Assembly: GCF_000518485.1 (NCBI RefSeq)
Contig: NZ_JADR01000001.1
Coordinates: 1 to 64,000, forward strand
Source of the DNA: Olleya marilimosa CAM030
GTDB taxonomy: Bacteria; Bacteroidota; Bacteroidia; Flavobacteriales; Flavobacteriaceae
Length of the DNA stretch: 64,000 bases
Reading direction: 5' to 3'
Part shown: in pieces, positions 1-64,000 of the stretch
Layout of the letters: every line of letters starts with the position of its first letter
How positions within the stretch are numbered: the stretch's first letter is position 1
Position numbers and translations under genes: made by a program
The notes under the pieces: model-generated
The model's input: only the letters and a program-made list of their open reading frames with translations
Told to the model about the DNA's origin: nothing
Databases searched by the model: none

Positions 1-1122
1 GAGATTACAGGCGTAGATGATCCATCTACACCAGCAGATCCAGCAGGAAACACAACCGACCCAACAGATCCAGATACAGATGGAGATGGAGTAACAGATG
101 GACAAGAAGCATTAGACGGAACAGATCCAAATGATTCATGTGAATATTTAGAGTCAAGTATTACATTACCTCAAGATGAAGTATATCTTGAAGCTGATTG
201 TGATGGAGATGGTGTGACAAATGGACAAGAAGTTATTGATGGAACAGATGCATTAGACCCATGTGATTACTTAGCATTAAATCAAGATATAACTATTGTT
301 TCTGCCGAGTGGGAAGCTTTAGATTGTGATGGAGATGGTGTAATTAATGGTACAGAAATATTAGATAGTACAGACCCACAAAATCCATGTGACTTTATTG
401 CAGCAAGTACGACTGTAGCTCAATCAGTAGAGTGGTTAAATGGTGATTGTGATGGTGATAATGTCCCTAACGGAGTCGAACAATCTGAAGGAGATACGGA
501 CGGAGATTCAATACCAGATTATTTGGATACAGATGATGATGGTGATGGAGTGGATACTATTAATGAAGATTATGGTAACACGGATTTTGAAGATGGAGAT
601 ATCGACCCAACAGGTGACAATGACCCTACTAATGATGACACAGATGGAGATTCAATACCTGATTACTTAGATACAGATGATGACAATGACGGAATACCAA
701 CTGAAGATGAATATCCTGACCCAGATAATAATGGAATTGGTTTTGGTGATGACGCTGTTGATAGTGATGGTGATGGATTACCAGATTATTTAGATGTAAA
801 TAATGCATCGCCTGAAGAAGATGATTTAGAGATATTTAATGCTGTTACACCTAATGGTGATGGAGAGAATGATGTATTTATTATTAGAAATATCGAATTA
901 TATCCAGAAAACACAGTTAAGATTTATAACAGATGGGGAGTAATTGTATATGAGACGTCTAGTTATGGTTCTGTAGGAAACTACTTTAACGGTAGATCAA
1001 ATGGTAGAGTAACGATTCAAGTAGAAGAGCTTTTACCAGTAGGAACTTACTTTTATGTAGTTGAATATGTTGTAGAAGGAGAAACGAAGTCTAGAGCAGG
1101 ATATTTATACCTACAACGATAA
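1..1122 (+). CDS. T9SS type B-sorted surface adhesin with Asp-rich TSP3-like repeats (C-terminal part)
   Basis: The reading frame is open from base 1, so the gene starts upstream; 373 codons are visible. The first ~275 residues hold repeated DxDxDGxxxxxE and DTDGDSIPDYLDTDDD motifs typical of thrombospondin type 3 calcium-binding repeats, interleaved with cysteine-containing units ending in CDYL, CDFI or CEYL. The last ~95 residues (from about 828) are a gliding motility-associated C-terminal domain: TPNGDGEND, then IYNRWG, then PVGTYFYVV, ending in YLYLQR. That domain is the type B signal for export by the type IX secretion system. Family knowledge says such proteins are large cell-surface adhesins, often encoded beside PorP/SprF and OmpA partners, as here. 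Ligand is unknown. Confidence 0.88.
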   Translation, partial: EITGVDDPSTPADPAGNTTDPTDPDTDGDGVTDGQEALDGTDPNDSCEYLESSITLPQDEVYLEADCDGDGVTNGQEVIDGTDALDPCDYLALNQDITIVSAEWEALDCDGDGVINGTEILDSTDPQNPCDFIAASTTVAQSVEWLNGDCDGDNVPNGVEQSEGDTDGDSIPDYLDTDDDGDGVDTINEDYGNTDFEDGDIDPTGDNDPTNDDTDGDSIPDYLDTDDDNDGIPTEDEYPDPDNNGIGFGDDAVDSDGDGLPDYLDVNNASPEEDDLEIFNAVTPNGDGENDVFIIRNIELYPENTVKIYNRWGVIVYETSSYGSVGNYFNGRSNGRVTIQVEELLPVGTYFYVVEYVVEGETKSRAGYLYLQR

Positions 1123-1130
1123 TAATCTAT

Positions 1131-1154
1131 AGAGGCAGTGTTAAAACTGCCTCT
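1131..1154 (+). promoter_or_regulatory. intercistronic stem-loop between adhesin and porP-like gene
   Basis: A perfect 9-bp inverted repeat, AGAGGCAGT / ACTGCCTCT with a 6-nt loop, lies in the 62-bp gap between the adhesin stop and the porP-like start. It is followed by TTAAAAAAA rather than a T tract, so it does not look like a normal terminator. It may be a partial terminator, an RNA-processing site or a 3' stabiliser that sets different levels for the adhesin and its partners (inference). Confidence 0.45.
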
Positions 1155-1184
1155 TAAAAAAAATAAATTCATACCTTATTTCAA

Positions 1185-2117
1185 ATGAAAAATAAAATTT
1201 TAATATTAATAGCTGTAATAAGTTCATTTTATGTCACAGAATTATCTGCGCAACAAGATGCACAATATACTCAGTATATGTACAATACATTAAGTATTAA
1301 TCCAGCATATGCAGGTTCCAGAGATGGCTTAAGTGCTTTACTTTTATATCGTACACAATGGGTTGGTTTAGATGGAGCTCCTGATACAGGAACTTTCAAT
1401 ATTCATTCCCCTTTTGGTGATGAACAAAACGTAGGTTTAGGTTTATCTGTTGTAAACGATAGAATTGGACCAACACAAGAAACTTATTTTGATGTGTCAT
1501 TTTCATACTCTATTAATACATCAGATGATGGTAGATTATCTTTTGGTTTGAATGGTGGAGGAAGTTTGTTAGATATTAAATATTCAGAATTAAGTGCTTA
1601 CAATAATGGAGATGTATTATTACAAAGTGATATAGATAATAAATTTTCACCTCAAATAGGAGCTGGTGTATATTATCGTAATGCAGATAAATGGTATTTA
1701 GGATTATCAGTACCAAATATACTTGAAACTAAATATTTTGACGATGCTTCTTTATCTCAAGCATCAGAAAGAATGCACTTTTATTTAATGGGAGGATATG
1801 TTTTTGATATCAATCAAGATTTAAAATTAAAACCAGCATTTCTTGTTAAACAAGTTTCAGGATCACCATTACAAGCTGATGTAACAGCTAACGCTTTATA
1901 TAAAGATAAATTTACTTTTGGTTTAGCATACCGATGGGATGCAGCAGTTAGTGGTTTATTAGGTTATCAGGTATCAGAAAGTTTAATGTTAGGTTTTGGT
2001 TATGATAGAGAAGTGACAGATTTAGGTCAGACTAAATTTGATGCTGGTTCTTTCGAGGTGTTTTTAAGATTTGAACCTAGAGATTTAACTAAAATTTTGT
2101 CACCAAGATTCTTTTAA
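1185..2117 (+). CDS. PorP/SprF family type IX secretion outer-membrane protein
   Basis: This 310-residue protein has an N-terminal signal peptide (MKNKILILIAVISSFY... cleaved near ELSA-QQ). The mature start QQDAQYTQYMYN, followed by SINPAYAGSRDG and RTQWVGLDGAP, is the PorP/SprF family signature. The rest alternates short beta strands, as expected for an outer-membrane barrel of about 14 strands. Family knowledge: PorP/SprF proteins work with the T9SS and typically tether or help export a particular type B adhesin encoded next to them. The preceding adhesin and the following OmpA protein form this standard trio, with 62- and 19-bp gaps. Specificity for the upstream adhesin is inferred from position. 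Confidence 0.93.
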   Translation: MKNKILILIAVISSFYVTELSAQQDAQYTQYMYNTLSINPAYAGSRDGLSALLLYRTQWVGLDGAPDTGTFNIHSPFGDEQNVGLGLSVVNDRIGPTQETYFDVSFSYSINTSDDGRLSFGLNGGGSLLDIKYSELSAYNNGDVLLQSDIDNKFSPQIGAGVYYRNADKWYLGLSVPNILETKYFDDASLSQASERMHFYLMGGYVFDINQDLKLKPAFLVKQVSGSPLQADVTANALYKDKFTFGLAYRWDAAVSGLLGYQVSESLMLGFGYDREVTDLGQTKFDAGSFEVFLRFEPRDLTKILSPRFF

Positions 2118-2136
2118 TATATAGATAATATAGATT

Positions 2137-4050
2137 ATGAAAAATACATATATACTTTCTACTTTAATTATTGCGCTATCATTTAATCTTACATTTGCAC
2201 AAAATGATGGTATTTCAAGTAGTACAGAAAAAAAGTATGATAAATTGTCCTATGTAGAAACAACAAAGGAGTTATTAAAGTTAATTGAAAAAGGTAATAA
2301 AACTCCAGAAGTTTATAAAAAACTAGCTAATTCATATTATTTCAACACTAAAATGGAAGACGCTTCCAAATGGTATGGAGAAATGTTTAAATTAGATGCG
2401 GTAGTAGAGTATGAGTACTACTATAGATATGCGATGAGTTTAAAAGCTATTGGTGACTATGAAGGTGCAAATGCGAATATGAAAAAATTTGCTGCTTTAA
2501 AGCCAAATGATTCTAGAGCTATATTATTCTCGAAATCCCCAAATTATTTAGAAACAATTGAGTCTCTATCAGGTGACTTTGAATTAGAAAATTTAGATTT
2601 AAATTCTCGTTTTTCAGATTTCGGAACTTCGTTTTACAAAGGAGGAATCGTTTTTGCTTCCTCTAGAGGTGATGGTAAATTATATAAATGGAATGAACAA
2701 CCATTTTTGGATTTATACTATAAAGCCAATGATTCTAGTACTGTAACTCCTTTGTCTACAGTTATAAATACTAAATATCACGAATCTTCAACATCTTTTA
2801 CTCATGATGGAAATACGTTGTATTTTACTAGAAATAATTATTTTCATGGTAAAGTTAGAAAAAGTAACGAAAAAGTAAATGGATTAAAAATATTTAAAGC
2901 AGAACTTAAAAATGGAGTTTGGACAAATATTACTAGTATGCCATTTAATAACGACGATTATAATGTAGCGCATCCAGCGTTAAGTTTAGATGAGGCAAGA
3001 CTATATTTTGCAAGTGATATGCCAGGAACGCGAGGTAAATCTGATATTTATTATGTAGATATCTTAGAAGATGGTACTTATGGCGAACCTGTAAATTTAG
3101 GAGATGCTATTAATACAGAAGGAAGAGAAAATTTCCCATACATTAGCAATAATGGAACATTATACTTTTCATCAGATGGACATCAAGGTCTTGGAGGATT
3201 AGATGTTTTTATGACAAAACTTGATGATCCTAGTCAAACGGTTACAAACTTAGGTAAGCCAATTAATAGTTCAAGAGATGATTTTGAATTTATAATTGAT
3301 GAGTTTTCAAATGTTGGATATTTAACCTCAAACAGATATAATGGAAAAGGAGATGACGATATCTACAAGTTTTCTAGATCATTTTGTACACAGTTAGTGT
3401 CTGGTACAACAGTAGATAAAACAACTAATGTAATACTTCCTTATGCAAGTGTTGTCGTATTAAATGAAAAAGGTGTTGAAGTACAGAATTTAACGTCAGA
3501 CCAAAACGGTTCATTTAGTTATGAAGGACCTTGTAACAAACAAAAGTTTAATATTATAGCATCTAAGGATGGGTTTATACAATCAGACCAAACGTTTGTT
3601 GTTAATCCTAAAAAGAAAGAAGATGTTGTTTTAAAATTGAACTTAACACCTGAAACAACACTACCAGCAGAAGTGGGAATGGATTTAACTGAAGTATTAA
3701 AATTAAATCCTATCTATTTTGATTTTGATAAGTCTAATATCAGACCAGACGCAGAATTAGAGTTAAAAAAGGTAATAGATTACATGAAAAAGTATCCAAC
3801 GGTTAGAATTGATGTGCAATCGCATACAGATTCAAGAGCATCAGATGACTATAACTGGGCTTTATCTAACAGAAGAAACGTATCTACTAAACAATATATA
3901 ATCCAAAAAGGAGGTATTGATCCAGATAGGTTAGAAGGTAAAGGTTATGGAGAAACTATGTTAGTTAATAGATGTAGTAATGGAGTTAAGTGTACCGAAG
4001 AAGAACATGATTGGAATAGAAGAAGTAACTTTATAGTTATTAATAGATAA
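2137..4050 (+). CDS. OmpA-family protein with TPR, PD40 propeller and CNA-like domain
   Basis: This 637-residue periplasmic protein has a signal peptide ending near TFA-QND. In order it shows a TPR-like helical section (about 30-125), WD40/PD40-like propeller repeats (about 150-415; ARLYFASDMPG, GTLYFSSDGHQGLGGLDVF), a carboxypeptidase-regulatory-like beta domain (about 425-500) and an OmpA peptidoglycan-binding domain (about 525-637; YFDFDKSNIRPDAELEL, SHTDSRASDDYN). This is the architecture of the OmpA proteins that partner PorP/SprF in T9SS adhesin loci, anchoring the complex to peptidoglycan. It lies 19 bp after the porP-like gene and is followed by a strong terminator, so it is the last gene of the unit. 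Confidence 0.92.
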   Translation: MKNTYILSTLIIALSFNLTFAQNDGISSSTEKKYDKLSYVETTKELLKLIEKGNKTPEVYKKLANSYYFNTKMEDASKWYGEMFKLDAVVEYEYYYRYAMSLKAIGDYEGANANMKKFAALKPNDSRAILFSKSPNYLETIESLSGDFELENLDLNSRFSDFGTSFYKGGIVFASSRGDGKLYKWNEQPFLDLYYKANDSSTVTPLSTVINTKYHESSTSFTHDGNTLYFTRNNYFHGKVRKSNEKVNGLKIFKAELKNGVWTNITSMPFNNDDYNVAHPALSLDEARLYFASDMPGTRGKSDIYYVDILEDGTYGEPVNLGDAINTEGRENFPYISNNGTLYFSSDGHQGLGGLDVFMTKLDDPSQTVTNLGKPINSSRDDFEFIIDEFSNVGYLTSNRYNGKGDDDIYKFSRSFCTQLVSGTTVDKTTNVILPYASVVVLNEKGVEVQNLTSDQNGSFSYEGPCNKQKFNIIASKDGFIQSDQTFVVNPKKKEDVVLKLNLTPETTLPAEVGMDLTEVLKLNPIYFDFDKSNIRPDAELELKKVIDYMKKYPTVRIDVQSHTDSRASDDYNWALSNRRNVSTKQYIIQKGGIDPDRLEGKGYGETMLVNRCSNGVKCTEEEHDWNRRSNFIVINR

Positions 4051-4069
4051 TTCGACTTATTTTTAAAGA

Positions 4070-4099
4070 AAAAGCATCTCAACTGAGATGCTTTTTTTT
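4070..4099 (+). terminator. rho-independent terminator after the adhesin-porP-ompA operon
   Basis: The stem AAAGCATCTC / GAGATGCTTT with a 4-nt AACT loop runs straight into a T-rich tract, 20 bp after the OmpA gene stop. Confidence 0.88.
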
Positions 4100-4142
4100 A
4101 TTAAAATTAACTTAAAACAAAAATTAGCCCAAGTCTAATTAT

Positions 4143-4150
4143 TAACTTTG
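4143..4150 (+). promoter_or_regulatory. Bacteroidetes -7 element (TAACTTTG) for idi
   Basis: TAACTTTG matches the TAnnTTTG consensus and sits 19 bp before the idi ATG, directly after the previous operon's terminator. No clear TTTG -33 box is visible. Confidence 0.6.
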
Positions 4151-4169
4151 TTTTTATCAAATATTTCTA

Positions 4170-4706
4170 ATGAAAGAAGAAAATGTAATTTTAGTAAACG
4201 AGTTTGATGAGCAAATTGGACTAATGCCAAAAATGGAAGCCCATGAAAAAGCATTATTACATCGTGCATTCTCTGTGTTTGTCTTTAATGATAATAATGA
4301 GTTAATGCTACAACAAAGAGCTTTAGGTAAATATCATTCTCCTGGATTATGGACCAATACCTGTTGTAGTCATCAACGAGAAGGAGAAAGTAATATAAAG
4401 GCAGGTACAAGACGTTTACAAGAAGAAATGGGTTTTGTCACAGCTTTAGAAGAAAAAACTTCATTTATATATAAAGCTCCTTTTGATAACGGTTTAACTG
4501 AGCATGAATTAGACCATATAATGGTAGGTTACTATCAAGATGAACCAGTGATTAATAAAGAAGAAGTTGAAAGCTGGAAATGGATGCCTTTAGAGGATGT
4601 AAAAGTTGATATAGAAAATCATCCAGAACTATATACAGCTTGGTTTAAAATAATTTTTGATAAGTTTTATCAATTTATAAATATTAATCATGAAAGTAAC
4701 AGTTAG
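4170..4706 (+). CDS. idi: isopentenyl-diphosphate delta-isomerase, type I
   Basis: This 178-residue Nudix-fold enzyme interconverts isopentenyl and dimethylallyl diphosphate in isoprenoid synthesis. It shows the family hallmarks: HRAFSVFVFNDNNELMLQQR at the start of the Nudix core, the catalytic-cysteine segment WTNTCCSH, the Nudix-type LQEEMGF helix, and ELDHIMVGY holding the acidic catalytic residue. Length is normal for the type I enzyme. It has its own -7 element and its last 17 bp overlap the following gene in another frame, so the two are probably translated from one mRNA. High certainty. Confidence 0.95.
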   Translation: MKEENVILVNEFDEQIGLMPKMEAHEKALLHRAFSVFVFNDNNELMLQQRALGKYHSPGLWTNTCCSHQREGESNIKAGTRRLQEEMGFVTALEEKTSFIYKAPFDNGLTEHELDHIMVGYYQDEPVINKEEVESWKWMPLEDVKVDIENHPELYTAWFKIIFDKFYQFININHESNS

Positions 4707-5100
4707 TCGTAAAGCACATTTTAATGCAGCACATAGATTATATCGTAAAGATTGGTCAATGGAAAAAAATGATGAAGTCTTCGGAAAATGTAATAACCCT
4801 AATTATCATGGCCATAATTATGAGCTTATAGCTAGTGTTACAGGAGAAATAGATCAAGAAACAGGTTTTGTAATTGATGTAAAAGTTTTAAAGGACATCA
4901 TTAAAACAGAAGTGGAAGATGCTTTTGACCATAAAAATTTAAATTTAGATGTAACTGAGTTTAAAGATTTAAACCCAACTGCCGAAAATATAGCTGTTGT
5001 AGTTTATAATAAAATTAAAGCTAAGTTAAAACCAAGCTTAGACCTAGAAGTAACACTTTACGAGACACCAAGAAACTTTGTATTGTATTCTGGTAAATAA
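4690..5100 (+). CDS. 6-pyruvoyltetrahydropterin synthase / 6-carboxytetrahydropterin synthase (PTPS/QueD family)
   Basis: This 136-residue tunnelling-fold protein has the family zinc ligands H15 (NAAHRL), H40 and H42 (YHGHNY), the catalytic cysteine C34 and the DAFDHKNLN segment with the Asp-His pair. It converts dihydroneopterin triphosphate either to 6-carboxytetrahydropterin (queuosine route) or to 6-pyruvoyltetrahydropterin (biopterin route). The Cys-to-HGH spacing is C-x5-HGH (KCNNPNYHGHNY), which matches eukaryotic PTPS rather than the C-x3-HGH of E. coli QueD, so I give no symbol. The ATG lies inside the end of idi (17-bp overlap). No other queuosine or biopterin gene is in the window. 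Confidence 0.88.
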   Translation: MKVTVSRKAHFNAAHRLYRKDWSMEKNDEVFGKCNNPNYHGHNYELIASVTGEIDQETGFVIDVKVLKDIIKTEVEDAFDHKNLNLDVTEFKDLNPTAENIAVVVYNKIKAKLKPSLDLEVTLYETPRNFVLYSGK

Positions 5101-5140
5101 CATACATAAATTAAATAAAGCCTTTAAAGTACATTTAAAT

Positions 5141-5172
5141 AGTTCTAATTTGGAACTTTAATTGTAGCTTTG
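5141..5172 (+). promoter_or_regulatory. promoter with inverted repeat upstream of small unknown gene
   Basis: AGTTC-N7-GAACT (5141-5157) lies 7 bp before a TAGCTTTG -7 element (5165-5172). The repeat sits where the -33 region should be, so it could be an operator (inference). The downstream ATG is 22 bp after the -7 element. Confidence 0.45.
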
Positions 5173-5194
5173 CACCTAAATAAATTTTAAAATT

Positions 5195-5464
5195 ATGGCA
5201 AATAAAAGAGACCTAAAAAAAGACATTAATTACGTTTTAGGAGATATTATTGAAGCAGTATACGTTTGGGAATATACAAACACTGATAAAGACAACAAAC
5301 AAAGTGAAGCGATCATAGATGACGCAATAGTAACTTTTGACGAGCTTATAACTAAGACTAATGCAAAAGACGTTGATAACAAAAAAGCTCATTTTAACTC
5401 AATTAAAAAAGAGCTTGAAGATAAGGGTCGTGCGTTAATTGAAAGAATTAATAAATTAGGTTAA
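5195..5464 (+). CDS. small conserved-type protein of unknown function (89 aa)
   Basis: The product is highly charged, Lys/Asp rich and predicted mostly helical: a helix with KRDLKKDINYVLGDIIEAVYVWE, a loop TNTDKDNKQ, then two amphipathic helices ending IERINKLG. It has no signal peptide, membrane segment or recognised motif, so it is probably cytosolic. It has its own promoter with a possible operator and is followed within 60 bp by tRNA-Thr. The protein looks like a compact helical bundle that might bind a partner protein; I do not recognise a function. Confidence 0.75.
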   Translation: MANKRDLKKDINYVLGDIIEAVYVWEYTNTDKDNKQSEAIIDDAIVTFDELITKTNAKDVDNKKAHFNSIKKELEDKGRALIERINKLG

Positions 5465-5481
5465 ATTTTTTTAAAAAAAAG

Positions 5482-5512
5482 CTTGCAGATATCATTAAGA
5501 GAATTATATTTG
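5482..5512 (+). promoter_or_regulatory. tRNA-Thr promoter
   Basis: CTTG (5482-5485), a 19-bp spacer and TATATTTG (5505-5512) match the Bacteroidetes housekeeping promoter (TTTG-N19-TAnnTTTG). The -7 element ends 11 bp before the first tRNA base. Confidence 0.75.
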
Positions 5513-5523
5513 CAAACTCTTTT

Positions 5524-5597
5524 GCCGATGTAGCTCAGCTGGCTAGAGCAGCTGATTTGTAATCAGCAGGTCGTGGGTTCGAGTCCCTCCATCGGCT
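5524..5597 (+). tRNA. tRNA-Thr(UGU)
   Basis: A full cloverleaf can be drawn by eye: the acceptor stem GCCGATG pairs with CATCGGC, the anticodon stem GCTGA (5551-5555) with TCAGC (5563-5567), and the loop TTTGTAA places anticodon UGU at 5558-5560, reading ACA threonine codons. The T-arm contains GTTCGAGTC. The discriminator base is T and no CCA is encoded in order after it (TCA follows), so CCA is added by the nucleotidyltransferase, a candidate for which lies at 49181-50611. Confidence 0.97.
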
Positions 5598-5600
5598 CAA

Positions 5601-5634
5601 AAAAGCTTCTCTTTACTGAGAAGCTTTTTTTTTT
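5601..5634 (+). terminator. terminator of the tRNA-Thr transcript
   Basis: AAAGCTTCTC / GAGAAGCTTT with a 6-nt loop followed by a run of ten T residues, 4 bp after the tRNA. Confidence 0.9.
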
Positions 5635-5658
5635 GATTTATATCAATATTTAAGCTAC

Positions 5659-5693
5659 AAAAAAAGCCATCTAAATTTTAGATGGCTTTTTTA
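5659..5693. terminator. bidirectional terminator
   Basis: A long A-flanked hairpin, AAAAGCCATCTAAA / TTTAGATGGCTTTT, followed by T residues on both strands. It sits between the tRNA transcript and the convergent lipoprotein gene and probably ends the latter. Confidence 0.85.
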
Positions 5694-5713
5694 TTATAAG
5701 TGATCATTGTATA

Positions 5714-6412
5714 CTACTGCTCATTTTTTTTAATCTCTGCAATATATACATCAAGTTGTTTTCCGTATTTTGAGGCTTTAATTTTAGGTGTTAATACATT
5801 ATTGATAGTATCTAAATAAATAACGTTAGCATCATAAATTTCAGAAAGTGCTAAATATGGAGCTACCTCACTATCATTATGGTTGACTGCAAAATTGGCA
5901 GTGTATAAATACTTTCTTTTCTTAAAACTATTTAATATTTTTTCAGTCTGTTTTAATTTGATAGTATCTTTATCTCTAGCAGCTTCAATATAATCTTTAG
6001 TTAAGTCTAAGTTTTTGTTATTAAACTTTCCTATCATACTTAAATATTCTTCTAAAACTTCATGTTGCTTAGATCCTTTTATTTTTGCGTCATAAGAAAA
6101 ACCTTTTAAAGTTGTATTAATTTCAGTAACTCCTTTATCTGCAAAAAAGGATATACGATCATCTTCCTTAGTGTTTTTATTTAAGTATAAATAAAACATT
6201 TCTGGTTCATCTATATCTGATTGTAAAGTAAATTCAGGAGAACCATTGACGACTATTGAGTCTACAGTGACTAAAACAGTATCACTTACCTTTTTAAGAT
6301 AAATAGTTCCTTTTTTTAAACCTTTAACAGTTCCTTTGACTGTCAATTTATTAGCATCATTTCCGCAAGAAAATAAAGATACTAATACTAATAATGCAAT
6401 AATTTTTTTCAT
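5714..6412 (-). CDS. DUF4369-family lipoprotein
   Basis: This 232-residue protein has a lipoprotein signal with lipobox LFSC (Cys16), followed by GNDAN. Residues 23-110 resemble the DUF4369 domain that often precedes a thioredoxin-like domain in Bacteroidetes (KGTVKGLKKGTIYLKK, FYLYLNK, KGFSYDAKIKGSKQHE). The C-terminal half is helical and lacks the CxxC of thiol-disulfide oxidoreductases, so only the N-terminal accessory domain is present. The location is probably the periplasmic face of a membrane. It lies 51 bp downstream of the DUF819 gene on the same strand and may share its transcript. Function unknown. Confidence 0.82.
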   Translation of the reverse strand: MKKIIALLVLVSLFSCGNDANKLTVKGTVKGLKKGTIYLKKVSDTVLVTVDSIVVNGSPEFTLQSDIDEPEMFYLYLNKNTKEDDRISFFADKGVTEINTTLKGFSYDAKIKGSKQHEVLEEYLSMIGKFNNKNLDLTKDYIEAARDKDTIKLKQTEKILNSFKKRKYLYTANFAVNHNDSEVAPYLALSEIYDANVIYLDTINNVLTPKIKASKYGKQLDVYIAEIKKNEQ

Positions 6413-6463
6413 CTAAAACTTATTTTTAACGTGGGCAAATATCAATTAAAAAACAGAAAAATA

Positions 6464-7771
6464 CTAACCTCCAGAAGCTAATTGCATTAAAATTGTACAT
6501 CCAATGGCAGCTAAAGTACCAACAGCATATCCAAATACAGCTAAAAGAACACCTACTGTTGCTAAGGATGGATGAAAGGCTGATGCTACAATTGGAGCAG
6601 ATGCTGCACCACCAACGTTGGCTTGACTTCCTACAGCTAAAAAGAAATATGGTGCTTTAATAAGTTTTGCTACACCAATTAATAGTAGTGCATGAATACC
6701 CATCCAAACAAATCCTATGGCTATAAGTCCAACATTATCAAATATTGAGCTAATGTCTATTTTCATACCAATGGTTGCTACTAAAATATATATAAAAACA
6801 CTGCCAAATTTACTAGCTCCTGCACCTTCATAATTTTTAGCTTTGGTAAAAGATAGTAAAATGGCTATAATGGTTGCTATACTAATCATCCAGAAAAAGG
6901 TGCTATCTAAAAAGGTAAAGGTGTTTTTTAAAGTAGGAGACTCAATCCCTGAAATTATGTTTCCAAAAAATGGCGCTAAATTGTCAGCACATAGGTGTGC
7001 CATGCTTACAGTTCCAAAAGCTATGGCAGCTAATAACATTAGGTCTGTTAGGCTTGGATTACGTTTAACACTTTCTGTAAATGTTGACATTTTTTCTTTA
7101 AGCGCTTCAATGGAAGAGGTGTCTGCTTTAAGCCACTTATTTATGCTAGCTCTTTTTCCTATACCAATAAGTAGGATGGCCATCCAAACATTAGCAACAA
7201 CTATATCCACAAAAACCATTTTTCCGTATTCGGCTTGGTTATAGCCATATATTTCTAACATAGCAGTTTGATTGGCTCCTCCACCAATCCAGCTACCTGC
7301 TAATGTAGATAAACCTCTCCAAACAGCATCAGGACCAATACCACCAACAGTGTCTGGAGATATAGAGGCAATTAATAATATAGCTATGGGACCACCAATA
7401 ATAATACCTACAGTACCTGTAAAAAACATTATTAATGCTTTCCATCCTAAATTAAAGACAGCTTTTAAATCAATACTTAGGGTCATTAAAACTAGTGCAG
7501 CAGGTAAAAGATATCTACTTGCAACATAATATAAGTTAGTTTTGTGCGATACAATCTCTCCTGTATCACTTGTTGTTTCCCATTCAGGAGCAATTAATCC
7601 TATAGTAGTTAATATTGCAGGTAGCATATATGCCATAAATAGTCCAGGAACAATTTTATAAAACTTTTCCCAAAAACCGCCTTTCAAGGATTCTGTATAA
7701 AAAATTAGACCTAATGCTATCATTAACACTCCAAAAACAATAGTGTCGTTTGTAAATAATGGTTCACTCAT
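6464..7771 (-). CDS. DUF819 family integral membrane protein
   Basis: This 435-residue protein has about ten to twelve hydrophobic segments. Segments such as RGLSTLAGSWIGGGANQTAM and SQANVGGAASAPIVASAFHP are the conserved glycine-rich re-entrant-like stretches of the DUF819 family, and the two similar halves are typical of transporters with inverted repeats. The family is widespread in bacteria and plants, inner-membrane located, with an unproven transport role. The start MSEPLFTNDT is 68 bp after the twin RNA promoter region on the opposite strand. A lipoprotein gene follows 51 bp downstream. Confidence 0.88.
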   Translation of the reverse strand: MSEPLFTNDTIVFGVLMIALGLIFYTESLKGGFWEKFYKIVPGLFMAYMLPAILTTIGLIAPEWETTSDTGEIVSHKTNLYYVASRYLLPAALVLMTLSIDLKAVFNLGWKALIMFFTGTVGIIIGGPIAILLIASISPDTVGGIGPDAVWRGLSTLAGSWIGGGANQTAMLEIYGYNQAEYGKMVFVDIVVANVWMAILLIGIGKRASINKWLKADTSSIEALKEKMSTFTESVKRNPSLTDLMLLAAIAFGTVSMAHLCADNLAPFFGNIISGIESPTLKNTFTFLDSTFFWMISIATIIAILLSFTKAKNYEGAGASKFGSVFIYILVATIGMKIDISSIFDNVGLIAIGFVWMGIHALLLIGVAKLIKAPYFFLAVGSQANVGGAASAPIVASAFHPSLATVGVLLAVFGYAVGTLAAIGCTILMQLASGG

Positions 7772-7839
7772 AATTTTAATTTATAGATAACGCAAAATAA
7801 TCAAATAAAACGGTTATTAAAAGGTTTAAAAATAAAGTT

Positions 7840-7854
7840 TGGCACAGGATTTGT
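7840..7854 (+). promoter_or_regulatory. sigma-54-type promoter of RNA copy 1
   Basis: TGGCAC (7840-7845), a 5-bp spacer and TTGT (7851-7854) match the RpoN -24/-12 consensus TGGCAC-N5-TTGC except for the last base. The same arrangement occurs exactly 193 bp further on, before a second copy of the same RNA. Confidence 0.7.
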
Positions 7855-7865
7855 TTAATGTAAAA

Positions 7866-7980
7866 TGTAATTATTTATGATGACATTCTAATACTAGGTG
7901 TGGTTACCTAAACAGAAAATAGTAAAAATTACATTTGGTTGGTTAGTATGAAAAAGCATCCCTTTAAGGATGCTTTTTCT
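7866..7980 (+). ncRNA. candidate structured small RNA, copy 1 (about 115 nt)
   Basis: The expected start, 12 nt after the -12 element, falls on TGTAATT (7866-7872), which pairs with AATTACA (7927-7933) to close a basal stem. Inside it are TTATGATGAC and the hairpin TAGGT-GTGGTT-ACCTA (7895-7910). After the stem come TTTGGTTGGTTAGTATG and a terminator, AAAAAGCATCC / GGATGCTTTTT (7951-7979). Copy 2 keeps all these parts. Short frames differ between copies (MMTF then stop here), so a peptide is unlikely. I know no family that matches. Function is unknown; a trans-acting regulatory RNA is the simplest idea. Confidence 0.65.
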
Positions 7981-8032
7981 GTTTTTAACTTTAATAAACC
8001 TTTAACATCATAATTTGTTAGGTTATTGGTTT

Positions 8033-8047
8033 TGGCACGACAATTGT
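8033..8047 (+). promoter_or_regulatory. sigma-54-type promoter of RNA copy 2
   Basis: TGGCAC (8033-8038), spacer GACAA and TTGT (8044-8047), in the same register to its RNA as copy 1: 12 nt from the end of the -12 element to the first paired base. Confidence 0.7.
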
Positions 8048-8058
8048 AATATTAAAAG

Positions 8059-8174
8059 TGTAATTACTTATGATGACTTTCACAACAGGTGTGGTTACCT
8101 AATTGAGACGAGTAGTAATTATCATATTTTTGGTTGGTTAGTATGAAAAAGCATCCTTTTAGGATGCTTTTTCT
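8059..8174 (+). ncRNA. candidate structured small RNA, copy 2 (about 116 nt)
   Basis: This is the tandem paralogue of the RNA 193 bp upstream. The basal stem is GTAATTACT (8060-8068) with AGTAATTAT (8114-8122), nine pairs including one G-U; it is longer than in copy 1 while several stem bases differ, which supports real pairing. TTATGATGAC, the hairpin AGGT-GTGGTT-ACCT (8087-8100), the single-stranded TTTGGTTGGTTAGTATG and the GCATCC terminator (8146-8174) are conserved. The terminator can also end the convergent hydrolase gene at 8197. A ten-codon frame MMTFTTGVVT exists but is not kept in copy 1. Confidence 0.65.
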
Positions 8175-8196
8175 ATTTAACATTGTTTGGTTATTA

Positions 8197-9126
8197 TTAT
8201 TTAGAAGTAATAAATGATATTATTTTTTCTAGCAATCCATCTGCTAGTGGTCGTTGTGACTCGTTATAAGATTTTGAGTTTTCAAGATCATCACCAGCAA
8301 TAGTAACCATAACATGGTTCATATTTTTTATAATTTGTATTGAAGCATCCTTAGCAGCTTCTTTTAATAATAGTGCTTCAGCTTGACTAACTTGTAAGTC
8401 TTTGGTTCCGTTAATAATTAACGTAGGTACATTTAAAGTACTTATAATATCTACAGGGTTATGTTTCATCCAACTCATAAAAAAACGTTGTGTTTCAATA
8501 TTAAATATTGAAGATAGTGCTACAGGATAATCTGTAGTTGTTTTTCCGCTTTTTAAAATATTGAATATACGTTTAGTGTCTGCTGTAAATTGAGGTGCAG
8601 TTTTTTCAATTTGTTCAATAATAACACTATCTATAGTTTGACCTGCTCCAGCGATAGATATAAATCCATCAGCTTTATCCTTAGCTGCTAACATACCAAT
8701 CAGGCTACCTTGGTCATGACCTACAATATATATCTTATTATATTGATTAAGATTTTTAAAATAATCTAATACATCAATCGCGTCTGTAACAAAGTCGTCA
8801 AAGGATAAATTTTTATCCACATTGTTTTGTCTTATTTGTTTAACTATACGTTTATCATATCTAAAGGTTGCAATACCATTTTTGGTTAATCCTATGGCTA
8901 GTTTTTTTATGTTGTTAGTTTTTAAAAAGTTTTGATTACCATCTCTGTCAGTTGGACCATAACCTGCTATTAGTATTGCTAAATCAGGTTTATTAGCATC
9001 AATGGAGGTTAGTAATGTTCCGTTTATATGTTTGCTAATAGTAACTTCTTTGGAAGTGTAAGTCACTTCTTGAGCAACCGAAGTTGAAAATATAAATAGT
9101 AGAAAAATTACAAGATGTTTTTTCAT
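8197..9126 (-). CDS. secreted alpha/beta hydrolase with Asp at the nucleophile elbow
   Basis: This 309-residue protein has a signal peptide (MKKHLVIFLLFIFSTSVAQ) and an alpha/beta hydrolase fold: ILIAGYGPTDRDG oxyanion region, FRYDKR strand, elbow VGHDQGSLIG (residues 135-144), acid segment NGTKDLQV and the catalytic histidine in MNHVM near residue 272. The elbow has Asp138 where most esterases have Ser, as in epoxide hydrolases and haloalkane dehalogenases; the codon is clearly GAC. Substrate unknown. It has a -7 element at 9184-9191 and an array of ATCGAT boxes farther upstream. The gene converges on the twin RNAs. Confidence 0.85.
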   Translation of the reverse strand: MKKHLVIFLLFIFSTSVAQEVTYTSKEVTISKHINGTLLTSIDANKPDLAILIAGYGPTDRDGNQNFLKTNNIKKLAIGLTKNGIATFRYDKRIVKQIRQNNVDKNLSFDDFVTDAIDVLDYFKNLNQYNKIYIVGHDQGSLIGMLAAKDKADGFISIAGAGQTIDSVIIEQIEKTAPQFTADTKRIFNILKSGKTTTDYPVALSSIFNIETQRFFMSWMKHNPVDIISTLNVPTLIINGTKDLQVSQAEALLLKEAAKDASIQIIKNMNHVMVTIAGDDLENSKSYNESQRPLADGLLEKIISFITSK

Positions 9127-9183
9127 ATTAAAATGTTTTAACTAGTAAGTCAAATAAAGTGCCAAATTTCAATTTTTATAGTT

Positions 9184-9191
9184 CAAAGTTA
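9184..9191 (-). promoter_or_regulatory. -7 element (TAACTTTG) of the hydrolase gene
   Basis: On the minus strand TAACTTTG matches TAnnTTTG and lies 57 bp before the hydrolase ATG, giving a leader of roughly 50 nt. No good TTTG -33 box is seen at the usual distance, which would fit a promoter needing an activator (inference). Confidence 0.5.
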
Positions 9192-9246
9192 CATTTAAAT
9201 TTTGGTATTAATTTGGTGTCAAAAATATTTTTAAATTGTGTTTTTA

Positions 9247-9321
9247 ATCGATTTTAGGTGTGTTTTAATCGATAAATGTTAAAATTTTATGCATTTCATC
9301 GATTTATAATGTTTTTAATCG
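9247..9321. repeat. array of four TTTAATCGAT-type boxes (possible operators)
   Basis: ATCGAT occurs at 9247, 9268 and 9298, with a degenerate ATCGTT at 9318; three of the four are preceded by TTTTAA. The spacings are 21, 30 and 20 bp, close to whole helical turns. The same box in the same spacing (20 then 30) occurs at 38850-38905 before the largest adhesin gene. Here the array lies about 55-130 bp upstream of the hydrolase -7 element. The rest of the 381-bp gap holds that promoter and the small RNA candidate at 9410-9493. Confidence 0.55.
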
Positions 9322-9396
9322 TTTTGTTTTGAGATATGTTTTATGTTTGTTTCGTGCTAAAAATTACATACTTTTAGTTCAATGGATTAATTAATT

Positions 9397-9404
9397 AATA
9401 TTTG
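9397..9404 (+). promoter_or_regulatory. -7 element before small RNA candidate
   Basis: AATATTTG is one base from TAnnTTTG and has a TTTTAG -33-like sequence about 21 bp upstream (9372-9377). It ends 5 bp before the 5' hairpin of the RNA candidate. Confidence 0.4.
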
Positions 9405-9409
9405 CATTG

Positions 9410-9493
9410 TTAGATTAGTTTGGATAATCTAAATTAATTTAACACAAAATGCCAAATAGCAAAAAGCCAAGGTTGAGGGACCTTGGCTTTTAT
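9410..9493 (+). ncRNA. candidate small RNA (about 84 nt), two hairpins
   Basis: The transcript would open with a perfect 8-bp hairpin TTAGATTA / TAATCTAA (9410-9432, 7-nt loop), continue with an unpaired A-rich stretch and end in the terminator below. There is no open frame worth calling. The alternative is that only the terminator is functional, serving the convergent alkB-like gene. Confidence 0.45.
9461..9493. terminator. bidirectional terminator beside alkB-like gene
   Basis: AAAAGCCAAGGT / ACCTTGGCTTTT with a 6-nt loop and A/T tracts on both sides, 15 bp beyond the alkB-like stop. Confidence 0.85.
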
Positions 9494-9507
9494 GTGTTTA
9501 ATACTTT

Positions 9508-10101
9508 TTATTTTATAATTCTAAAAGTCAGATTAATTCTTGGCTTAATTTCTTTTTTTGTTTTAGCTATTTGATGCAACCAATGGTGTTGCGTACTTCC
9601 CTTCATTAATAATAAACTACCATGTTCTAGTAATAGTTTTTGTTTTAATGATTTATCAGTTTTGTGTTTTAAATTAAAATATCGTGCTTGACCAAAACTT
9701 ACAGACGCTATAATGGGATTAATGCCTAAAGCTTTTTCGTTATCAGCGTGCCAACCATTACTATCTTGACCATGTCTGTATAAATTAGCTAAACAGGTAG
9801 TAAATATTGTGTTAGTTGTATTTTCGACTCTTTTTTTTATTTCGCTTAAAGCGGAAGTAAAGCCATGTGGATGCATTGTAATATTAGAATAACTATAAGG
9901 CTTATTATTATTGCTAAATAAAGCAGTTAATCTAGGTTGTGCGTGCGTTTTACCAAAAACTGTAATATTATCTTGTTGCCAAGGAATGTCCTTTAAAAGC
10001 AAATCGTAATAACGATCAGCGTCTGTTATATCAAAAAAGTTAGGAAAATAACTAATTTCTGCATCAGGTAAATTAAGTTTTATTTCTTCTGTAAATAACA
10101 T
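9508..10101 (-). CDS. alkB: AlkB-like Fe(II)/2-oxoglutarate dioxygenase
   Basis: This 197-residue protein resembles the ALKBH2/3-type AlkB enzymes that remove alkyl groups from DNA or RNA bases by oxidation. It shows the iron ligands H and D in WHADNE, the distal ligand in STQHHWLHQ, and the 2-oxoglutarate-binding arginines in KPRINLTFR near the C terminus. The preceding segment YRHGQDSNGWHADNEKALG and VSFGQARYFNLKHK are typical. It starts 3 bp after a DoxX-like gene on the same strand, so the two are probably one transcript. Chemistry is confident, substrate is not. Confidence 0.9.
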   Translation of the reverse strand: MLFTEEIKLNLPDAEISYFPNFFDITDADRYYDLLLKDIPWQQDNITVFGKTHAQPRLTALFSNNNKPYSYSNITMHPHGFTSALSEIKKRVENTTNTIFTTCLANLYRHGQDSNGWHADNEKALGINPIIASVSFGQARYFNLKHKTDKSLKQKLLLEHGSLLLMKGSTQHHWLHQIAKTKKEIKPRINLTFRIIK

Positions 10102-10104
10102 CTT

Positions 10105-10464
10105 TTAAAGTTTTAAATACCAAAAAGCCCAATACATTAAACCAAATTGTAACGGAATACGCAATATAAGTATCCATTTAGGGATGCCTACAGATGCTTT
10201 TTTTTCTGTTAACATATAAATGTGTACCATTAAAAATAACAGTAACATGATAATTAGTAAGTAAATAGAAGTGTTTTTTAATGCAGGAATACAGATAGTA
10301 ATACCCAATATAACCTCTGCAATACCACTTAATATTACAAGTAATTTATGATTTGGTAAATATCTTGGCATTACACGCATATACATTTTAGGTTTAATAA
10401 AATGAAGCATACCAGCAAAAGCATATAATAATCCCATTAAATATAGATGCCAAGGATAGGTCAT
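10105..10464 (-). CDS. DoxX-like small integral membrane protein
   Basis: This 119-residue protein has four hydrophobic segments (about residues 6-22, 40-60, 66-86, 98-116) and the pattern LLYAFAGMLHFIKPKMYMRVMPRYLP followed by SGIAEVILGI, typical of DoxX/DoxD-like membrane proteins. Such proteins are found in many bacteria and have been linked to redox or quinone functions, but no role can be assigned here. It is the first gene of a two-gene unit with alkB-like (3-bp gap) and is divergent from ddpX with 44 bp between starts. Confidence 0.8.
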   Translation of the reverse strand: MTYPWHLYLMGLLYAFAGMLHFIKPKMYMRVMPRYLPNHKLLVILSGIAEVILGITICIPALKNTSIYLLIIMLLLFLMVHIYMLTEKKASVGIPKWILILRIPLQFGLMYWAFWYLKL

Positions 10465-10508
10465 AGTTGTTTTTTTATTTTATAAATTTAGCCTATAAAA
10501 TTTAAAAC

Positions 10509-11174
10509 ATGAAGTATAATATAGCCCTTTTACTAACTTTTTTTACAACTATTTGTCTTGCTCAATTAAGGGAAGGCTTTGTTTATGCTCAAGATATTAT
10601 CGATGATTTAGCAGTAGATTTAAGGTATTGTAACGACAATAATTTTGTTGGAGAGCAAATTGATGGCTATAACAAGGAAGTAGTAATAATGACAACATTA
10701 GCTGCTAAAGCGTTAAGAAATGTTCAGGATACCCTTAAAAAAAAGGGACTTGGCATAAAAATTTATGATGCTTATAGACCACAACAAGCTGTAAATCATT
10801 TTGTAAGATGGGCAAAAAAAGTAAACGATACATTAAAAAAACAGGAGTATTATCCAAATGTGGATAAAAAAAATCTTTTTAGTCAAGGCTATATCGCTTC
10901 AAAATCTAGACATAGTAGTGGTAGTACTTTAGACTTAACAATTATAAATTTAGATACAGGATTAGTTTTGGATATGGGTAGCCCTTATGATTTTTTTGGA
11001 CCAGAATCTTGGGTAAGTAATACTAAATTGACAAAAAAACAACAAGAGAATAGACAATTACTGCAAGACGTTATGTTGTCTAATGGGTTTAGAAACTACC
11101 CAAAAGAATGGTGGCACTTTACATTAAGAGGAGAACCTTTTAGAAATCAATATTTTGATTTTCCAATAGAGTAG
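10509..11174 (+). CDS. ddpX: D-Ala-D-Ala dipeptidase (M15D, VanX/DdpX family)
   Basis: This 221-residue secreted metallopeptidase has signal peptide MKYNIALLLTFFTTICLAQ. Family motifs are intact: YDAYRPQQAV (substrate-stabilising arginine), the zinc ligands in SRHSSGSTLDL (H and D of the SxHxxGxAxD-type motif) and EWWHF (catalytic Glu and third zinc ligand His). It cleaves D-Ala-D-Ala released from cell-wall turnover; VanX homologues also take part in glycopeptide resistance, but no vanH or vanA neighbour is present. It ends 2 bp before the convergent VOC gene. Confidence 0.92.
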   Translation: MKYNIALLLTFFTTICLAQLREGFVYAQDIIDDLAVDLRYCNDNNFVGEQIDGYNKEVVIMTTLAAKALRNVQDTLKKKGLGIKIYDAYRPQQAVNHFVRWAKKVNDTLKKQEYYPNVDKKNLFSQGYIASKSRHSSGSTLDLTIINLDTGLVLDMGSPYDFFGPESWVSNTKLTKKQQENRQLLQDVMLSNGFRNYPKEWWHFTLRGEPFRNQYFDFPIE

Positions 11175-11176
11175 TT

Positions 11177-11548
11177 TTAAACATGTTGATCTACTAATAT
11201 TTGGTTACCATCTGGATCTAATACCATAAAACTTGCAGGACCTTTTGTTGTTGTGTCTGCCTCAGTAATTAAAGTAATATTATTGTCTTTAAGTTGTTTT
11301 TGTATGGTTCTAACATCGTCAAATTCTTTTAAAGGTTTAGCATTTTCGTCCCAACCAGGATTAAAAGTAATTATGTTATTATCAAACATACCTTGAAAAA
11401 GTCCAATTAAAGCATTTCCATTTTTCATTATTAAATAGTTTTGTTCAAGTTGTCCGCCAAAAACGGTAAATCCTAAGGTTTCATAAAATTGTTTAGAGAT
11501 AGTGATATCTTTTACAGATAAGCTTATTGATAAGGCTCCTAAAGTCAT
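11177..11548 (-). CDS. VOC (glyoxalase/bleomycin-resistance fold) protein
   Basis: This 123-residue protein has the paired beta-alpha-beta-beta-beta arrangement of the vicinal oxygen chelate superfamily: SISLSVKDITISKQFYETLGFTVF at the N terminus and GPASFMVLDPDGNQILVDQH at the C terminus. The fold binds a metal and acts as lyase, dioxygenase or drug-binding protein, so the reaction cannot be named. It is a single-domain member, probably dimeric. It converges on ddpX with a 2-bp gap and no room for a terminator. Confidence 0.85.
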   Translation of the reverse strand: MTLGALSISLSVKDITISKQFYETLGFTVFGGQLEQNYLIMKNGNALIGLFQGMFDNNIITFNPGWDENAKPLKEFDDVRTIQKQLKDNNITLITEADTTTKGPASFMVLDPDGNQILVDQHV

Positions 11549-11625
11549 TGTAAATCTATGTTGGTTAGTATAGGCTAAAGTTATAATTTTTTTATGGGTT
11601 TATAGTTTAATCTCATGATTAGATA

Positions 11626-11661
11626 AAAAAAAGCCACAACGTTAATTGTGGCTTTTTTTTA
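11626..11661 (-). terminator. terminator downstream of YceI gene
   Basis: AAGCCACAA / TTGTGGCTT stem with A and T tracts on each side, 15 bp beyond the YceI stop; it could act in both directions. Confidence 0.85.
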
Positions 11662-11675
11662 ATAGTAGTTAATTG

Positions 11676-12326
11676 TTAAGCTTTTTTAGCTTTAACAGAT
11701 ATTTTAATTTCTACATCATCCTTGATTAACTTATCTCCTAAAGATGCTGCAACATCATCACTTGTAGCAGAGTTGTACATAATGTTCCACTCTGTTCTAT
11801 CTAAAGTAAACGTGTCACTTGTAATAGTTACATCGTCACCATTTACAGCTACAGATGCTGGAAAAGTAATGTTCTTTTTAATACCTTTTAATGTTAAGTT
11901 ACCACTAATATTGTTTCCTTCTACTTTTGTAATTTCAAATGCTGCAGTACCAAATTGTGCTACATCAAAAAAGTCTGGACTTTTTAAGTGACCTATTAAG
12001 TTTGCGTTAGCTTCTTCAGTTTCAGGAATGTCTGTACATTTAATAGTATTAATGTCAAACATAAAGTTTCCTCCTACTAATTTGTCTCCTTCAAACTCAG
12101 CAACACCACTAGATACATTAATAGTACCTTCGTGTCCACCAACAATTTTGTTAGCTTTCCACATAATCATAGAGTTTTCTGCGTCTGCTTTATATTTAGC
12201 AGCTTCAACGTTTTCAGCTACAGCTTCAACTTCACCAGTTTTAGCTTCTTTAGCATCACTTTTACAAGCAACAACACTTAATCCAACGATTGCTACAGCA
12301 AAAAGGTTTAATACAATTTTTTTCAT
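11676..12326 (-). CDS. YceI-family lipoprotein
   Basis: This is a 216-residue lipoprotein (lipobox VVAC, Cys about 21) with a linker rich in Ala and Glu and a YceI domain from about residue 45: SMIMWKANKIVGGHEGTINVSSG, FMFDINTIKCTDI, HLKSPDFFDVAQFGTAAFEI, LTLKGIKKNITFP. YceI proteins are lipocalin-like beta barrels that bind long isoprenoid or amphiphilic ligands. The frame stays open 66 codons upstream, but I chose the internal ATG at 12326 because it begins a lipoprotein signal and a -7 element (12360-12367) lies just before it. The longer N terminus would contain that promoter. Confidence 0.9.
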   Translation of the reverse strand: MKKIVLNLFAVAIVGLSVVACKSDAKEAKTGEVEAVAENVEAAKYKADAENSMIMWKANKIVGGHEGTINVSSGVAEFEGDKLVGGNFMFDINTIKCTDIPETEEANANLIGHLKSPDFFDVAQFGTAAFEITKVEGNNISGNLTLKGIKKNITFPASVAVNGDDVTITSDTFTLDRTEWNIMYNSATSDDVAASLGDKLIKDDVEIKISVKAKKA

Positions 12327-12359
12327 GATATAAAATTTTAGTTTTAGTGATTTAAAGTG

Positions 12360-12367
12360 CAAATGTA
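12360..12367 (-). promoter_or_regulatory. -7 element (TACATTTG) of the YceI gene
   Basis: TACATTTG on the minus strand matches TAnnTTTG, 33 bp before the chosen start, and rules out the upstream start at 12524. Confidence 0.6.
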
Positions 12368-12422
12368 CAAATAATCTTCCATGGAAACTAATTAATTGTT
12401 TGTTAAAAAAAAACAATGACAT

Positions 12423-12459
12423 TTTGACATTTTTAATAGTAATGGCAGTACTTTTGCCA
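12423..12459 (+). promoter_or_regulatory. grpE promoter with overlapping inverted repeat
   Basis: TTTG (12423-12426) and TACTTTTG (12449-12456) form a Bacteroidetes promoter with a slightly long 22-bp spacer. The inverted repeat TGGCA-N7-TGCCA (12443-12459) covers the whole -7 element, as a heat-shock operator might (inference). It rules out the in-frame ATG at 12400 as the grpE start. Confidence 0.5.
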
Positions 12460-12492
12460 TCCCAATTACAGTATTTTAAATTAAGTACAAAA

Positions 12493-13050
12493 ATGAGCAA
12501 GAAAAGCAACAACGAAACAAACATAGAAGAGGAGATAAAATCTACTTCAAATCAAGCAGATCAAGAAACAACACAAGACGAGGTTGTAGAGGAGTTATCT
12601 GTAGAGGATCAGTTAAAGGCTGATTTACAACAAGAAAAAGATAAATTTTTACGTCTTTTTGCAGAGTTTGAAAATTACAAAAAGCGCACATCAAGAGAGC
12701 GTATTGAGCTGTTTCAAACTGCCAGCAAGGATGTTATGGTATCTATGTTACCAATTTTAGACGATTTTGAGCGCGCTTTATTACACATCGAAGATGACAA
12801 AGAAGCAGAAGAAATGCGTAAAGGTGTCTTATTAATTTATAATAAATTATTACAGACATTACAACAAAAAGGATTGTCACAATTAGAAGTTAGAGCAGGA
12901 GATGTATTTAATGCAGATCACCATGAAGCTATAACGCAAATACCAGCACCTACTGAAGATTTAAAAGGTAAAATAGTAGATGTAATAGAAAAAGGTTATA
13001 AACTAGGCGAAACTGTTATACGTTTTCCAAAAGTAATAATCGGACAATAA
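12493..13050 (+). CDS. grpE: GrpE nucleotide exchange factor
   Basis: This 185-residue protein exchanges nucleotide on DnaK. An acidic, disordered N terminus is followed by the long coiled coil ([27 protein letters not shown], residues about 40-110) and the C-terminal beta-wing domain with [16 protein letters not shown] and [22 protein letters not shown] start it at 12493 (MSKKSNNE) because the promoter lies inside the longer frame. dnaJ follows 7 bp downstream in the same operon; dnaK is not in the window. Confidence 0.94.
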
Positions 13051-13057
13051 TTTAAGT

Positions 13058-14179
13058 ATGGCTAAAAGAGATTTTTACGAAATATTAGGTATAAATAAAT
13101 CGGCATCACAAGCCGAAATAAAAAAAGCATACCGTAAAAAGGCAATCGAGTTTCATCCTGACAAAAATCCGGATGATAAGGATGCTGAATCTAAGTTTAA
13201 AGAAGCAGCAGAAGCTTATGAGGTATTAAGTGACGAGAACAAAAAAGCACGTTACGACCAATTTGGACACCAAGCATTTGAAGGTGGTGGTGGAGGCTAC
13301 AGTGGTGGCGGAATGAACATGGACGATATTTTTAGCCAATTTGGTGACATCTTTGGAGGTGGAGGTTTCTCTGGTTTTGGAGGAGGCTTCGGTGGAGGTG
13401 GAGGACAACGTCGCGTTAAAGGTAGTAACCTACGTGTACGTCTTAAACTTACTTTAGAAGAAATTGCTAATGGTGTAGAAAAGAAAATTAAAGTTAAACG
13501 TAAAGTTCAGGCACCAGGTACTACTTATAAAACATGTAATACTTGTAATGGAGCAGGTCAAGTAACTAGAGTTACAAATACTATATTAGGTCGTATGCAA
13601 ACAGCTGCACCATGTCCAACATGTAGTGGAGCAGGACAAATAATAGACAAAAAACCAAGTGAAGCTGACGCACAAGGTATGATTGCAAAAGAAGAAACTA
13701 TTCCAGTTAATATACCAGCAGGAGTAGTAGATGGTATGCAACTTAAAGTGTCAGGAAAAGGTAACGAAGCACCAGGTAATGGTGTGTCTGGAGACTTACT
13801 TGTAGCAATAGAAGAAGAAGCACACGAGTCTTTACAACGTGAAGGCGATAATCTACATTATGATTTATACGTAAGCTTACCTGATGCAATACTAGGAAAC
13901 TCAAAAGAAATTGACACAGTTACCGGAAAAGTACGTATCAAGATAGAAGCAGGAATGCAATCTGGTAAAATATTACGCTTACGCGGAAAAGGTATTCCTA
14001 GTATTAATGGTTACGGTAAAGGTGATTTACTAGTACACGTTAACGTATGGACACCAAAAACATTAAACAAAAAACAAAAAGAGTTTTTTGAAAGTATGAA
14101 AGACGATGAACACTTTTCGCCTAAGCCAGAGCGTAGTGACAAGTCTTTTTTTGAAAAAGTAAAAGACATGTTTTCTTAA
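13058..14179 (+). CDS. dnaJ: DnaJ co-chaperone with only two zinc-finger repeats
   Basis: This 373-residue protein stimulates DnaK ATPase and presents substrates. The J domain (1-70) has HPD at 33-35, followed by a Gly/Phe-rich linker (75-117), a zinc region and the C-terminal peptide-binding domain. Only two CxxCxGxG repeats are present (C160/C163 and C186/C189), matching repeats 2 and 3 of E. coli DnaJ. Repeat 1 is missing before PGTTYKTC, and where repeat 4 should be there is [11 protein letters not shown]. The site formed by repeats 1 and 4 is therefore absent while the 2/3 site is kept. It follows grpE by 7 bp and ends in a terminator. Confidence 0.95.
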
Positions 14180-14200
14180 TAAAAGCATAAACTAAATTTA

Positions 14201-14229
14201 AAAAGCTCACATTTTGTGAGCTTTTTTTT
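14201..14229 (+). terminator. terminator of the grpE-dnaJ operon
   Basis: AAAAGCTCAC / GTGAGCTTTT with a 5-nt loop and a T tract, 22 bp after dnaJ. Confidence 0.9.
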
Positions 14230-14281
14230 GCTTTTTGTTTAACTATTTAAATCATTTAACTTCTTATTTAATAAAAAATAG

Positions 14282-14289
14282 TATATTTG
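14282..14289 (+). promoter_or_regulatory. -7 element (TATATTTG) before small RNA candidate
   Basis: Exact match to TAnnTTTG, ending 5 bp before a hairpin that would form the 5' end of the RNA. No convincing -33 TTTG is present. Confidence 0.45.
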
Positions 14290-14294
14290 ATTTG

Positions 14295-14380
14295 TCGCTA
14301 GCCTAGCTAGTGATAATTTTTCTTTTTCATAGCAATTTTTTCCCATCCTTTATTTATTTAGAGGGTGGGTTTTGTTTTAT
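14295..14380 (+). ncRNA. candidate small RNA (about 86 nt) in the dnaJ-natA gap
   Basis: The predicted start falls on a tight hairpin TCGCTAGC-CTA-GCTAGTGA (14295-14313, eight pairs with one G-U). A U-rich unpaired stretch follows, then a terminator-like hairpin CCCATCC / GGGTGGG (14342-14369, one G-U, 14-nt loop) and TTTTGTTTTAT. No open frame fits. Together with the dnaJ terminator and the natA promoter this accounts for the 323-bp intergenic stretch. Rfam families of similar size in flavobacteria, such as Flavo-1 or 6S-Flavo, should be compared; I cannot identify it by eye. Confidence 0.45.
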
Positions 14381-14448
14381 ATAAAAAGTTATTTCTTCCT
14401 TTAAGTTAAAAATACCTAAATCAGTAATGTTACTATTTTAACATTTTC

Positions 14449-14480
14449 TATATTTACAACTAAAGCTAGTGTTAGCTTTA
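14449..14480 (+). promoter_or_regulatory. promoter and leader hairpin of the six-gene operon
   Basis: TATATTTA (14449-14456) is one base from TAnnTTTG. Five bases later comes a perfect 8-bp inverted repeat, TAAAGCTA-GTGT-TAGCTTTA (14461-14480), at the expected transcription start and 22 bp before the ABC gene. It could be an operator or a 5'-end hairpin stabilising the long mRNA (inference). Confidence 0.45.
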
Positions 14481-14502
14481 CTAATCAATCTTAAAAAAAT
14501 CT

Positions 14503-15426
14503 ATGAACAACCTCTTAGAGGTGCATCAAGTATCTAAAAAATTTGGAGACTTTACTGCACTAAATAATGTGTCTATAACCGTTCCAAAAGGTAGTATTTT
14601 TGGTTTGCTTGGTCCAAATGGAGCAGGAAAAACAACTTTAATTAGAGTGATTAACCAAATAACCATGCCAGATTCTGGACATGTGTTGTTAGATGGAGAA
14701 GCATTAAAAAATCACCATGTTAAAGATATAGGCTATTTGCCAGAAGAGCGTGGATTATATAAATCCATGAAAGTTGGTGAGCAAGCACTATACTTAGCAC
14801 AATTAAAAGGTATGCAAAAAGCGGAAGCTAAAAAACGCCTTAAAATGTGGTTTGAACGCTTAGAGATTGGAGACTGGTGGAATAAAAAAATACAGGAACT
14901 ATCTAAAGGGATGGCACAAAAAATCCAGTTTGTGGTTACAGTCCTACATGAACCTAAATTGTTAATTTTTGACGAGCCATTCTCTGGTTTTGATCCAATT
15001 AATGCAAACTTAATTAAGGATGAGATTTTAAGACTAAGGGATGAAGGTGCAACCGTGATTTTTTCTACCCATCGTATGGAGTCGGTTGAGGAGTTGTGTG
15101 ACCAAATAGCCTTAATACACAAATCTAATAAGGTATTGGATGGTAACCTAATGGACATTAAACGCCAATATAAAAGCAATACTTTCCAGATTGGTATAAA
15201 TCCAAACAATGATAATTTAGAGCAAGAGTTAGCAAGCAAGTTTAGTGTGACACCAGCCGAATTTAAAACATTAGAAGATGACCTAAAACTTAATATTAAA
15301 TTATCTAATAATGAGTCTGCTAATGACCTGTTAAGTTACCTAACTAGTAAAGGACAAATTTCTCACTTTGTAGAAGTTATTCCAAGTGCCAACGATATTT
15401 TTATTCAAACAGTAAAGAATAACTAA
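14503..15426 (+). CDS. natA: ABC exporter ATP-binding protein (NatA/YhaQ-like)
   Basis: This 307-residue ATPase energises the permease encoded 2 bp downstream. Walker A is GPNGAGKT (about 38-45), the signature is LSKGMAQ, Walker B is LLIFDEPFSGFDP and the switch His is in FSTHRME. A C-terminal extension of about 85 residues follows the ATPase core, as in NatA-type ABC-2 exporters. By homology to NatAB it may export sodium ions or another small solute, but the substrate is not proven. It is the first gene of a six-gene unit (14503-20643). Confidence 0.88.
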   Translation: MNNLLEVHQVSKKFGDFTALNNVSITVPKGSIFGLLGPNGAGKTTLIRVINQITMPDSGHVLLDGEALKNHHVKDIGYLPEERGLYKSMKVGEQALYLAQLKGMQKAEAKKRLKMWFERLEIGDWWNKKIQELSKGMAQKIQFVVTVLHEPKLLIFDEPFSGFDPINANLIKDEILRLRDEGATVIFSTHRMESVEELCDQIALIHKSNKVLDGNLMDIKRQYKSNTFQIGINPNNDNLEQELASKFSVTPAEFKTLEDDLKLNIKLSNNESANDLLSYLTSKGQISHFVEVIPSANDIFIQTVKNN

Positions 15427-15428
15427 CC

Positions 15429-16742
15429 ATGAATCATCTTCCACTTATTATACAACGCGAGTATTTAACCAAGGTTAGAAATAAATCATTTTTAATAATG
15501 ACGGTCTTAAGTCCGTTAATATTTATAGCATTAATAACCGTCGTTGTGTATTTATCTCAGATGAATAATAATAAACAACGCATCATTTCGGTATTAGATG
15601 ATTCCGGAATGTTGACTGAGGTTTTTAAAGACACAGATAATACAAAATATAATCTTTTAACAGGTCTAACTTTAGACAATGCAAAAACTATAGTTGAAGA
15701 AAAAGGAGATTACGGCTTGCTTCATATTAATAAATTAGAAAATTTTGAAAACGCAGCAACAAGTGTGCAATTTTATTCGGAAGAATCACCATCCTTATCT
15801 GTAATTTCTTCATTAGAAAATAAAATAGAAAAGGAGTTAACCAATCTTAATATGGCAAGTCAAGGTGTCGATATAGAGATGATTAAAGCGTCTAAAATAA
15901 AGGTCAATATTGCACAAGAAAATTTTTCTGGTGTTAAGTCTTCTAAAATTGATAGTGTGGTTAAACTAGCGTTTGGTGGAGCAGCAGGATATTTACTATT
16001 TATGTTTATCATTATTTATGGTAATATGATTATGCGTAGTGTTATTGAAGAAAAAACCAGTCGTATTATTGAAGTTATTATATCTTCAGTAAAGCCAGTC
16101 CAATTAATGTTAGGTAAGATAATTGGGACGTCTTTAGCAGGAGTGACTCAGTTTATTATATGGATTATTTTAGGAGGTGTTTTACTAACCGTAGTCTCTG
16201 CTATTTTTGGGATTGACTTTGCTCAGGCACAAACACCACAGCAAGAACTTATGCGTCAAGCTATGGCTAATCCAGATGCAAATATGAAAGTGCAAAGCTT
16301 GTTTACAGCATTTTATAACTTACCGCTAACCAATCTTGTAATTGCATTTTTATTATTTTTTATTAGTGGTTATTTATTATACAGCTCTTTATACGCAGCT
16401 ATTGGAGCAGCAGTTGATAACGAAACAGATACACAACAATTTATGTTACCTATTTTAATGCCTCTAATATTGGCAGTTTATGTAGGTATGTTTACTGTTA
16501 TAGAGGATCCTCATGGTACTGTAAGTACTATATTTTCGTTTATACCGTTTACATCACCTGTAGTGATGTTAATGCGTATTCCGTTTGGTGTGCCAATATG
16601 GCAACAAGTAGTATCATTATTACTATTAATTGGGACCTTTATGTTTACCGTATGGTTTGCAGCAAAAATTTATAGAGTAGGTATATTAATGTATGGTAAA
16701 AAACCAACTTATAAAGAGTTGATTAAGTGGATTAGATATTAA
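15429..16742 (+). CDS. natB: ABC-2 type permease (NatB-like)
   Basis: This 437-residue inner-membrane protein has one N-terminal membrane segment (about 22-43), a large extracytoplasmic domain of some 140 residues, and five to six membrane segments after residue 175. EEKTSRIIEVIISSVKPVQLMLGKIIG is the conserved coupling region of NatB-type ABC-2 permeases. It pairs with the ATPase 2 bp upstream, from which it is almost certainly co-translated. The substrate is inferred only from family resemblance. Confidence 0.88.
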   Translation: MNHLPLIIQREYLTKVRNKSFLIMTVLSPLIFIALITVVVYLSQMNNNKQRIISVLDDSGMLTEVFKDTDNTKYNLLTGLTLDNAKTIVEEKGDYGLLHINKLENFENAATSVQFYSEESPSLSVISSLENKIEKELTNLNMASQGVDIEMIKASKIKVNIAQENFSGVKSSKIDSVVKLAFGGAAGYLLFMFIIIYGNMIMRSVIEEKTSRIIEVIISSVKPVQLMLGKIIGTSLAGVTQFIIWIILGGVLLTVVSAIFGIDFAQAQTPQQELMRQAMANPDANMKVQSLFTAFYNLPLTNLVIAFLLFFISGYLLYSSLYAAIGAAVDNETDTQQFMLPILMPLILAVYVGMFTVIEDPHGTVSTIFSFIPFTSPVVMLMRIPFGVPIWQQVVSLLLLIGTFMFTVWFAAKIYRVGILMYGKKPTYKELIKWIRY

Positions 16743-16750
16743 TTTTAACT

Positions 16751-17680
16751 ATGATTCAAGAAAGTAAGGTAGCAGATAAAATTGAAAAAGAAGTAGAAAA
16801 AGTAAGCGATGTGATTACTGAAAGTTCTATTTGGGAAAAATTTATTGAAATATTAAATTATAAAATTTACACCTTCACAGATGATAAGGGTTTGACTACT
16901 AGTGTAATTAAAGTTAAGTATGTCTTACTTATTATATTAGTTTTATTACTTACAACCATTGTCTTACGTTTGGTTAGAAAAGTAGTCACGCGTCATATGC
17001 CTGATGATGATAAGGCAAAATTTACAACAGTGTTTTCATTTGCAAGATGGTTTATTTATATCATTGTTTTTCTGGTAATATTGGATTCAATAAATATAGA
17101 TGTCACAGCTATTTTTGCAGCTTCAGCAGCACTTTTAATAGGTGTTGGTTTAGCGCTACAGACCTTATTTCAAGATATTATATCTGGGATTTTTATATTA
17201 GTAGACCAATCCGTTCATGTTGGAGATATTATAGAACTTGACGGAAAAGTTGGTCGTGTAGAAGAAATTAAATTGCGTACTACTAGAGCAGTAACTATAG
17301 ACGATAAAGTACTAATTATACCTAATCATTTATACCTTACTAATAGCCTTTACAATTGGACTCAAAATGGGACAAGTACAAGAGAAGGGGTTGATGTAGG
17401 TGTTGCCTATGGAAGTGATGTACAATTAGTTAAAAAATTATTATTAGAGGCAGCAACGTCCATACCAAATGTTTTTAAATTTCCAGAACCAGCAGTTACT
17501 TTTACAGACTTTGGGGATAGTGCTTTAAATTTTAGGGTAACATTTACTATAGATGATAGTTTTAATTCAAGAATACCTAAAAGTGACATTCGTTTTGAAA
17601 TAGATAGATTGTTTAGAGAAAATAATATTACTATACCATTCCCTCAACGCGATATTCATATTATAAAAGATAACAAGTAA
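16751..17680 (+). CDS. MscS-family small-conductance mechanosensitive channel
   Basis: This 309-residue protein has three membrane segments (about 55-75, 95-115, 118-140). The pore-lining third helix is Ala/Gly rich (AASAALLIGVGLALQTLFQDIISGIFIL), and the following VGDIIELDGKVGRVEEIKLRTT is the conserved MscS beta domain. It releases solutes on hypo-osmotic shock. A charged coiled-coil N-terminal extension of about 50 residues precedes the membrane part. It sits 8 bp after the ABC permease, placing ion or osmotic homeostasis functions together. Confidence 0.92.
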   Translation: MIQESKVADKIEKEVEKVSDVITESSIWEKFIEILNYKIYTFTDDKGLTTSVIKVKYVLLIILVLLLTTIVLRLVRKVVTRHMPDDDKAKFTTVFSFARWFIYIIVFLVILDSINIDVTAIFAASAALLIGVGLALQTLFQDIISGIFILVDQSVHVGDIIELDGKVGRVEEIKLRTTRAVTIDDKVLIIPNHLYLTNSLYNWTQNGTSTREGVDVGVAYGSDVQLVKKLLLEAATSIPNVFKFPEPAVTFTDFGDSALNFRVTFTIDDSFNSRIPKSDIRFEIDRLFRENNITIPFPQRDIHIIKDNK

Positions 17681-17710
17681 AAAATTAGCAATCAAATAAT
17701 TATAGATTAT

Positions 17711-18595
17711 ATGAAATTACATTTTGGAACCATTTTACTAACATTAACGCTACTATGTAGTGTAAATGTAGCCCATGCACAATTAACAGATTTAGCTAGG
17801 TTAGAGTATTCTTATGTACCCAAAAGTAATTCTGAAGATAGTTTTGATAGATTTAGAGGATTATTAAATTATCCTATTAAAACAAGTGAAGACTGTTATA
17901 TAATTGTTGGTGCAGAGTATAGTAGATTGACCTTAGATTTAGAGGAAGATTACCCTTTTCCTACTTCTAATTTAAGACGATTACATATCATAGATTTTAA
18001 TTTGGGTTATACCTTTAAGCTTTCAGAAGATTGGAGGTTAGGAGCCAAGATTACACCAAGAATAGCATCAACACTTAGACATGAAATTACAGGTGATGAT
18101 ATGTTTTTAAATGGAGGTGTATACGCTATAAACGACAAAACAAAAGACCAAAACATAAAAAAACCATATAGATTAGTATTAGGACTAACGTATAACAGTA
18201 CTACAGGTATACCTTTGCCATTACCATTTATAAGTTACTTTAGACGTTTAAATGATAATTGGTCTTATAACTTAGGAGTGCCAAAAACAAATGTGAAGTA
18301 CTTTTTTAACGAAAAAAACATCGTACAGACCTTTGTCGGAATTGATGGCTATTTTGCCAACACACAAGAAGTTTTTACCATTGATGGTAAGGAAGCAGAT
18401 AGTGTATCTTTATCAGTAATATTAGCAGGTTTAGGTTACGAATATTGCTTTACAGATAATTTAGTATGGTATTCTTACGTTGGTTATACATTAAGTATGA
18501 GTAACAGATTAAGGGACGAGAACAGAGAGGACGTATTTAAGTTAGATAATGTTAATGCGTTTTATTTAAGAACAGGAATAAAATTTAAAATATAA
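17711..18595 (+). CDS. DUF6268-type outer-membrane beta-barrel protein
   Basis: This 294-residue protein has a signal peptide (ending NVAHA-QL) and many alternating amphipathic strands ending in aromatic residues (RRLHIIDFNLGYTFKLSEDW, YLRTGIKFKI), as in an outer-membrane barrel. The pattern ARLEYSYVPKSNSEDSFDRFRG resembles the DUF6268 family found in Bacteroidetes; that assignment is from memory and moderate. The role is unknown. The stop codon overlaps the ATG of the next gene by one base (TAATG), so the two are translationally coupled. Confidence 0.78.
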   Translation: MKLHFGTILLTLTLLCSVNVAHAQLTDLARLEYSYVPKSNSEDSFDRFRGLLNYPIKTSEDCYIIVGAEYSRLTLDLEEDYPFPTSNLRRLHIIDFNLGYTFKLSEDWRLGAKITPRIASTLRHEITGDDMFLNGGVYAINDKTKDQNIKKPYRLVLGLTYNSTTGIPLPLPFISYFRRLNDNWSYNLGVPKTNVKYFFNEKNIVQTFVGIDGYFANTQEVFTIDGKEADSVSLSVILAGLGYEYCFTDNLVWYSYVGYTLSMSNRLRDENREDVFKLDNVNAFYLRTGIKFKI

Positions 18596-19758
18596 TGCCA
18601 AAAATTTTAGTAATAGAAGATGAAGCAGCAATTAGAAGAGTATTAGTCAAAATCCTATCAGAGGAAAATGATAAATATGAGCTAGAAGAAGCTGAAGATG
18701 GATTAGTAGGAATCGATAAAATTAAAAAAAACGACTACGATTTAATACTATGTGATATTAAAATGCCTAAAATGGATGGTGTTGAGGTATTAGAGGCTGT
18801 CAAAAAAATAAAGCCAGAAATACCAATGGTCATGATTTCTGGACATGGAGACTTAGATACAGCAGTAAATACCATGCGTTTAGGTGCATTTGATTACATA
18901 TCTAAGCCACCAGATTTAAATCGTTTACTAAATACAGTAAGACACGCTTTAGACAGAAAAGAGTTAGTAATTGAAAACAAAATTCTTAAAAAGAAGGTTA
19001 GCAAAAAATACGAAATGATAGGAGATAGCGACGCTATTTCTCAAATCAAAGACATCATAGATAAAGTTGCACCAACAGATGCTAGAGTCTTAATTACAGG
19101 TCCAAACGGAACAGGTAAAGAGCTAGTCGCACATTGGTTACATCAAAAAAGTGATCGTGCCAAAGGTCCAATGATAGAGGTTAATTGTGCAGCAATACCA
19201 AGCGAGCTGATAGAAAGCGAATTGTTTGGACACGTCAAAGGTGCCTTTACAAGTGCAGCCAAAGACAGAGCAGGTAAATTTGAAGCAGCCAATGGTGGCA
19301 CCATTTTTTTAGACGAGATTGGTGACATGAGCCTATCTGCACAAGCCAAAGTATTACGTGCTTTGCAAGAAAGTCGTATACAACGCGTAGGTAGTGATAA
19401 AGATATTAAAGTAGATGTGCGCATTGTAGCAGCAACAAATAAAGATCTTAAAAAGGAAATCGAAGACGGAAAATTTCGTGAAGATTTATATCACAGATTA
19501 GCAGTAATTTTAGTTAAAGTACCTGCATTAAATGACAGACGTGATGACATACCATTATTAATAAATCACTTTTCAGCTAAAATTGCCGAAGAGCAAGGTA
19601 CAGCCAATAAAACATTCTCTAAAAAAGCAATTAATTTATTAAAAGAGTATGATTGGACAGGAAATATAAGAGAGCTACGTAACGTGGTTGAAAGATTAAT
19701 AATTTTAGGAGGCACAGAAGTTAGTGAGCAAGATGTAAAACTTTTTGCAAGTAAATAA
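18595..19758 (+). CDS. NtrC-type sigma-54 response regulator lacking a DNA-binding domain
   Basis: This 387-residue protein has a receiver domain (1-120; acidic pocket E8 D9, phospho-acceptor D54 in CDIKMPKMDG, FDYISKPP) and a sigma-54-interacting AAA+ domain (about 140-365; Walker A GPNGTGKE, loop GAFTSA where NtrC has GAFTGA, Walker B GTIFLDEIGD, R-finger region LYHRLAVI). It ends right after the AAA+ lid (WTGNIRELRNVVERLIILGG) with no Fis-type helix-turn-helix, as in Helicobacter FlgR. It should activate RpoN promoters from solution. No kinase gene is adjacent; it is coupled to the barrel gene before it and 6 bp from ppk2. Confidence 0.92.
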   Translation: MPKILVIEDEAAIRRVLVKILSEENDKYELEEAEDGLVGIDKIKKNDYDLILCDIKMPKMDGVEVLEAVKKIKPEIPMVMISGHGDLDTAVNTMRLGAFDYISKPPDLNRLLNTVRHALDRKELVIENKILKKKVSKKYEMIGDSDAISQIKDIIDKVAPTDARVLITGPNGTGKELVAHWLHQKSDRAKGPMIEVNCAAIPSELIESELFGHVKGAFTSAAKDRAGKFEAANGGTIFLDEIGDMSLSAQAKVLRALQESRIQRVGSDKDIKVDVRIVAATNKDLKKEIEDGKFREDLYHRLAVILVKVPALNDRRDDIPLLINHFSAKIAEEQGTANKTFSKKAINLLKEYDWTGNIRELRNVVERLIILGGTEVSEQDVKLFASK

Positions 19759-19764
19759 AACAAC

Positions 19765-20643
19765 ATGAAAGACATCAATATTAACGACCATAAAATCACT
19801 TCAAAAATAAAGCTAAGCGATCTGCCAAGTAAGCTAGATTTAAAATCAGACAAGGATACCACAGAGGACGCTTTGCGCAAAGTAAGACGCCAACTAGGTA
19901 AGCTACAAGATACCATGTATGCACACGGTAAATACTCGGTTTTAGTATGTTTACAAGGTATGGATACCTCAGGAAAAGACAGTTTAATACGCGAAGTTTT
20001 TAAAGACTTTAATGCCAGAGGAGTTGAGGTTATGAGCTTTAAAGTACCAACAGAATTAGAGCTTAAGCACGATTATCTTTGGAGACACTATATAAAATTA
20101 CCAGCTCGAGGTAAATTTGGAGTCCATAATCGCACACACTATGAAAACGTTTTGGTAACACGTGTACATCCAGAGTATATTTTAAACGAAAAACTACCAT
20201 TTGTAAACAGTATTGACGATGTAAACGACGCCTTTTGGGACCAACGTTTTGAGCAAATCAATAACTTTGAAAAACATCTAACACAAAACGGTACAATAAT
20301 TTTTAAATTTTTCATGAATTTGTCAAAAGACGAACAACGTAACAGATTATTACGTCGTTTGGACAAGCAAGAAAAAAACTGGAAATTCTCAGCAGGCGAC
20401 TTAAAAGAGCGTAAGTTATGGGACAAATACATGGACTGTTATCAGGATGCAATAAACAGAACAAGCAAGGATAACGCACCATGGTACAACATTCCAGCAG
20501 ACGATAAACCTACAGCACGATTAATTGTAGCTCAAATTTTGTATGACACTTTAAAACAATATTCAGACATAAAAGAGCCAGATTTGGATGACAAAACCAA
20601 AGCTAATCTGCATTTATACAGAGAGCAATTGAATAACGAATAG
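19765..20643 (+). CDS. ppk2: polyphosphate kinase 2 family protein
   Basis: This 292-residue P-loop kinase transfers phosphate between polyphosphate and nucleotides. It shows Walker A GMDTSGKD (about 68-75), the PPK2 segment FKVPTELELKHDYLWRH, HNRTHYENVLV, and the lid-region FFMNLSKDEQRNRLLRRLDKQEKNWKFSAGDLKER. The single-domain length is typical of short PPK2 enzymes, but the direction (AMP, ADP or GDP phosphorylation) cannot be read here. It is the last gene of the operon and follows the sigma-54 regulator by 6 bp, which suggests a link between polyphosphate and stress signalling (inference). Confidence 0.92.
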   Translation: MKDININDHKITSKIKLSDLPSKLDLKSDKDTTEDALRKVRRQLGKLQDTMYAHGKYSVLVCLQGMDTSGKDSLIREVFKDFNARGVEVMSFKVPTELELKHDYLWRHYIKLPARGKFGVHNRTHYENVLVTRVHPEYILNEKLPFVNSIDDVNDAFWDQRFEQINNFEKHLTQNGTIIFKFFMNLSKDEQRNRLLRRLDKQEKNWKFSAGDLKERKLWDKYMDCYQDAINRTSKDNAPWYNIPADDKPTARLIVAQILYDTLKQYSDIKEPDLDDKTKANLHLYREQLNNE

Positions 20644-20651
20644 TATTTATT

Positions 20652-20740
20652 GGGCGTTACCACAAGGGTCGCGCTTTCCATTATATCTTTTTTTGCCATA
20701 TATGGCAGCAAAAAAAGGATGTCATTACAATCGCTAACGC
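20652..20740. repeat. interspersed palindromic element (GGCGTTA...TAACGC)
   Basis: An 89-bp imperfect palindrome has ends GGGCGTTA and TAACGC. Its centre is TGCCATATATGGCA flanked by runs of T and A, and its arms include GGGTCGCGCTTTCC and GGATGTCATTACAATCGC. I recall closely similar GGGCGTTACC...GGGTCG...AACGCC elements repeated in many flavobacterial genomes, so this is probably a dispersed MITE- or REP-like element. Only one copy is in the window. Confidence 0.65.
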
Positions 20741-20792
20741 AAACCAAATGACCTAAAAAAAACATACTTAAGGTTAATCAAAATACAATAAG

Positions 20793-20827
20793 AGACCTGA
20801 TAGGATTAATATTCTGTCAGGTCTTTT
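20793..20827 (+). terminator. terminator after ppk2
   Basis: AGACCTGATAG / CTGTCAGGTCT (eleven pairs, one G-T) followed by TTTT, in the gap between ppk2 and the peptidase gene. Confidence 0.8.
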
Positions 20828-20865
20828 CATATTTAAATACTATCTTTAAAGTAAAATTACCAACC

Positions 20866-22263
20866 ATGAAAAAACTAACAATTCTTCTAACACTTTTAGT
20901 GTCTATTAATGTTTTAGCACAAACAGACCAAGACGCATTAAAAACAATATATAGTCAGTCCTTAACCAATGGTAAAGCCTACCAATGGTTAGACTATTTA
21001 TCAAATCAAATAGGAGGACGATTATCAGGATCTGTAAACGCAGAAAAAGCAGTACAATACACAAAATCCGAACTAGAAAAACTAGGATTAGATAAAGTAT
21101 GGCTACAAGAAGTTATGGTTCCAAAATGGGAACGTGGCGCAAAAGAGGTAGCACATTTTACAAGTAATAACAACAAATTTGACGTCAATATATGTGCTTT
21201 AGGTGGCTCAGTAGCAACTGCCAATTCAGGGTTAGAGGCTACAGTAATAGAAGTAAAAAGTTTTGAAGAGCTTGCTGCACTTGGTGATAAAGTAAAAGGA
21301 AAAATTGTCTTTTTTAATGGTGCCATGAATCCAGAATTAATCCACACCTTTGAAGCTTATGGAGGATGCTCTAAACAACGTTATGCAGGAGCTTACGAAG
21401 CTGGAAAATTAGGAGCAGTTGGCGTAATTGTGCGTTCTCTTAATTTACGTCAAGACGATTTACCACACACTGGAAGTATGGGTTACATGGATTTGCCTAA
21501 TGAGCAACGTGTACCATCTGCAGCAATAAGTACCAATGATGCTAATAAACTATCCGAAGCCCTAAAAAAAGATGCCAATCTAAAATTCTATTTTAAACAA
21601 AACTGTAAACAGTTTGAAGACGTTTTGTCATACAATGTTATTGGTCAAATTACTGGAAGCGAATTCCCAGAAGAAATAATGGTTGTTGGAGGTCACTTAG
21701 ATTCTTGGGATTTAGGAGATGGATCGCATGACGATGGAGCAGGAGTAGTACAATCTATGGATGTAATTAGATTATTAAAAGAAAGCGGAATCAAGCCAAA
21801 ACGTACCATTAGAGTTGTGTTATTTATGAATGAAGAAAATGGTTTGCGTGGCGGAAAAAAATATGCAGAAGAGGCAAAACGTAATAACGAAAATCATGTA
21901 TTTGCGTTAGAGAGTGACTCTGGAGGATTTTCACCTCGTGGTTTTAGTTTTGATTGTAGTGAAGCAGCATTAAACAAAGTATTAAGTTGGGAGTCTTTAT
22001 TTAAACCGTACTTAATTCACTATTTTGAAAAAGGATATAGTGGAGCAGACATTGGGCCATTAAAAAATGATAATATTGTTTTGGCTGGCTTACGTCCAGA
22101 CTCACAACGTTATTTTGATCATCATCATGCAGCAAACGATACGTTTGATGCAGTCAACAAACGCGAACTAGAATTAGGTGCAGCTACCATGACAAGTTTA
22201 GTCTATTTATTTGATAAATACGGAACAAGTAACATTCCTCAGGTTAAAGAATTTAAGGATTAA
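20866..22263 (+). CDS. secreted M28 metallopeptidase with PA domain (carboxypeptidase Q-like)
   Basis: This 465-residue exported aminopeptidase/carboxypeptidase has signal peptide MKKLTILLTLLVSINVLA. A protease-associated insert (about 125-250) precedes the M28 core. Zinc and catalytic residues are visible in GGHLDSWDLGDGSHDDGAG (His, Asp, Asp), NEENGLRGG (catalytic Glu-Glu), ALESDSGG (Asp) and DHHHAANDTFD (final His). The order and the HLDSWD context match plasma glutamate carboxypeptidase-type enzymes, which release amino acids from peptides. The next two genes follow in the same direction but look functionally unrelated. Confidence 0.9.
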   Translation: MKKLTILLTLLVSINVLAQTDQDALKTIYSQSLTNGKAYQWLDYLSNQIGGRLSGSVNAEKAVQYTKSELEKLGLDKVWLQEVMVPKWERGAKEVAHFTSNNNKFDVNICALGGSVATANSGLEATVIEVKSFEELAALGDKVKGKIVFFNGAMNPELIHTFEAYGGCSKQRYAGAYEAGKLGAVGVIVRSLNLRQDDLPHTGSMGYMDLPNEQRVPSAAISTNDANKLSEALKKDANLKFYFKQNCKQFEDVLSYNVIGQITGSEFPEEIMVVGGHLDSWDLGDGSHDDGAGVVQSMDVIRLLKESGIKPKRTIRVVLFMNEENGLRGGKKYAEEAKRNNENHVFALESDSGGFSPRGFSFDCSEAALNKVLSWESLFKPYLIHYFEKGYSGADIGPLKNDNIVLAGLRPDSQRYFDHHHAANDTFDAVNKRELELGAATMTSLVYLFDKYGTSNIPQVKEFKD

Positions 22264-22295
22264 TTGTCGTATTTAACTGTTACAAATTTTAAAAA

Positions 22296-22862
22296 ATGAA
22301 AACACTAATACTTTTTTTATCAATAATAATTACAACAAGTATGGTTGCTCAATCTGATTTAAATATTCCGTATTATGAGCTTCCTGAAGCATCAGAAAAT
22401 TTTACTGCTGGTACTGTTGCTGCTAGACAAATAGACGCTCTAGGGTTTAGGTTTTATCATGCAACAGATGGATTATCCGCAAAGGATTTAGACTTTAAGC
22501 CTTCAGATTCGGTTAGAACAACAGCAGAAACTATAAAACACATTTATGATTTGTCTAAAATCATTTTAAATTCGACTTTAAAAAAAGAAAATACCAAAGA
22601 AGCTGTTAAACTATCTTTTGAAGCACAACGTGTAGCGACTTTAAATAATTTAAAACAAGCTGCAGATATTTTAAGAAGTAGTGACGATATTTCGCAATTC
22701 AAAATTATTTTCGGCGAAAGCCAAATTCCGTTTTGGAATAATATTAATGGTCCTATTGCAGACTCTATTTGGCACTGTGGTCAAATAGCGTCGTTTAGAC
22801 GTATAACAAATAATCCTATTAGTGCAAAAGTTAATCACTTTACGGGAACTGTTAAAAAGTAA
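22296..22862 (+). CDS. secreted DinB-like protein
   Basis: This 188-residue protein has a signal peptide (MKTLILFLSIIITTSMVAQ). The rest reads as a four-helix DinB/YfiT-type bundle, with ARQIDALGFRFYHATDGLSAKDLDFKPSDSVRTTAETIKHIYDL and a late WHCGQIASFRR supplying the usual histidines (H in IKHIYDL and WHCGQ) for metal binding. DinB-like proteins include thiol transferases and hydrolases; no substrate can be given. It lies 32 bp after the M28 peptidase and 11 bp before a VOC gene. Confidence 0.75.
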   Translation: MKTLILFLSIIITTSMVAQSDLNIPYYELPEASENFTAGTVAARQIDALGFRFYHATDGLSAKDLDFKPSDSVRTTAETIKHIYDLSKIILNSTLKKENTKEAVKLSFEAQRVATLNNLKQAADILRSSDDISQFKIIFGESQIPFWNNINGPIADSIWHCGQIASFRRITNNPISAKVNHFTGTVKK

Positions 22863-22873
22863 TACACCTTTTT

Positions 22874-23248
22874 ATGACACCAACTTTACACCAAATCCAT
22901 CCAGTACTTCCTGTTCAAAACGTATTAGCAGCTTTATTTTTTTATACTCAAAAATTGGGTTTTGATATTGTGTTTGCGGACGACTCTAAAGATCCAAAAT
23001 ATGTAGGAATTAAAAGAGATCATATAGAAATACATTTAAAATGGAAAGATGTAAAGGAGTGGGATTATACTATTGACAGACCTAGGTTGCGTATTGTTAC
23101 ACAGCATGTTGACATTTTACATCAAGAGTATAATTTTAAAAATGTGTTTCCGAAGGAGACAAAAGTTATAAAAACAGAATGGGGAACAAAAGAGTTTTCG
23201 TTTTATGATTTATATAAAAACGGGTTAACATTTTATCAAAATAGTTAA
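22874..23248 (+). CDS. VOC / bleomycin resistance-like protein
   Basis: This 124-residue single-domain protein has the VOC pattern HQIHPVLPVQNVLAALFFYTQKLGFDIVFAD at the start and WGTKEFSFYDLYKNGLTFYQN at the end. The HIEIHLKW segment matches bleomycin-binding-type members. It is probably dimeric and may bind a small molecule or metal. It is the last of three co-directional genes; the next gene converges on it with 23 bp between stops. Confidence 0.82.
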   Translation: MTPTLHQIHPVLPVQNVLAALFFYTQKLGFDIVFADDSKDPKYVGIKRDHIEIHLKWKDVKEWDYTIDRPRLRIVTQHVDILHQEYNFKNVFPKETKVIKTEWGTKEFSFYDLYKNGLTFYQNS

Positions 23249-23271
23249 GCCATAAAAGCTTAAGAAGGTAT

Positions 23272-24774
23272 TTAGTTTTTAAAATAAATAGTAAATGTAG
23301 TGCCTTTGCCTACAGTACTTTCTACCTCAATTTTTCCACCTATAGCATCAATTTGATTTTTAACAATAAATAGACCTAAGCCTCTAGAGTCTTCATGTTT
23401 ATGAAAAACATTATACATGCCAAACAGTTTGTCTTTATGTTTTTCTAAATCAATACCTTGACCGTTATCACTAATTGTTAATGTTGTGTACTCACTAGTC
23501 TGATTGGCATTTAATTTTATAACAGGATCAACATCAGGTCTTTTATACTTTATAGAGTTGGTTAAAAAGTTTATTAAAATACTATCTAAATATGCAGGTA
23601 AACCTTTAACATTTAAGTCATCTTTAATTAATATTTGAATATCAACATTGTGTGATATGGTATAAGCCGCAATGTTAGAGATGGCGTTATTGGTAAATTG
23701 TAATAAGTTTAGTTCTTCTAGCTCTTCCGCTTCAAGCGAGTTGTATAAAGCGACTTCATTAAGATTTTCAATAGTTTCATTTAAGTTACCTATTGCTTCT
23801 TCCATTAAAGGAAAATATTCGTCGTTAGTATTTTCTGGATAATCTTCCTTTTTTAAACTTAATAGCATTTCAAGGTTTCCGCCATGAGATCTCAAATTAT
23901 GTGATACTATTCGTGCAAAGTTTAATAGTCTATCGTTTTGCTTAGAGCTAATAGATAACAATTCAGATATTTTATTTTTACTGCGTTTTATTTCTGTAAT
24001 ATCATTGATATTTGCAATAAAATGTTGGGGATGTCCGTTATTATCTCTTACAATAGTTGAAGATAATATGCAATGGACCACTTTTCCATTTTTATGGATA
24101 TATCTCTTTTCTATTTCAAAATTATCTGATTTTCCAGACAGTACTAACTCTAATTCTTTACGACCTATTGATAGGTCTTTGGGGTGTGTTATATCTTTGA
24201 AGTTTAGTAGTAATAACTCTTCTTTGCTATATCCTAAAATGCGACAAATACTATTATTTACGTTAAGCCATCCTCCAGTTAGGCTAACTTTAGCCATTCC
24301 TGTTAATGAATTATCAAAAAGAGATCTGAATTCTTTTTCTTTAATAGCTATTTTTTTAGTTTGCACTGTTTTTTGAGTAATATCTTGAAATACACCTCTT
24401 AACGCTACGCATTTTCCGTTTTCTAATTTAGGATGTCCAATAGATCTTACCCATTTTTCTTCTCCCTTAGATGTTACAATTATAAACTCGTCATCAAAAT
24501 TTTCACCATTATTTAAAGCGTTATTAAATAATTTTAATATTCTAATTCTATTAGAACCTTCTTTATAAAAGTTAATAGCAGTATCAACATTTGGTGTGTA
24601 ATTAATGGATACGTCATGTATTTTTTTAGTGACACTACTCCATTTAAGAATATTAGTTTTTAAGTTTAACTCCCATGATCCAATAGCTAGAGCATCTTCA
24701 ATGGAGTTTAAAAAACTTTTGTCAAGAATTTCATCAGATAATATTTCATTATAATTATTATTATCAATTTGCAT
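23272..24774 (-). CDS. PAS-domain sensor histidine kinase
   Basis: This 500-residue protein is cytosolic with no membrane segment. It has a first PAS-like domain (about 25-135, followed by the PAC signature RGVFQDITQ), a second PAS domain (about 145-265, SLFDNSLTGMAKVS and FIANINDITEIKRS), a dimerisation helix with the phospho-accepting His in VSHNLRSHGGN, and an ATPase domain (NSIKYK N box, DNGQGID G1, RGLGLFIVKNQ G2, GKGTTFTIYF). It senses an unknown intracellular cue. No response regulator is next to it; the NtrC-like regulator at 18595 also lacks a partner, but linking them is speculation. Confidence 0.92.
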   Translation of the reverse strand: MQIDNNNYNEILSDEILDKSFLNSIEDALAIGSWELNLKTNILKWSSVTKKIHDVSINYTPNVDTAINFYKEGSNRIRILKLFNNALNNGENFDDEFIIVTSKGEEKWVRSIGHPKLENGKCVALRGVFQDITQKTVQTKKIAIKEKEFRSLFDNSLTGMAKVSLTGGWLNVNNSICRILGYSKEELLLLNFKDITHPKDLSIGRKELELVLSGKSDNFEIEKRYIHKNGKVVHCILSSTIVRDNNGHPQHFIANINDITEIKRSKNKISELLSISSKQNDRLLNFARIVSHNLRSHGGNLEMLLSLKKEDYPENTNDEYFPLMEEAIGNLNETIENLNEVALYNSLEAEELEELNLLQFTNNAISNIAAYTISHNVDIQILIKDDLNVKGLPAYLDSILINFLTNSIKYKRPDVDPVIKLNANQTSEYTTLTISDNGQGIDLEKHKDKLFGMYNVFHKHEDSRGLGLFIVKNQIDAIGGKIEVESTVGKGTTFTIYFKN

Positions 24775-24957
24775 ACTTAGGGAATTAGGGAAAAGCTATT
24801 AATCTATAATACAAAGCGCATTTGTTTTATATATTGGCGAATCTAAACAAAATCTTAGTTAAAATACAAATTTTTAGGTTAAAACGCTTAAATTTTAACT
24901 TATTTGTAGGTTTAAGATTACTTTTTTATTCGTTGTTTTATATTGTATGGATAAAAA

Positions 24958-24990
24958 AATAGCCAATTTTTTTACAAAAAATTGGCTATT
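24958..24990 (-). terminator. lysA terminator
   Basis: AATAGCCAATTTTTT / AAAAAATTGGCTATT hairpin with a 3-4 nt loop and a T tract on the minus strand, 16 bp beyond the lysA stop. Confidence 0.85.
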
Positions 24991-25005
24991 CAATGGTTGT
25001 GTTAA

Positions 25006-26217
25006 TTACTTTTTAAATTTAATTTCGACTTGATTATGTAGTAAGTCTTCAAAAGTTTCTCGTTTTCTTATTAAATGCGCTTCGCCTTTATAAACCAGTA
25101 CCTCTGCAGGTCTATATCTTGAGTTATAGTTACTAGCCATAGAGTAGCAATACGCTCCAGCATTACTAAAGGCTAAGATGTCTCCTTCGTTAATTTCAGA
25201 TATGCGTCTGTTGTTTGCAAACGTATCCGTTTCGCATATATATCCAACCACACTATAAAAGCGTTCTCGACCTTTTGGGTTTGAGATATTTCTTATTTCA
25301 TGTTGTGATCCATACAACATTGGTCTTATTAAGTGGTTAAAGCCACTATCTACTTGTGCAAAAACGGTTGAGGTTGTTTGTTTTACAACATTTACATTAA
25401 CTAAAAACTGTCCAGCCTCACTAACTAAAAATTTTCCTGGCTCAAAAGCTAGGGTTAATGGTTTGCCATAATCTTTACAAAACTGATTAAATCTTGCACT
25501 TAGTTTTTCACCTAGCTCTTCAATATTGGTTTCAATATCACCAGCTTTATATGGGACTTTAAAACCAGATCCAAAATCTATAAATTGTAAGTTTTTAAAA
25601 TTTTTAGCAGTATCAAATAAAATTTCGCTAGCATATAAAAAAACATCAATATCCAAAATATCGCTACCTGTATGCATATGGATACCATTAATATTCATGT
25701 TAGTATTATCTACTATTCTTAAAATATGTGGTATTTGATGTATGGAAATCCCAAATTTACTATCAATATGACCAACAGATATATTGGTGTTTCCACCTGC
25801 CATAACATGCGGATTAATCCTAATACAGACTGGTGTGTTTGGGTGTTTTGTGCCAAACTGTTCAAGGATAGATAAGTTATCAATATTTATTTGACAACCT
25901 AACTTAGCTACACTTTCAATTTCATGTAAGGAGACTCCATTTGGTGTAAAAATTATATTTTCGGCTTTAAAGCCTGCAGCAAGACCTAATTGCACCTCTT
26001 GTATAGATACAGTATCCAAACCTGCACCTAATTGTTTCATTAATTTTAATACAGATATATTTGACAATGCTTTAACAGCATAATTAATTTTTAGTTGTTT
26101 AACATTTTTAAAAGCAGCAGTTAGTCTGTTATATTGTTGCTCAATTTTGTCTGCATCATATATGTAAACAGGACTTCCAAAATCTTTTGCTATCTGTATT
26201 AATTGATTGTTTTGCAT
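25006..26217 (-). CDS. lysA: diaminopimelate decarboxylase
   Basis: This 403-residue PLP enzyme makes lysine from meso-diaminopimelate. The lysine that binds PLP is in INYAVKALSN (Lys about 48), followed by SIQEVQLGL, the PLP phosphate-binding GSGFKVPY region, EPGKFLVSEAG, and the active-site cysteine segment YICETDTFA with GAYCYSMASNYN. These fit the alanine racemase/decarboxylase barrel family. It is monocistronic with a strong terminator. dapD, an earlier step of the same pathway, lies at 62300. Confidence 0.95.
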   Translation of the reverse strand: MQNNQLIQIAKDFGSPVYIYDADKIEQQYNRLTAAFKNVKQLKINYAVKALSNISVLKLMKQLGAGLDTVSIQEVQLGLAAGFKAENIIFTPNGVSLHEIESVAKLGCQINIDNLSILEQFGTKHPNTPVCIRINPHVMAGGNTNISVGHIDSKFGISIHQIPHILRIVDNTNMNINGIHMHTGSDILDIDVFLYASEILFDTAKNFKNLQFIDFGSGFKVPYKAGDIETNIEELGEKLSARFNQFCKDYGKPLTLAFEPGKFLVSEAGQFLVNVNVVKQTTSTVFAQVDSGFNHLIRPMLYGSQHEIRNISNPKGRERFYSVVGYICETDTFANNRRISEINEGDILAFSNAGAYCYSMASNYNSRYRPAEVLVYKGEAHLIRKRETFEDLLHNQVEIKFKK

Positions 26218-26360
26218 CTCTAATTTTTTTTCAAAGTTATTTTTTTAAGCCTATTTAAAAATTAAAACATCATATTATTACACATTTAAAACAATTTGTT
26301 AATTATTTAACAATTTAAAAATTGGATTTACTTAATTTTTTCATAATTAAATATTAGGGT

Positions 26361-26385
26361 AAGTAAATGTGATTATTTACTTTTG
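26361..26385 (+). promoter_or_regulatory. sucC promoter with overlapping palindrome
   Basis: A perfect 8-bp inverted repeat AAGTAAAT-N6-ATTTACTT (26361-26382) overlaps the -7 element TACTTTTG (26378-26385), 27 bp before the sucC ATG. The position suits a repressor site (inference). Confidence 0.5.
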
Positions 26386-26412
26386 TAACACTAAAATTTT
26401 ACTCTAAACAAG

Positions 26413-27603
26413 ATGAATTTACACGAATATCAAGGAAAAGAATTATTAAGCAGCTTTGGCGTACGTATTCAACGTGGTATTGTTGCACAAAATGCTGATG
26501 AAGCGGTTGCTGCAGCTAAAAAATTAACTGAAGATACTGGAACAGGATGGCACGTTATTAAAGCGCAAGTTCATGCTGGTGGACGTGGTAAAGGTGGTGG
26601 AGTTAAGTTGGCTAAAAACTTAGACGCAGTTAAAACTATCGCTGGAGAAATTATAGGAATGGATTTGGTAACACCTCAAACCTCTGCAGAAGGTAAACGA
26701 GTACACCAAGTATTAGTATGTGAAGATGTATACTATCCTGGAGATTCTGAGACAGAAGAATATTATATGTCAGTATTATTAAATAGATCTAATGGACGTA
26801 ACATGATTATGTATTCTACTGAAGGTGGAATGGATATTGAAACTGTTGCTGAAGAAACACCTCATTTAATTTTTACAGAAGAAATTGATCCAGCAACTGG
26901 AATCTTACCTTTTCAAGCACGTAAAATTGCTTTTAACTTAGGGTTGTCTGGAGCAGCTTTTAAAGATATGACTAAATTTGTAACAGCATTATATACTGCT
27001 TACGATAAGTCAGACTCTTCATTATTTGAAATCAACCCAGTTTTAAAAACTAGTGATGATAAAATAATGGCAGTTGATGCTAAAGTAACAATTGACGATA
27101 ACGCATTATTTAGACATAAAGATTTAGCAGCAATGCGCGATTTACGCGAAGAAAATGCTATTGAAGTAGAAGCAGGAGAACAAGGACTTAACTATGTTGA
27201 CCTTGACGGAAACGTGGGTTGTATGGTAAATGGTGCTGGTTTAGCTATGGCAACTATGGATTTAATTAAGCAAGCAGGTGGAGAGCCAGCTAACTTTTTA
27301 GATGTTGGTGGTACTGCAGATGCAGCAAGAGTAGAAATTGCTTTTGAACTTATTTTAAGAGATCCAGCTGTTAAAGCAATTTTAATTAACATTTTTGGTG
27401 GTATCGTTCGTTGTGATCGTGTTGCTCAAGGTGTAATTGATGCTTATAAAAACATGGGTAACATTAATGTACCAATTATTGTACGTTTACAAGGTACTAA
27501 TGCAGATATCGCTAAAAAATTAATTGACGATTCTGGATTAGATGTTATGAGTGCTACAGAGTTCCAAGAAGCAGCAGACAAAGTACAAGCAGTATTAGCT
27601 TAA
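26413..27603 (+). CDS. sucC: succinate-CoA ligase beta subunit
   Basis: This 396-residue subunit of the TCA-cycle enzyme that makes ATP from succinyl-CoA has an ATP-grasp domain (MNLHEYQGKELLSSFGV, VKAQVHAGGRGKGGGVKLAKN, FEINPVLKT) and a CoA-ligase domain with GLNYVDLDGNVGCMVNGAGLAMATMD and NIFGGIVRCDRVAQG. Length is standard. sucD is not next to it: the transcript ends 16 bp later in a terminator, so the alpha subunit must be encoded elsewhere. A palindrome overlaps the promoter. Confidence 0.97.
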   Translation: MNLHEYQGKELLSSFGVRIQRGIVAQNADEAVAAAKKLTEDTGTGWHVIKAQVHAGGRGKGGGVKLAKNLDAVKTIAGEIIGMDLVTPQTSAEGKRVHQVLVCEDVYYPGDSETEEYYMSVLLNRSNGRNMIMYSTEGGMDIETVAEETPHLIFTEEIDPATGILPFQARKIAFNLGLSGAAFKDMTKFVTALYTAYDKSDSSLFEINPVLKTSDDKIMAVDAKVTIDDNALFRHKDLAAMRDLREENAIEVEAGEQGLNYVDLDGNVGCMVNGAGLAMATMDLIKQAGGEPANFLDVGGTADAARVEIAFELILRDPAVKAILINIFGGIVRCDRVAQGVIDAYKNMGNINVPIIVRLQGTNADIAKKLIDDSGLDVMSATEFQEAADKVQAVLA

Positions 27604-27618
27604 TACTTTAATTTATAT

Positions 27619-27655
27619 AAAAAAAGAGCAACTTAAATAGTTGCTCTTTTTTTTT
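27619..27655 (+). terminator. sucC terminator
   Basis: AAAAAGAGCAACT / AGTTGCTCTTTTT with a 5-nt loop and a long T tract. Confidence 0.9.
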
Positions 27656-27696
27656 GGACTAAAATTGATTATCCATTTGCCTAATGTAATTTTAAA

Positions 27697-28029
27697 TTAC
27701 TTATCATCTTTTTTAGGACGTGTATTAGGCTTATTAAAATTCTTTTTATTGTTAAAGGATTTATTTTTCGCTTTCGCTGAAACTTCGCCTTTAGGTTTTT
27801 CTCCTTTTTTAGGCATTGGACCTCTTAAATGAATAACTAAACCATTTAAAAAATTTCGTAAAATTTGATCACCACATTCTACATAATTAGGATGGTCTTC
27901 TCTTCTAAAAAAAGCACTTAATTCTGTTTTTGTAATTCTAAAGTCTACTAATTCTAAGATTTCTACAATATCAGTATCTCTTAATTGATGTGCAACTCTT
28001 AGTTTTTTAAAAATATCGTTATTAGTCAT
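27697..28029 (-). CDS. DUF1456 family protein
   Basis: This 110-residue protein consists of two related helical halves: TNNDIFKKLRVAHQLRDTDIVEILEL, KTELSAFFRREDHPNYVECGDQILRNFLNGLVI. This is the DUF1456 (E. coli YehS-like) duplication. The C-terminal 40 residues are a basic, low-complexity Lys/Asn/Pro tail (KNKSFNNKKNFNKPN) that may bind nucleic acid (inference). Function is unknown. It converges with sucC. Confidence 0.87.
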   Translation of the reverse strand: MTNNDIFKKLRVAHQLRDTDIVEILELVDFRITKTELSAFFRREDHPNYVECGDQILRNFLNGLVIHLRGPMPKKGEKPKGEVSAKAKNKSFNNKKNFNKPNTRPKKDDK

Positions 28030-28465
28030 TTGTCGTGTTTAAAAAGCAAAAATACAAAATACAAAGTATAAAAACAGATTCCATAAGTTTAATAGAATTT
28101 CAATTTCGAAAATCGTTTTTAAATTTTCATATAAGTTTAATAATTTTTACTTGATAAGCAGTTTTAGCGTTTGTAATATTTTAATGTTTTTTTTTAAAGG
28201 AAGGTATTCAGTTTTATAGATTTTAATTAAATATAATTTAATTAAGTCTCTTAAAATTAATGAATTAATAATTAATTAATAGCGTGTTAAAGACCAGATT
28301 TTAGGTTGTAATTGATTATAATTTTGAAATTTTAAAATTTAGATTAGACAGAAATATCTAAAAAAGCGATGTATAACCATGTTATTTTCGATAAGCTACG
28401 TGCTTTCAACGATTATAAATTATGTTTTATTCTTAACTTTATGATGTATAACTTATCCCTTATAT
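28030..28465. other. AT-rich intergenic stretch with no recognisable gene
   Basis: These 436 bp separate two divergent genes. I see no frame of note, hairpin terminator or RNA-like structure. ATAAGTTTAATA occurs twice (near 28083 and 28131), a TAATTAATTAAT run sits near 28267, and a TAACTTTA -7-like sequence lies about 28 bp before the TerB-like gene. Confidence 0.5.
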
Positions 28466-28867
28466 ATGCCTAACAGAATAGAAAAATTAAGTCTATTATC
28501 AGAAATGATTGCTTTTGCAAAAAGTGATGACAGTATAAAATCTGTTGAATACAACTTTTTGTTAGCAGTTGCACAACAGTTAGAAGTTTCTAGAGAAGAT
28601 TTTGATCACCTTATTAATAATCCTGTTAATAGAATGGTTTTAAAATCTCATAGTGAGCGTATTGTCCAATTCCATAGAATGGTATTGTTAATGCATGTTG
28701 ATCAAGAACGTACACAACAAGAGTTGGCTAAACTGTATAATTATGGATTACGCATGGGATTAAACCATGAGTCCATTACTAAGGTATTATACCTAATGGA
28801 GGGTTTTCCGGATATGATGGTTCCTGCTGAGGTTTTGATAGACATCTTTAAAGTACAATATAATTAA
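28466..28867 (+). CDS. TerB-like helical protein, function unknown
   Basis: This 133-residue all-helical protein opens with KLSLLSEMIAFAKSDDSIKSVEYNFLLAVAQQLEVSREDFDHLINN, which resembles the TerB/DjlA-type fold where acidic residues in the first helix hairpin bind metal. There is no signal or membrane segment. In flavobacteria such a gene is often seen next to uvrB, as here (convergent, 59 bp apart), and is sometimes misnamed from that neighbour. A link to DNA repair is not shown by the sequence. Confidence 0.72.
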   Translation: MPNRIEKLSLLSEMIAFAKSDDSIKSVEYNFLLAVAQQLEVSREDFDHLINNPVNRMVLKSHSERIVQFHRMVLLMHVDQERTQQELAKLYNYGLRMGLNHESITKVLYLMEGFPDMMVPAEVLIDIFKVQYN

Positions 28868-28926
28868 CTATATATATAGTACTTGATTACTACAGTACAC
28901 TGTAAGCTTAGTTTAGGTATGTATAA

Positions 28927-30930
28927 TTATGCTTTCAACTCTTCAAGTTTACCTTGAAACATTTTAATTTCATCACGTAATTTAGCTGCAATAATAAAGT
29001 CTAATTGCTTGGCAGCTTCCTCCATCATTTTACGTTTTTCTCTAATTTTCTTTTCTAATTCACCTTTAGATAAATACTCACTTTCAGGCTCTGCTGCTCG
29101 TGCAGCTTCTAACTCATAACTATAAGTACTAACCGAGTTTTGTGTTAAAGCACTGTCTAAGCTTTTGTTTAATGCCATAGGCACTAATTTGTGTTTTGTA
29201 TTATAGGCTATTTGTTTTTCACGTCTATACTCGGTTTCGTCAATAGTTTTTTGCATACTGTTGGTTATTTTGTCAGCATACATAATTGCTTTTCCGTTAA
29301 GGTTTCGTGCTGCACGACCAACGGTTTGGGTTAAAGATCTTGCAGATCTTAAAAAGCCTTCTTTATCTGCATCTAAAATAGCTACTAAAGAGACCTCAGG
29401 TAAATCTAAACCTTCACGTAGTAAGTTTACACCAACCAAAACATCATAAATTCCTTTACGTAGATCTTGCATGATTTGAACACGCTCTAAAGTATCCACA
29501 TCACTGTGTATGTAATTAACACGAATATTGATTCGGGTTAAATATTTAGTCAATTCTTCTGCCATACGCTTGGTTAACGTTGTGACCAAAGTACGTTCGT
29601 CTTTTTCTATGCGTTGTTGTATTTCTTCAATTAAATCATCAATTTGATTTAGACTAGGTCTTACTTCAATAATTGGATCTAATAGACCTGTTGGACGTAT
29701 CACTTGCTCCACATAAAGTCCATCCGTTTTTTGAAGCTCATAATCTGCAGGTGTAGCACTTACGTATATTACTTGATTTTGCAAGGCTTCAAATTCTTCA
29801 AATTTTAAAGGTCTGTTGTCCATTGCAGCAGGCAATCTAAAACCGTAATCGACTAAGTTTTCCTTTCTGCTTCGGTCACCACCATACATGGCATGTACTT
29901 GAGATACAGTTACGTGACTCTCATCCACAACCATTAGGTAATCATCCGGAAAATAGTCTAATAAACAGAAAGGTCTTGTACCAGGCTCACGACCATCAAG
30001 GTAACGAGAGTAATTTTCAATTCCAGAACAATATCCTAACTCACGTATCATTTCTAAATCAAACTCGGTACGTTCTTTTAATCGTTTTGCTTCTAGGTGT
30101 TTTCCTATTTCTTTAAAGTAATCGTATTGTTTAACTAAATCGTCTTGAATAGATTTTATAGCATTTTGTAACACGTCAGGAGAGGTTACAAACATATTTG
30201 CAGGATAGATTGTTAGTCTATCGTATTTTTCTACAATTTCGTTTGTTTGAATATTAAAGGATTCAATCTCTTCAATTTCATCTCCAAAAAAGTGAATTCT
30301 AAACGCATCATCAGCATAACTCGGAAAAATATCAACTGTATCTCCTTTTATTCTGAAATTTCCATGTTTAAAGTCAGCTTCCGTACGTGAGTATAAACTT
30401 TGTACTAGCTGATGTAATAATTTAGTACGCGAAATTTGTTGATCAACTTCAATTGAAATTACATTTTTTTGAAATTCGACTGGATTACCAATACCATATA
30501 GACAAGATACTGATGCTATAACGATGACATCACGACGTCCAGATAATAGGGAAGAGGTTGTGCTTAATCGCATTTTCTCTATCTCTTCGTTTATAGATAA
30601 ATCTTTTTCTATGTAAACACCAGAGGTTGGTATATAGGCTTCAGGTTGGTAATAATCATAATAAGACACAAAATACTCAACAGCATTATCAGGAAAAAAT
30701 TGTTTAAACTCTGAGTACAACTGTGCTGCTAACGTTTTGTTATGTGCTAAAACCAGTGTTGGCTTTTGTGTTTCTTCAATAACATTGGCAACAGTAAATG
30801 TTTTACCAGAACCAGTCACACCAAGTAACGTTTGGTATTTATCTTGTCCATTTAATCCACCAACCAATTGTTTAATGGCTTGAGGTTGATCTCCTGTAGG
30901 TTTAAACTCTGATTTTATCTTGAATTTCAT
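28927..30930 (-). CDS. uvrB: UvrABC excinuclease subunit B
   Basis: This 667-residue DNA repair helicase-like protein of nucleotide excision repair has Walker A GVTGSGKT (about 38-45), the beta-hairpin that probes the damaged strand (SYYDYYQPEAYIP), DESHVTVSQ Walker B region, helicase motifs IDDLIEEIQQ to DVLVGVNLLREGLDLPEVSLVAILDADKEGFLRS and QTVGRAARN, and a C-terminal UVR domain (about 625-660) for UvrC contact. Length is standard. No LexA-like operator was recognised upstream. Confidence 0.98.
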   Translation of the reverse strand: MKFKIKSEFKPTGDQPQAIKQLVGGLNGQDKYQTLLGVTGSGKTFTVANVIEETQKPTLVLAHNKTLAAQLYSEFKQFFPDNAVEYFVSYYDYYQPEAYIPTSGVYIEKDLSINEEIEKMRLSTTSSLLSGRRDVIVIASVSCLYGIGNPVEFQKNVISIEVDQQISRTKLLHQLVQSLYSRTEADFKHGNFRIKGDTVDIFPSYADDAFRIHFFGDEIEEIESFNIQTNEIVEKYDRLTIYPANMFVTSPDVLQNAIKSIQDDLVKQYDYFKEIGKHLEAKRLKERTEFDLEMIRELGYCSGIENYSRYLDGREPGTRPFCLLDYFPDDYLMVVDESHVTVSQVHAMYGGDRSRKENLVDYGFRLPAAMDNRPLKFEEFEALQNQVIYVSATPADYELQKTDGLYVEQVIRPTGLLDPIIEVRPSLNQIDDLIEEIQQRIEKDERTLVTTLTKRMAEELTKYLTRINIRVNYIHSDVDTLERVQIMQDLRKGIYDVLVGVNLLREGLDLPEVSLVAILDADKEGFLRSARSLTQTVGRAARNLNGKAIMYADKITNSMQKTIDETEYRREKQIAYNTKHKLVPMALNKSLDSALTQNSVSTYSYELEAARAAEPESEYLSKGELEKKIREKRKMMEEAAKQLDFIIAAKLRDEIKMFQGKLEELKA

Positions 30931-31032
30931 AATGTAAAATTACAGAATAATAAGCAGTTATTTATTTAAAGGAAGGTTAAAGGTTTTAGGTTGATAAAAC
31001 AGACACATCACCTGTAATGGTTAACCTTAAAT

Positions 31033-31575
31033 TTAATTATTAGATTTTTTAACGTATTGGTTTACTGCTTTTTTTGCTAATACAAAACCAACTACTAAGC
31101 CAAAATAGTTAATATAAGGTATGTCTAATGTTTTAGAAATTAATCCTCCTAAAATAAAACCTAAAAGTGTACCTAAAATTAAAACCATTAAATACTTAAT
31201 CATACTATATTTTGAGGTTTTAACAGCTTGATTATTAGAGTCTCTATAATCTGTTTTATTATTAAGGCTAACATTTAAATTAGTAATAAAACTATCAAAT
31301 AAATTAGAGAATGCTGTTGGGCTTATATAACCGTTATCCTTTACAACATATCTAATTTGATATGTATCATTATTATTAGAAGCTAGATTAACTGTAATTG
31401 CGGATTGCCAATTAAGAGGATTAAGTATCCAACCGCTTAAAAAGGTGTCTTTTTTTATAAACAATAAATGGTCACTATTTTCTTGTAATAAAATGAAATT
31501 ATAAGCTAAAAAATAATTTTTAATAGTTGTAACATCATTAGTATTTAAATCGAAGTTTTTATCAAAGTCGGACAT
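31033..31575 (-). CDS. small membrane protein of unknown function (180 aa)
   Basis: The first ~115 residues form a soluble alpha/beta domain (TIKNYFLAYNFILLQENSDHLLFIKKDTFLSGW, NNNDTYQIRYVVKDNGYISPTAF), followed by two membrane segments (about 128-148 and 153-172) rich in glycine: LMVLILGTLLGFILGGLIS and FGLVVGFVLAKKAV. The soluble part is predicted cytosolic because there is no signal peptide. It starts 26 bp before the end of the adhesin gene on the same strand. I do not recognise the family. Confidence 0.65.
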   Translation of the reverse strand: MSDFDKNFDLNTNDVTTIKNYFLAYNFILLQENSDHLLFIKKDTFLSGWILNPLNWQSAITVNLASNNNDTYQIRYVVKDNGYISPTAFSNLFDSFITNLNVSLNNKTDYRDSNNQAVKTSKYSMIKYLMVLILGTLLGFILGGLISKTLDIPYINYFGLVVGFVLAKKAVNQYVKKSNN

Positions 31576-31601
31576 ACAGTCAAGTTGTTTTAAAAAACAA
31601 G

Positions 31602-33932
31602 TTAACGAATTAAACTAAAATGACCTCTAATTTTTTGACCATTAGATCTAGAAACTAAATACCAGTAATCATTAGTAGGTAATAATTGTCCATTTAACGT
31701 TCCATCCCAACCTGGAGATTGTGGATTTAAAAGGTGAATTAACTTACCATAGCGATCAAATATTTTAATATCTAAATCCGTATTAAAAGTATCATTAATA
31801 CCTATCGGTTTCCAGTATTGATTGTAATTATCTCCATTTGGAGTAAAAAATTGTGGAAAGCCTAAAATAGCAATGGTTTGCTCTGACATTCCGCAGCCAT
31901 CAATTTCTCTAACATAAACAGTATGTATGCCTGGAGCCACATTTGAAAACGAATTAAAAGTTTGATACGACCCATTGTCTAAAGCATATTCAAAATTTCC
32001 TGTGTTAGATAGTGTTACAGTAATTGTATTATTGGACGTCAATTCTGTAAAAGCAATGTTGTCAATAATAGGTGCTTCAATAGAGGTTACAGTAATGTCT
32101 CTGGTATTAGAGCAACCATTGGTTCCTGTAATAATTACAGTATATACACCAATTTGGTTTACATCAATAAAAGAGGTGTTTACTCCTGTGTCTACTCCGT
32201 TTAATAACCATTGGTAGTAGTAGTTGCTAGGCGAATCATTTAATACTCCACCAACCAAAGTTATGGTGTCAGGATAGTTATTTAAACAATACTCCAAGGT
32301 TTCGTTTTCCGAAATTTCTGGTGTAAAAAGTACATTTAAGTTAACGTCTGTTACAGCATAACAATCCGAACCATTAGTGGTTACTTGTGCATAAATGGTT
32401 TGAAAATTTGGAATTGTAGACTCGAAGTTTGTTGGCAACGGATTATTTTCCGCGAAAGCGTCTTCTTGAGTTAAGTAATAACTAATTGTAGCTCCTGCAG
32501 GAACTAAAGGTGTAATTTGAGAGCTTACTTGGCTTAAATCAAAAGTGGTTAATCCATCAATAGTGGCATCGTCACAAGCGTCTAAACTATAAGTTGGTAA
32601 ATTATTATTTGAAATTTGTAACGTAATCTGACTTATAGCTGTACAGCTAGATATATTATTAATCACTAAGGCGTATACGACTTGATTGATTGTAGTATTT
32701 TGAAAACTATCAGGTGTTGTAATGGCATTTATTTGCTGTTCTGCATCTGATAGCGAATTATAAAAACCAATAATGGATAAATCAGGATTACCAACAGTAA
32801 TGACTTGGTCTGTGTCAAATAGATTATAGGTTGTGATGCCATCTTGCTCTAAATCGCATTCAGTTAAAGTTGTGGTTACTGTTGTTGGTGCAGGAAATTG
32901 CTCGATAACAATTTCGCCATAAGATATACAACCATTAGATAAGGTAACCTCTACGTTGTAAGTTCCAGAATCTGCTACTGTTAGAATAGGATTAATTTCA
33001 GTAAGAAGCTCTGTACCATCTTTAAACCATTTGTAAATTATGGCTCCAGTTTGTGTAGCATCTAGGTCTGTGCTTTGGTTTTCGCATAGTGCGTTGTTTG
33101 TAGACTCTAATAAATTTGGACCTAAATCTGTGGTTAACTCAAAACTACCAGCTTCTAAAAACACAGCAGAATCGTATCTGTAGTTTTGTTCATCTGCAAT
33201 TACTAATTTGACTTCGTAAGTGGTATTAGGTACAGTGTTGGCTACTGCAGATAAGACTTTAGTCTGTCCATTAAAGTTAATTGGAGCAGTATTATCATTC
33301 CAACTTCCAAAATAAAATTCGTTTTCTTCTTGACAACCACCAGGAATTTCTGGATGTACTGTCGTTACTTTAACAGGAACTTGAGTACCAGGAACTAATG
33401 CAATGTTTTCGTAATCTGTTGTGCCTATTTCACGAATTAAAAAACCAAATAAGTCAGAATATTGGCATGTGTTGGCGTTGTTTTCTTGATATTCTTCTGA
33501 AGCAAAAATATAATTGAAGCTAATTTGTGTAGCCTCAGAGGTAAATTGAAACTCTAAAATGGTTGCATTTAAAGTGTTGGTTTCGTCTAAAGCAATCTCT
33601 AAATCTTGGTCACCATCCCAACCAGAAGCATCATCATCACTTAAAGAATCGTTAGGACCATCAACATTGCTTAAACGTCCAGTACTTAATACAATTCCGC
33701 TTTGAAAAGGGAATGTGGTACCTGTTGCATCAAAATATCCATAGCTTTGATCTGAGCCTCCAAAATCACCACCAACAACGTTAGTCACTTGTACATTAGT
33801 TATACAACTACTATCAATTAAGATATCCTCTACAAGTTGCTGAGGTGTATAGGTTTGAACATCTGTAACAACATTTTGTGCAGATGTTATACCAACAATT
33901 AAAAACAGAATAATAAAGAGTCTTTTTTGCAT
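31602..33932 (-). CDS. T9SS type B surface protein with choice-of-anchor L domain, 2 repeat modules
   Basis: This 776-residue secreted protein has a signal peptide (MQKRLFIILFLIVGITSAQ), then a choice-of-anchor L domain (about 30-270; FGYFDATGTTFPFQSGIVLSTGRL, FIFASEEYQENNANTCQYSDLFGFLIRE). An Ig-like section follows, then two modules of the type CDxxxDGxxTFDLSQ (from about 370 and 465), a second Ig-like domain and a type B sorting domain (FFTPNGDNYNQYWKP, IFDRYGKLIHLLNP, GWDGTLNG, DYWYLVSR, GHFSLIR). It is exported by the T9SS to the cell surface. It is the last of four paralogous neighbours. Confidence 0.9.
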   Translation of the reverse strand: MQKRLFIILFLIVGITSAQNVVTDVQTYTPQQLVEDILIDSSCITNVQVTNVVGGDFGGSDQSYGYFDATGTTFPFQSGIVLSTGRLSNVDGPNDSLSDDDASGWDGDQDLEIALDETNTLNATILEFQFTSEATQISFNYIFASEEYQENNANTCQYSDLFGFLIREIGTTDYENIALVPGTQVPVKVTTVHPEIPGGCQEENEFYFGSWNDNTAPINFNGQTKVLSAVANTVPNTTYEVKLVIADEQNYRYDSAVFLEAGSFELTTDLGPNLLESTNNALCENQSTDLDATQTGAIIYKWFKDGTELLTEINPILTVADSGTYNVEVTLSNGCISYGEIVIEQFPAPTTVTTTLTECDLEQDGITTYNLFDTDQVITVGNPDLSIIGFYNSLSDAEQQINAITTPDSFQNTTINQVVYALVINNISSCTAISQITLQISNNNLPTYSLDACDDATIDGLTTFDLSQVSSQITPLVPAGATISYYLTQEDAFAENNPLPTNFESTIPNFQTIYAQVTTNGSDCYAVTDVNLNVLFTPEISENETLEYCLNNYPDTITLVGGVLNDSPSNYYYQWLLNGVDTGVNTSFIDVNQIGVYTVIITGTNGCSNTRDITVTSIEAPIIDNIAFTELTSNNTITVTLSNTGNFEYALDNGSYQTFNSFSNVAPGIHTVYVREIDGCGMSEQTIAILGFPQFFTPNGDNYNQYWKPIGINDTFNTDLDIKIFDRYGKLIHLLNPQSPGWDGTLNGQLLPTNDYWYLVSRSNGQKIRGHFSLIR

Positions 33933-33990
33933 ACCTTTTTAATGGTTTGCAAAGGTACTGAACAATTTATTTTAAATAAATAATGAAATG

Positions 33991-36900
33991 TTAAAGCTTA
34001 AGTGTAAAATGTCCTTTTTTCTGAAACTCGATTGGTCCTTTTTTAATATCTGCTACGTACCAATAGTCACTTGCAGGCATAAGGTTACCATTGTATCTAC
34101 CATCCCAACCAAGCGAAGCATGTGTTAGTGTTTTAAGTAGTTTGCCATAACGATCGTATATATATACCACAGTACCTTTTAATTGATTAACACCTGAAAT
34201 GTGCCAATAATCAAAATATCCATCTCCATTTGGAGTAACAAATTTTGGTACATCTATAATAACAACCTCTTTGGTTGTAGAGTTGCATCCATTTAAGTCA
34301 ATTACAGTTATGGTGTGAGGACCTATTGGTACATTGCTAAAAAAGTTAGAGTCTTGTGGCTCTTGGTCATCAAATTGATATAAATAATCGCCTATACCTG
34401 AAACTTCAACAGTAATATTGTTTGGGTCTGAAAAGTCAATAGTTTCAGTAAAATCAATGGTAGCAGCTTCAGATTCTGAAACTGTAAAAGTTGCAGTGGT
34501 TGTACAACCAAATTGTGATGTAACGGTTACAGAGTATGTTCCAACTTCAGTAATTTCTATATAACTTAAATTACTATTAGTTGACCAAGTATAGTTATCT
34601 GTAGGTATATTCGTTTCGGCAGACACAATTAATGGTAAGTTTTCTAAACATAACACTTGATCTGGTATGTCTAGTTCTGGTTTTCTGTTAACAATAGTGG
34701 CAAAGCTAGTGGTATTAAAACAACCTGTAGCGTTATTTTCTATTCTTACATAATACGTAGTATTGTTTTCTGAATCTACTAGTAAATCTGTTAATGCATT
34801 AGTATTATTAATAGCATCGTTTTGTGTTGTAAAGTAAGAAACAGTAAAGTCACTAGGGTTTTGACCAGCTAATGCAAAAGTAGTTTGCTGACTTAAATCA
34901 AAAATCGAGAATGTGTCAAAATCATCATCGCAATTTTGTAAATCTGATAATACACCTAAAATTGGTATAGGATTAACAGCTAGAACAAATGGTTGTATTG
35001 TAAAGCAAGCACTACCTGTATAATTTGATCTAGCAAATAAAGTTGTGTTACCAACACTATAGGTGTAGTCAGTATCTAACGGGTTTTGTTGTGTTTGCGC
35101 ATCTGTTTGCGATGCATAAAACGTTGTTTGAATGCTTAATGTTGTATCTACTAAAGCGCTAAGTGCGTTGTTTAAATTATAGGTATTGGTATTGTCTTCG
35201 CAAATATCTAATACTACATTTGGTGTAATAGTAGGAGGTACGTCTACAATTAAATCTAAAGGGATTTGTGCATAACAATTAGAGACTGTATTAGATATTT
35301 TGATAAATACAGTTTGAGGATTTGATGTATTAGTAAAATTATAAGGATCACTGATTTGATTTGTACCAAGCTCTAGATCTGAAATTGATGTAAAATATTC
35401 AATAACAGTATTGTCCTGTCTAATAGATAGGACTTCTACTTCTGATTGTGTTAAATCAAAACTGGTAAAGCCATCTAAATCATCATCACATTGTTGTAAA
35501 GCACTTGCTACATTAGTTTCTGGTACAGCAATTACGTTAAATTCAAAACTAGTAATGCCTTTACAGTAAGTACCATTATCTACAGTAACAAAAATTTGTT
35601 GCGGATTAACGGTTGTTGTAAAGTTATTAGGTAAAGGATTAGATTGTGTTTCGGCATCAGCCATAGTAAGGTGGTAGCTAATACTTAAAGTTTCAGGAGA
35701 ACCTGAACTGATTTGTGTTGAAATTTCAGTTAAATCAAAAGTTTCAAAACCATCATTACTAACGTCGTCACAAACAAATACATCTGTAGGATTGTTATAG
35801 ATCGGGTTAGAACCTACTTCTATTTGAAAAGAAGAAGTGTCATAACAATCTGTATTTGTGTAATTTTGTACACGAACATAAATGGTTTGAGGGCTTGATG
35901 TGTTTTCAAAAATGGTCGTTTTATCAATAGCATTACTGTTACTATCTGCATCTGCTTGCGATAAAAAGTAAAGAACTTCTTTACCAGTTTGTCCATTTAA
36001 TATCTCTGCATCTTTATCAATAAAAATAAATTCTCCAATTTGATTACCATCGGTCTCACAATTAATTAATGTTGTTATTGATGTAAAAACAGGTAATGTA
36101 TTTACATAAATAGTGATAACCTCAACAGAAAAACAACCAGTAATACTATTTTCTATTCTTGCAAAAACCATTTGTGTATTAGCGTTGTAGTTTTGGTAAT
36201 CTGTTATAGCATCTGTGTTAGTTTCGGCATCTATTTGTGAGGTGTGAAAAGTGATTGTTCTGTCTGTTGTGTCAGTCACCATTTGGTTTATGGTAGTTGA
36301 TAAATCAATTATAGAAAAACCATCTTGATCGTTATCACAAATCAATATGTTATCAGGAGTTGATGTAGTTGGTGCAGGCAATACATTAATAGTTAGACTA
36401 GATGTAGCATTACAACCGTTTTCGTTTTGTACACGTACATAAACCGTTAACGGATTAACTGTATTGTTGTAAAAAGCAGGTAGAGGATTGGTGTTAGCCT
36501 GACTGTCTGCTTGAGTTTGAAAATAAGAAACTAATCCACCTGCAATATCTGTTGCAACATAATCGTCAAATGTATGTAAATCTATACTAGTAAAACCATC
36601 GTCATCTGTATCACAATAATCTTGAGAGGTTAGTGTTTGAATATCAAATCCCTCGTTGATTATTAGTTGTATTGTAGCATTGTGTGTACACGTTAAGCTA
36701 TTTAATACAATGTATAAGGTTTTGGGTGTTACATCAACTACGTATGATACATTTTGATTAATTGGGTTTATGTTAGCCAATTGGTCTGCTTCGGTTTCGT
36801 AAAAGTCAATAGTAACATCTTCTAATCCGTTAATTATAGCTTCAGCAACTTGTAATAAATCAAAATCAACAATACCATCGTTTGATGCATCGTCGCATTC

Positions 36901-38808
36901 AAAATAATCTGTTATTTCTGTTCCAGATTCTAATAAAAAAGTGTGCAGCTCTAAAGGTACAACAGATGCACATCCTGTGACGTCATCTTCAACTCTTATA
37001 TATACTGTTTGTTCGAAGTCATTAGTATTAGAAAAGTTGGTCGGATTTGCAATTGGATTAGAGCCACTGTTGGCATCGTCCAAAGTCTCGTGATATGTTA
37101 CAGTAACATTGGTTAAGCCTTGTAAAACATCATCAATATTTTGAGTTAAATCAAAAGTATCGTATCCATCTCCATCAGACTCGCAAGCGTCTAGCATTTG
37201 CGTATCGGGATTTATTGCAGGATTAATATTAACTTGTATATCTAAAGTTGTGGTTATATTGCATCCAGTTGTAATATCTACAATACTTACATATAATGTC
37301 TCATTGCTTGTAGTAGGAGCGTATGGCGAAGCTATTGGATTTAATCCACTTTCGGCATCAGCCAAATTATAGTGGTAGTTAACATTATAATTACTGTTAC
37401 CATTTGATATTTCGTCATCCTTATCTGTAAGTGTTACATAAGCACCTCCTGTAGAACACACAGTTAAAGGAGTAGGATTGGTTATGTTTAAGTACGGATT
37501 AATTATTAAGTTAAATGTCCCAATATATACACATCCAGAAACGTCATCTTGAACGCGGTAATATACAGATTGGGTTGGCGTTGTACTTAAATAATTTACT
37601 ATTGCATTTGTGTTATTTTCCGCTTCTGTTTGATTAAGATGAAACGTTGTTGTATATGATGCGCTTGGTAAAGCAGATTCAGCTTCCGTTATTTTAGTTG
37701 ATAAATCAAAGTTTTCTTCTCCATCATTAGACGCATCGTCGCACACAATTATGTCTGTTAATGCATCTGCAAGTTGTATGCTGTTAAGTGTTATGTTAAC
37801 TGAGTCTTCAAATGTGCAAAAATCTGCATTTAAAGGCACAGTAACTTCTACTGTATAATTACCGTCAGTATTTACTAATAACGTACTTCCATTTTCTCCT
37901 GTGATAACAGAGTCGTTAAAAAACCATGTGTAAGTTGCCAAAGGATTGTTTGTATTGGCATCCAAAGTTACTGTGGCATCACAAGTTGTAATATCATCTC
38001 CAAGATCGACACTATCTGTAAAGCTATTTCCTTCTATAAAAACAGCTGTATCAAAGTTTCGGTCCGTTTGATCTGCTATAATAAGTTTAATATTATATTG
38101 TACGTTAGGTAATATATTTGCAGACGCAGTTAATACTGTTGTACGACCATTAAAATTTGTGTCTCCAATGTTATAACCTTCAAAGTAGGCATTGTTTTCT
38201 TCGGGACAAAAACCTACGATTTCGTCATGAATTGTATTGGTATTTACAGCAGTATTTGTTCCAGGGACTACTGCAATATTTTGATAGGGATTGCCACTTC
38301 CAGCTTCGCGAATTAAAAAAGCAAATCCATCAGAATATAAACATGGATATTCAGCAAAATACTCTTCTGATGCTAAAATGTAATTAAACTGAATATTACT
38401 TGAAGTCGAAATAAAATCGAACTGAATTGACGTCGCATTTAATGTGTTATTAATACCTAAAGTTGCTTCTAAATCGGGATCTGTTCCCCAAGCAACAGTT
38501 CCTTCGTTTAAAGGATTAGTATTTTGTGTATTTCCTGCAGAAGCAGCACTACCTGTGGATAACATTATTCCATTTTCAAAAGGAAAACTAGAACTTGCAT
38601 TTTCAAAATAACCAAAACTTGAAAATCCATTAATACTTCCATTAATGGTGGATGTAATATTTGTTACTTCTACACAACCTTGTACTAAATTATTTTCTAC
38701 AAGTTGTTGTGCTGTAAATGAGTCGTCCACTGTAATTTGTTGTGCATGAGTAGACAAGCAAAACATGATAAATGCAGCAATGATTGGGGTTTGTAGGTTA
38801 AGTTTCAT
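33991..38808 (-). CDS. giant T9SS type B adhesin with choice-of-anchor L domain, about 11 repeat modules
   Basis: This 1605-residue protein starts at an ATG (38808) that begins a signal peptide (MKLNLQTPIIAAFIMFCLSTHA); the in-frame ATG at 38844 would add 12 non-signal residues and lies on the predicted leader. A choice-of-anchor L domain (about 25-250) and an Ig-like domain precede about eleven ~90-residue modules of the form CDxxxDGxxxFDLTQ...YxTxxDAxxxxNPI...TVYVRVxNxxTGC. The C terminus is a type B sorting domain (FVTPNGDGYFDYWHISG, IYDRYGKLLK, GWDGRYNG, DYWYVADI). ATCGAT boxes flank its promoter. Likely an adhesion filament of the gliding surface (inference). Confidence 0.9.
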   Translation of the reverse strand: MKLNLQTPIIAAFIMFCLSTHAQQITVDDSFTAQQLVENNLVQGCVEVTNITSTINGSINGFSSFGYFENASSSFPFENGIMLSTGSAASAGNTQNTNPLNEGTVAWGTDPDLEATLGINNTLNATSIQFDFISTSSNIQFNYILASEEYFAEYPCLYSDGFAFLIREAGSGNPYQNIAVVPGTNTAVNTNTIHDEIVGFCPEENNAYFEGYNIGDTNFNGRTTVLTASANILPNVQYNIKLIIADQTDRNFDTAVFIEGNSFTDSVDLGDDITTCDATVTLDANTNNPLATYTWFFNDSVITGENGSTLLVNTDGNYTVEVTVPLNADFCTFEDSVNITLNSIQLADALTDIIVCDDASNDGEENFDLSTKITEAESALPSASYTTTFHLNQTEAENNTNAIVNYLSTTPTQSVYYRVQDDVSGCVYIGTFNLIINPYLNITNPTPLTVCSTGGAYVTLTDKDDEISNGNSNYNVNYHYNLADAESGLNPIASPYAPTTSNETLYVSIVDITTGCNITTTLDIQVNINPAINPDTQMLDACESDGDGYDTFDLTQNIDDVLQGLTNVTVTYHETLDDANSGSNPIANPTNFSNTNDFEQTVYIRVEDDVTGCASVVPLELHTFLLESGTEITDYFECDDASNDGIVDFDLLQVAEAIINGLEDVTIDFYETEADQLANINPINQNVSYVVDVTPKTLYIVLNSLTCTHNATIQLIINEGFDIQTLTSQDYCDTDDDGFTSIDLHTFDDYVATDIAGGLVSYFQTQADSQANTNPLPAFYNNTVNPLTVYVRVQNENGCNATSSLTINVLPAPTTSTPDNILICDNDQDGFSIIDLSTTINQMVTDTTDRTITFHTSQIDAETNTDAITDYQNYNANTQMVFARIENSITGCFSVEVITIYVNTLPVFTSITTLINCETDGNQIGEFIFIDKDAEILNGQTGKEVLYFLSQADADSNSNAIDKTTIFENTSSPQTIYVRVQNYTNTDCYDTSSFQIEVGSNPIYNNPTDVFVCDDVSNDGFETFDLTEISTQISSGSPETLSISYHLTMADAETQSNPLPNNFTTTVNPQQIFVTVDNGTYCKGITSFEFNVIAVPETNVASALQQCDDDLDGFTSFDLTQSEVEVLSIRQDNTVIEYFTSISDLELGTNQISDPYNFTNTSNPQTVFIKISNTVSNCYAQIPLDLIVDVPPTITPNVVLDICEDNTNTYNLNNALSALVDTTLSIQTTFYASQTDAQTQQNPLDTDYTYSVGNTTLFARSNYTGSACFTIQPFVLAVNPIPILGVLSDLQNCDDDFDTFSIFDLSQQTTFALAGQNPSDFTVSYFTTQNDAINNTNALTDLLVDSENNTTYYVRIENNATGCFNTTSFATIVNRKPELDIPDQVLCLENLPLIVSAETNIPTDNYTWSTNSNLSYIEITEVGTYSVTVTSQFGCTTTATFTVSESEAATIDFTETIDFSDPNNITVEVSGIGDYLYQFDDQEPQDSNFFSNVPIGPHTITVIDLNGCNSTTKEVVIIDVPKFVTPNGDGYFDYWHISGVNQLKGTVVYIYDRYGKLLKTLTHASLGWDGRYNGNLMPASDYWYVADIKKGPIEFQKKGHFTLKL

Positions 38809-38849
38809 TGACAATAAGGGAATTAAAACCACGATGAATAACATATTTC

Positions 38850-38905
38850 ATCGATAACATGTGCAATGATACATCAATTATCGATTAAACGCAAGAATTA
38901 TCGAT
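38850..38905. repeat. array of three ATCGAT boxes at the giant adhesin promoter
   Basis: ATCGAT lies at 38850, 38880 and 38900 (spacings 30 and 20 bp). Read toward the adhesin, two boxes are TTTAATCGATAATT and the third is TTATCGATGAAA. A -7-like TATCATTG (38864-38871, minus strand) falls between boxes one and two, so they sit at about -45, -25 and the start site. The same boxes and spacings occur at 9247-9321. Confidence 0.55.
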
Positions 38906-38932
38906 TAAAAGTTTTAATTAATTATGTGTGCC

Positions 38933-40774
38933 TTAATAGTTTACGTAAACCCAACCTGTTTTAGATATATATTTTGGATCATTTAAATGAAGTACATAAA
39001 AATAGGTGCCTACAGGAACTATTTTTCCTTGGTTATTTAACCCTTGATTTATTTGACCAAACCATTTAGTATTGTCATCGCCTTTAAAAATTAATGTACC
39101 ATAACGATTGTAGATTAATAATTGGTGATTTTCAAAAATGTTATATAATCCTTGAATATTAAAATAGTCGTTGGTCGTATCGTGATTAGGAGAAAACCCT
39201 TGAGGAATATAAGGAGGACAATGTTCTGTCAATAAATCAAATTTAAATATATCAAAACATACATCTGTTGTCGCTGTTATGTATATGCTTTGGGGTGTAC
39301 TATTTGAAAAATAGTTGTTAGGATTTAATATAGAGGTGTTAGTAGATATGTCCTCTAAAGTTTCATGATAATTAAAATCTTGATAGCTAGTTGTGTCTAT
39401 TTGATTTAATGCCTGCGTTAAATCAAAATGTGATTTATTATAACCTTCATCACATGCTAGTAATGGATTTAATTGTATGGTTTGTGGGAAAGGTAATAGT
39501 TGTATAGCTTCAAAGGTATCATTATTAACTTCATTAGTTTCTGTTATAACACCATTGTAAGTACCATCATTGTCCACTGCGATTTCTAAAATAAAATTAT
39601 CAGGAAAAGTATCTGGAACCAGAAAACTGATTTGGTTAGTTTCTTCTCCACCAATTATAATCTCGCTAATAGTTTGATTTTGGGCTACCAGTATACCGTC
39701 TATAAAAAAAGCAATAGGTGTGTTTGGAGGTAAGTTAGCAGTACTATTGTTATTAAAAACTGAGTAATTTACAGTTACCATCCTATTAGCACAAGTAACT
39801 TGGTAATTATTTAATTGTATTGTAGCGTCTGGTAGTTGACTATTTAAAACCGTAATAATATTATTTATTATTATTAAATCTGCTCTAAAATTTCCGCTAT
39901 TGTCTAAGCCTCCTGTAGTTAAGTTAATAGTTACTTCTGTGTCTCCTATAGCAATGTTATTCTCTATGTTATAAACATCCAAATCTGCATTATAAAAATC
40001 GGTTGCATTTGTAAAGGTATTAGTGCCATTAAAGGCATTATTTGCTAAATTAAGAGGAGGATTGGATAATACATTGCCATTAATAGATAGAGATTCTCCA
40101 AAATTTAGGGCATTATCACCTTCCCAAGCTAAAAAACCAATTTTAGCATTTTCATTATCTAAGACATTTACATTTTCTAAAACGATAGTTTTATTTTGAA
40201 CATCTCCATTAATAATTTCTAATCCTAAAAATAGATTTACTTGATTTAAAGGCAGTGTACTGTCTTCATAAATAACATAAAGACTCCATCCTGCATAATT
40301 GGTCCTATTATTACAATATCCAGCAGTTGAGGTTAGTACTTCTGAAATATCTAAATCTGCAAATAAGTAGTCGCCATTTCCATGCGTAATAACCAAATTG
40401 GTAACATCTGCATAGCTAGCAAAATAAGTAAGCAACCCATCAGGTCCAGCATTATAAGTAACATTATATGTATCTGCTGCAATTATTGATTGGCTATTTA
40501 ATGAAACTTCTGTATCTCCTGGACCAGAACCTGACCAAAATAAATAGGCTGATATTATAGTTGAGTCTGTAGGTAAGGTTAGATTTGCTTGAGACGATGG
40601 TAAAATAGAGCAAAAGGATTGTGATAAATTATTTTCGGCTTGATTTAATGTGTTTCCAATTGCAGTATAATCATAACGACCATTAAATTGCTGAAACAAC
40701 GTTATATCTTGCGCAGTTATAACTTGCGATGATAGATTTAAAATTATAAAAGCAATAATTATACGATACATCAA
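38933..40774 (-). CDS. T9SS type B surface protein with CARDB-like domain, 1 repeat module
   Basis: This 613-residue secreted protein has a signal peptide (MMYRIIIAFIILNLSSQVITAQ). The N-terminal ~300 residues form a beta-rich domain (SAYLFWSGSGPGDTEVSLN, YAGWSLYVIYED, IGFLAWEGDNALNFGES) seen in flavobacterial surface proteins; a CARDB-like beta domain (about 315-425; VTVNYSVFNNNSTANLPPNTPIAFFIDG) follows, then one CDEGYNKSHFDLTQ module and a type B sorting domain (GFSPNHDTTNDYFNIQG, IYNRYGTLIFKG, VPVGTYFYVLHL). It lies 30 bp after the neighbouring paralogue and is probably co-transcribed. Ligand unknown. Confidence 0.88.
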   Translation of the reverse strand: MMYRIIIAFIILNLSSQVITAQDITLFQQFNGRYDYTAIGNTLNQAENNLSQSFCSILPSSQANLTLPTDSTIISAYLFWSGSGPGDTEVSLNSQSIIAADTYNVTYNAGPDGLLTYFASYADVTNLVITHGNGDYLFADLDISEVLTSTAGYCNNRTNYAGWSLYVIYEDSTLPLNQVNLFLGLEIINGDVQNKTIVLENVNVLDNENAKIGFLAWEGDNALNFGESLSINGNVLSNPPLNLANNAFNGTNTFTNATDFYNADLDVYNIENNIAIGDTEVTINLTTGGLDNSGNFRADLIIINNIITVLNSQLPDATIQLNNYQVTCANRMVTVNYSVFNNNSTANLPPNTPIAFFIDGILVAQNQTISEIIIGGEETNQISFLVPDTFPDNFILEIAVDNDGTYNGVITETNEVNNDTFEAIQLLPFPQTIQLNPLLACDEGYNKSHFDLTQALNQIDTTSYQDFNYHETLEDISTNTSILNPNNYFSNSTPQSIYITATTDVCFDIFKFDLLTEHCPPYIPQGFSPNHDTTNDYFNIQGLYNIFENHQLLIYNRYGTLIFKGDDNTKWFGQINQGLNNQGKIVPVGTYFYVLHLNDPKYISKTGWVYVNY

Positions 40775-40804
40775 AAATTGTTTCTTCTTTAAAAGTACAA
40801 ATAA

Positions 40805-43800
40805 CTAGCGTTTTAAGGTAAAATGATTTTTATAAATTCTGCCATCTTGTAATTTTACAGTAAACCAATAATCATTAGTAGGCATAGGGATACCATTTAC
40901 AGTACCATCCCAACCTATACTTGTTGGTGTAAACTGGGTTAATAGTTTACCATATCTATCAAAAATTTGAATGATAGATTTGGGTTGAAACTGAGACGAC
41001 ACACCATATACTTGCCAATAGTCATTACTACCATCGTTGTTTGGTGTGAAAAATAATGGAAATCCAACAACAGAAAACAATTGGTTTACTACACCACAAT
41101 TGTTTTTTACATCCTTAATATTTACTGAGTAAAAACCTGGTTTGACATTATTAAAGGTATTACTTTCTTGATAACCAAAAGACAAACCTTCTTCGTTTAT
41201 TATTTCGTAAAGATATTCTCCTTCTCCTGAGGCTAAAATTGTGACAATATTATTATTAATGTTTCCGTCAATAACTTCTATATTATCAATAGTTGCAATA
41301 TTTGAAGACTCAACAATAATGGTTTTAGTTTTAGAGCATCCATCAACAGTAGTTGCTGTTACAGTATATGTTCCAACGGTATTAACAGCTATACTAGCAG
41401 TTGTTTGGCCAGTAGACCATAAATAATAATAGGTGTTACTTAAAGGTGTAGAGGCACTTAATTGTATAGTTTCAGGAAACTGATTTAAACAATACAAGAG
41501 TGTTTCATCATTGGATAGTTGTGGTAATGGTTTTACGGTTAAAAACACTTGATTTATACCATAGCATGCATTATTATTTTCTGCTCTAGCATAAATTGTT
41601 TGATTATATGGTGTGGTGTTGTTATAAATTAAGGGTAATGCATTGGTTTCAGTTAAGGCATCATCATACGTCTCGTAGTAATTTAATGTAATTCCTGGAG
41701 GTAGAAGTGTCAACATATCTGTAGAAAAATCTTCTAAATTAAAGGTGTTGATACCATCTTCTGAACCTAATTCATCACACACTATTGGTGCAGTGTAATC
41801 CGAAATTTGTGTAACGCTAACTTCTAAAATAACTTCAGTAATTGCTTTGCAACTTGAAGTAGTATTAGTGGTAACAGCATAAATTGTTTGCGGATTTGAA
41901 GCATTATTATAAGCTCCAGCACTTAACGGGTTGGTTTCTGTTTCTGCATTAGTCATACTACTATAAAAAGTGGTACTTGTATTAGTAGCATTATTGGTAA
42001 TATCTGGAATTGCTTGATTTAAATTAAAGGTAGTAAAACCGTCTGGAACGCCATCCTCATCACATTGAAACAAGATTTGGTTATTAGCTTCAGGTACAGG
42101 ATTAATATTAATAACAAAACTTGAAGTTGTATAACAGTCGGTATTATTGCTGTTTTCTAATCTAACATATATTGTTTCGGTAAAAGGTGTTGCGTTATAA
42201 TAATTTGTTGGTAATGGATTAGTATTATTATCTGCGTCTAACTGCGTGTTATGATAAGAAATATCATATACAGCAGGACTTAAGGAATTGTAGACTTGAG
42301 CGTTATAAAATGATAAGTCTACGGTTGATTGTCCATTTGTGTCATCTCCATCAGTAGTATCATCACAAACAGAATAATCCATTAAAGTGTTTATGGTAGG
42401 CGTATTATAAACTTCTAAATTAAAACTAGTGGTGTCAAAACAATTAGGGTTATTTGTATTGTAAACTCTAGCAAAAATGGTTTCAATAGGATTGGAATTA
42501 GTGTATGGGCTTTCTAATTGATTTTCGTCTAAATCTGCATCTATTTGTGATAAGTAGTATTGCACATTATATTGAAGTGGATCTTGACCATTTAATATAC
42601 TAGCCTCTTGTAATTGCAAATCAAATGTTGAGGTTGCATCATTATCATCGTCACAAACTATTAAGTCGCTAGGTTGTGTAGCAACTGGTATCTCATAATA
42701 ACTAACAATAGCTTGTCCTTCTTTTATTTCACAATCACTAGTAGTAGGATCTATAATGACTTCATAATTACCTGCTTCATCAATAAATAACTCATATGGA
42801 ATTGCTGGAGTTGGTATAGCGACTTCATCTTTAGTCCATGTATAGATTGCTCCAGGAATAGCTTCTGCAACTAAAGTATACGTATCTCCAGTACATAATG
42901 GTAATATTACTGTGTTATCATCATCTGTTGGGATAATATCTATTTTTTCTGAAAAATAAGAGGTTATAAAAGGCGGAAGACCTTGTCGTGATGATCTACC
43001 CATTAAGTCTATTACTGCATGTTGATAATCTGCCTCTTGACCTAAGGTGTTTGGACTGTTTATAACACTTAAAAACGGAATGCCTTGATCATAAGTTGCA
43101 CTTAAAGATCGATAAATCCTACCATTAGGACCAAGTTGTAAAGCACTTCTATACATCACTCTTTCGTCTAAAACTTCTTCTGTTGCACTAATATTTGTGG
43201 CAGTTAAATCATATTGCAATAAAGCACCATATTGTGCACTTGGGTTATCAAAATTAGAACCACTTGTTTCGTAATATGTTGAAACGTATAATACTTGATT
43301 ATTGGGTGAAAACTCGACACCATAAGCAGATTGTGGTTTTCCGCTTGGCGAAAGATTAGTAGGAATATTAATTGAGTTACTTACAATACCAGTTGCAGGA
43401 TCAAAATCAAGTAGGCGCAATCCATCACTAATATTTGCCAAAGCAAGTTTTGTTCCGTCTGGAGAAAATTTTAAATAGCCTCGTCTTTGGTTTATAGTAT
43501 AAGGTAATGAAGAAATTACAGGTGTGGTATTAATACCAGTTGCACTAACCTCAAAAGCATAAAATGTGTTATTGTTGGTATCTGTCGCACTTGAATTAGT
43601 TAAGGCATCATTACTACCAAAGGTTACTACCCAAATGTTTTGTGATTCGCAATCTTTTAAAACAGCACTTAGTTTTTCGCTTGCTTTATGTAATAAAAAT
43701 TGATTTTTAACTGTTACATCACCAAAGCCACTATTTAGCGTAATATCAACAACAGAGTAATTAAAACCATTATCAGGAGTCCCTTCAAAAGTGGTGTCTT

Positions 43801-44146
43801 GGGTAAAAATATAGTAAATATTTGGATCACCAGGTTTAGGCACTATAATAGCCGATTGTGTACTGGATTGGTTACCAAATAAACCAGTTCCATTAGGCAT
43901 TATGTTGTGCTGCCTGTCATATACATTTTCTCCGTTTGTGTAAAATAATAAATTACCTGTACTATCAGAGATGCTTGTACAACCTTCCTCAGTAGATAAT
44001 TGTCCATCTGTTAAAGCACTAACCTGGTTAGTTGATGGGTCAAATGTTATACCAGCATTATTTCCAAAATACCAATTTGCAGCTTCGTTTTGAGCAGATA
44101 GGCCATGTGCACATAGTACAGCAAAAATTAATAATATCTTTTTCAT
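40805..44146 (-). CDS. T9SS type B surface protein with beta-propeller, 4 repeat modules
   Basis: This 1113-residue secreted protein has a signal peptide (MKKILLIFAVLCAHGLSA). A beta-propeller-like domain spans about 20-395 (NWYFGNNAGITFDPSTNQ, LKFSPDGTKLALANIS, VEFSPNNQVLYVSTYYE). An Ig-like domain and four CDxxxDGxxTFDL modules (from about 545) come next, then a second Ig-like part and a type B sorting domain (FFTPNNDGSNDYWQVYG, IFDRYGKLLTQF, GWDGTVNG, DYWFTVKL, HFTLKR). It is the first gene of the four-gene adhesin run on the minus strand. Confidence 0.9.
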   Translation of the reverse strand: MKKILLIFAVLCAHGLSAQNEAANWYFGNNAGITFDPSTNQVSALTDGQLSTEEGCTSISDSTGNLLFYTNGENVYDRQHNIMPNGTGLFGNQSSTQSAIIVPKPGDPNIYYIFTQDTTFEGTPDNGFNYSVVDITLNSGFGDVTVKNQFLLHKASEKLSAVLKDCESQNIWVVTFGSNDALTNSSATDTNNNTFYAFEVSATGINTTPVISSLPYTINQRRGYLKFSPDGTKLALANISDGLRLLDFDPATGIVSNSINIPTNLSPSGKPQSAYGVEFSPNNQVLYVSTYYETSGSNFDNPSAQYGALLQYDLTATNISATEEVLDERVMYRSALQLGPNGRIYRSLSATYDQGIPFLSVINSPNTLGQEADYQHAVIDLMGRSSRQGLPPFITSYFSEKIDIIPTDDDNTVILPLCTGDTYTLVAEAIPGAIYTWTKDEVAIPTPAIPYELFIDEAGNYEVIIDPTTSDCEIKEGQAIVSYYEIPVATQPSDLIVCDDDNDATSTFDLQLQEASILNGQDPLQYNVQYYLSQIDADLDENQLESPYTNSNPIETIFARVYNTNNPNCFDTTSFNLEVYNTPTINTLMDYSVCDDTTDGDDTNGQSTVDLSFYNAQVYNSLSPAVYDISYHNTQLDADNNTNPLPTNYYNATPFTETIYVRLENSNNTDCYTTSSFVININPVPEANNQILFQCDEDGVPDGFTTFNLNQAIPDITNNATNTSTTFYSSMTNAETETNPLSAGAYNNASNPQTIYAVTTNTTSSCKAITEVILEVSVTQISDYTAPIVCDELGSEDGINTFNLEDFSTDMLTLLPPGITLNYYETYDDALTETNALPLIYNNTTPYNQTIYARAENNNACYGINQVFLTVKPLPQLSNDETLLYCLNQFPETIQLSASTPLSNTYYYLWSTGQTTASIAVNTVGTYTVTATTVDGCSKTKTIIVESSNIATIDNIEVIDGNINNNIVTILASGEGEYLYEIINEEGLSFGYQESNTFNNVKPGFYSVNIKDVKNNCGVVNQLFSVVGFPLFFTPNNDGSNDYWQVYGVSSQFQPKSIIQIFDRYGKLLTQFTPTSIGWDGTVNGIPMPTNDYWFTVKLQDGRIYKNHFTLKR

Positions 44147-44228
44147 TTCTTTTTTCTAGCTAATGCTAGTAAAGATATTATAATTTTATCTTAAACATAA
44201 ATGTCTGATGTTAAAAAGGGGTAATCAA

Positions 44229-45053
44229 TTACAGGTCTCTTTTTTGTAATAGTTTATATGAGCAATAAATAAATATTGTAGTCCACACTGCAACTATACC
44301 TATCTCTTGCCAATGTACTGCATAATCGTAGATAAGTTCTGTTTTTTCAGGAGACTTCATAGCTACAATACGTCTAAAGGGTTCGTCAATTAATTTCCAC
44401 ATAGATTTTAACGGAAAGTAGTTGTGTATTTTAGTTGCTATATCGTCATCATAATTTTTTAATATAATACCGTATATTATCCATTCTACAATAAATAGTA
44501 TAAACAAGAAGGCTAAAGCAAATGCAGATCTTTTTATTAAAACAGCAGCAAAAAGACATAAGCTAAAAAAACCAATCAGTTTTACAAAATAAGCTAGTAA
44601 AAAAATGCTTTCGCTAAACATATAGTAGGTTTCACTATCACCATTATAATACAATCCAATTGCTAAGGTTAGTATACCAACAAGCAGTGTAGATATTACT
44701 GAGAAAAATAGCAGTGCATAAAACTTAGATAGGATAAATTCTTTTTTACTTAAACCATCAATAAGGTTTTGTTTTATGGTTTTGTTGCTGTATTCATTAC
44801 CTATCATGCTAACTACAACTATAGCAAAAAACAGCTTAAATAATGCTGCAAAAAAAGTGGTGATATGCCATATGTAAGGAAAATCAAAGATACCAACACT
44901 ACCTAAATCTATGGTAAATAGACCAAAAAAGTTAATTTTAAAGGAAGACAGTAAAATGATAAAAAATGGTAATATAAATGAAAAGAAAATTAAGATTTTG
45001 CTAATCCTATTTTCTAAAAGTTTTTGTAATTCTATTTGTAAAAGTCGTAACAT
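44229..45053 (-). CDS. ABC-2 type permease
   Basis: This 274-residue inner-membrane protein has six hydrophobic segments (about 20-40, 60-80, 105-130, 145-165, 175-195, 245-262). The N-terminal LRLLQIELQKLLENRISKILIFFSF and the EYSNKTIKQNLIDGLSKKEFILSKFYA coupling region are typical of ABC-2 exporter permeases that pair with a separate ATPase. That ATPase is encoded 19 bp upstream on the same strand. Substrate unknown; it could be a lipid, drug or peptide. Confidence 0.88.
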   Translation of the reverse strand: MLRLLQIELQKLLENRISKILIFFSFILPFFIILLSSFKINFFGLFTIDLGSVGIFDFPYIWHITTFFAALFKLFFAIVVVSMIGNEYSNKTIKQNLIDGLSKKEFILSKFYALLFFSVISTLLVGILTLAIGLYYNGDSETYYMFSESIFLLAYFVKLIGFFSLCLFAAVLIKRSAFALAFLFILFIVEWIIYGIILKNYDDDIATKIHNYFPLKSMWKLIDEPFRRIVAMKSPEKTELIYDYAVHWQEIGIVAVWTTIFIYCSYKLLQKRDL

Positions 45054-45072
45054 GATTGGTTGTTTTGATTGA

Positions 45073-45981
45073 TTAGTTTTGGTCCACTAAATTGTCTGTA
45101 AGCTGAAGAAATTGCTCTTCTAAACTTTCTTTTCTAAGCACTAAATGTGATAAGGCTATACCATTATCTATTAATTCTTTATTAAAAGTTGAAGCTGACA
45201 TTGGTGCGTCTAAAAAGGCAGTAATTAGATCATCTGTTACTTTGGTGTTTTTTATGTTTGGATGGTTATTTAAATAGGTTACAAGTTGTTCTGGATTATC
45301 ACATTTTAGCTCAAAAAAGCCTTCACTAGATATCATTTGGTCTACAGGTCCTTCATATAATTTGTGACCTTTTCTAAGTACAACTACATGAGAACAAACT
45401 TTTTCAACTTCATCTAATAAATGTGATGCTAATAAAATGGTTGTGCCTTGGCTTGCAATATCTTTTATAATAGCTCTAATTTGATGTATTCCCTGAGGAT
45501 CTAATCCGTTTGTGGGTTCATCTAAAATTAATATTTCAGGATCGTTTAATAAGGCAGATGCTATTGCTAAACGCTGTTTCATCCCTAACGAGAAAGTTTT
45601 AAACTTACTTTCTTTTCTGTCCAAAAGACCAACTAATTCTAGTTTCTCGTCAATTTTGTCTTCACTAATTTCTTTAATCTTACAGACTAATTTTAAGTTT
45701 TTGTAAGCAGACATGTATGGATAAAAGTTAGGACGCTCAATAATAGCTCCTACTTTTTTTAAGGCGTTATGTGTAGAGGTTTGTCCATCAAACCAACTAA
45801 AGCTTCCGCTAGTTTTATTTACAACATTTAAGGTAATGCCTAAAGTAGTTGATTTACCACTACCATTAGGTCCTAAAATGCCATAGACATTTCCTTTTTT
45901 TATGGTAAAGGATAAATTGTTTACAGCAGTTAAATTGCCATATTTTTTAGTTAGATTACTAATGGTTAAAATTGTTTCCAA
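45073..45981 (-). CDS. ABC exporter ATP-binding protein
   Basis: This 302-residue ATPase has Walker A GPNGSGKS (about 36-43), signature FSLGMKQ, Walker B ILILDEPTNGLDP and the switch His in LASHLLDEVE. The C-terminal ~90 residues resemble the regulatory tail of ABC-2 (lantibiotic-immunity- or bacitracin-type) exporter ATPases. It precedes its permease by 19 bp. It is divergent from the kinase-like gene at 46080. Confidence 0.92.
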   Translation of the reverse strand: METILTISNLTKKYGNLTAVNNLSFTIKKGNVYGILGPNGSGKSTTLGITLNVVNKTSGSFSWFDGQTSTHNALKKVGAIIERPNFYPYMSAYKNLKLVCKIKEISEDKIDEKLELVGLLDRKESKFKTFSLGMKQRLAIASALLNDPEILILDEPTNGLDPQGIHQIRAIIKDIASQGTTILLASHLLDEVEKVCSHVVVLRKGHKLYEGPVDQMISSEGFFELKCDNPEQLVTYLNNHPNIKNTKVTDDLITAFLDAPMSASTFNKELIDNGIALSHLVLRKESLEEQFLQLTDNLVDQN

Positions 45982-46055
45982 GAGGTGTGGTTTTTTGATT
46001 GGTTTAAAAGTAAGACGATTGATTGGTAAAAATGTTACAATTTAAAAATTAGTTA

Positions 46056-46063
46056 TAAATTTG
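46056..46063 (+). promoter_or_regulatory. -7 element (TAAATTTG) that decides the next start codon
   Basis: TAAATTTG matches TAnnTTTG and ends one base before the ATG at 46065. Transcription should begin near 46070, past that ATG, so the next ATG at 46080 is the likely start. Confidence 0.5.
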
Positions 46064-46079
46064 AATGACAGAAAAACTT

Positions 46080-47138
46080 ATGAAAGATTTAAAAATTTCT
46101 AAAAAAAAACCATCCTACCCAATTAATGATAGATTGAGTAGTTATTTGTCCGATTATAACCGTAATTCTAAAATTACAATACTGTATGATGACCTTTTGC
46201 GTTTTCAAGGGTCTGTAACCGTTTATGATAAAGATGATAATGACACCTTATGGATACGAGTTTATTTTAGTGAGTTTGATAGAGCCGAAATTGATTTAAG
46301 TCTAAAAAAAGTATATAGTAGATTACACTCTGATGGTAACGAGACTAATAATGCGTTTTTAAATATTGATGCTATAGATTACTGCACCTTTGGTAACTCT
46401 AAACCTTTTAGAATTAAAATCCGAAATGTTTTAAATGATAACTATACCTATTTTTATGTCAAAAAAGCTGATGCATCACGTATTTATGGTTTAGAGTTAG
46501 AGCATATGTTGTCGCCATACCACTTAAATTTTATGGTTCATGGTAATACTTTAATTGAAGAGCATATTGCAGGAATACCTGGAGATGTATTTATTGATAC
46601 CATGTTGGATGATTGTTCTGAATCTGAAAAATCACAAATAGCTAAAGAGTTTGTTAAATTTAACGAGCGTTGTATGATTAGACTACTTGGCGATATGCGC
46701 TCTTATAATTACGTAGTTGTGCCAACCCATGACTTTGATCATGTGGTGTTTAAAATTAGAGCTATAGATTTTGACCAACAATGTTATGAAGGCAAGTTTA
46801 ATGTGTATAGACCTCAGTTTTTTAAAGAAAATTTAAGGTTGGTCGAGTTGGTTGTAAGTAAGTTTAAAAAAGCGTCCATAGATCAATATAAAATTGAAGA
46901 ACGTAGTATCGTAGCTAAGCGTATGATTAGTTATAATGTTCGGTTGGAGCGATTGTTAGATTGTATGACTCATGATGTTATATCCAACGAAGAAAACATT
47001 GCGCTTCTAAAAACCAAAATCCATGAATATACCATGGATTTAGAGTTTAAAAAAAGTGAAAATATGGGTGGAATTTTAAAAAATGCTTTGGAGTTTGTAA
47101 AACGTAATTATGAAGACGTTAATACAAAGGATTTTTAA
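46080..47138 (+). CDS. protein kinase-like fold protein of unknown function
   Basis: This 352-residue cytosolic protein has no family I can name, but its second half shows a kinase-like pattern: FYVKKADASRIYGLELEHMLS (possible ATP-binding Lys and alpha-C Glu), a hinge-like EEHIAGIPGD, a catalytic-loop-like LGDMRSYNYVVVP (D205...N210) and IRAIDFDQQ (D230, in the place of DFG). This is the spacing of kinase and aminoglycoside phosphotransferase families. A helical, charged C-terminal region follows. The start at 46080 is chosen because the promoter overlaps the upstream ATG. Its stop overlaps the next convergent gene by 4 bp. Confidence 0.75.
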   Translation: MKDLKISKKKPSYPINDRLSSYLSDYNRNSKITILYDDLLRFQGSVTVYDKDDNDTLWIRVYFSEFDRAEIDLSLKKVYSRLHSDGNETNNAFLNIDAIDYCTFGNSKPFRIKIRNVLNDNYTYFYVKKADASRIYGLELEHMLSPYHLNFMVHGNTLIEEHIAGIPGDVFIDTMLDDCSESEKSQIAKEFVKFNERCMIRLLGDMRSYNYVVVPTHDFDHVVFKIRAIDFDQQCYEGKFNVYRPQFFKENLRLVELVVSKFKKASIDQYKIEERSIVAKRMISYNVRLERLLDCMTHDVISNEENIALLKTKIHEYTMDLEFKKSENMGGILKNALEFVKRNYEDVNTKDF

Positions 47139-47650
47139 TTCCAGTTCTCTTCAAAGTCTAGATTATCATAATCGTCGATGTTAAAATCGTCATCAAAATC
47201 GTCATAATCGTCATTACTTTCTGCTTCAAATATTTTGTCAGGAGCTTCAGTAGGAACTTGACCTTGTACATACATTAGGTTAGGGTAATCAACACCTTCT
47301 GCAACTTCAACAATTTCAGCTAATTCAACAAAAAAGGTCCACATATTCATAAAGTCATAGACATAAATTAATTTAGTTTGTGCCTCATGTACAGTGTCAG
47401 ACAGGTTAGTTTCATTCATTAACCTAACATCATTTAAACCATCACTCATGTCAAAAAGGCTAATTTCTTCACCTTGATTCCATTCATCATCACTTAAATA
47501 AAACGATGCCATTTCGGTACCATCAAAGCCAAAACACTGTGTGATAACATTATGTAAATCTTCTAGAGTATCGCTTTCGCGAATTTCAAAATCTCTGAAA
47601 ATATCTTCTTCTGTATCGTTGTCTAGTATAACTCTAAATCTGTAAATCAT
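47135..47650 (-). CDS. pRiA4b ORF-3 / IS1096 TnpR passenger-like protein
   Basis: This 171-residue protein begins MIYRFRVILDNDTEEDIFRDFEIRESDTLEDLHNVITQCFGF and continues MASFYLSDDEWNQG and YVYDFMNMWTFFVELAEI, the pattern of the pRiA4b ORF-3 family. The family name comes from transposon or plasmid passengers, but no transposase or inverted repeat is nearby, so this is a chromosomal member. The last 30 residues are very acidic (NDDYDDFDDDFNIDDYDNLDF). Role unknown. Stops of this gene and the kinase-like gene overlap by 4 bp (TTAA). Confidence 0.82.
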   Translation of the reverse strand: MIYRFRVILDNDTEEDIFRDFEIRESDTLEDLHNVITQCFGFDGTEMASFYLSDDEWNQGEEISLFDMSDGLNDVRLMNETNLSDTVHEAQTKLIYVYDFMNMWTFFVELAEIVEVAEGVDYPNLMYVQGQVPTEAPDKIFEAESNDDYDDFDDDFNIDDYDNLDFEENWN

Positions 47651-47689
47651 AATAATAAAATAAGGGTGTAAAGATACTGCTTTTAGGTG

Positions 47690-48706
47690 TTATTTACTAA
47701 AGCGATGTAACGTAAATGTCATTGCGCTTAGTAATAAAAACGCACCAACTTGATGAGCAACACCTAACCAAACCGGAACTTGTAATATTAAAGTAAAAAC
47801 GCCTAAAATAAATTGAAAAAAGACTAGGTATAATAATGCGTTTAATGCTCTGCGTTGGTAATTGGTTTCGACATATTTTTTTCCTTTAAAGTAAATTAAC
47901 AAAATAAATATGACTACAACATAAGCTAACGTTCTGTGTACAAATTGCACACCACTTTTACCTTCTGTTAGGTTGGCAAATAGGCTGTCTCGTTCTATAT
48001 AAACGCTTTCATGGATAAATTTTCCTTCGCTCATCATTGGCCAATGGTTATGTACCCAACCTGCATCTAATCCTGCTACAAACGCACCATAAATAATTTG
48101 AATTAATAGAACTAATGTACCAACTTTTACCAGTCTGTTAAAACTAGTGTTTACAATTTTATTGTAAGGAAACATTAAATCCAATGCGACCCAAAAAGTA
48201 GCAGAAAAGGTTATAAAAGCAGTAGTTAGGTGCATGGCTAACCTATAATGGCTAACGTCTGGTCTATCCACTAAGCCACTTTTAACCATGTACCATCCTA
48301 AAAAGCCTTGCAATGCACCTAGACACATTAACCCAATGGACTTTTTAATGGTAGGTTTGGTAAGTTGTTTGGTGATTAAAAAGTATAAAAACGGTAAGAA
48401 AAACACCAATCCTATAAAACGTCCAATAACACGATGGATCCACTCCCAAAAGTAAATATCCTTAAATTCCTCAATAGTAAAATGTGTGTTTAGTTTTTGG
48501 TACTCTGGATATTGTTTGTATAAATCAAAAGCTTCTTGCCACTCTACATCATTCATAGGCGGAATGGTGCCTGAAATAAGTTTGTAATTTGAAATGGATA
48601 AGCCTGAGTGCGTTAGTCGTGTAATACCACCAACAATTACCATTATAAAAATTAGTACACATCCTGTTAACAACCAATAGATGACTTTTTTGTTATCTTT
48701 TTTCAT
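47690..48706 (-). CDS. ctaA: heme A synthase (COX15/CtaA)
   Basis: This 338-residue inner-membrane enzyme hydroxylates heme O to heme A for cytochrome oxidase. It has eight predicted membrane segments in two four-helix halves. Conserved pieces are GGITRLTHSGLSISNYKLISGTIPP, FKDIYFWEWIHRVIGRFIG (heme-ligand His), HYRLAMHLT, FVHRTLAYV and VAHQVGAFLLLS with further ligand histidines. The length fits the proteobacterial COX15-type class. It lies 16 bp downstream of the GNAT gene start side, in a minus-strand run of housekeeping genes. Confidence 0.93.
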   Translation of the reverse strand: MKKDNKKVIYWLLTGCVLIFIMVIVGGITRLTHSGLSISNYKLISGTIPPMNDVEWQEAFDLYKQYPEYQKLNTHFTIEEFKDIYFWEWIHRVIGRFIGLVFFLPFLYFLITKQLTKPTIKKSIGLMCLGALQGFLGWYMVKSGLVDRPDVSHYRLAMHLTTAFITFSATFWVALDLMFPYNKIVNTSFNRLVKVGTLVLLIQIIYGAFVAGLDAGWVHNHWPMMSEGKFIHESVYIERDSLFANLTEGKSGVQFVHRTLAYVVVIFILLIYFKGKKYVETNYQRRALNALLYLVFFQFILGVFTLILQVPVWLGVAHQVGAFLLLSAMTFTLHRFSK

Positions 48707-48722
48707 TGCCTTTTTCTTTTTT

Positions 48723-49175
48723 TTACAATTCTTTTTTAAAACATAAGCTTTCGCTTATGCCTTGATATTGACCGTAATTTTCAGTGATTTGATAATTACA
48801 TTTTTTATACAAATTAATAGCTTCAATTTGTCTAATTCCTGTTTCTAAAATACTAAATGTAAAACCTGATGCTTTTGCCCATTGCTCTAAGGCTTCCAAA
48901 ATTTGTGAAGCCACACCTTGTCCTCTTGCTGCTTCTGTGGTAAACATGCGTTTTATTTCGACTGTATTTTTACTAAATTTTTTAAAGGCACCACAGCCAA
49001 CAGGTTTACTGTCTTTATAAGCAATTATAACGTTGTTAATGTTTTGCAATCCATTATATTGGTTATAAAATGCGTGGTCATCACCATCTGTGATTTTTAA
49101 AAAATCATCTAATTGTTTGACAAGACTTTTAAAGTCGGTACTATCAGAATTGGTTTTACGTAATTCTAACATCAT
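48723..49175 (-). CDS. GNAT family N-acetyltransferase
   Basis: This 150-residue protein has the GNAT core: IAYKDSKPVGCGAFKKF, VEIKRMFTTEAARGQGVASQILEALEQWA (the acetyl-CoA-binding RGQGVA loop), FSILETGIRQIEAINLYKKCNYQ. Length and motifs fit a single-domain acetyltransferase acting on an unknown amine. It starts 5 bp after the CCA-adding enzyme's stop on the same strand and is probably in one operon with it. Confidence 0.88.
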   Translation of the reverse strand: MMLELRKTNSDSTDFKSLVKQLDDFLKITDGDDHAFYNQYNGLQNINNVIIAYKDSKPVGCGAFKKFSKNTVEIKRMFTTEAARGQGVASQILEALEQWAKASGFTFSILETGIRQIEAINLYKKCNYQITENYGQYQGISESLCFKKEL

Positions 49176-49180
49176 CCAAA

Positions 49181-50611
49181 TTAATTAGCAGTTAAGCCTA
49201 ATTGTTCTCCTTTTTTAAGCATTAGATTAAAAGCAGCTTCATGTTGGTTAGGAATTTCGCCTTCCAGAATCGCTTCTTTAATTGCTTCTTTTATTATACC
49301 AATTTCTTTTGAAGGTTTAAGATTAAAGGTTTTCATGATTTCTTCACCTGAAACTGGTGGTTGAAAATTTCTGATGTGATCCTTTTCTTCTACTTCTATA
49401 ATTTTTTCTCTAACAATCTTAAAATTGTTGTGATATTTTTGAAAACGTTTTGGGTTTTTTGTTGTGATATCAGCTTCGCAAAGCGTCATTAAATCATCTA
49501 CATAATCTCCTGCGTCAAATACTAAACGTCTAACTGCCGAGTCTGTTACAATGTCCTGTGCTAAAACTATTGGTCTAGAACTCATAAACACCATTTTTTG
49601 GACAAATTTCATTTTGTCATTTAATGGCATTTTTAAACGCTTAAATAAATGATATACCATTTTGGAGCCTTCAAACTCATGACCATGAAAGGTCCAACCC
49701 ACTTTTTTACTAAAACGTTTTGTTGGTGCTTTACCTATGTCATGTAATAATGCTGCCCAACGTAACCATACGTCGTCTGTGTTTTTAGCAATGTTGTCAA
49801 CCACTTCTAACGAGTGGTAAAAGTTGTCTTTGTGTGTTTGTCCTTCTACTTCGTCTATACCTTTTAAATTGGTAAGTTCTGGCAATATATGACTTAAAAG
49901 TTTTGTTTTTTCTAAAAGTAAAAATCCTTTAGAAGGGACTGGACTTTCTAGTATTTTATTAAGTTCAACAATTATACGCTCTTTTGTAATTATGTCTAAG
50001 CGTTGATTGTTTCTTGTAATGGCATTTAGTGATTCGTCTTCTATTATAAAATCTAGTTGCGTTGCAAATCTAATAGCACGCATCATGCGTAATGGATCGT
50101 CACTATAGGTAATGTCTGGATTTAGAGGTGTTTTTATAATCTTGTTTTCTAAATCTTGTATGCCATTAAAAGGGTCTAATAAATCACCAAAATTGGATTG
50201 TGATAAGCTTAAGGCTAATGCATTTATGGTGAAATCACGACGGTTTTGATCGTCTTGTAATGTTCCGTTTTCTACTACAGGATTACGACTATCTTCGTTG
50301 TAAGATTCTTTTCGTGCACCTACAAACTCGATTTCGATATCCTTATAGCGCAACATAGCTGTACCATAAGTTTTAAAAACTTGTACTTTAGGCTTATTGG
50401 GTAATAATTTTGCAACAGCTCTAGCTAGTTCAATTCCGCTACCAACTGCTACAATGTCAATATCTTTAGCATCACCTCTTTGTAATAAGTAGTCTCTAAC
50501 AAAACCACCAATAACATAGCTGTCTAAATTTAAGTTTTTAGAGGCTTCAGAAATAATTTTAAATATTGGGTTTTGTAAGGCGTCTTTGTAATTCATTGTA
50601 AATTTACTCAC
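49181..50611 (-). CDS. cca: CCA tRNA nucleotidyltransferase with HD domain
   Basis: This 476-residue class II nucleotidyltransferase adds CCA to tRNA 3' ends. The head has SYVIGGFVRDYLLQRGDAKDIDIVAVG (G-G and D-x-D catalytic motifs), RRDFTINALALS and DPLRMMRAIRFATQL. An HD phosphohydrolase domain follows (LLHDIGKAPTKRF, HGHEFEGSKM). The C-terminal part is helical. It is needed in this genome because the tRNA-Thr gene at 5524 does not encode CCA. It overlaps the upstream tsaC gene by 8 bp. Confidence 0.93.
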   Translation of the reverse strand: MSKFTMNYKDALQNPIFKIISEASKNLNLDSYVIGGFVRDYLLQRGDAKDIDIVAVGSGIELARAVAKLLPNKPKVQVFKTYGTAMLRYKDIEIEFVGARKESYNEDSRNPVVENGTLQDDQNRRDFTINALALSLSQSNFGDLLDPFNGIQDLENKIIKTPLNPDITYSDDPLRMMRAIRFATQLDFIIEDESLNAITRNNQRLDIITKERIIVELNKILESPVPSKGFLLLEKTKLLSHILPELTNLKGIDEVEGQTHKDNFYHSLEVVDNIAKNTDDVWLRWAALLHDIGKAPTKRFSKKVGWTFHGHEFEGSKMVYHLFKRLKMPLNDKMKFVQKMVFMSSRPIVLAQDIVTDSAVRRLVFDAGDYVDDLMTLCEADITTKNPKRFQKYHNNFKIVREKIIEVEEKDHIRNFQPPVSGEEIMKTFNLKPSKEIGIIKEAIKEAILEGEIPNQHEAAFNLMLKKGEQLGLTAN

Positions 50612-51161
50612 GAATAATTTTCACCTCTCCTTTATTAGATAATTTGATAATGGTAGAGGGTTTTGCGTTTTTATTTTCGCTTTGCAAATTTACGACATAA
50701 TCCACACCTTTTAAAATAGCTTCGCTAATTTCTTCAAAGGATTTTGGTGTTGGTTGGCCTGATATATTTGCTGAGGTAGAAACTAATGGTCTACCTAAGT
50801 ATTTTATTAGTTTTTCGCAAAATTTGTGTTTAACAATACGTATGGCTAAGGTGTTATCTTCTGCTATTAAGTTTTCTGCAACTCCTGCTGGTGCGTCATA
50901 AATAACAGTAGTTGGTGTGTCTGCTAAATCTAAGATATCATAAGCTATATTTGGTACATTATCAATATGCTTTTCTAGCATACTATAATTGTTAACTAAA
51001 CAGATTAGTGCTTTACTGTCTTCGCGTTGTTTAAGTTTATACACTTTTTTGACAGCATTGGCATTGGTTGAATCACAGCCAATTCCCCAAACGGTATCTG
51101 TTGGGTATAATATAATGCCACCTTGTTTAAGGATAGCAACAATTTGATCAATATTTTCCAT
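50604..51161 (-). CDS. tsaC: L-threonylcarbamoyladenylate synthase (Sua5/YrdC family)
   Basis: This 185-residue protein makes the TC-AMP intermediate for t6A37 in ANN-decoding tRNAs, which include tRNA-Thr. Motifs are GGIILYPTDTVWGIGCDSTN, KVYKLKQREDSKAL (the KxR substrate motif), RPLVSTSANISGQPTP. It is the short YrdC-like form without the Sua5 C-terminal domain. It overlaps the cca gene by 8 bp, so two tRNA maturation genes are co-transcribed. Confidence 0.92.
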   Translation of the reverse strand: MENIDQIVAILKQGGIILYPTDTVWGIGCDSTNANAVKKVYKLKQREDSKALICLVNNYSMLEKHIDNVPNIAYDILDLADTPTTVIYDAPAGVAENLIAEDNTLAIRIVKHKFCEKLIKYLGRPLVSTSANISGQPTPKSFEEISEAILKGVDYVVNLQSENKNAKPSTIIKLSNKGEVKIIRE

Positions 51162-51173
51162 AACTTTTGTTGT

Positions 51174-51989
51174 TTAAAATAATTTAAACCTTTTCTTTTT
51201 TTGCGTCCAATTACTCTGAAAAATAACACCTAGATATACTTTTTTAAGCTTGTCTATATCGTGGAATTTTTTTTCGATGTCAAATTGCTTTTTATAATGG
51301 TAGACTTTAAAAAAACCTTCGATAGGTAAAATTGGTATTAGATTACACACTCTAAGATACTCACCATAAATTACTGTTTCAGATGGGATTGCAGTTTTTT
51401 CAATGTCATTAAAAAAATCTTCAAATTTTTGATTTTTACTTGCTAAAAACACCTCGTTAAAATGCTGCCACACTTTGCAAGACCATAGGTAAGGTGATGG
51501 TCCGTAATCCCATTGTTTACCTTTAGTACCCAAAATTTTTCTGGTAGCTTTTAAGGCTTGCTTAAAAAAAATAGTTTCTGTATCCATGTCTATACGTTCC
51601 ATAGTTTCTAAAAACGATTTAGATTCGTGCATGATGGTATACGGTATATTGTCAGAGTATATAAAGTCCGATAGATAGAAATTTTTTATAAACTGACTGT
51701 CGGAATCTATACATAAGTAATTATTGGCAACATTTAATCTATAAAATTGTGTCTTAATAATTTGTTGGTATCTCCATCCATCTGTAACATTGGTTTTATA
51801 AATACTGCTATCTTTAATAAGGGTGTGTTGCGTGTTTAAATTATCTTGGAAGTAATCATAATCTTCATCATTTACCGAAATATAAACAGGGATTTTATCA
51901 ATGTTGTATTCATTAATAGAATTAATTAATACTTTAGCACGTTCAAAATCTGGTTTGTAAGTTTTTATTAGGATAGCAAGTTGGTGCAT
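51174..51989 (-). CDS. DUF6492-like glycosyltransferase-type protein
   Basis: This 271-residue protein starts IKTYKPDFERAKVLINSINEYN and carries a DxD-like motif in YLCIDSDSQFIKNF (about 91-94), with a GT-A-like fold order and QWDYGPSPYLWSCKVWQHF later. It resembles the DUF6492 family found in polysaccharide loci; that assignment is from memory. I start it at ATG 51989 (MHQLAILIKTY) because a -7 element covers the upstream ATG at 52016. It lies 12 bp before tsaC but begins the glycan cluster. Confidence 0.75.
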   Translation of the reverse strand: MHQLAILIKTYKPDFERAKVLINSINEYNIDKIPVYISVNDEDYDYFQDNLNTQHTLIKDSSIYKTNVTDGWRYQQIIKTQFYRLNVANNYLCIDSDSQFIKNFYLSDFIYSDNIPYTIMHESKSFLETMERIDMDTETIFFKQALKATRKILGTKGKQWDYGPSPYLWSCKVWQHFNEVFLASKNQKFEDFFNDIEKTAIPSETVIYGEYLRVCNLIPILPIEGFFKVYHYKKQFDIEKKFHDIDKLKKVYLGVIFQSNWTQKKKRFKLF

Positions 51990-52013
51990 GAATAAAATAG
52001 ACTTAAGTTTAAG

Positions 52014-52021
52014 CAAATTTA
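52014..52021 (-). promoter_or_regulatory. -7 element (TAAATTTG) that decides the DUF6492-like start
   Basis: TAAATTTG on the minus strand overlaps the ATG at 52016, so that codon cannot be in the mRNA; the start moves to 51989. Confidence 0.5.
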
Positions 52022-52076
52022 GCTTTTTTTAAGTGATTAAGTATTATTAATTTTTAAGGTTAACTAAATTACTAAC

Positions 52077-53225
52077 ATGAAAAATATACTTTTCTTCTAT
52101 CCCGAGAATCCGTTATTAAAACAACAAGGTAATAATGCAAGAGCTTTTTGTTTGTTAGAATATTTTAAAGCACAAAACTATCAAGTAGATTTTGTGTCTT
52201 TAGAGCAACCTGATAAAGAAAATTTCACAAATACTCATTTAGACACTTTAAAGCGTAAGCATTTAATTACAAATGGCTGGCTTTTAAAAAGAAGTAAACG
52301 TAGCGGAATTAAATATTTACTATTTAGTATAAAACAAAAAATCAGTAATCTGTTTAATAATAAAGTTTCGGATTTTGACAGAATAAGGTTTGGTCAAGGC
52401 GAAGAGTTAGCCTTAATTACCAAGGATAAAACTTATGATATAATCATTATATCCTACGCCTATTATCATGGGTTTTTAAAATATTTAAATACAACACTTT
52501 CTAAAACAATAGTTGATACACATGATTTTTTAACCTCGCAGTTTCAAAGTCATAAACAATTTAATTTAGGTAATTATTTTAGTCATGAAATCCAGTTATT
52601 AAACGATTTTGATACGGTTTGGGCTATTTCATCAGAAGAACATTATTTATATTCTCAATTTATAGGAGATAAAGTTAAATTAGCACCTCATGTACTAGAA
52701 GATAATTCGTCCAAGATTAATCAAGTTAAAAGTATAGATTTAATCTACGTAGCAAGCGATAATAGTCATAATGTAAAAGCAGCTCAGTGGTTTTTTAACA
52801 ACGTATATCCTTTATTAAATAAGGACATTACTATTACAGTTGTTGGAAAAATTAGTCAGGTCATTCCAGATTTTAAAAATGTTAACAAACAGTCTTACGT
52901 AGAGGATTTGTCAAGTTTATACCAAGCATCAAGAGTATCTATATGTCCAATGTTAACAGGAACTGGATTAAAAATAAAAGTTGTCGAAGCTTTGTCTTAT
53001 GCATTACCTGTGGTTTGTAACGAGAGAGGTTTGGATGGACTTTTAAACAAAACCAATAATGGATGCATGGTAACAAACTCTGAGACTGAGTTTGCAGCAT
53101 TTATAGATCAATTATTAACAGACAAAAAAATGTATGATATGCAAAGTGAATTAGCTGCCGAATTTTTTAAACAGTCTTTCTCTAAACAATCCGTATACAG
53201 TAAATTAAATGCAAGTTTAAAATGA
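52077..53225 (+). CDS. glycosyltransferase family 4-like protein
   Basis: This 382-residue GT-B fold enzyme has an N-terminal acceptor half (MKNILFFYPENPLLKQQGNNARAFCLLEYF) and a donor half with DLIYVASDNSHNVKAAQWFFNNVYP, SSLYQASRVSICPMLTGTGLKIKVVEALSYALPVV, whose LKIKVVEAL segment is the usual sugar-nucleotide-binding EX7E-type region. Donor and acceptor are unknown. It overlaps the next GT by 4 bp (ATGA), so they are translated together. Confidence 0.88.
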   Translation: MKNILFFYPENPLLKQQGNNARAFCLLEYFKAQNYQVDFVSLEQPDKENFTNTHLDTLKRKHLITNGWLLKRSKRSGIKYLLFSIKQKISNLFNNKVSDFDRIRFGQGEELALITKDKTYDIIIISYAYYHGFLKYLNTTLSKTIVDTHDFLTSQFQSHKQFNLGNYFSHEIQLLNDFDTVWAISSEEHYLYSQFIGDKVKLAPHVLEDNSSKINQVKSIDLIYVASDNSHNVKAAQWFFNNVYPLLNKDITITVVGKISQVIPDFKNVNKQSYVEDLSSLYQASRVSICPMLTGTGLKIKVVEALSYALPVVCNERGLDGLLNKTNNGCMVTNSETEFAAFIDQLLTDKKMYDMQSELAAEFFKQSFSKQSVYSKLNASLK

Positions 53226-54439
53226 GTTTAAAATCACTTAAAAATCAGTTTAAAACCTATTTGTTAACTAAAAAACTGAAAAAAAATAATATCCTGTTTA
53301 ACCTAAGTGATTTTACGTTTTCCGATAAAAACGTATTAATTATTGACGAGATTATACCCGAATTTAATAAAGATTCTGGGTCTAGACGTCTAACTGAAAT
53401 CATTAAACTGTTGCTTAAAAATAAAGTTTCCGTTTTTTTGATTGCAGACCTAAAACAGTATAAATATAAAAGTGATTACATTCAAAAATTTAAAGATTTA
53501 GGCGTTAATGTATACCAACCTAGTATAGATCAAAAAGGGCAACAGGTAACTAAAGAGGACTTTATTAAGTTAATTGCCCCTAAAATAGACGTCGCATGGT
53601 TACATAGACCAACAATATTTAGCAAGTTTCAGTCCTTGGTTAAAACTGCTAATCCAAATATAAAGTTGGTATTTGATATGGTGGATTTTCATTATGTCAG
53701 ATTATTAAGAGAATATGAACTTAATAAAGATGAAGCATTAAAGGCTGAAGCCGAAAAATTTCTTAAAATAGAATTAGAAAATTGTAAAAATGCTGATGTT
53801 GTCATTGCAATTTCAACAACTGATAAAGAATTGCTTAAACAACATTTTAATACAGACGAAAAAGTAGTTTTAATTAGTAATATTCATCAACATATCGATA
53901 AGTCAGATAATTTTAATTCATTTGAAAACAGAAACGACTTATTATTTGTTGGTAGTTTTAGACATGATCCCAATAGTGATGCAGTTAAGTATTTAAAAGA
54001 AAACATTATGCCTCTTGTTTGGAAGGATATTCCGGATTTAAAAGTTAACATTATTGGTAGTTATATCACTGAGGATATTGAGGCTTTAGCATCAGATAAA
54101 TTTAAATTGTTAGGATTTGTAGACGATTTAAATGCAGTAATCAATACCACAAAACTGTTTGTAGCTCCTTTACGTTTTGGAGCAGGAATTAAGGGTAAAA
54201 TAGGTCAGAGTTTGGAGCATAGTTTACCATTAGTAACAACAAATGTGGGAGCAGAAGGGTTTGATTTTGGAGAGCAAACTAATGTGATGATTGCTAATAA
54301 TGCAGAAGCAATAGCTCAAAAAGTAATTGATTTATATACTAACAAAATACTTTGGGAAGAAGCGTCTAACAGTTGTAAAACTATATTAGAACCTTTTTCA
54401 TTAAAAGTAACTGAAAACCAAGTTCTACAAATAATTTAA
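53222..54439 (+). CDS. glycosyltransferase family 4-like protein
   Basis: This 405-residue GT-B protein has NVLIIDEIIPEFNKDSGSRR near its start, DVVIAISTTDKELL in the middle and a donor domain with LLFVGSFRHDPNSDAVKYL and APLRFGAGIKGKIGQSLEHSLPLVTTNVGAEG. It is related to the preceding gene, with which it overlaps by 4 bp. The SGSRR near the N terminus and the C-terminal Rossmann fold suggest a surface polysaccharide role; sugar unknown. Its stop overlaps the convergent gene by 4 bp (TTAA). Confidence 0.87.
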   Translation: MSLKSLKNQFKTYLLTKKLKKNNILFNLSDFTFSDKNVLIIDEIIPEFNKDSGSRRLTEIIKLLLKNKVSVFLIADLKQYKYKSDYIQKFKDLGVNVYQPSIDQKGQQVTKEDFIKLIAPKIDVAWLHRPTIFSKFQSLVKTANPNIKLVFDMVDFHYVRLLREYELNKDEALKAEAEKFLKIELENCKNADVVIAISTTDKELLKQHFNTDEKVVLISNIHQHIDKSDNFNSFENRNDLLFVGSFRHDPNSDAVKYLKENIMPLVWKDIPDLKVNIIGSYITEDIEALASDKFKLLGFVDDLNAVINTTKLFVAPLRFGAGIKGKIGQSLEHSLPLVTTNVGAEGFDFGEQTNVMIANNAEAIAQKVIDLYTNKILWEEASNSCKTILEPFSLKVTENQVLQII

Positions 54440-55326
54440 CCTTTAGCTCGCATTGAAAACCTTAAAGAATCTCCACCTTTTAGTGTAATTTTAAAAGGTA
54501 CTAAGTGTTTTTTAGGTTTAAAAATACTTTTAATACCGTATTTTAAAATTAAGACAAATCTTAAAAATTGATAGTACAACGTACTGTAGTTTTTCTTTAT
54601 TACATAAAGGTAAGAGACCGTAAACTCACGTTTTAGGGCAACATTTCCGGAGCTTTTTCCCATGTAATGAATAAATGTAGATTTAGGATAATATTGTGTT
54701 ATGTAACCTTGCTTTTTTAAACGTAAGCAAATATCCATTTCTTCATAAAACAAAAATATTTTAGGATCAAAACCACCACATTTTTTGTATGCTTCGGTTT
54801 TAAAAAACATAAAAGCACCAGAGACTAAATCTACCGTAAAGGGTTCTGATAAGTCAGAGTTATATAGATTGCTGTAATATTTAACAGGTTTTTTTTGATT
54901 AAATAAATGGTATTTTAAATCTATAAATTGTCTAAAACTATATTTAAAAGGTTGCCCATTTTCATCTACTTGTTTTAGACCAATACAGCCTACTTTTGGA
55001 TTAGATTGGCTGTAATTTAGTAATTGTAATAAACTGTTTTCAGTCAACTCTGCATCATTATTTACAAATGCTAAATGGTTACCACTAGCATGTTGGTAAC
55101 CCAAATCATTTCCGCCTCCAAAGCCTAAATTTTCTTTGCTTTTAATTAATGTAAAATCAGCATTTTGCAAGTGTGCTTCTAAAGACTTAACATCTTCAGG
55201 TTTTGATTGATTATCAACAACAATAATCTCAAAACTAAGGTCTTTAGTAAATTTGTAAATAGAGTCAATACAATTAATGGTATAACCAGAAGAATTAAAG
55301 TTTACAATAATTATAGAAACGTCCAT
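54436..55326 (-). CDS. glycosyltransferase family 2 (rhamnosyltransferase-like)
   Basis: This 296-residue GT-A protein starts DVSIIIVNFNSSGYTINCIDSIY and has EIIVVDNQSKPEDV, NLGFGGGNDLGYQHA, the metal-binding FVNNDAEL (NND in place of DxD), VSGAFMFFKTEAYKKCGGFDPKIFLFYEEMDICLRLKKQG. This pattern is common to WbbL-type rhamnosyltransferases; the sugar is inferred. A basic C terminus (FKPKKHLVPFKITLKG) may rest on the membrane. Confidence 0.88.
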   Translation of the reverse strand: MDVSIIIVNFNSSGYTINCIDSIYKFTKDLSFEIIVVDNQSKPEDVKSLEAHLQNADFTLIKSKENLGFGGGNDLGYQHASGNHLAFVNNDAELTENSLLQLLNYSQSNPKVGCIGLKQVDENGQPFKYSFRQFIDLKYHLFNQKKPVKYYSNLYNSDLSEPFTVDLVSGAFMFFKTEAYKKCGGFDPKIFLFYEEMDICLRLKKQGYITQYYPKSTFIHYMGKSSGNVALKREFTVSYLYVIKKNYSTLYYQFLRFVLILKYGIKSIFKPKKHLVPFKITLKGGDSLRFSMRAKG

Positions 55327-55418
55327 GTAGTTGATTTTTGGGTAAAAATAAATAAAACCAATAGATTGACTAACTTAAGTTTTAATATTTATTAGTTTTG
55401 TTTAACTAATTATTTATA

Positions 55419-56318
55419 ATGAAAAATATTGTTGTTGGTTTTTTGATGTCTTACGACTACGAGAAATTAAAACTGTCTATTCCTCCAGTTTATGAAAAAG
55501 CAGATAAAATTTATTTGGCTTTAGACCATAAACAACGTACATGGAAAGGCGAACCTTTTGAGGTGGATTCTAGTTTTTTTGATTGGCTTACTAATTTTGA
55601 TAAAGATCAAAAAATTGAAATTTATAAGGACAATTTTTATGTACCTGAGCTAAATGCTATCCAAAACGATACCAGAGAACGTCACATGTTGTCATTAAAA
55701 ATGGGTATTGGTAATTGGTTAGTGCAAGTGGATGCTGACGAGATTTTTATAGACTTTAGTCAGTTTGTTAAAACATTACGTCAACACGATCATTTTTTGG
55801 ATAATCCTAAGAAAAATCCAGTTCAAATAGCAGGTTTTTTAATTAATATTTATAAGTATTTAGAAGATGGAATACTTTACGTGGATGAGCCTACAAAAGT
55901 AATGTTGGCGACCAATTACCCCAATTATAAATACGCCAGAAATAGTAAAGAGCGTGTGATTTATACAAATAATGTATTGTTACACGAGTGTTTGTCTAGA
56001 GACGAGGCGTCTTTAAAATTTAAACTAGATAATTGGGGACACTCCCATGAGCTTAACGATCAGTTTTTTCCAAAATGGCAAAAAGCAGATAAAAACAATT
56101 ACAAAGAATTAAAAAACCTGTTTTATTTAGATCCAGAAATCTGGAAAAGCTTAGGGTATTTTCCAACACATGATTTAAATGAAATTAAAAATTTAGTGGA
56201 AAAAGATGAAACTTTAGCTCCTTCTAAAGCCTTTTTACGCAAAAAAAACTTTGGACAATGGTTTAAGTTTTTAAAGATTTTTAATAAAAGTAAAATCGAA
56301 TTCGAATCTTATTTTTAG
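55419..56318 (+). CDS. GT-A fold glycosyltransferase-like protein
   Basis: This 299-residue protein begins KNIVVGFLMSYDYEKLKLSIPPVYEKADKIYLALDHKQRTW and has a DxD motif, NWLVQVDADEIFIDF (D105-A-D107). The fold order suits a family 2-like transferase with an unusual N terminus. The DNWGHSHELND segment near residue 210 could supply a catalytic His. It is preceded by a TAGTTTTG -7 element and followed 1 bp later by the next GT. Sugar unknown. Confidence 0.8.
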   Translation: MKNIVVGFLMSYDYEKLKLSIPPVYEKADKIYLALDHKQRTWKGEPFEVDSSFFDWLTNFDKDQKIEIYKDNFYVPELNAIQNDTRERHMLSLKMGIGNWLVQVDADEIFIDFSQFVKTLRQHDHFLDNPKKNPVQIAGFLINIYKYLEDGILYVDEPTKVMLATNYPNYKYARNSKERVIYTNNVLLHECLSRDEASLKFKLDNWGHSHELNDQFFPKWQKADKNNYKELKNLFYLDPEIWKSLGYFPTHDLNEIKNLVEKDETLAPSKAFLRKKNFGQWFKFLKIFNKSKIEFESYF

Positions 56319-56319
56319 T

Positions 56320-57117
56320 ATGAAAGATTTAAAAACAACCTTGTTAATAGCTACTTACAATTGGCCTGAAGCGTTAGATCTGGTTTTACAAAGCGTACTA
56401 AACCAAAGTCAGTTACCTGATGAAGTTATTATTGCAGATGATGGATCAACTAATGAGACTAAAGTTTTAATTGATAGCTTTAAGACAAAATTTGAAATTC
56501 CTTTGATTCATATTTGGCAAAAAGACGAAGGATTTAAAAAAGCCCATATTTTAAATAAAGCAATAGCAAAAGCGTCAGGAGAATATATAATACAGGTCGA
56601 TGGAGATTGTATCATGCATTCGCATTTTATTAAAGATCATTTACAGTTTGTTCAAGATGACACCTATTTATTTGGATCTAGAGTTAATATCCAAAAGGAT
56701 TATTTAGACACTTTGTTTAAGACTAAACAAATCACTTTTTCAGCTTTTTCTAAAGGAATAAAAAAACGTACTCGTGCTTTACACATACCCATTTTAAGTA
56801 AATTGTATAAACCAAATGCTGAGTTTTCAAGCAAATTTAGAGGTTGTAATACGTCTTATTTTAAAAAAGATTTTATTGCTGTTAATGGTTATAATGAAGA
56901 TATAACTGGTTGGGGAAGAGAGGACTCTGAGTTAGTGTTAAGAATGCATAATAATGGTTTGCAAGCTAGACGTTTACGTTATAGAGGTATTGTGTTTCAT
57001 ATATATCATAACGAAAAATCTAGAGATAGATTTGAGATTAATGATACTATTGAGCAAAAAACTATTACTCAAAGTATTAAATGGGCAAAAAACGGAGTAG
57101 ATAAGTATTTACCTTAA
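56320..57117 (+). CDS. glycosyltransferase family 2, paralogue of the one at 59464
   Basis: This 265-residue GT-A enzyme has TLLIATYNWPEALDLVLQSVLNQS, VIIADDGSTNET, the metal-binding VDGDCIMH (DGD), and the acceptor-side GWGREDSELVLRMHNNG (ED catalytic base). The FRGCNTSYFKKDFIAVNGYNED part resembles galactosyltransferase-type GT2 enzymes. The gene at 59464 shares the order and motifs. It starts 1 bp after the previous GT and its stop overlaps the convergent gene by 4 bp. Confidence 0.9.
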   Translation: MKDLKTTLLIATYNWPEALDLVLQSVLNQSQLPDEVIIADDGSTNETKVLIDSFKTKFEIPLIHIWQKDEGFKKAHILNKAIAKASGEYIIQVDGDCIMHSHFIKDHLQFVQDDTYLFGSRVNIQKDYLDTLFKTKQITFSAFSKGIKKRTRALHIPILSKLYKPNAEFSSKFRGCNTSYFKKDFIAVNGYNEDITGWGREDSELVLRMHNNGLQARRLRYRGIVFHIYHNEKSRDRFEINDTIEQKTITQSIKWAKNGVDKYLP

Positions 57118-57860
57118 TCTATATTACGATACATGGTCCATAATTGGATATAGCGTTTAAACACCGAAAACGCATGGACATAACAAATAATAAACCCTTC
57201 TTTACCATCTAAAAATCCAAACCTTAAAAAGTATTGGTGCATAAATCTGTACCAAGGTCTAAATAAAAAATGATACAAATTTGGACGTACATTTTTTTTA
57301 AATAAAGCTTCAGCTTGTAATTTACTGTACTGCGTTAATTTTTGATTATAATTATCAAAATCTTTGTACGTTTGATGTTTAACGTGATGTTTTAATTTAC
57401 CAATGGTAGCAGTAGTTTGTATAGCTTCATGGACTAATTTACCGTTATACTTACAATAATTTTTGTTAAATAAACGCACTGCAATATCTGTTTGAAAGCC
57501 ACTATATTTAATACGTTTACCCATAAAATGGTAATCACGCTTTACGCGGAAAGCTTTAGCTGTTGGATTAGACCTCACAGTAGCGACAAGCTCTGTAGCT
57601 AAGGCTTCAGGCACTTCTTCATCCAAATCAAAAAAAGTCACCCAATCATGTTTTGCTAAGCTAATTGCATAATTTTTTTGTGAGGAAAAATCATCAAAAA
57701 CACGCTTGACAAACGTGACTTTTGGATGTTGTGCTAATGCTTCGGTATGGTCAGTACTAAAGGAGTCTACGATAATAATTTCATCTGCAAAAGACATACT
57801 GTTAATATAGCGTTCTATATTATGTGCTTCGTTAAATGTTATTGCTAGAGCAGTTATCAT
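57114..57860 (-). CDS. glycosyltransferase family 2 (WaaE-like), paralogue of the one at 58682
   Basis: This 248-residue protein has ITALAITFNEAHNIERYINSM, EIIIVDSFSTDHTEALA, FDDFSSQKNYAISLAKHDWVTFFDLDEEVPEAL, typical of lipopolysaccharide-core glucosyl- or heptosyl-side transferases of the WaaE/KdtX type. FRPWYRFMHQYFLRFGFLDGKEGFIICYVHAF is the conserved basic and hydrophobic C terminus. I use ATG 57860 because a -7 element at 57884-57891 lies downstream of the ATG at 57896. Confidence 0.88.
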   Translation of the reverse strand: MITALAITFNEAHNIERYINSMSFADEIIIVDSFSTDHTEALAQHPKVTFVKRVFDDFSSQKNYAISLAKHDWVTFFDLDEEVPEALATELVATVRSNPTAKAFRVKRDYHFMGKRIKYSGFQTDIAVRLFNKNYCKYNGKLVHEAIQTTATIGKLKHHVKHQTYKDFDNYNQKLTQYSKLQAEALFKKNVRPNLYHFLFRPWYRFMHQYFLRFGFLDGKEGFIICYVHAFSVFKRYIQLWTMYRNID

Positions 57861-57883
57861 GCAAGAGAAAATCAGATTTTTGC

Positions 57884-57891
57884 CAAATATA
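57884..57891 (-). promoter_or_regulatory. -7 element (TATATTTG) that decides the WaaE-like start
   Basis: TATATTTG on the minus strand lies inside the longer frame, 24 bp upstream of ATG 57860, so that the ATG at 57896 would not be transcribed. Confidence 0.55.
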
Positions 57892-57940
57892 ACCATTAGG
57901 CTTTATATATTTGTGTGCAGAGTATTCAAATTAAAACAAC

Positions 57941-58660
57941 GTGCCAAAATTACCCATTTTAATGTATCATAGTGTCACCTCTAAATCTCATGAGAGTAAA
58001 GGGTTGACCATTGACGTCAAAATTTTAGAAACACAATTATTGTATCTAAAAGCAAATGGTTACACGACGTTGCATTTTAAAGATTTACAACAATTTAATT
58101 CTGCTAAGGATTTTCCAAAAAAAGCAGTAATAATCACGTTTGATGATGTATATGTTAACCAGTTGGAGTTAGCCTATCCATTATTTGTAAAACACAATTT
58201 AAAGGCTTGTTTTTATATACCTTTTAAATATGTAAATGGTGTTAATACTTGGGATGAAGGAGAAGAGCCTATCATGTCTGTGGAACAATTACAGAGTTTA
58301 GATAATACTGTAATAGAGTTAGGTTTACATAGTTTTGCACATCAACGTTATGACCAATTATCAATTGAAGCGATCCAAGCAGATTTTGATTTATGTAAAG
58401 CGTTTATAGTAAAAAACAACTTAGATATTAATAATACCTTAGCCTATCCTTACGGGAAGTATCCTAAAACAGGAGAGGAGCAGCATGCTTTTTTTAAATG
58501 TTTAAAGGATAATAATATTGCTTACGGTTTACGTATTGGTAACAGAGTTAATAAATTTCCGTTTAAAAACCATTACGAAATTCAGCGTTTAGATATTAAA
58601 GGAGATGATAGCATGAAAGTTTTTCAGCGAAAGCTTAAAAAAGGAAAAAACTGGTTTTAG
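57941..58660 (+). CDS. polysaccharide deacetylase family protein (NodB fold)
   Basis: This 239-residue protein carries the NodB motifs: motif 1 VIITFDDVYVNQ (catalytic and metal Asp), motif 2 LGLHSFAHQRYDQL (H-x3-H metal ligands), motif 3 TLAYPYGKY, and a starting PILMYHSVT. It removes N-acetyl (or formyl) groups from a polysaccharide or glycolipid. There is no signal peptide, so it probably acts in the cytoplasm on a lipid-linked sugar of the LPS core (inference). It sits between two pairs of paralogous transferases. Confidence 0.9.
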   Translation: MPKLPILMYHSVTSKSHESKGLTIDVKILETQLLYLKANGYTTLHFKDLQQFNSAKDFPKKAVIITFDDVYVNQLELAYPLFVKHNLKACFYIPFKYVNGVNTWDEGEEPIMSVEQLQSLDNTVIELGLHSFAHQRYDQLSIEAIQADFDLCKAFIVKNNLDINNTLAYPYGKYPKTGEEQHAFFKCLKDNNIAYGLRIGNRVNKFPFKNHYEIQRLDIKGDDSMKVFQRKLKKGKNWF

Positions 58661-58681
58661 CAATTACAGTTACATTATATT

Positions 58682-59419
58682 TTACCTAATCCCTTTTTGA
58701 AGTAACATTAACTTGACATACCTAGAAAATACACCATAAGCATTAACGCTAGCAACGGTTAATCCAGGAATACCATCCATAAATCCACGTCGTAATATAT
58801 AACTACTAAAAAAGCGATAAAAGGGTTTAAATGCTAAATGAAAATAAGTAGCTTTTTTACCTTTTTTTAGCATTTGCTCTGCCTGAAACCATGCATAGCT
58901 ATCTTTTTTACTGATATAGTGTAGTAATCCTTTATAGGTAAAATGAAGCACAGGGTTTTTTAATTGACCAATGGTACCATCAATAATCAATTTTTCGTGT
59001 ACCAAACCTTCAAATTTGCAATTGTTACGTTTTACTAATCGTGTTACATTATCACTATGATGGTATAAAAAACGATTCATGTAATAATGCGGAAAGTTTA
59101 ACTTGTAGCCAGCATGTTTGTTACTTTTAATGGCTTCAAATATTTCCTGTTGTAAGGCATAAGGTATACGCTCGTCAGCATCTACAAACAAAATCCATTC
59201 GCCTTTTGCAAATTGTAAGGCGTGATTTTTTTGATTAGAAAAATTGTCAAACGCACGCAAATAGACTTCGCAACCCATTTGTTTTGCTATTTGTACAGTA
59301 TTATCAGTACTATTGGAGTCCACGACAATAACTTGAGAAGCAAAGTCCACAGATTGGATCGCTTGCGCAATGTAAGCTTCCTCGTTATAAGTTGGTATAA
59401 TTACTGTAATAGCATCCAT
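58682..59419 (-). CDS. glycosyltransferase family 2 (WaaE-like), paralogue of the one at 57114
   Basis: This 245-residue protein has ITVIIPTYNEEAYIAQAIQSVDFASQVIVVDSNSTDNT, FDNFSNQKNHALQFAKGEWILFVDADERIPYAL (DAD), and a C terminus AFKPFYRFFSSYILRRGFMDGIPGLTVASVNAYGVF that matches its paralogue almost motif for motif. The two probably add similar sugars at different core positions (inference). Confidence 0.9.
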   Translation of the reverse strand: MDAITVIIPTYNEEAYIAQAIQSVDFASQVIVVDSNSTDNTVQIAKQMGCEVYLRAFDNFSNQKNHALQFAKGEWILFVDADERIPYALQQEIFEAIKSNKHAGYKLNFPHYYMNRFLYHHSDNVTRLVKRNNCKFEGLVHEKLIIDGTIGQLKNPVLHFTYKGLLHYISKKDSYAWFQAEQMLKKGKKATYFHLAFKPFYRFFSSYILRRGFMDGIPGLTVASVNAYGVFSRYVKLMLLQKGIR

Positions 59420-59463
59420 ATAAAAACCAAAATTACTAAAATAATTTTATCTTTGTAGCTATA

Positions 59464-60285
59464 ATGAAAATAGATACTTCAATAATAATTAGCACCTATA
59501 ATTCTCCGGAATGGTTAGCAAAAGTACTGTATGGTTATAATAACCAAACGTACCGTAATTTTGAAATCGTAATCGCAGATGATGGTTCTAAACAAGAGAC
59601 CATAGATTTAATTAAATCCATACAGGAAGAAGTCTTTTATCCTATTATCCACGTGTGGCATGAGGATAATGGATTTCAGAAATCTGAGATTTTAAATAAA
59701 TCCATTACACAATGCACATCAGATTATATTATAATGTCTGATGGTGATTGTATACCACGTCAAGACTTTGTAGAAGTCCATGTAAAAGAGCGTGAGATAG
59801 GTTACTTTTTATCTGGTGGTTACTTTATGTTACCAATGGATATCTCTAAAGCTATTACTAAAGAAGATATTTATAAAGCCAATTGTTTTAATTTAAAATG
59901 GCTTAAAAAGAATGGCTTAAAAGCATCTTTTAAAAATAATAAACTGACAGCTAAAGGGTTAAAATCTAAAATTTTAAATGCTTTAACACCTACTAATGCT
60001 AGTTGGAATGGACACAATGCTTCTGGTTGGAAAAAAGATATTGTTGCAGTTAATGGTTTAGATGAGCGTATGCAGTATGGTGGTCAAGATCGTGAGCTTG
60101 GTGAGCGTTTAATGAATTTAGGTATTAAAAGTAAGCAAATTAGGTACTCAGCTATTTGTGTGCATTTAGACCATAAGCGAGGTTATAAAAATGAAGCATC
60201 TATAGCTAAAAACAGAGCGATTAGAGACGTCACTAAAAATGAAAAGAAAGCTTGGACAGATTTTGGAATTGTAAAAAAGGCTTAG
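59464..60285 (+). CDS. glycosyltransferase family 2, paralogue of the one at 56320
   Basis: This 273-residue protein has TSIIISTYNSPEWLAKVLYGYNNQT, VIADDGSKQET, IIHVWHEDNGFQKSEILNKS, MSDGDCIPRQDF (DGD), SWNGHNASGWKKDIVAVNGLDERMQYGGQDRELGERL. The GGQDRE replaces the GWGRED of its paralogue. A -7 element TATCTTTG lies only 8 bp before the ATG, showing that leaders here can be very short. The stop overlaps the convergent GT9 gene by 4 bp. Confidence 0.9.
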   Translation: MKIDTSIIISTYNSPEWLAKVLYGYNNQTYRNFEIVIADDGSKQETIDLIKSIQEEVFYPIIHVWHEDNGFQKSEILNKSITQCTSDYIIMSDGDCIPRQDFVEVHVKEREIGYFLSGGYFMLPMDISKAITKEDIYKANCFNLKWLKKNGLKASFKNNKLTAKGLKSKILNALTPTNASWNGHNASGWKKDIVAVNGLDERMQYGGQDRELGERLMNLGIKSKQIRYSAICVHLDHKRGYKNEASIAKNRAIRDVTKNEKKAWTDFGIVKKA

Positions 60286-61361
60286 TTTTTAAAAGCTTTT
60301 AAATGAAAATCTAAAAAGGGAGTAAGTCTTTTTAAAATCATTTCTGGAGTTAACATTTGGTATAACTCGTGAGGGTTTTCTTCAATTTTACGTCTTTGTT
60401 CAACACTAAATTCGTCAAATAAATTAGGCTTTTCTTCTAATAAATGTATTGATGTGTGCTTTTTGCCATCTTCAAAACTAGCCCAATGTTCTTTTAAAAC
60501 GTAAGGCGAAAATATTGTAAAGGTTGGTTTGTTTAAAGCTTTTGATATATGTACAATGCCACCTTCATTGCCAACAAGTAGCTCGCATTTGTTCATTAAA
60601 GTTATAAAACCTCTTATACTATCTTCGTAAATATCAATGATAATATTAGACTTATTCTGGCATTGGTTGTAAATACTTAACGCATCTGCTTTTTGGTGTG
60701 GTGCGTAATTAAATAATACATTAACATTATAGGTTGCAGTAATATGATCTATTAAAGCAACAATATATTGATATGGCATCGATTTTTGAGGCGTACTTCC
60801 TAACACACCTAGCATAATTGCTGGTTTATTGTATTTGTTTAGCTTGTTGTATTGTTGTTCGTTTTGGGTTAATACAATATGTGGCTCGTAATCTATTTGG
60901 TTTTGCGCTAACGGAAAAAAGGTATTAAACATGTTTATTCTATCCTCAATAGCTTTACCACTAATGTGTTTTTTTTCTTCTAATAAAGGGACCGTATGCG
61001 TATAAAATTTAAACCATGGATTTTTACCTCTTTTTTGAAATCCTATGCGCATTTTAGCACCAGAAAAATAACAAATAATCCTACTTTGTAACTTGGAGTA
61101 AGGATCAAAAATAATATCGTATTTATTATTTTTTACTTGTTTAATCAAGCGTCGCATAAACTTAAATTGCTTCAATTCTTTTTCGTTTACTGCTATAATG
61201 TTATCAATGTTAGGATTGTTTTCAATAACACCAGTTGTAAAATCATACACTAAATAATCAATTTGACTATCAGGAAAAACAGTTTTCATGTTTTGAGCAA
61301 TTACTGATGCTATTAGCACATCACCAATACGTTTATTTTGTATGACAAGAATTTTTTTCAT
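60282..61361 (-). CDS. glycosyltransferase family 9 (heptosyltransferase-like)
   Basis: This 359-residue GT-B protein starts MKKILVIQNKRIGDVLIASVIAQNMKT and has IFDPYSKLQSRIICYFSGAKMRIG, PAIMLGVLGSTPQKSMPYQYIVALIDHI, and the donor-site LVGNEGGIVHISKALNKPTFTIFSPYVLKEHW. This is the ADP-heptose:LPS heptosyltransferase (WaaC/WaaF/RfaQ) family. It points to a heptose-like core sugar. Its divergent partner is the LPS-kinase-like gene, 98 bp away. Confidence 0.9.
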   Translation of the reverse strand: MKKILVIQNKRIGDVLIASVIAQNMKTVFPDSQIDYLVYDFTTGVIENNPNIDNIIAVNEKELKQFKFMRRLIKQVKNNKYDIIFDPYSKLQSRIICYFSGAKMRIGFQKRGKNPWFKFYTHTVPLLEEKKHISGKAIEDRINMFNTFFPLAQNQIDYEPHIVLTQNEQQYNKLNKYNKPAIMLGVLGSTPQKSMPYQYIVALIDHITATYNVNVLFNYAPHQKADALSIYNQCQNKSNIIIDIYEDSIRGFITLMNKCELLVGNEGGIVHISKALNKPTFTIFSPYVLKEHWASFEDGKKHTSIHLLEEKPNLFDEFSVEQRRKIEENPHELYQMLTPEMILKRLTPFLDFHLKAFKN

Positions 61362-61435
61362 TTAAAAGTTGCGTATTTTTTACGCTGTAGCGCAAAATAT
61401 AATTTTATCGGCTTTTATTAAAATTTAGTTTAATA

Positions 61436-61443
61436 TATCTTTG
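61436..61443 (+). promoter_or_regulatory. -7 element (TATCTTTG) before the LPS-kinase-like gene
   Basis: TATCTTTG matches TAnnTTTG and ends 16 bp before the first codon of the open kinase frame. The same octamer sits 8 bp before the ATG at 59464. Confidence 0.55.
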
Positions 61444-61459
61444 AACAATCTTAAAATAG

Positions 61460-62224
61460 ATAACTATCATACACTGTCATCCAAAATATAAATACTTAGA
61501 GTCCCAATTAATTGCGCTTATCCATGAATTTGAAACCTCTGGAGAAGCAGTCACTATTGGACAACGTAACGTTATAAAGTCTTTTGATGTTGAAGGTTTA
61601 AAACTAAACATTAAGTCTTTTAAAATACCAAATGGCTTTAATAGTTTTGTGTATAAATATATACGACCAACTAAGGCAAAACGGTCTTTTCAGTATGCTA
61701 CTAGATTAATTGATTGTGGTATTTCTACACCTTTTCCCATAGCATATATAGAAAACACCACAGTTTTTGGGTTAAAATCAAGTTATTATATTAGTAGGCA
61801 TATTGATTATGATTTTGAATTTAGAGCGTTAATACATAACCCTCAATTTCCGGAACGTGATAAAATATTGCAGGAATTTGCAGCATTTACCTTTAAACTG
61901 CATGAGAATAATATTGATTTTTTAGACCATTCACCAGGTAATACTTTAATAACTAAAGATGATAATGGTTATAATTTCTATTTAATTGATTTAAACAGGA
62001 TGCGTTTTAAACCAATGAGTTTTGATAATCGTATGCATAATTTTAGACGTTTATGGTTGTCTAAAACTATGATTAAGATTTTGGCTGAAGCTTATGCCAA
62101 ATTGTATAACAAGTCGTATCAAGATACCTATGATTTAATGCTTAAGCATAGTCGAGCATTTCAACTAAAAATTAATAGTAAAAAATTAAGACGTAGCGGA
62201 AGGAAAATGCAGTTTAAGAAATAA
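61460..62224 (+). CDS. LPS (Kdo/WaaP-like) kinase without a standard start codon
   Basis: The frame is open from the stop at 61457 and gives 254 residues. The C-terminal kinase half is clear: a catalytic-loop-like FLDHSPGNTLITK (D...N) and YLIDLNRM metal motif, as in WaaP/KdkA kinases that phosphorylate LPS core sugars. The N-terminal part, HPKYKYLESQLIALI to IKSFDVEGLKLNIKSFKIP, reads as the missing N lobe, but it contains no ATG, GTG or TTG before GTG 61649. A non-standard ATA or ATC near 61460-61469, an N-terminal truncation from 61649, or a start-codon loss are possible. The stated start is the end of open frame, not a proven start. Confidence 0.7.
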   Translation: MTIIHCHPKYKYLESQLIALIHEFETSGEAVTIGQRNVIKSFDVEGLKLNIKSFKIPNGFNSFVYKYIRPTKAKRSFQYATRLIDCGISTPFPIAYIENTTVFGLKSSYYISRHIDYDFEFRALIHNPQFPERDKILQEFAAFTFKLHENNIDFLDHSPGNTLITKDDNGYNFYLIDLNRMRFKPMSFDNRMHNFRRLWLSKTMIKILAEAYAKLYNKSYQDTYDLMLKHSRAFQLKINSKKLRRSGRKMQFKK

Positions 62225-62235
62225 ATTTTAAATAC

Positions 62236-62272
62236 AAAAAAGCCTCTAAATTTTAAATTTAGAGGCTTTTTA
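62236..62272. terminator. bidirectional terminator between LPS-kinase gene and dapD
   Basis: AAAAAGCCTCTAAATTT / AAATTTAGAGGCTTTTT with A and T tracts on both sides, between two convergent genes. Confidence 0.87.
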
Positions 62273-62299
62273 CATTTTATAAACGGTTGCTTTTAATTT

Positions 62300-63115
62300 T
62301 TAAACAGCAACATCATACTCTCTTAAAGCATCATTTAAAGATGTTTTTTTATTTGTACTTTCTTTACGTTTACCAATAATTAAAGCACAAGGGACTTGAT
62401 ACTCTCCAGCTGCGAATTTTTTAGTATAACTTCCCGGAATTACTACAGATCTTGCAGGCACACGACCTTTCATCTCTACAGGAGTGTCTCCAGTAACATC
62501 TATAATTTTAGTACTCATGGTTAACACCACGTTAGCACCTAAAACAGCTTCTTTTTCTACATGTACACCTTCAACAACTATACATCTTGATCCTATAAAA
62601 GCACCATCTTCTATAATAACAGGAGACGCTTGTAAAGGTTCTAATACACCACCAATACCAACACCACCAGATAAGTGTACATTTTTACCAATTTGTGCAC
62701 AACTACCAACAGTAGCCCAAGTATCAACCATAGTACCTTCGTCCACATAGGCACCAATATTAACGTAACTAGGCATTAAAATTGTACCTGCAGATATGTA
62801 AGCACCATGACGTGCAACAGCATTTGGTACTACTCTAATTCCTTTTTCTTTATACCCTCTTTTTAGTGGAATTTTATCATGATATTCAAAAATACCAGCT
62901 TCTAAAGTTTCCATTTTTTGAATAGGGAAATATAAAACAACCGCTTTTTTAACCCATTCGTTAACCTGCCAGCCATCAGTTGTAGGTTCTGCTACTCTAA
63001 GTTTTCCTAAATCTAAAAGGTTAACCACTTCTCTAATAGCATCAATAGTTTTTGCGTCAGTTAATAAGTCTCGGTTGTCCCAAGCAGTCTCAATAGTTTT
63101 TTGTAATTCTGTCAT
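62300..63115 (-). CDS. dapD: tetrahydrodipicolinate N-succinyltransferase
   Basis: This 271-residue enzyme catalyses the succinyl-CoA-dependent step of lysine and diaminopimelate synthesis. An N-terminal helical part (ELQKTIETAWDNRDLLTD) is followed by the left-handed beta helix (about 100-240) with hexapeptide-type repeats: ARHGAYISAGTILMPSYVNIGAYVDEGTMVDTWATVGSCAQIG. The GVLEPLQASPVIIEDGAFIGSRCIVVEG part is specific to DapD. lysA at 25006 completes the pathway's last step. Confidence 0.96.
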   Translation of the reverse strand: MTELQKTIETAWDNRDLLTDAKTIDAIREVVNLLDLGKLRVAEPTTDGWQVNEWVKKAVVLYFPIQKMETLEAGIFEYHDKIPLKRGYKEKGIRVVPNAVARHGAYISAGTILMPSYVNIGAYVDEGTMVDTWATVGSCAQIGKNVHLSGGVGIGGVLEPLQASPVIIEDGAFIGSRCIVVEGVHVEKEAVLGANVVLTMSTKIIDVTGDTPVEMKGRVPARSVVIPGSYTKKFAAGEYQVPCALIIGKRKESTNKKTSLNDALREYDVAV

Positions 63116-63196
63116 GTCAATTTTAATTTAAGACAAATATAATTCGTAAAAATTAAAATATGGCACAATATTTAAGGTGTTAAGAGTATAAAACTA

Positions 63197-63204
63197 TAAA
63201 TTTG
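63197..63204 (+). promoter_or_regulatory. -7 element (TAAATTTG) of ruvX-def
   Basis: TAAATTTG matches TAnnTTTG and ends 13 bp before the ruvX ATG. Confidence 0.6.
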
Positions 63205-63217
63205 CACAAAATTTATT

Positions 63218-63628
63218 ATGGCTCGCATTTTAGCAATTGATTACGGAAAGATTAGAACAGGATTAGCAGTGACTGATGAGATGCAGATTATTGCTTCTGG
63301 ATTAACCACAGTTAATACTAAAGAGCTTATTACATTTTTAAAAGACTATCTAAGTAAGGAGCAAGTCGAATTATTTTTAGTTGGAGAACCAAAGCAAATG
63401 GATAATACGCCAAGTGAAAGCGAAGCTCTAATTATTCCGTTTTTGGTTAAATTAGAAAACACATTTCCTAACGTGCCAATTAAGCGTGTGGACGAACGTT
63501 TTACCTCTAAAATGGCGACGCAAACCTTAATAGATAGCGGATTAAAGAAAAAACAAAGACAAAATAAAGCGCTTTTAGATGAGGTTAGTGCAACCATAAT
63601 CTTACAAAGCTACCTTTATAATCAATAA
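63218..63628 (+). CDS. ruvX: YqgF/RuvX-family nuclease (Holliday junction resolvase-like)
   Basis: This 136-residue RNase H-like protein has ARILAIDYGKIRTGLAVTDE (first catalytic Asp), ELFLVGEPKQMDNTPSE (Glu and Gly-Glu-Pro loop) and IKRVDERFTSKMATQTL (DERFTS, third acidic residue), and LLDEVSATIILQSYL. The family processes pre-16S rRNA 5' ends in E. coli and resembles RuvC by fold. It is followed 9 bp later by def, a usual pair in this group. Confidence 0.93.
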   Translation: MARILAIDYGKIRTGLAVTDEMQIIASGLTTVNTKELITFLKDYLSKEQVELFLVGEPKQMDNTPSESEALIIPFLVKLENTFPNVPIKRVDERFTSKMATQTLIDSGLKKKQRQNKALLDEVSATIILQSYLYNQ

Positions 63629-63637
63629 AAAATTAGT

Positions 63638-64000
63638 ATGATATTACCAATTGTTGCCTATGGCGATCCCGTTTTAAAGAAAAAAGCGACAGACATTACA
63701 AAGGATTATCCAAAATTAAAAGAGCTAATTGCAAACATGTACGAAACCATGTATGGATCGTTTGGTGTAGGTTTAGCAGCTCCTCAAATAGGATTGTCAA
63801 TCCGTATGTTTATAGTCGATGCGACTCCATTTGCAGATGATGAAGAAGTAATGAGTAAAGCGGAAAGTGACTTTTTAAAAAGCTTTAAACATACATTTAT
63901 TAATCCTGTAATTTTAGAAGAATCTGGAGATGAATGGGCTTTTAACGAAGGTTGTTTAAGTATTCCAGATGTTAGAGAAGACGTATTTAGAAAGCCTAAC
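63638..64000 (+). CDS. def: peptide deformylase, 5' part
   Basis: The frame starts at ATG 63638 and is open to the window end (121 codons). It begins MILPIVAYGDPVLKKKATDI and shows motif 1 GVGLAAPQIGLSIRMF and motif 2 FNEGCLSIPDVREDVFR (metal-binding Cys). The HExxH motif 3 lies beyond the window. The enzyme removes formyl from nascent proteins. It lies 9 bp after ruvX and is probably co-transcribed. Confidence 0.95.
   Translation, partial: MILPIVAYGDPVLKKKATDITKDYPKLKELIANMYETMYGSFGVGLAAPQIGLSIRMFIVDATPFADDEEVMSKAESDFLKSFKHTFINPVILEESGDEWAFNEGCLSIPDVREDVFRKPN

Follow-up and report, generated by a model that had tools for sequence, protein, structure and literature searches.

Two tandem units in Olleya marilimosa CAM030 belong to a large RNA family that is widespread in Flavobacteriaceae and apparently undescribed. 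We are highly confident that its members are independent sigma-54 RNAs, their transcription and their dependence on sigma-54 being inferred. In the absence of transcript data, the best reading of the family, which we hold to be probable without being secure, is that it forms the base-pairing sRNA arm of a sigma-54 stress regulon. The units lie in a stretch of 64,000 nucleotides of contig NZ_JADR01000001.1 (positions 1 to 64,000), referred to below as the window. An earlier note, made from the letters of the window alone, had interpreted them as twin small RNAs, each with its own sigma-54-type promoter. This interpretation is supported on every part that can be tested computationally; there are no transcript-end or rpoN-mutant data.

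Organization of the two units

Both units (7839-7984 and 8032-8176) consist of a sigma-54 −24/−12 promoter, a three-part stem, the tail UUUGGUUGGUUAGU and a terminator. The features of the locus, with the evidence for each in brackets, are as follows.

6464-7771, − strand: DUF819 membrane protein, divergent neighbour, conserved synteny
7839-7854, + strand: sigma-54 −24/−12 promoter of copy 1, TTGGCAC-N5-TTGT (sequence; pattern against shuffled controls; kept in homologues)
~7866, + strand: predicted start of copy 1
7866-7984, + strand: RNA copy 1, from predicted start to terminator T-run (fold z −4.4, alignment, pair counts)
7867-7872, + strand: 5′ arm of the basal stem of copy 1, pairing with 7927-7932 (RNAalifold, pair counts)
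7876-7884, + strand: kink-turn-like strand TAT-GAT-GAC of copy 1; on the opposite strand ATA (7919-7921) replaces CGA (alignment, strand count)
7896-7909, + strand: apical hairpin AGGTGTGGTTACCT of copy 1 (sequence, RNAalifold)
7934-7947, + strand: conserved tail TTTGGTTGGTTAGT of copy 1, proposed seed (alignment, conservation)
7950-7979, + strand: intrinsic terminator of copy 1 (consensus scan: 1 in 7700-8300, shuffle mean 0.1)
8001-8020, + strand: inverted repeat TTTAACA-N8-TGTTA between the copies, possible activator site (recurrence in Olleya arrays)
8032-8047, + strand: sigma-54 promoter of copy 2, TTGGCAC-N5-TTGT, predicted start ~8059 (sequence; pattern against shuffled controls)
8059-8176, + strand: RNA copy 2, from predicted start to terminator T-run (fold z −3.5, alignment, pair counts)
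8069-8077, + strand: kink-turn-like strand TAT-GAT-GAC of copy 2, opposite CGAGTA at 8109-8114 (alignment, strand count)
8087-8100, + strand: apical hairpin AGGTGTGGTTACCT of copy 2 (sequence, RNAalifold)
8129-8142, + strand: conserved tail TTTGGTTGGTTAGT of copy 2, proposed seed (conservation)
8145-8173, + strand: intrinsic terminator of copy 2 (sequence, fold, covarying pairs; missed by the consensus scan)
8197-9126, − strand: alpha/beta hydrolase, convergent neighbour, conserved synteny

The promoter assigned to each unit was borne out. TTGGCAC-N5-TTG is found at 7839 and 8032, and the pattern TTGGCAYN5TTG has 3 matches in the window compared to 0.21 expected, a number reached in 0 of 100 shuffles. 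The hairpin AGGTGTGGTTACCT, the tail TTTGGTTGGTTAGTATG (starting at 7934 and 8129) and the GCATCC terminators of both copies were found where the note had placed them. The distance between the units, described there as exactly 193 bp, has that value for the promoters only, since the hairpins are 191 bp and the tails 195 bp apart. The fold of each unit is better than that of all 200 shuffled versions (z −4.4 for copy 1 and −3.5 for copy 2). Folded alone, the tail is predicted to be only 36% unpaired in copy 1 and 65% in copy 2, a point against the seed role proposed below.

The alpha/beta hydrolase gene has a TTGGCAC-N5-TTG site of its own (9151-9165, − strand, 25 nt upstream of its ATG), so that the locus may hold a third sigma-54 promoter. 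This site is present in some further Olleya loci too.

Structure of the RNA

All 10 Olleya genomes searched carry a tandem array of 2, 3 or 4 copies, 26 in total, with tail-to-tail distances of 189-199 bp (16 distances). RNAalifold was applied to the 26 aligned copies and, unprompted, returned three stacked helices and the terminator. The segments flagged earlier as basal stems form the real basal stem according to both RNAalifold and the pair counts. With the structure named, 97.6% of the cells in the 25 distinct rows are paired, compared to 41-54% in slid versions. Two-sided changes were counted in 37 cells (shuffle mean 9.9; 0 of 500 shuffles reach 37) and in 8 of 33 pairs (shuffle mean 4.8; 6 of 500 shuffles reach 8).

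Across genera, a search of 86 of the collected loci with a covariance model yielded 90 matches at E up to 0.01, 70 of them distinct. The distinct copies contain 245 cells with two-sided changes (shuffle mean 74) and 59 further pair types (shuffle mean 41), neither value being reached in any of 500 shuffles, and 91.5% of their cells pair as opposed to 36-45% when the structure is slid. The number of pairs with a two-sided change is less telling (17 of 21; shuffle mean 15.0; 40 of 500 shuffles reach it). The multi-genus alignment was fitted to the model and is biased towards it; the Olleya result is free of this bias. Covariation in homologues, the check that the note had proposed, was found within Olleya as well as across genera.

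Between the outer and middle helices, NNN-GA stands opposite GA, which is the plan of a kink-turn. The RNA has the defining sequence features of this motif, a 3-nt bulge that leads into tandem G-A/A-G pairs with a helix on either side, and both flanking helices vary in pairs. The sequence TTATGATGAC, previously listed as a conserved landmark inside the stem, is present and proves to be more than a landmark: its second half constitutes one strand of the bulge and tandem G-A element, the other strand being CGAGTA. Both strands are found in 23 of the 25 distinct Olleya rows and in 46 of the 70 multi-genus rows. Copy 1 of the window is one of the two Olleya exceptions, with ATA in place of CGA, and the same replacement occurs in its sister copy in genome G004. 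Among the 24 multi-genus rows that do not have both strands are one incomplete copy and subclasses with a long simple hairpin. The stem probably contains a kink-turn, as judged from sequence; the bend and the binding of an L7Ae-type protein are inferred. The multi-genus matches also keep the tail and the loop, which reads UGGUU or differs from it slightly (UGAUU, UAGUU).

Distribution in Flavobacteriaceae

At E up to 1, a covariance model restricted to stem and tail, with promoter and terminator left out, has matches in 64 of the 397 family genomes; the weaker of these matches are doubtful. Hosts identified by name, among the matches listed in a separate scan, include Winogradskyella, Algibacter, Psychroserpens, Bizionia, Mesonia, Salinimicrobium and two Flavobacterium species, as well as Kordia algicida and Lacinutrix algicola, which have four copies each in one array. 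A direct pattern, consisting of the promoter, then 54-84 bases, then the tail, was found in 104 of the 397 genomes, which represent 71 of 237 genera, and its reversed form gave no match in any row listed. The 104 genomes include at least one coding false match (G067, also L280), which was not removed, and the remaining matches were not all inspected. On the other side, at least 3 of 30 genomes scored as RNA-negative carry a shorter homologue. No member was seen outside the family: of 246 genomes from the order's other families, 8 contain the exact tail, at 10 places altogether, and none of the 8 places that were inspected is preceded by such a promoter within 140 nt.

The promoter is kept along with the tail. 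The collected loci contain 79 distinct places with TTGGTTGGTTAG; TGGCA(C/T)-N5-TTG precedes 75 of them by no more than 130 nt and is missing from the other 4. The site is retained at 24 of 25 tail-bearing places in Olleya and 51 of 54 in other genera. The Olleya loci were retrieved with promoter-containing DNA and those of other genera with the promoter-free model. Because that model excluded the promoter, its retention outside Olleya constitutes independent support. In two arrays (L057 and L058), the TGGCAC promoter of the middle copy has been lost, although its stem and tail remain. The presence of rpoN could not serve as a discriminating test and was rejected as uninformative, since all 60 genomes tested, RNA-positive and RNA-negative alike, have the gene.

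The earlier remark that the sequence is unlike any known family agrees with Rfam 15, in which no family reaches the gathering score for this RNA: in 7 kb around the locus, and likewise in 8 homologous loci, only a tRNA reaches the gathering cut-off. No match to the Qrr family is among those listed for the locus at E up to 5. No prior description was found in the literature searched, from which subscription papers were mostly absent, and the sole relevant paper was PMC9723704.

Gene context

Gene context was determined for 175 distinct copies with enough DNA, counting ORFs of at least 100 aa within 500 bp downstream. The nearest downstream feature is another copy in 29 cases, a same-strand ORF in 25, nothing in 1 and a convergent ORF in the other 120. 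In 141 loci (some overlapping, usually of 8 kb or less, and with the coding false match mentioned above kept in the counts), 82 contain the hydrolase, 79 DUF819 and 78 DUF4369, and these genes are invariably encoded on the other strand than the RNA. The orientation of the downstream ORFs and the opposite-strand neighbours therefore indicate a largely syntenic family that is not a leader. A structured RNA ending in a terminator could be a cis-acting leader, attenuator or riboswitch, and the same-strand ORFs nearest downstream of 25 of the 175 copies count in favour of this. However, the context is mostly convergent or tandem, no same-strand downstream gene is consistent, and nearly every copy is preceded by its own promoter. 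We thus regard a cis-acting role as highly improbable, and the attenuator and riboswitch were rejected on gene context. Homologues always preceding a biosynthetic operon would have refuted the original interpretation, and this is not the case.

Two further candidates were dropped. A sigma-54 promoter is not a conserved feature of the neighbouring genes, being found for the hydrolase in 8 of 71 cases with a relaxed pattern, for DUF819 in 0 of 75 and for DUF4369 in 0 of 73. A conserved small peptide starting at the ATG after GGTTAGT is unlikely because this ATG is missing from many tails.

Candidate targets of the tail

The 14-mer tail or a one-letter variant of it is found in three settings: in the sRNAs, in mRNA 3′UTRs and, in antisense, in the leaders of mRNAs, where it reads ACTAACCAACCAAA. 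When up to one mismatch is allowed, the 13-nt complement is found at 17 places outside the sRNAs in the window's genome. Four of these are in sense and no more than 30 nt upstream of an ATG, compared to about 0.1 expected (binomial p ~2e-6). The expectation allowed for composition using 48 window genes, and the 30-nt limit was chosen after the sites had been seen. The four sites belong to a LytTR response regulator (exact, 15 pairs with copy 1), an ECF sigma factor, a BBP2 porin and a Sortilin/BNR-repeat protein, with predicted duplexes of −16.5 to −21.5 kcal/mol. The place of the BNR site is ambiguous because it lies between two in-frame ATGs; without it, 3 of 17 remain (p ~1e-4). Genome-wide, the complement is not in excess (19 matches in G000 vs 13 for the reversed pattern, a control that has the core of the motif). 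The LytTR site was seen in two sister genomes only, and inspection of the other Olleya matches did not recover the sites of the porin and the BNR protein. One-mismatch sites in unrelated contexts of other Olleya genomes were dropped as targets.

The best-conserved candidate target is the ECF-sigma operon (L392:2247-4361), its targeting being inferred from complementarity alone. Besides the ECF sigma factor, the operon encodes two DUF4252 proteins and, in the anti-sigma position, a protein that has no match in Pfam. All 8 Olleya genomes examined have a CCAA-rich site ahead of the ECF-sigma start. In 22 further RNA-positive genomes the site is looser, with AACCA in 21 and longer words in 18. When the tail was paired with 30 ECF-sigma leaders, 1 of 500 shuffled tails bound as well; 23 leaders from genomes scored RNA-negative were nearly as good, with 2 of 500 shuffled tails matching the tail. 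Comparison of the 22 positives outside Olleya with the 23 negatives revealed no difference in duplex energy (p = 0.13) or in longer complementary words (18/22 vs 16/23, p = 0.49). The core AACCA was found in 21/22 positives vs 14/23 negatives (p = 0.01). The 23 negatives headed a list of 30 matches, the 7 weaker entries of which were omitted (28 genomes were matched and 2 were not); one of the 23 has a GTG start. As a marker of RNA presence the site therefore failed on duplex energy, AACCA alone separating the groups. Since RNA-negative leaders are nearly as good, co-occurrence does not firmly tie the site to the RNA.

The tail in 3′UTRs

In the 3′UTRs, the tail sits between the stop codon and the terminator. 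It is present downstream of clpB in Olleya (869 aa product, NCBIfam equivalog ClpB) and, judging from partial reading frames, in two other genera. The clpB loci with the tail or a one-letter variant before the terminator are L390, L175, L188, L095 and L103. The clpB 3′UTR is a candidate source of a 3′UTR-derived sRNA. Further 3′UTR tails belong to an hsp20 gene and a SusD-like gene (both assigned by Pfam) and to the gene of a secreted Arg/Ser/Asn-rich protein at 6 loci (L083, L094, L101, L106, L108 and L113). This protein has no Pfam match (L083 scanned), and its gene has a sigma-54 site 51-86 nt upstream of the start codon at 6 of 6 loci. No sigma-54 site was found for the hsp20 and SusD-like genes in the DNA examined, and clpB of the window's genome has only the variant TTGGTAA-N5-TTG upstream. 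In Flavobacterium psychrophilum, passages of PMC9723704 report sigma-54-type promoters at the mapped starts of clpB and other chaperone genes.

Proposed mechanism and alternative explanations

In the mechanism that we propose, sigma-54 RNA polymerase would transcribe each unit as a separate non-coding sRNA gene. The RNA folds into a stem that carries an apical hairpin and a probable kink-turn, and the G/U-rich tail UUUGGUUGGUUAGU and the intrinsic terminator come after it. The tail would be the seed and would pair with ACUAACCAACCAAA-like sites at translation starts, so that initiation would be blocked. The ECF-sigma operon would be the best-conserved target, with the LytTR response regulator and the BBP2 porin as single candidates. 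Tandem copies would provide a higher dose, and the tails in the clpB, hsp20 and secreted-protein 3′UTRs would allow the stress regulon to supply this seed in additional amounts. We find it reasonably likely that the tail works through pairing at translation starts. The data establish the family, its structure, the promoters, the synteny and the conservation of the tail; transcription, dependence on sigma-54, the role of the tail as seed, its targets and their repression are inferred.

The tail can be explained without such pairing in two ways. The RNA could be a decoy that binds and titrates an RNA-binding protein through the UGGUU motifs recurring in its loops and tail, in the manner of the CsrB/RsmZ-type and CrcZ-type RNAs. 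UGGUU is indeed found in the apical loop and again in the tail, and the Flavobacterium homologues repeat it: L347 has it in two hairpin loops and the tail, with a fold that is not above chance (21 of 200 shuffles as good), and L298 has it in one loop and the tail, with a fold that beats shuffles. Two further loci were left out of account, L081 because its fold ended short of the terminator and L134 because it is no homologue. Moreover, the stem has a kink-turn-like element, and kink-turns commonly bind proteins. However, 12-14 nt of the tail are near-invariant, which is longer than a typical repeated protein motif, and exact or near complements of the tail are found at start codons; we consider a decoy unlikely. 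The tail could otherwise be a 3′-end module, either an RNA chaperone site or a stability or termination signal, with the true seed located elsewhere, for example in the apical loop GUGGUU. This loop too is near-invariant in the matches of the model, and the tail directly precedes the terminator not only in the sRNAs but also in the clpB, hsp20 and secreted-protein 3′UTRs. Such a module would leave the complementary sites at start codons unexplained. In addition, the exact 14-mer has a single copy beyond the sRNAs in the window's genome, where it is antisense to a leader, the clpB 3′UTR having one change. A purely 3′-end function thus appears quite unlikely.

Base-pairing by the tail can be given a wider form, which we advance only tentatively and regard as somewhat doubtful. 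One RNA word, UUUGGUUGGUUAG, would be common to the sigma-54 stress regulon; released both from dedicated, in many cases tandem, kink-turn sRNAs and from the 3′UTRs of stress mRNAs, it would repress a common set of mRNAs including the ECF sigma operon. If this were true, one sigma factor would silence another post-transcriptionally. Flavobacteriaceae are major marine polysaccharide degraders in which post-transcriptional control is little explored. The present work adds an sRNA family that is widespread and whose structure is defined; candidate targets can be named for it, and its candidate regulator is clear. It makes testable the role of sigma-54 in Flavobacteriaceae, the existence of a base-pairing regulon and the evolution of sRNAs and mRNA 3′UTRs around the same seed.

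Comparison with known systems

The enterobacterial RNAs RybB and MicA depend on sigma-E and on Hfq and repress envelope genes. The proposed system would be similar in that a stress regulon under an alternative sigma factor has an sRNA arm; both the sigma factor and the RNA are different. The Qrr RNAs are sigma-54-dependent and LuxO-controlled, are encoded at scattered single loci in Vibrio and pair with luxR/luxO mRNAs. To our knowledge, no kink-turn is known in them. The Olleya units resemble them as several near-identical sRNAs, and differ in belonging to another phylum, in lacking an Rfam match and in being organized in tandem arrays rather than scattered loci. The resemblance to Qrr raised in the note can thus be retained only as a functional analogy: there is no Rfam-level relation, and both the neighbours and the candidate targets differ. 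For Vibrio Qrr1-5, passages of PMC8043402 describe five RNAs that act post-transcriptionally and are largely redundant, and one title in its reference list names LuxO and Sigma-54.

In Bacteroides, FopS/GibS is a multicopy Bacteroidota sRNA family with a shared seed, according to passages of PMC11697453. In the same passages, FopS is described as a repressor of SusC transporters that binds close to start codons; it has a 5′-end seed, a single-stranded stretch with a terminator, and canonical sigma-ABfr promoters, and one member is 3′UTR-derived. The RNA described here is likewise a multicopy Bacteroidota sRNA for which start-blocking is proposed. Unlike FopS, it has a 3′ tail, a kink-turn-like stem and sigma-54 promoters. 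FopS/GibS RNAs are characterized by a single-stranded R1 seed at the 5′ side and by binding of RbpB; the invariant stretch here is 3′ of the stem and adjoins the terminator. By analogy, the RNA may work like Qrr or FopS, and membership in either family is not shown.

Finally, passages of PMC9723704 describe Rfp36 of F. psychrophilum, a putative regulatory RNA whose promoter is of the sigma-54 type (SM4) and whose start was mapped to 840245; they give no structure, family or targets. Rfp36 is similar to the present RNA in being a regulatory RNA with a sigma-54-type promoter. It may be a homologue, no sequence comparison being at hand. If it has the tail UUGGUUGGUUAG before its terminator, it would be the first transcribed member of the family.

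Upstream elements and repeats

A universal upstream activator site was sought in 197 upstream regions, where no single motif stands out. The recurring upstream words TGATATCA/ATATCATA may belong to the divergent neighbour gene. Upstream DNA was examined for 22 Olleya copies. The inverted repeat TTTAACA-N8-TGTTA, located ~11 bp upstream of the −24 element, precedes 10 of them, all second or later copies of their arrays. The repeat at 8001-8020 is a possible activator site. In another Olleya genome (G008), ACTAACCAACCAA has 39 forward genome matches with at most one mismatch, compared to 4-12 in relatives, and this excess possibly reflects a repeat.
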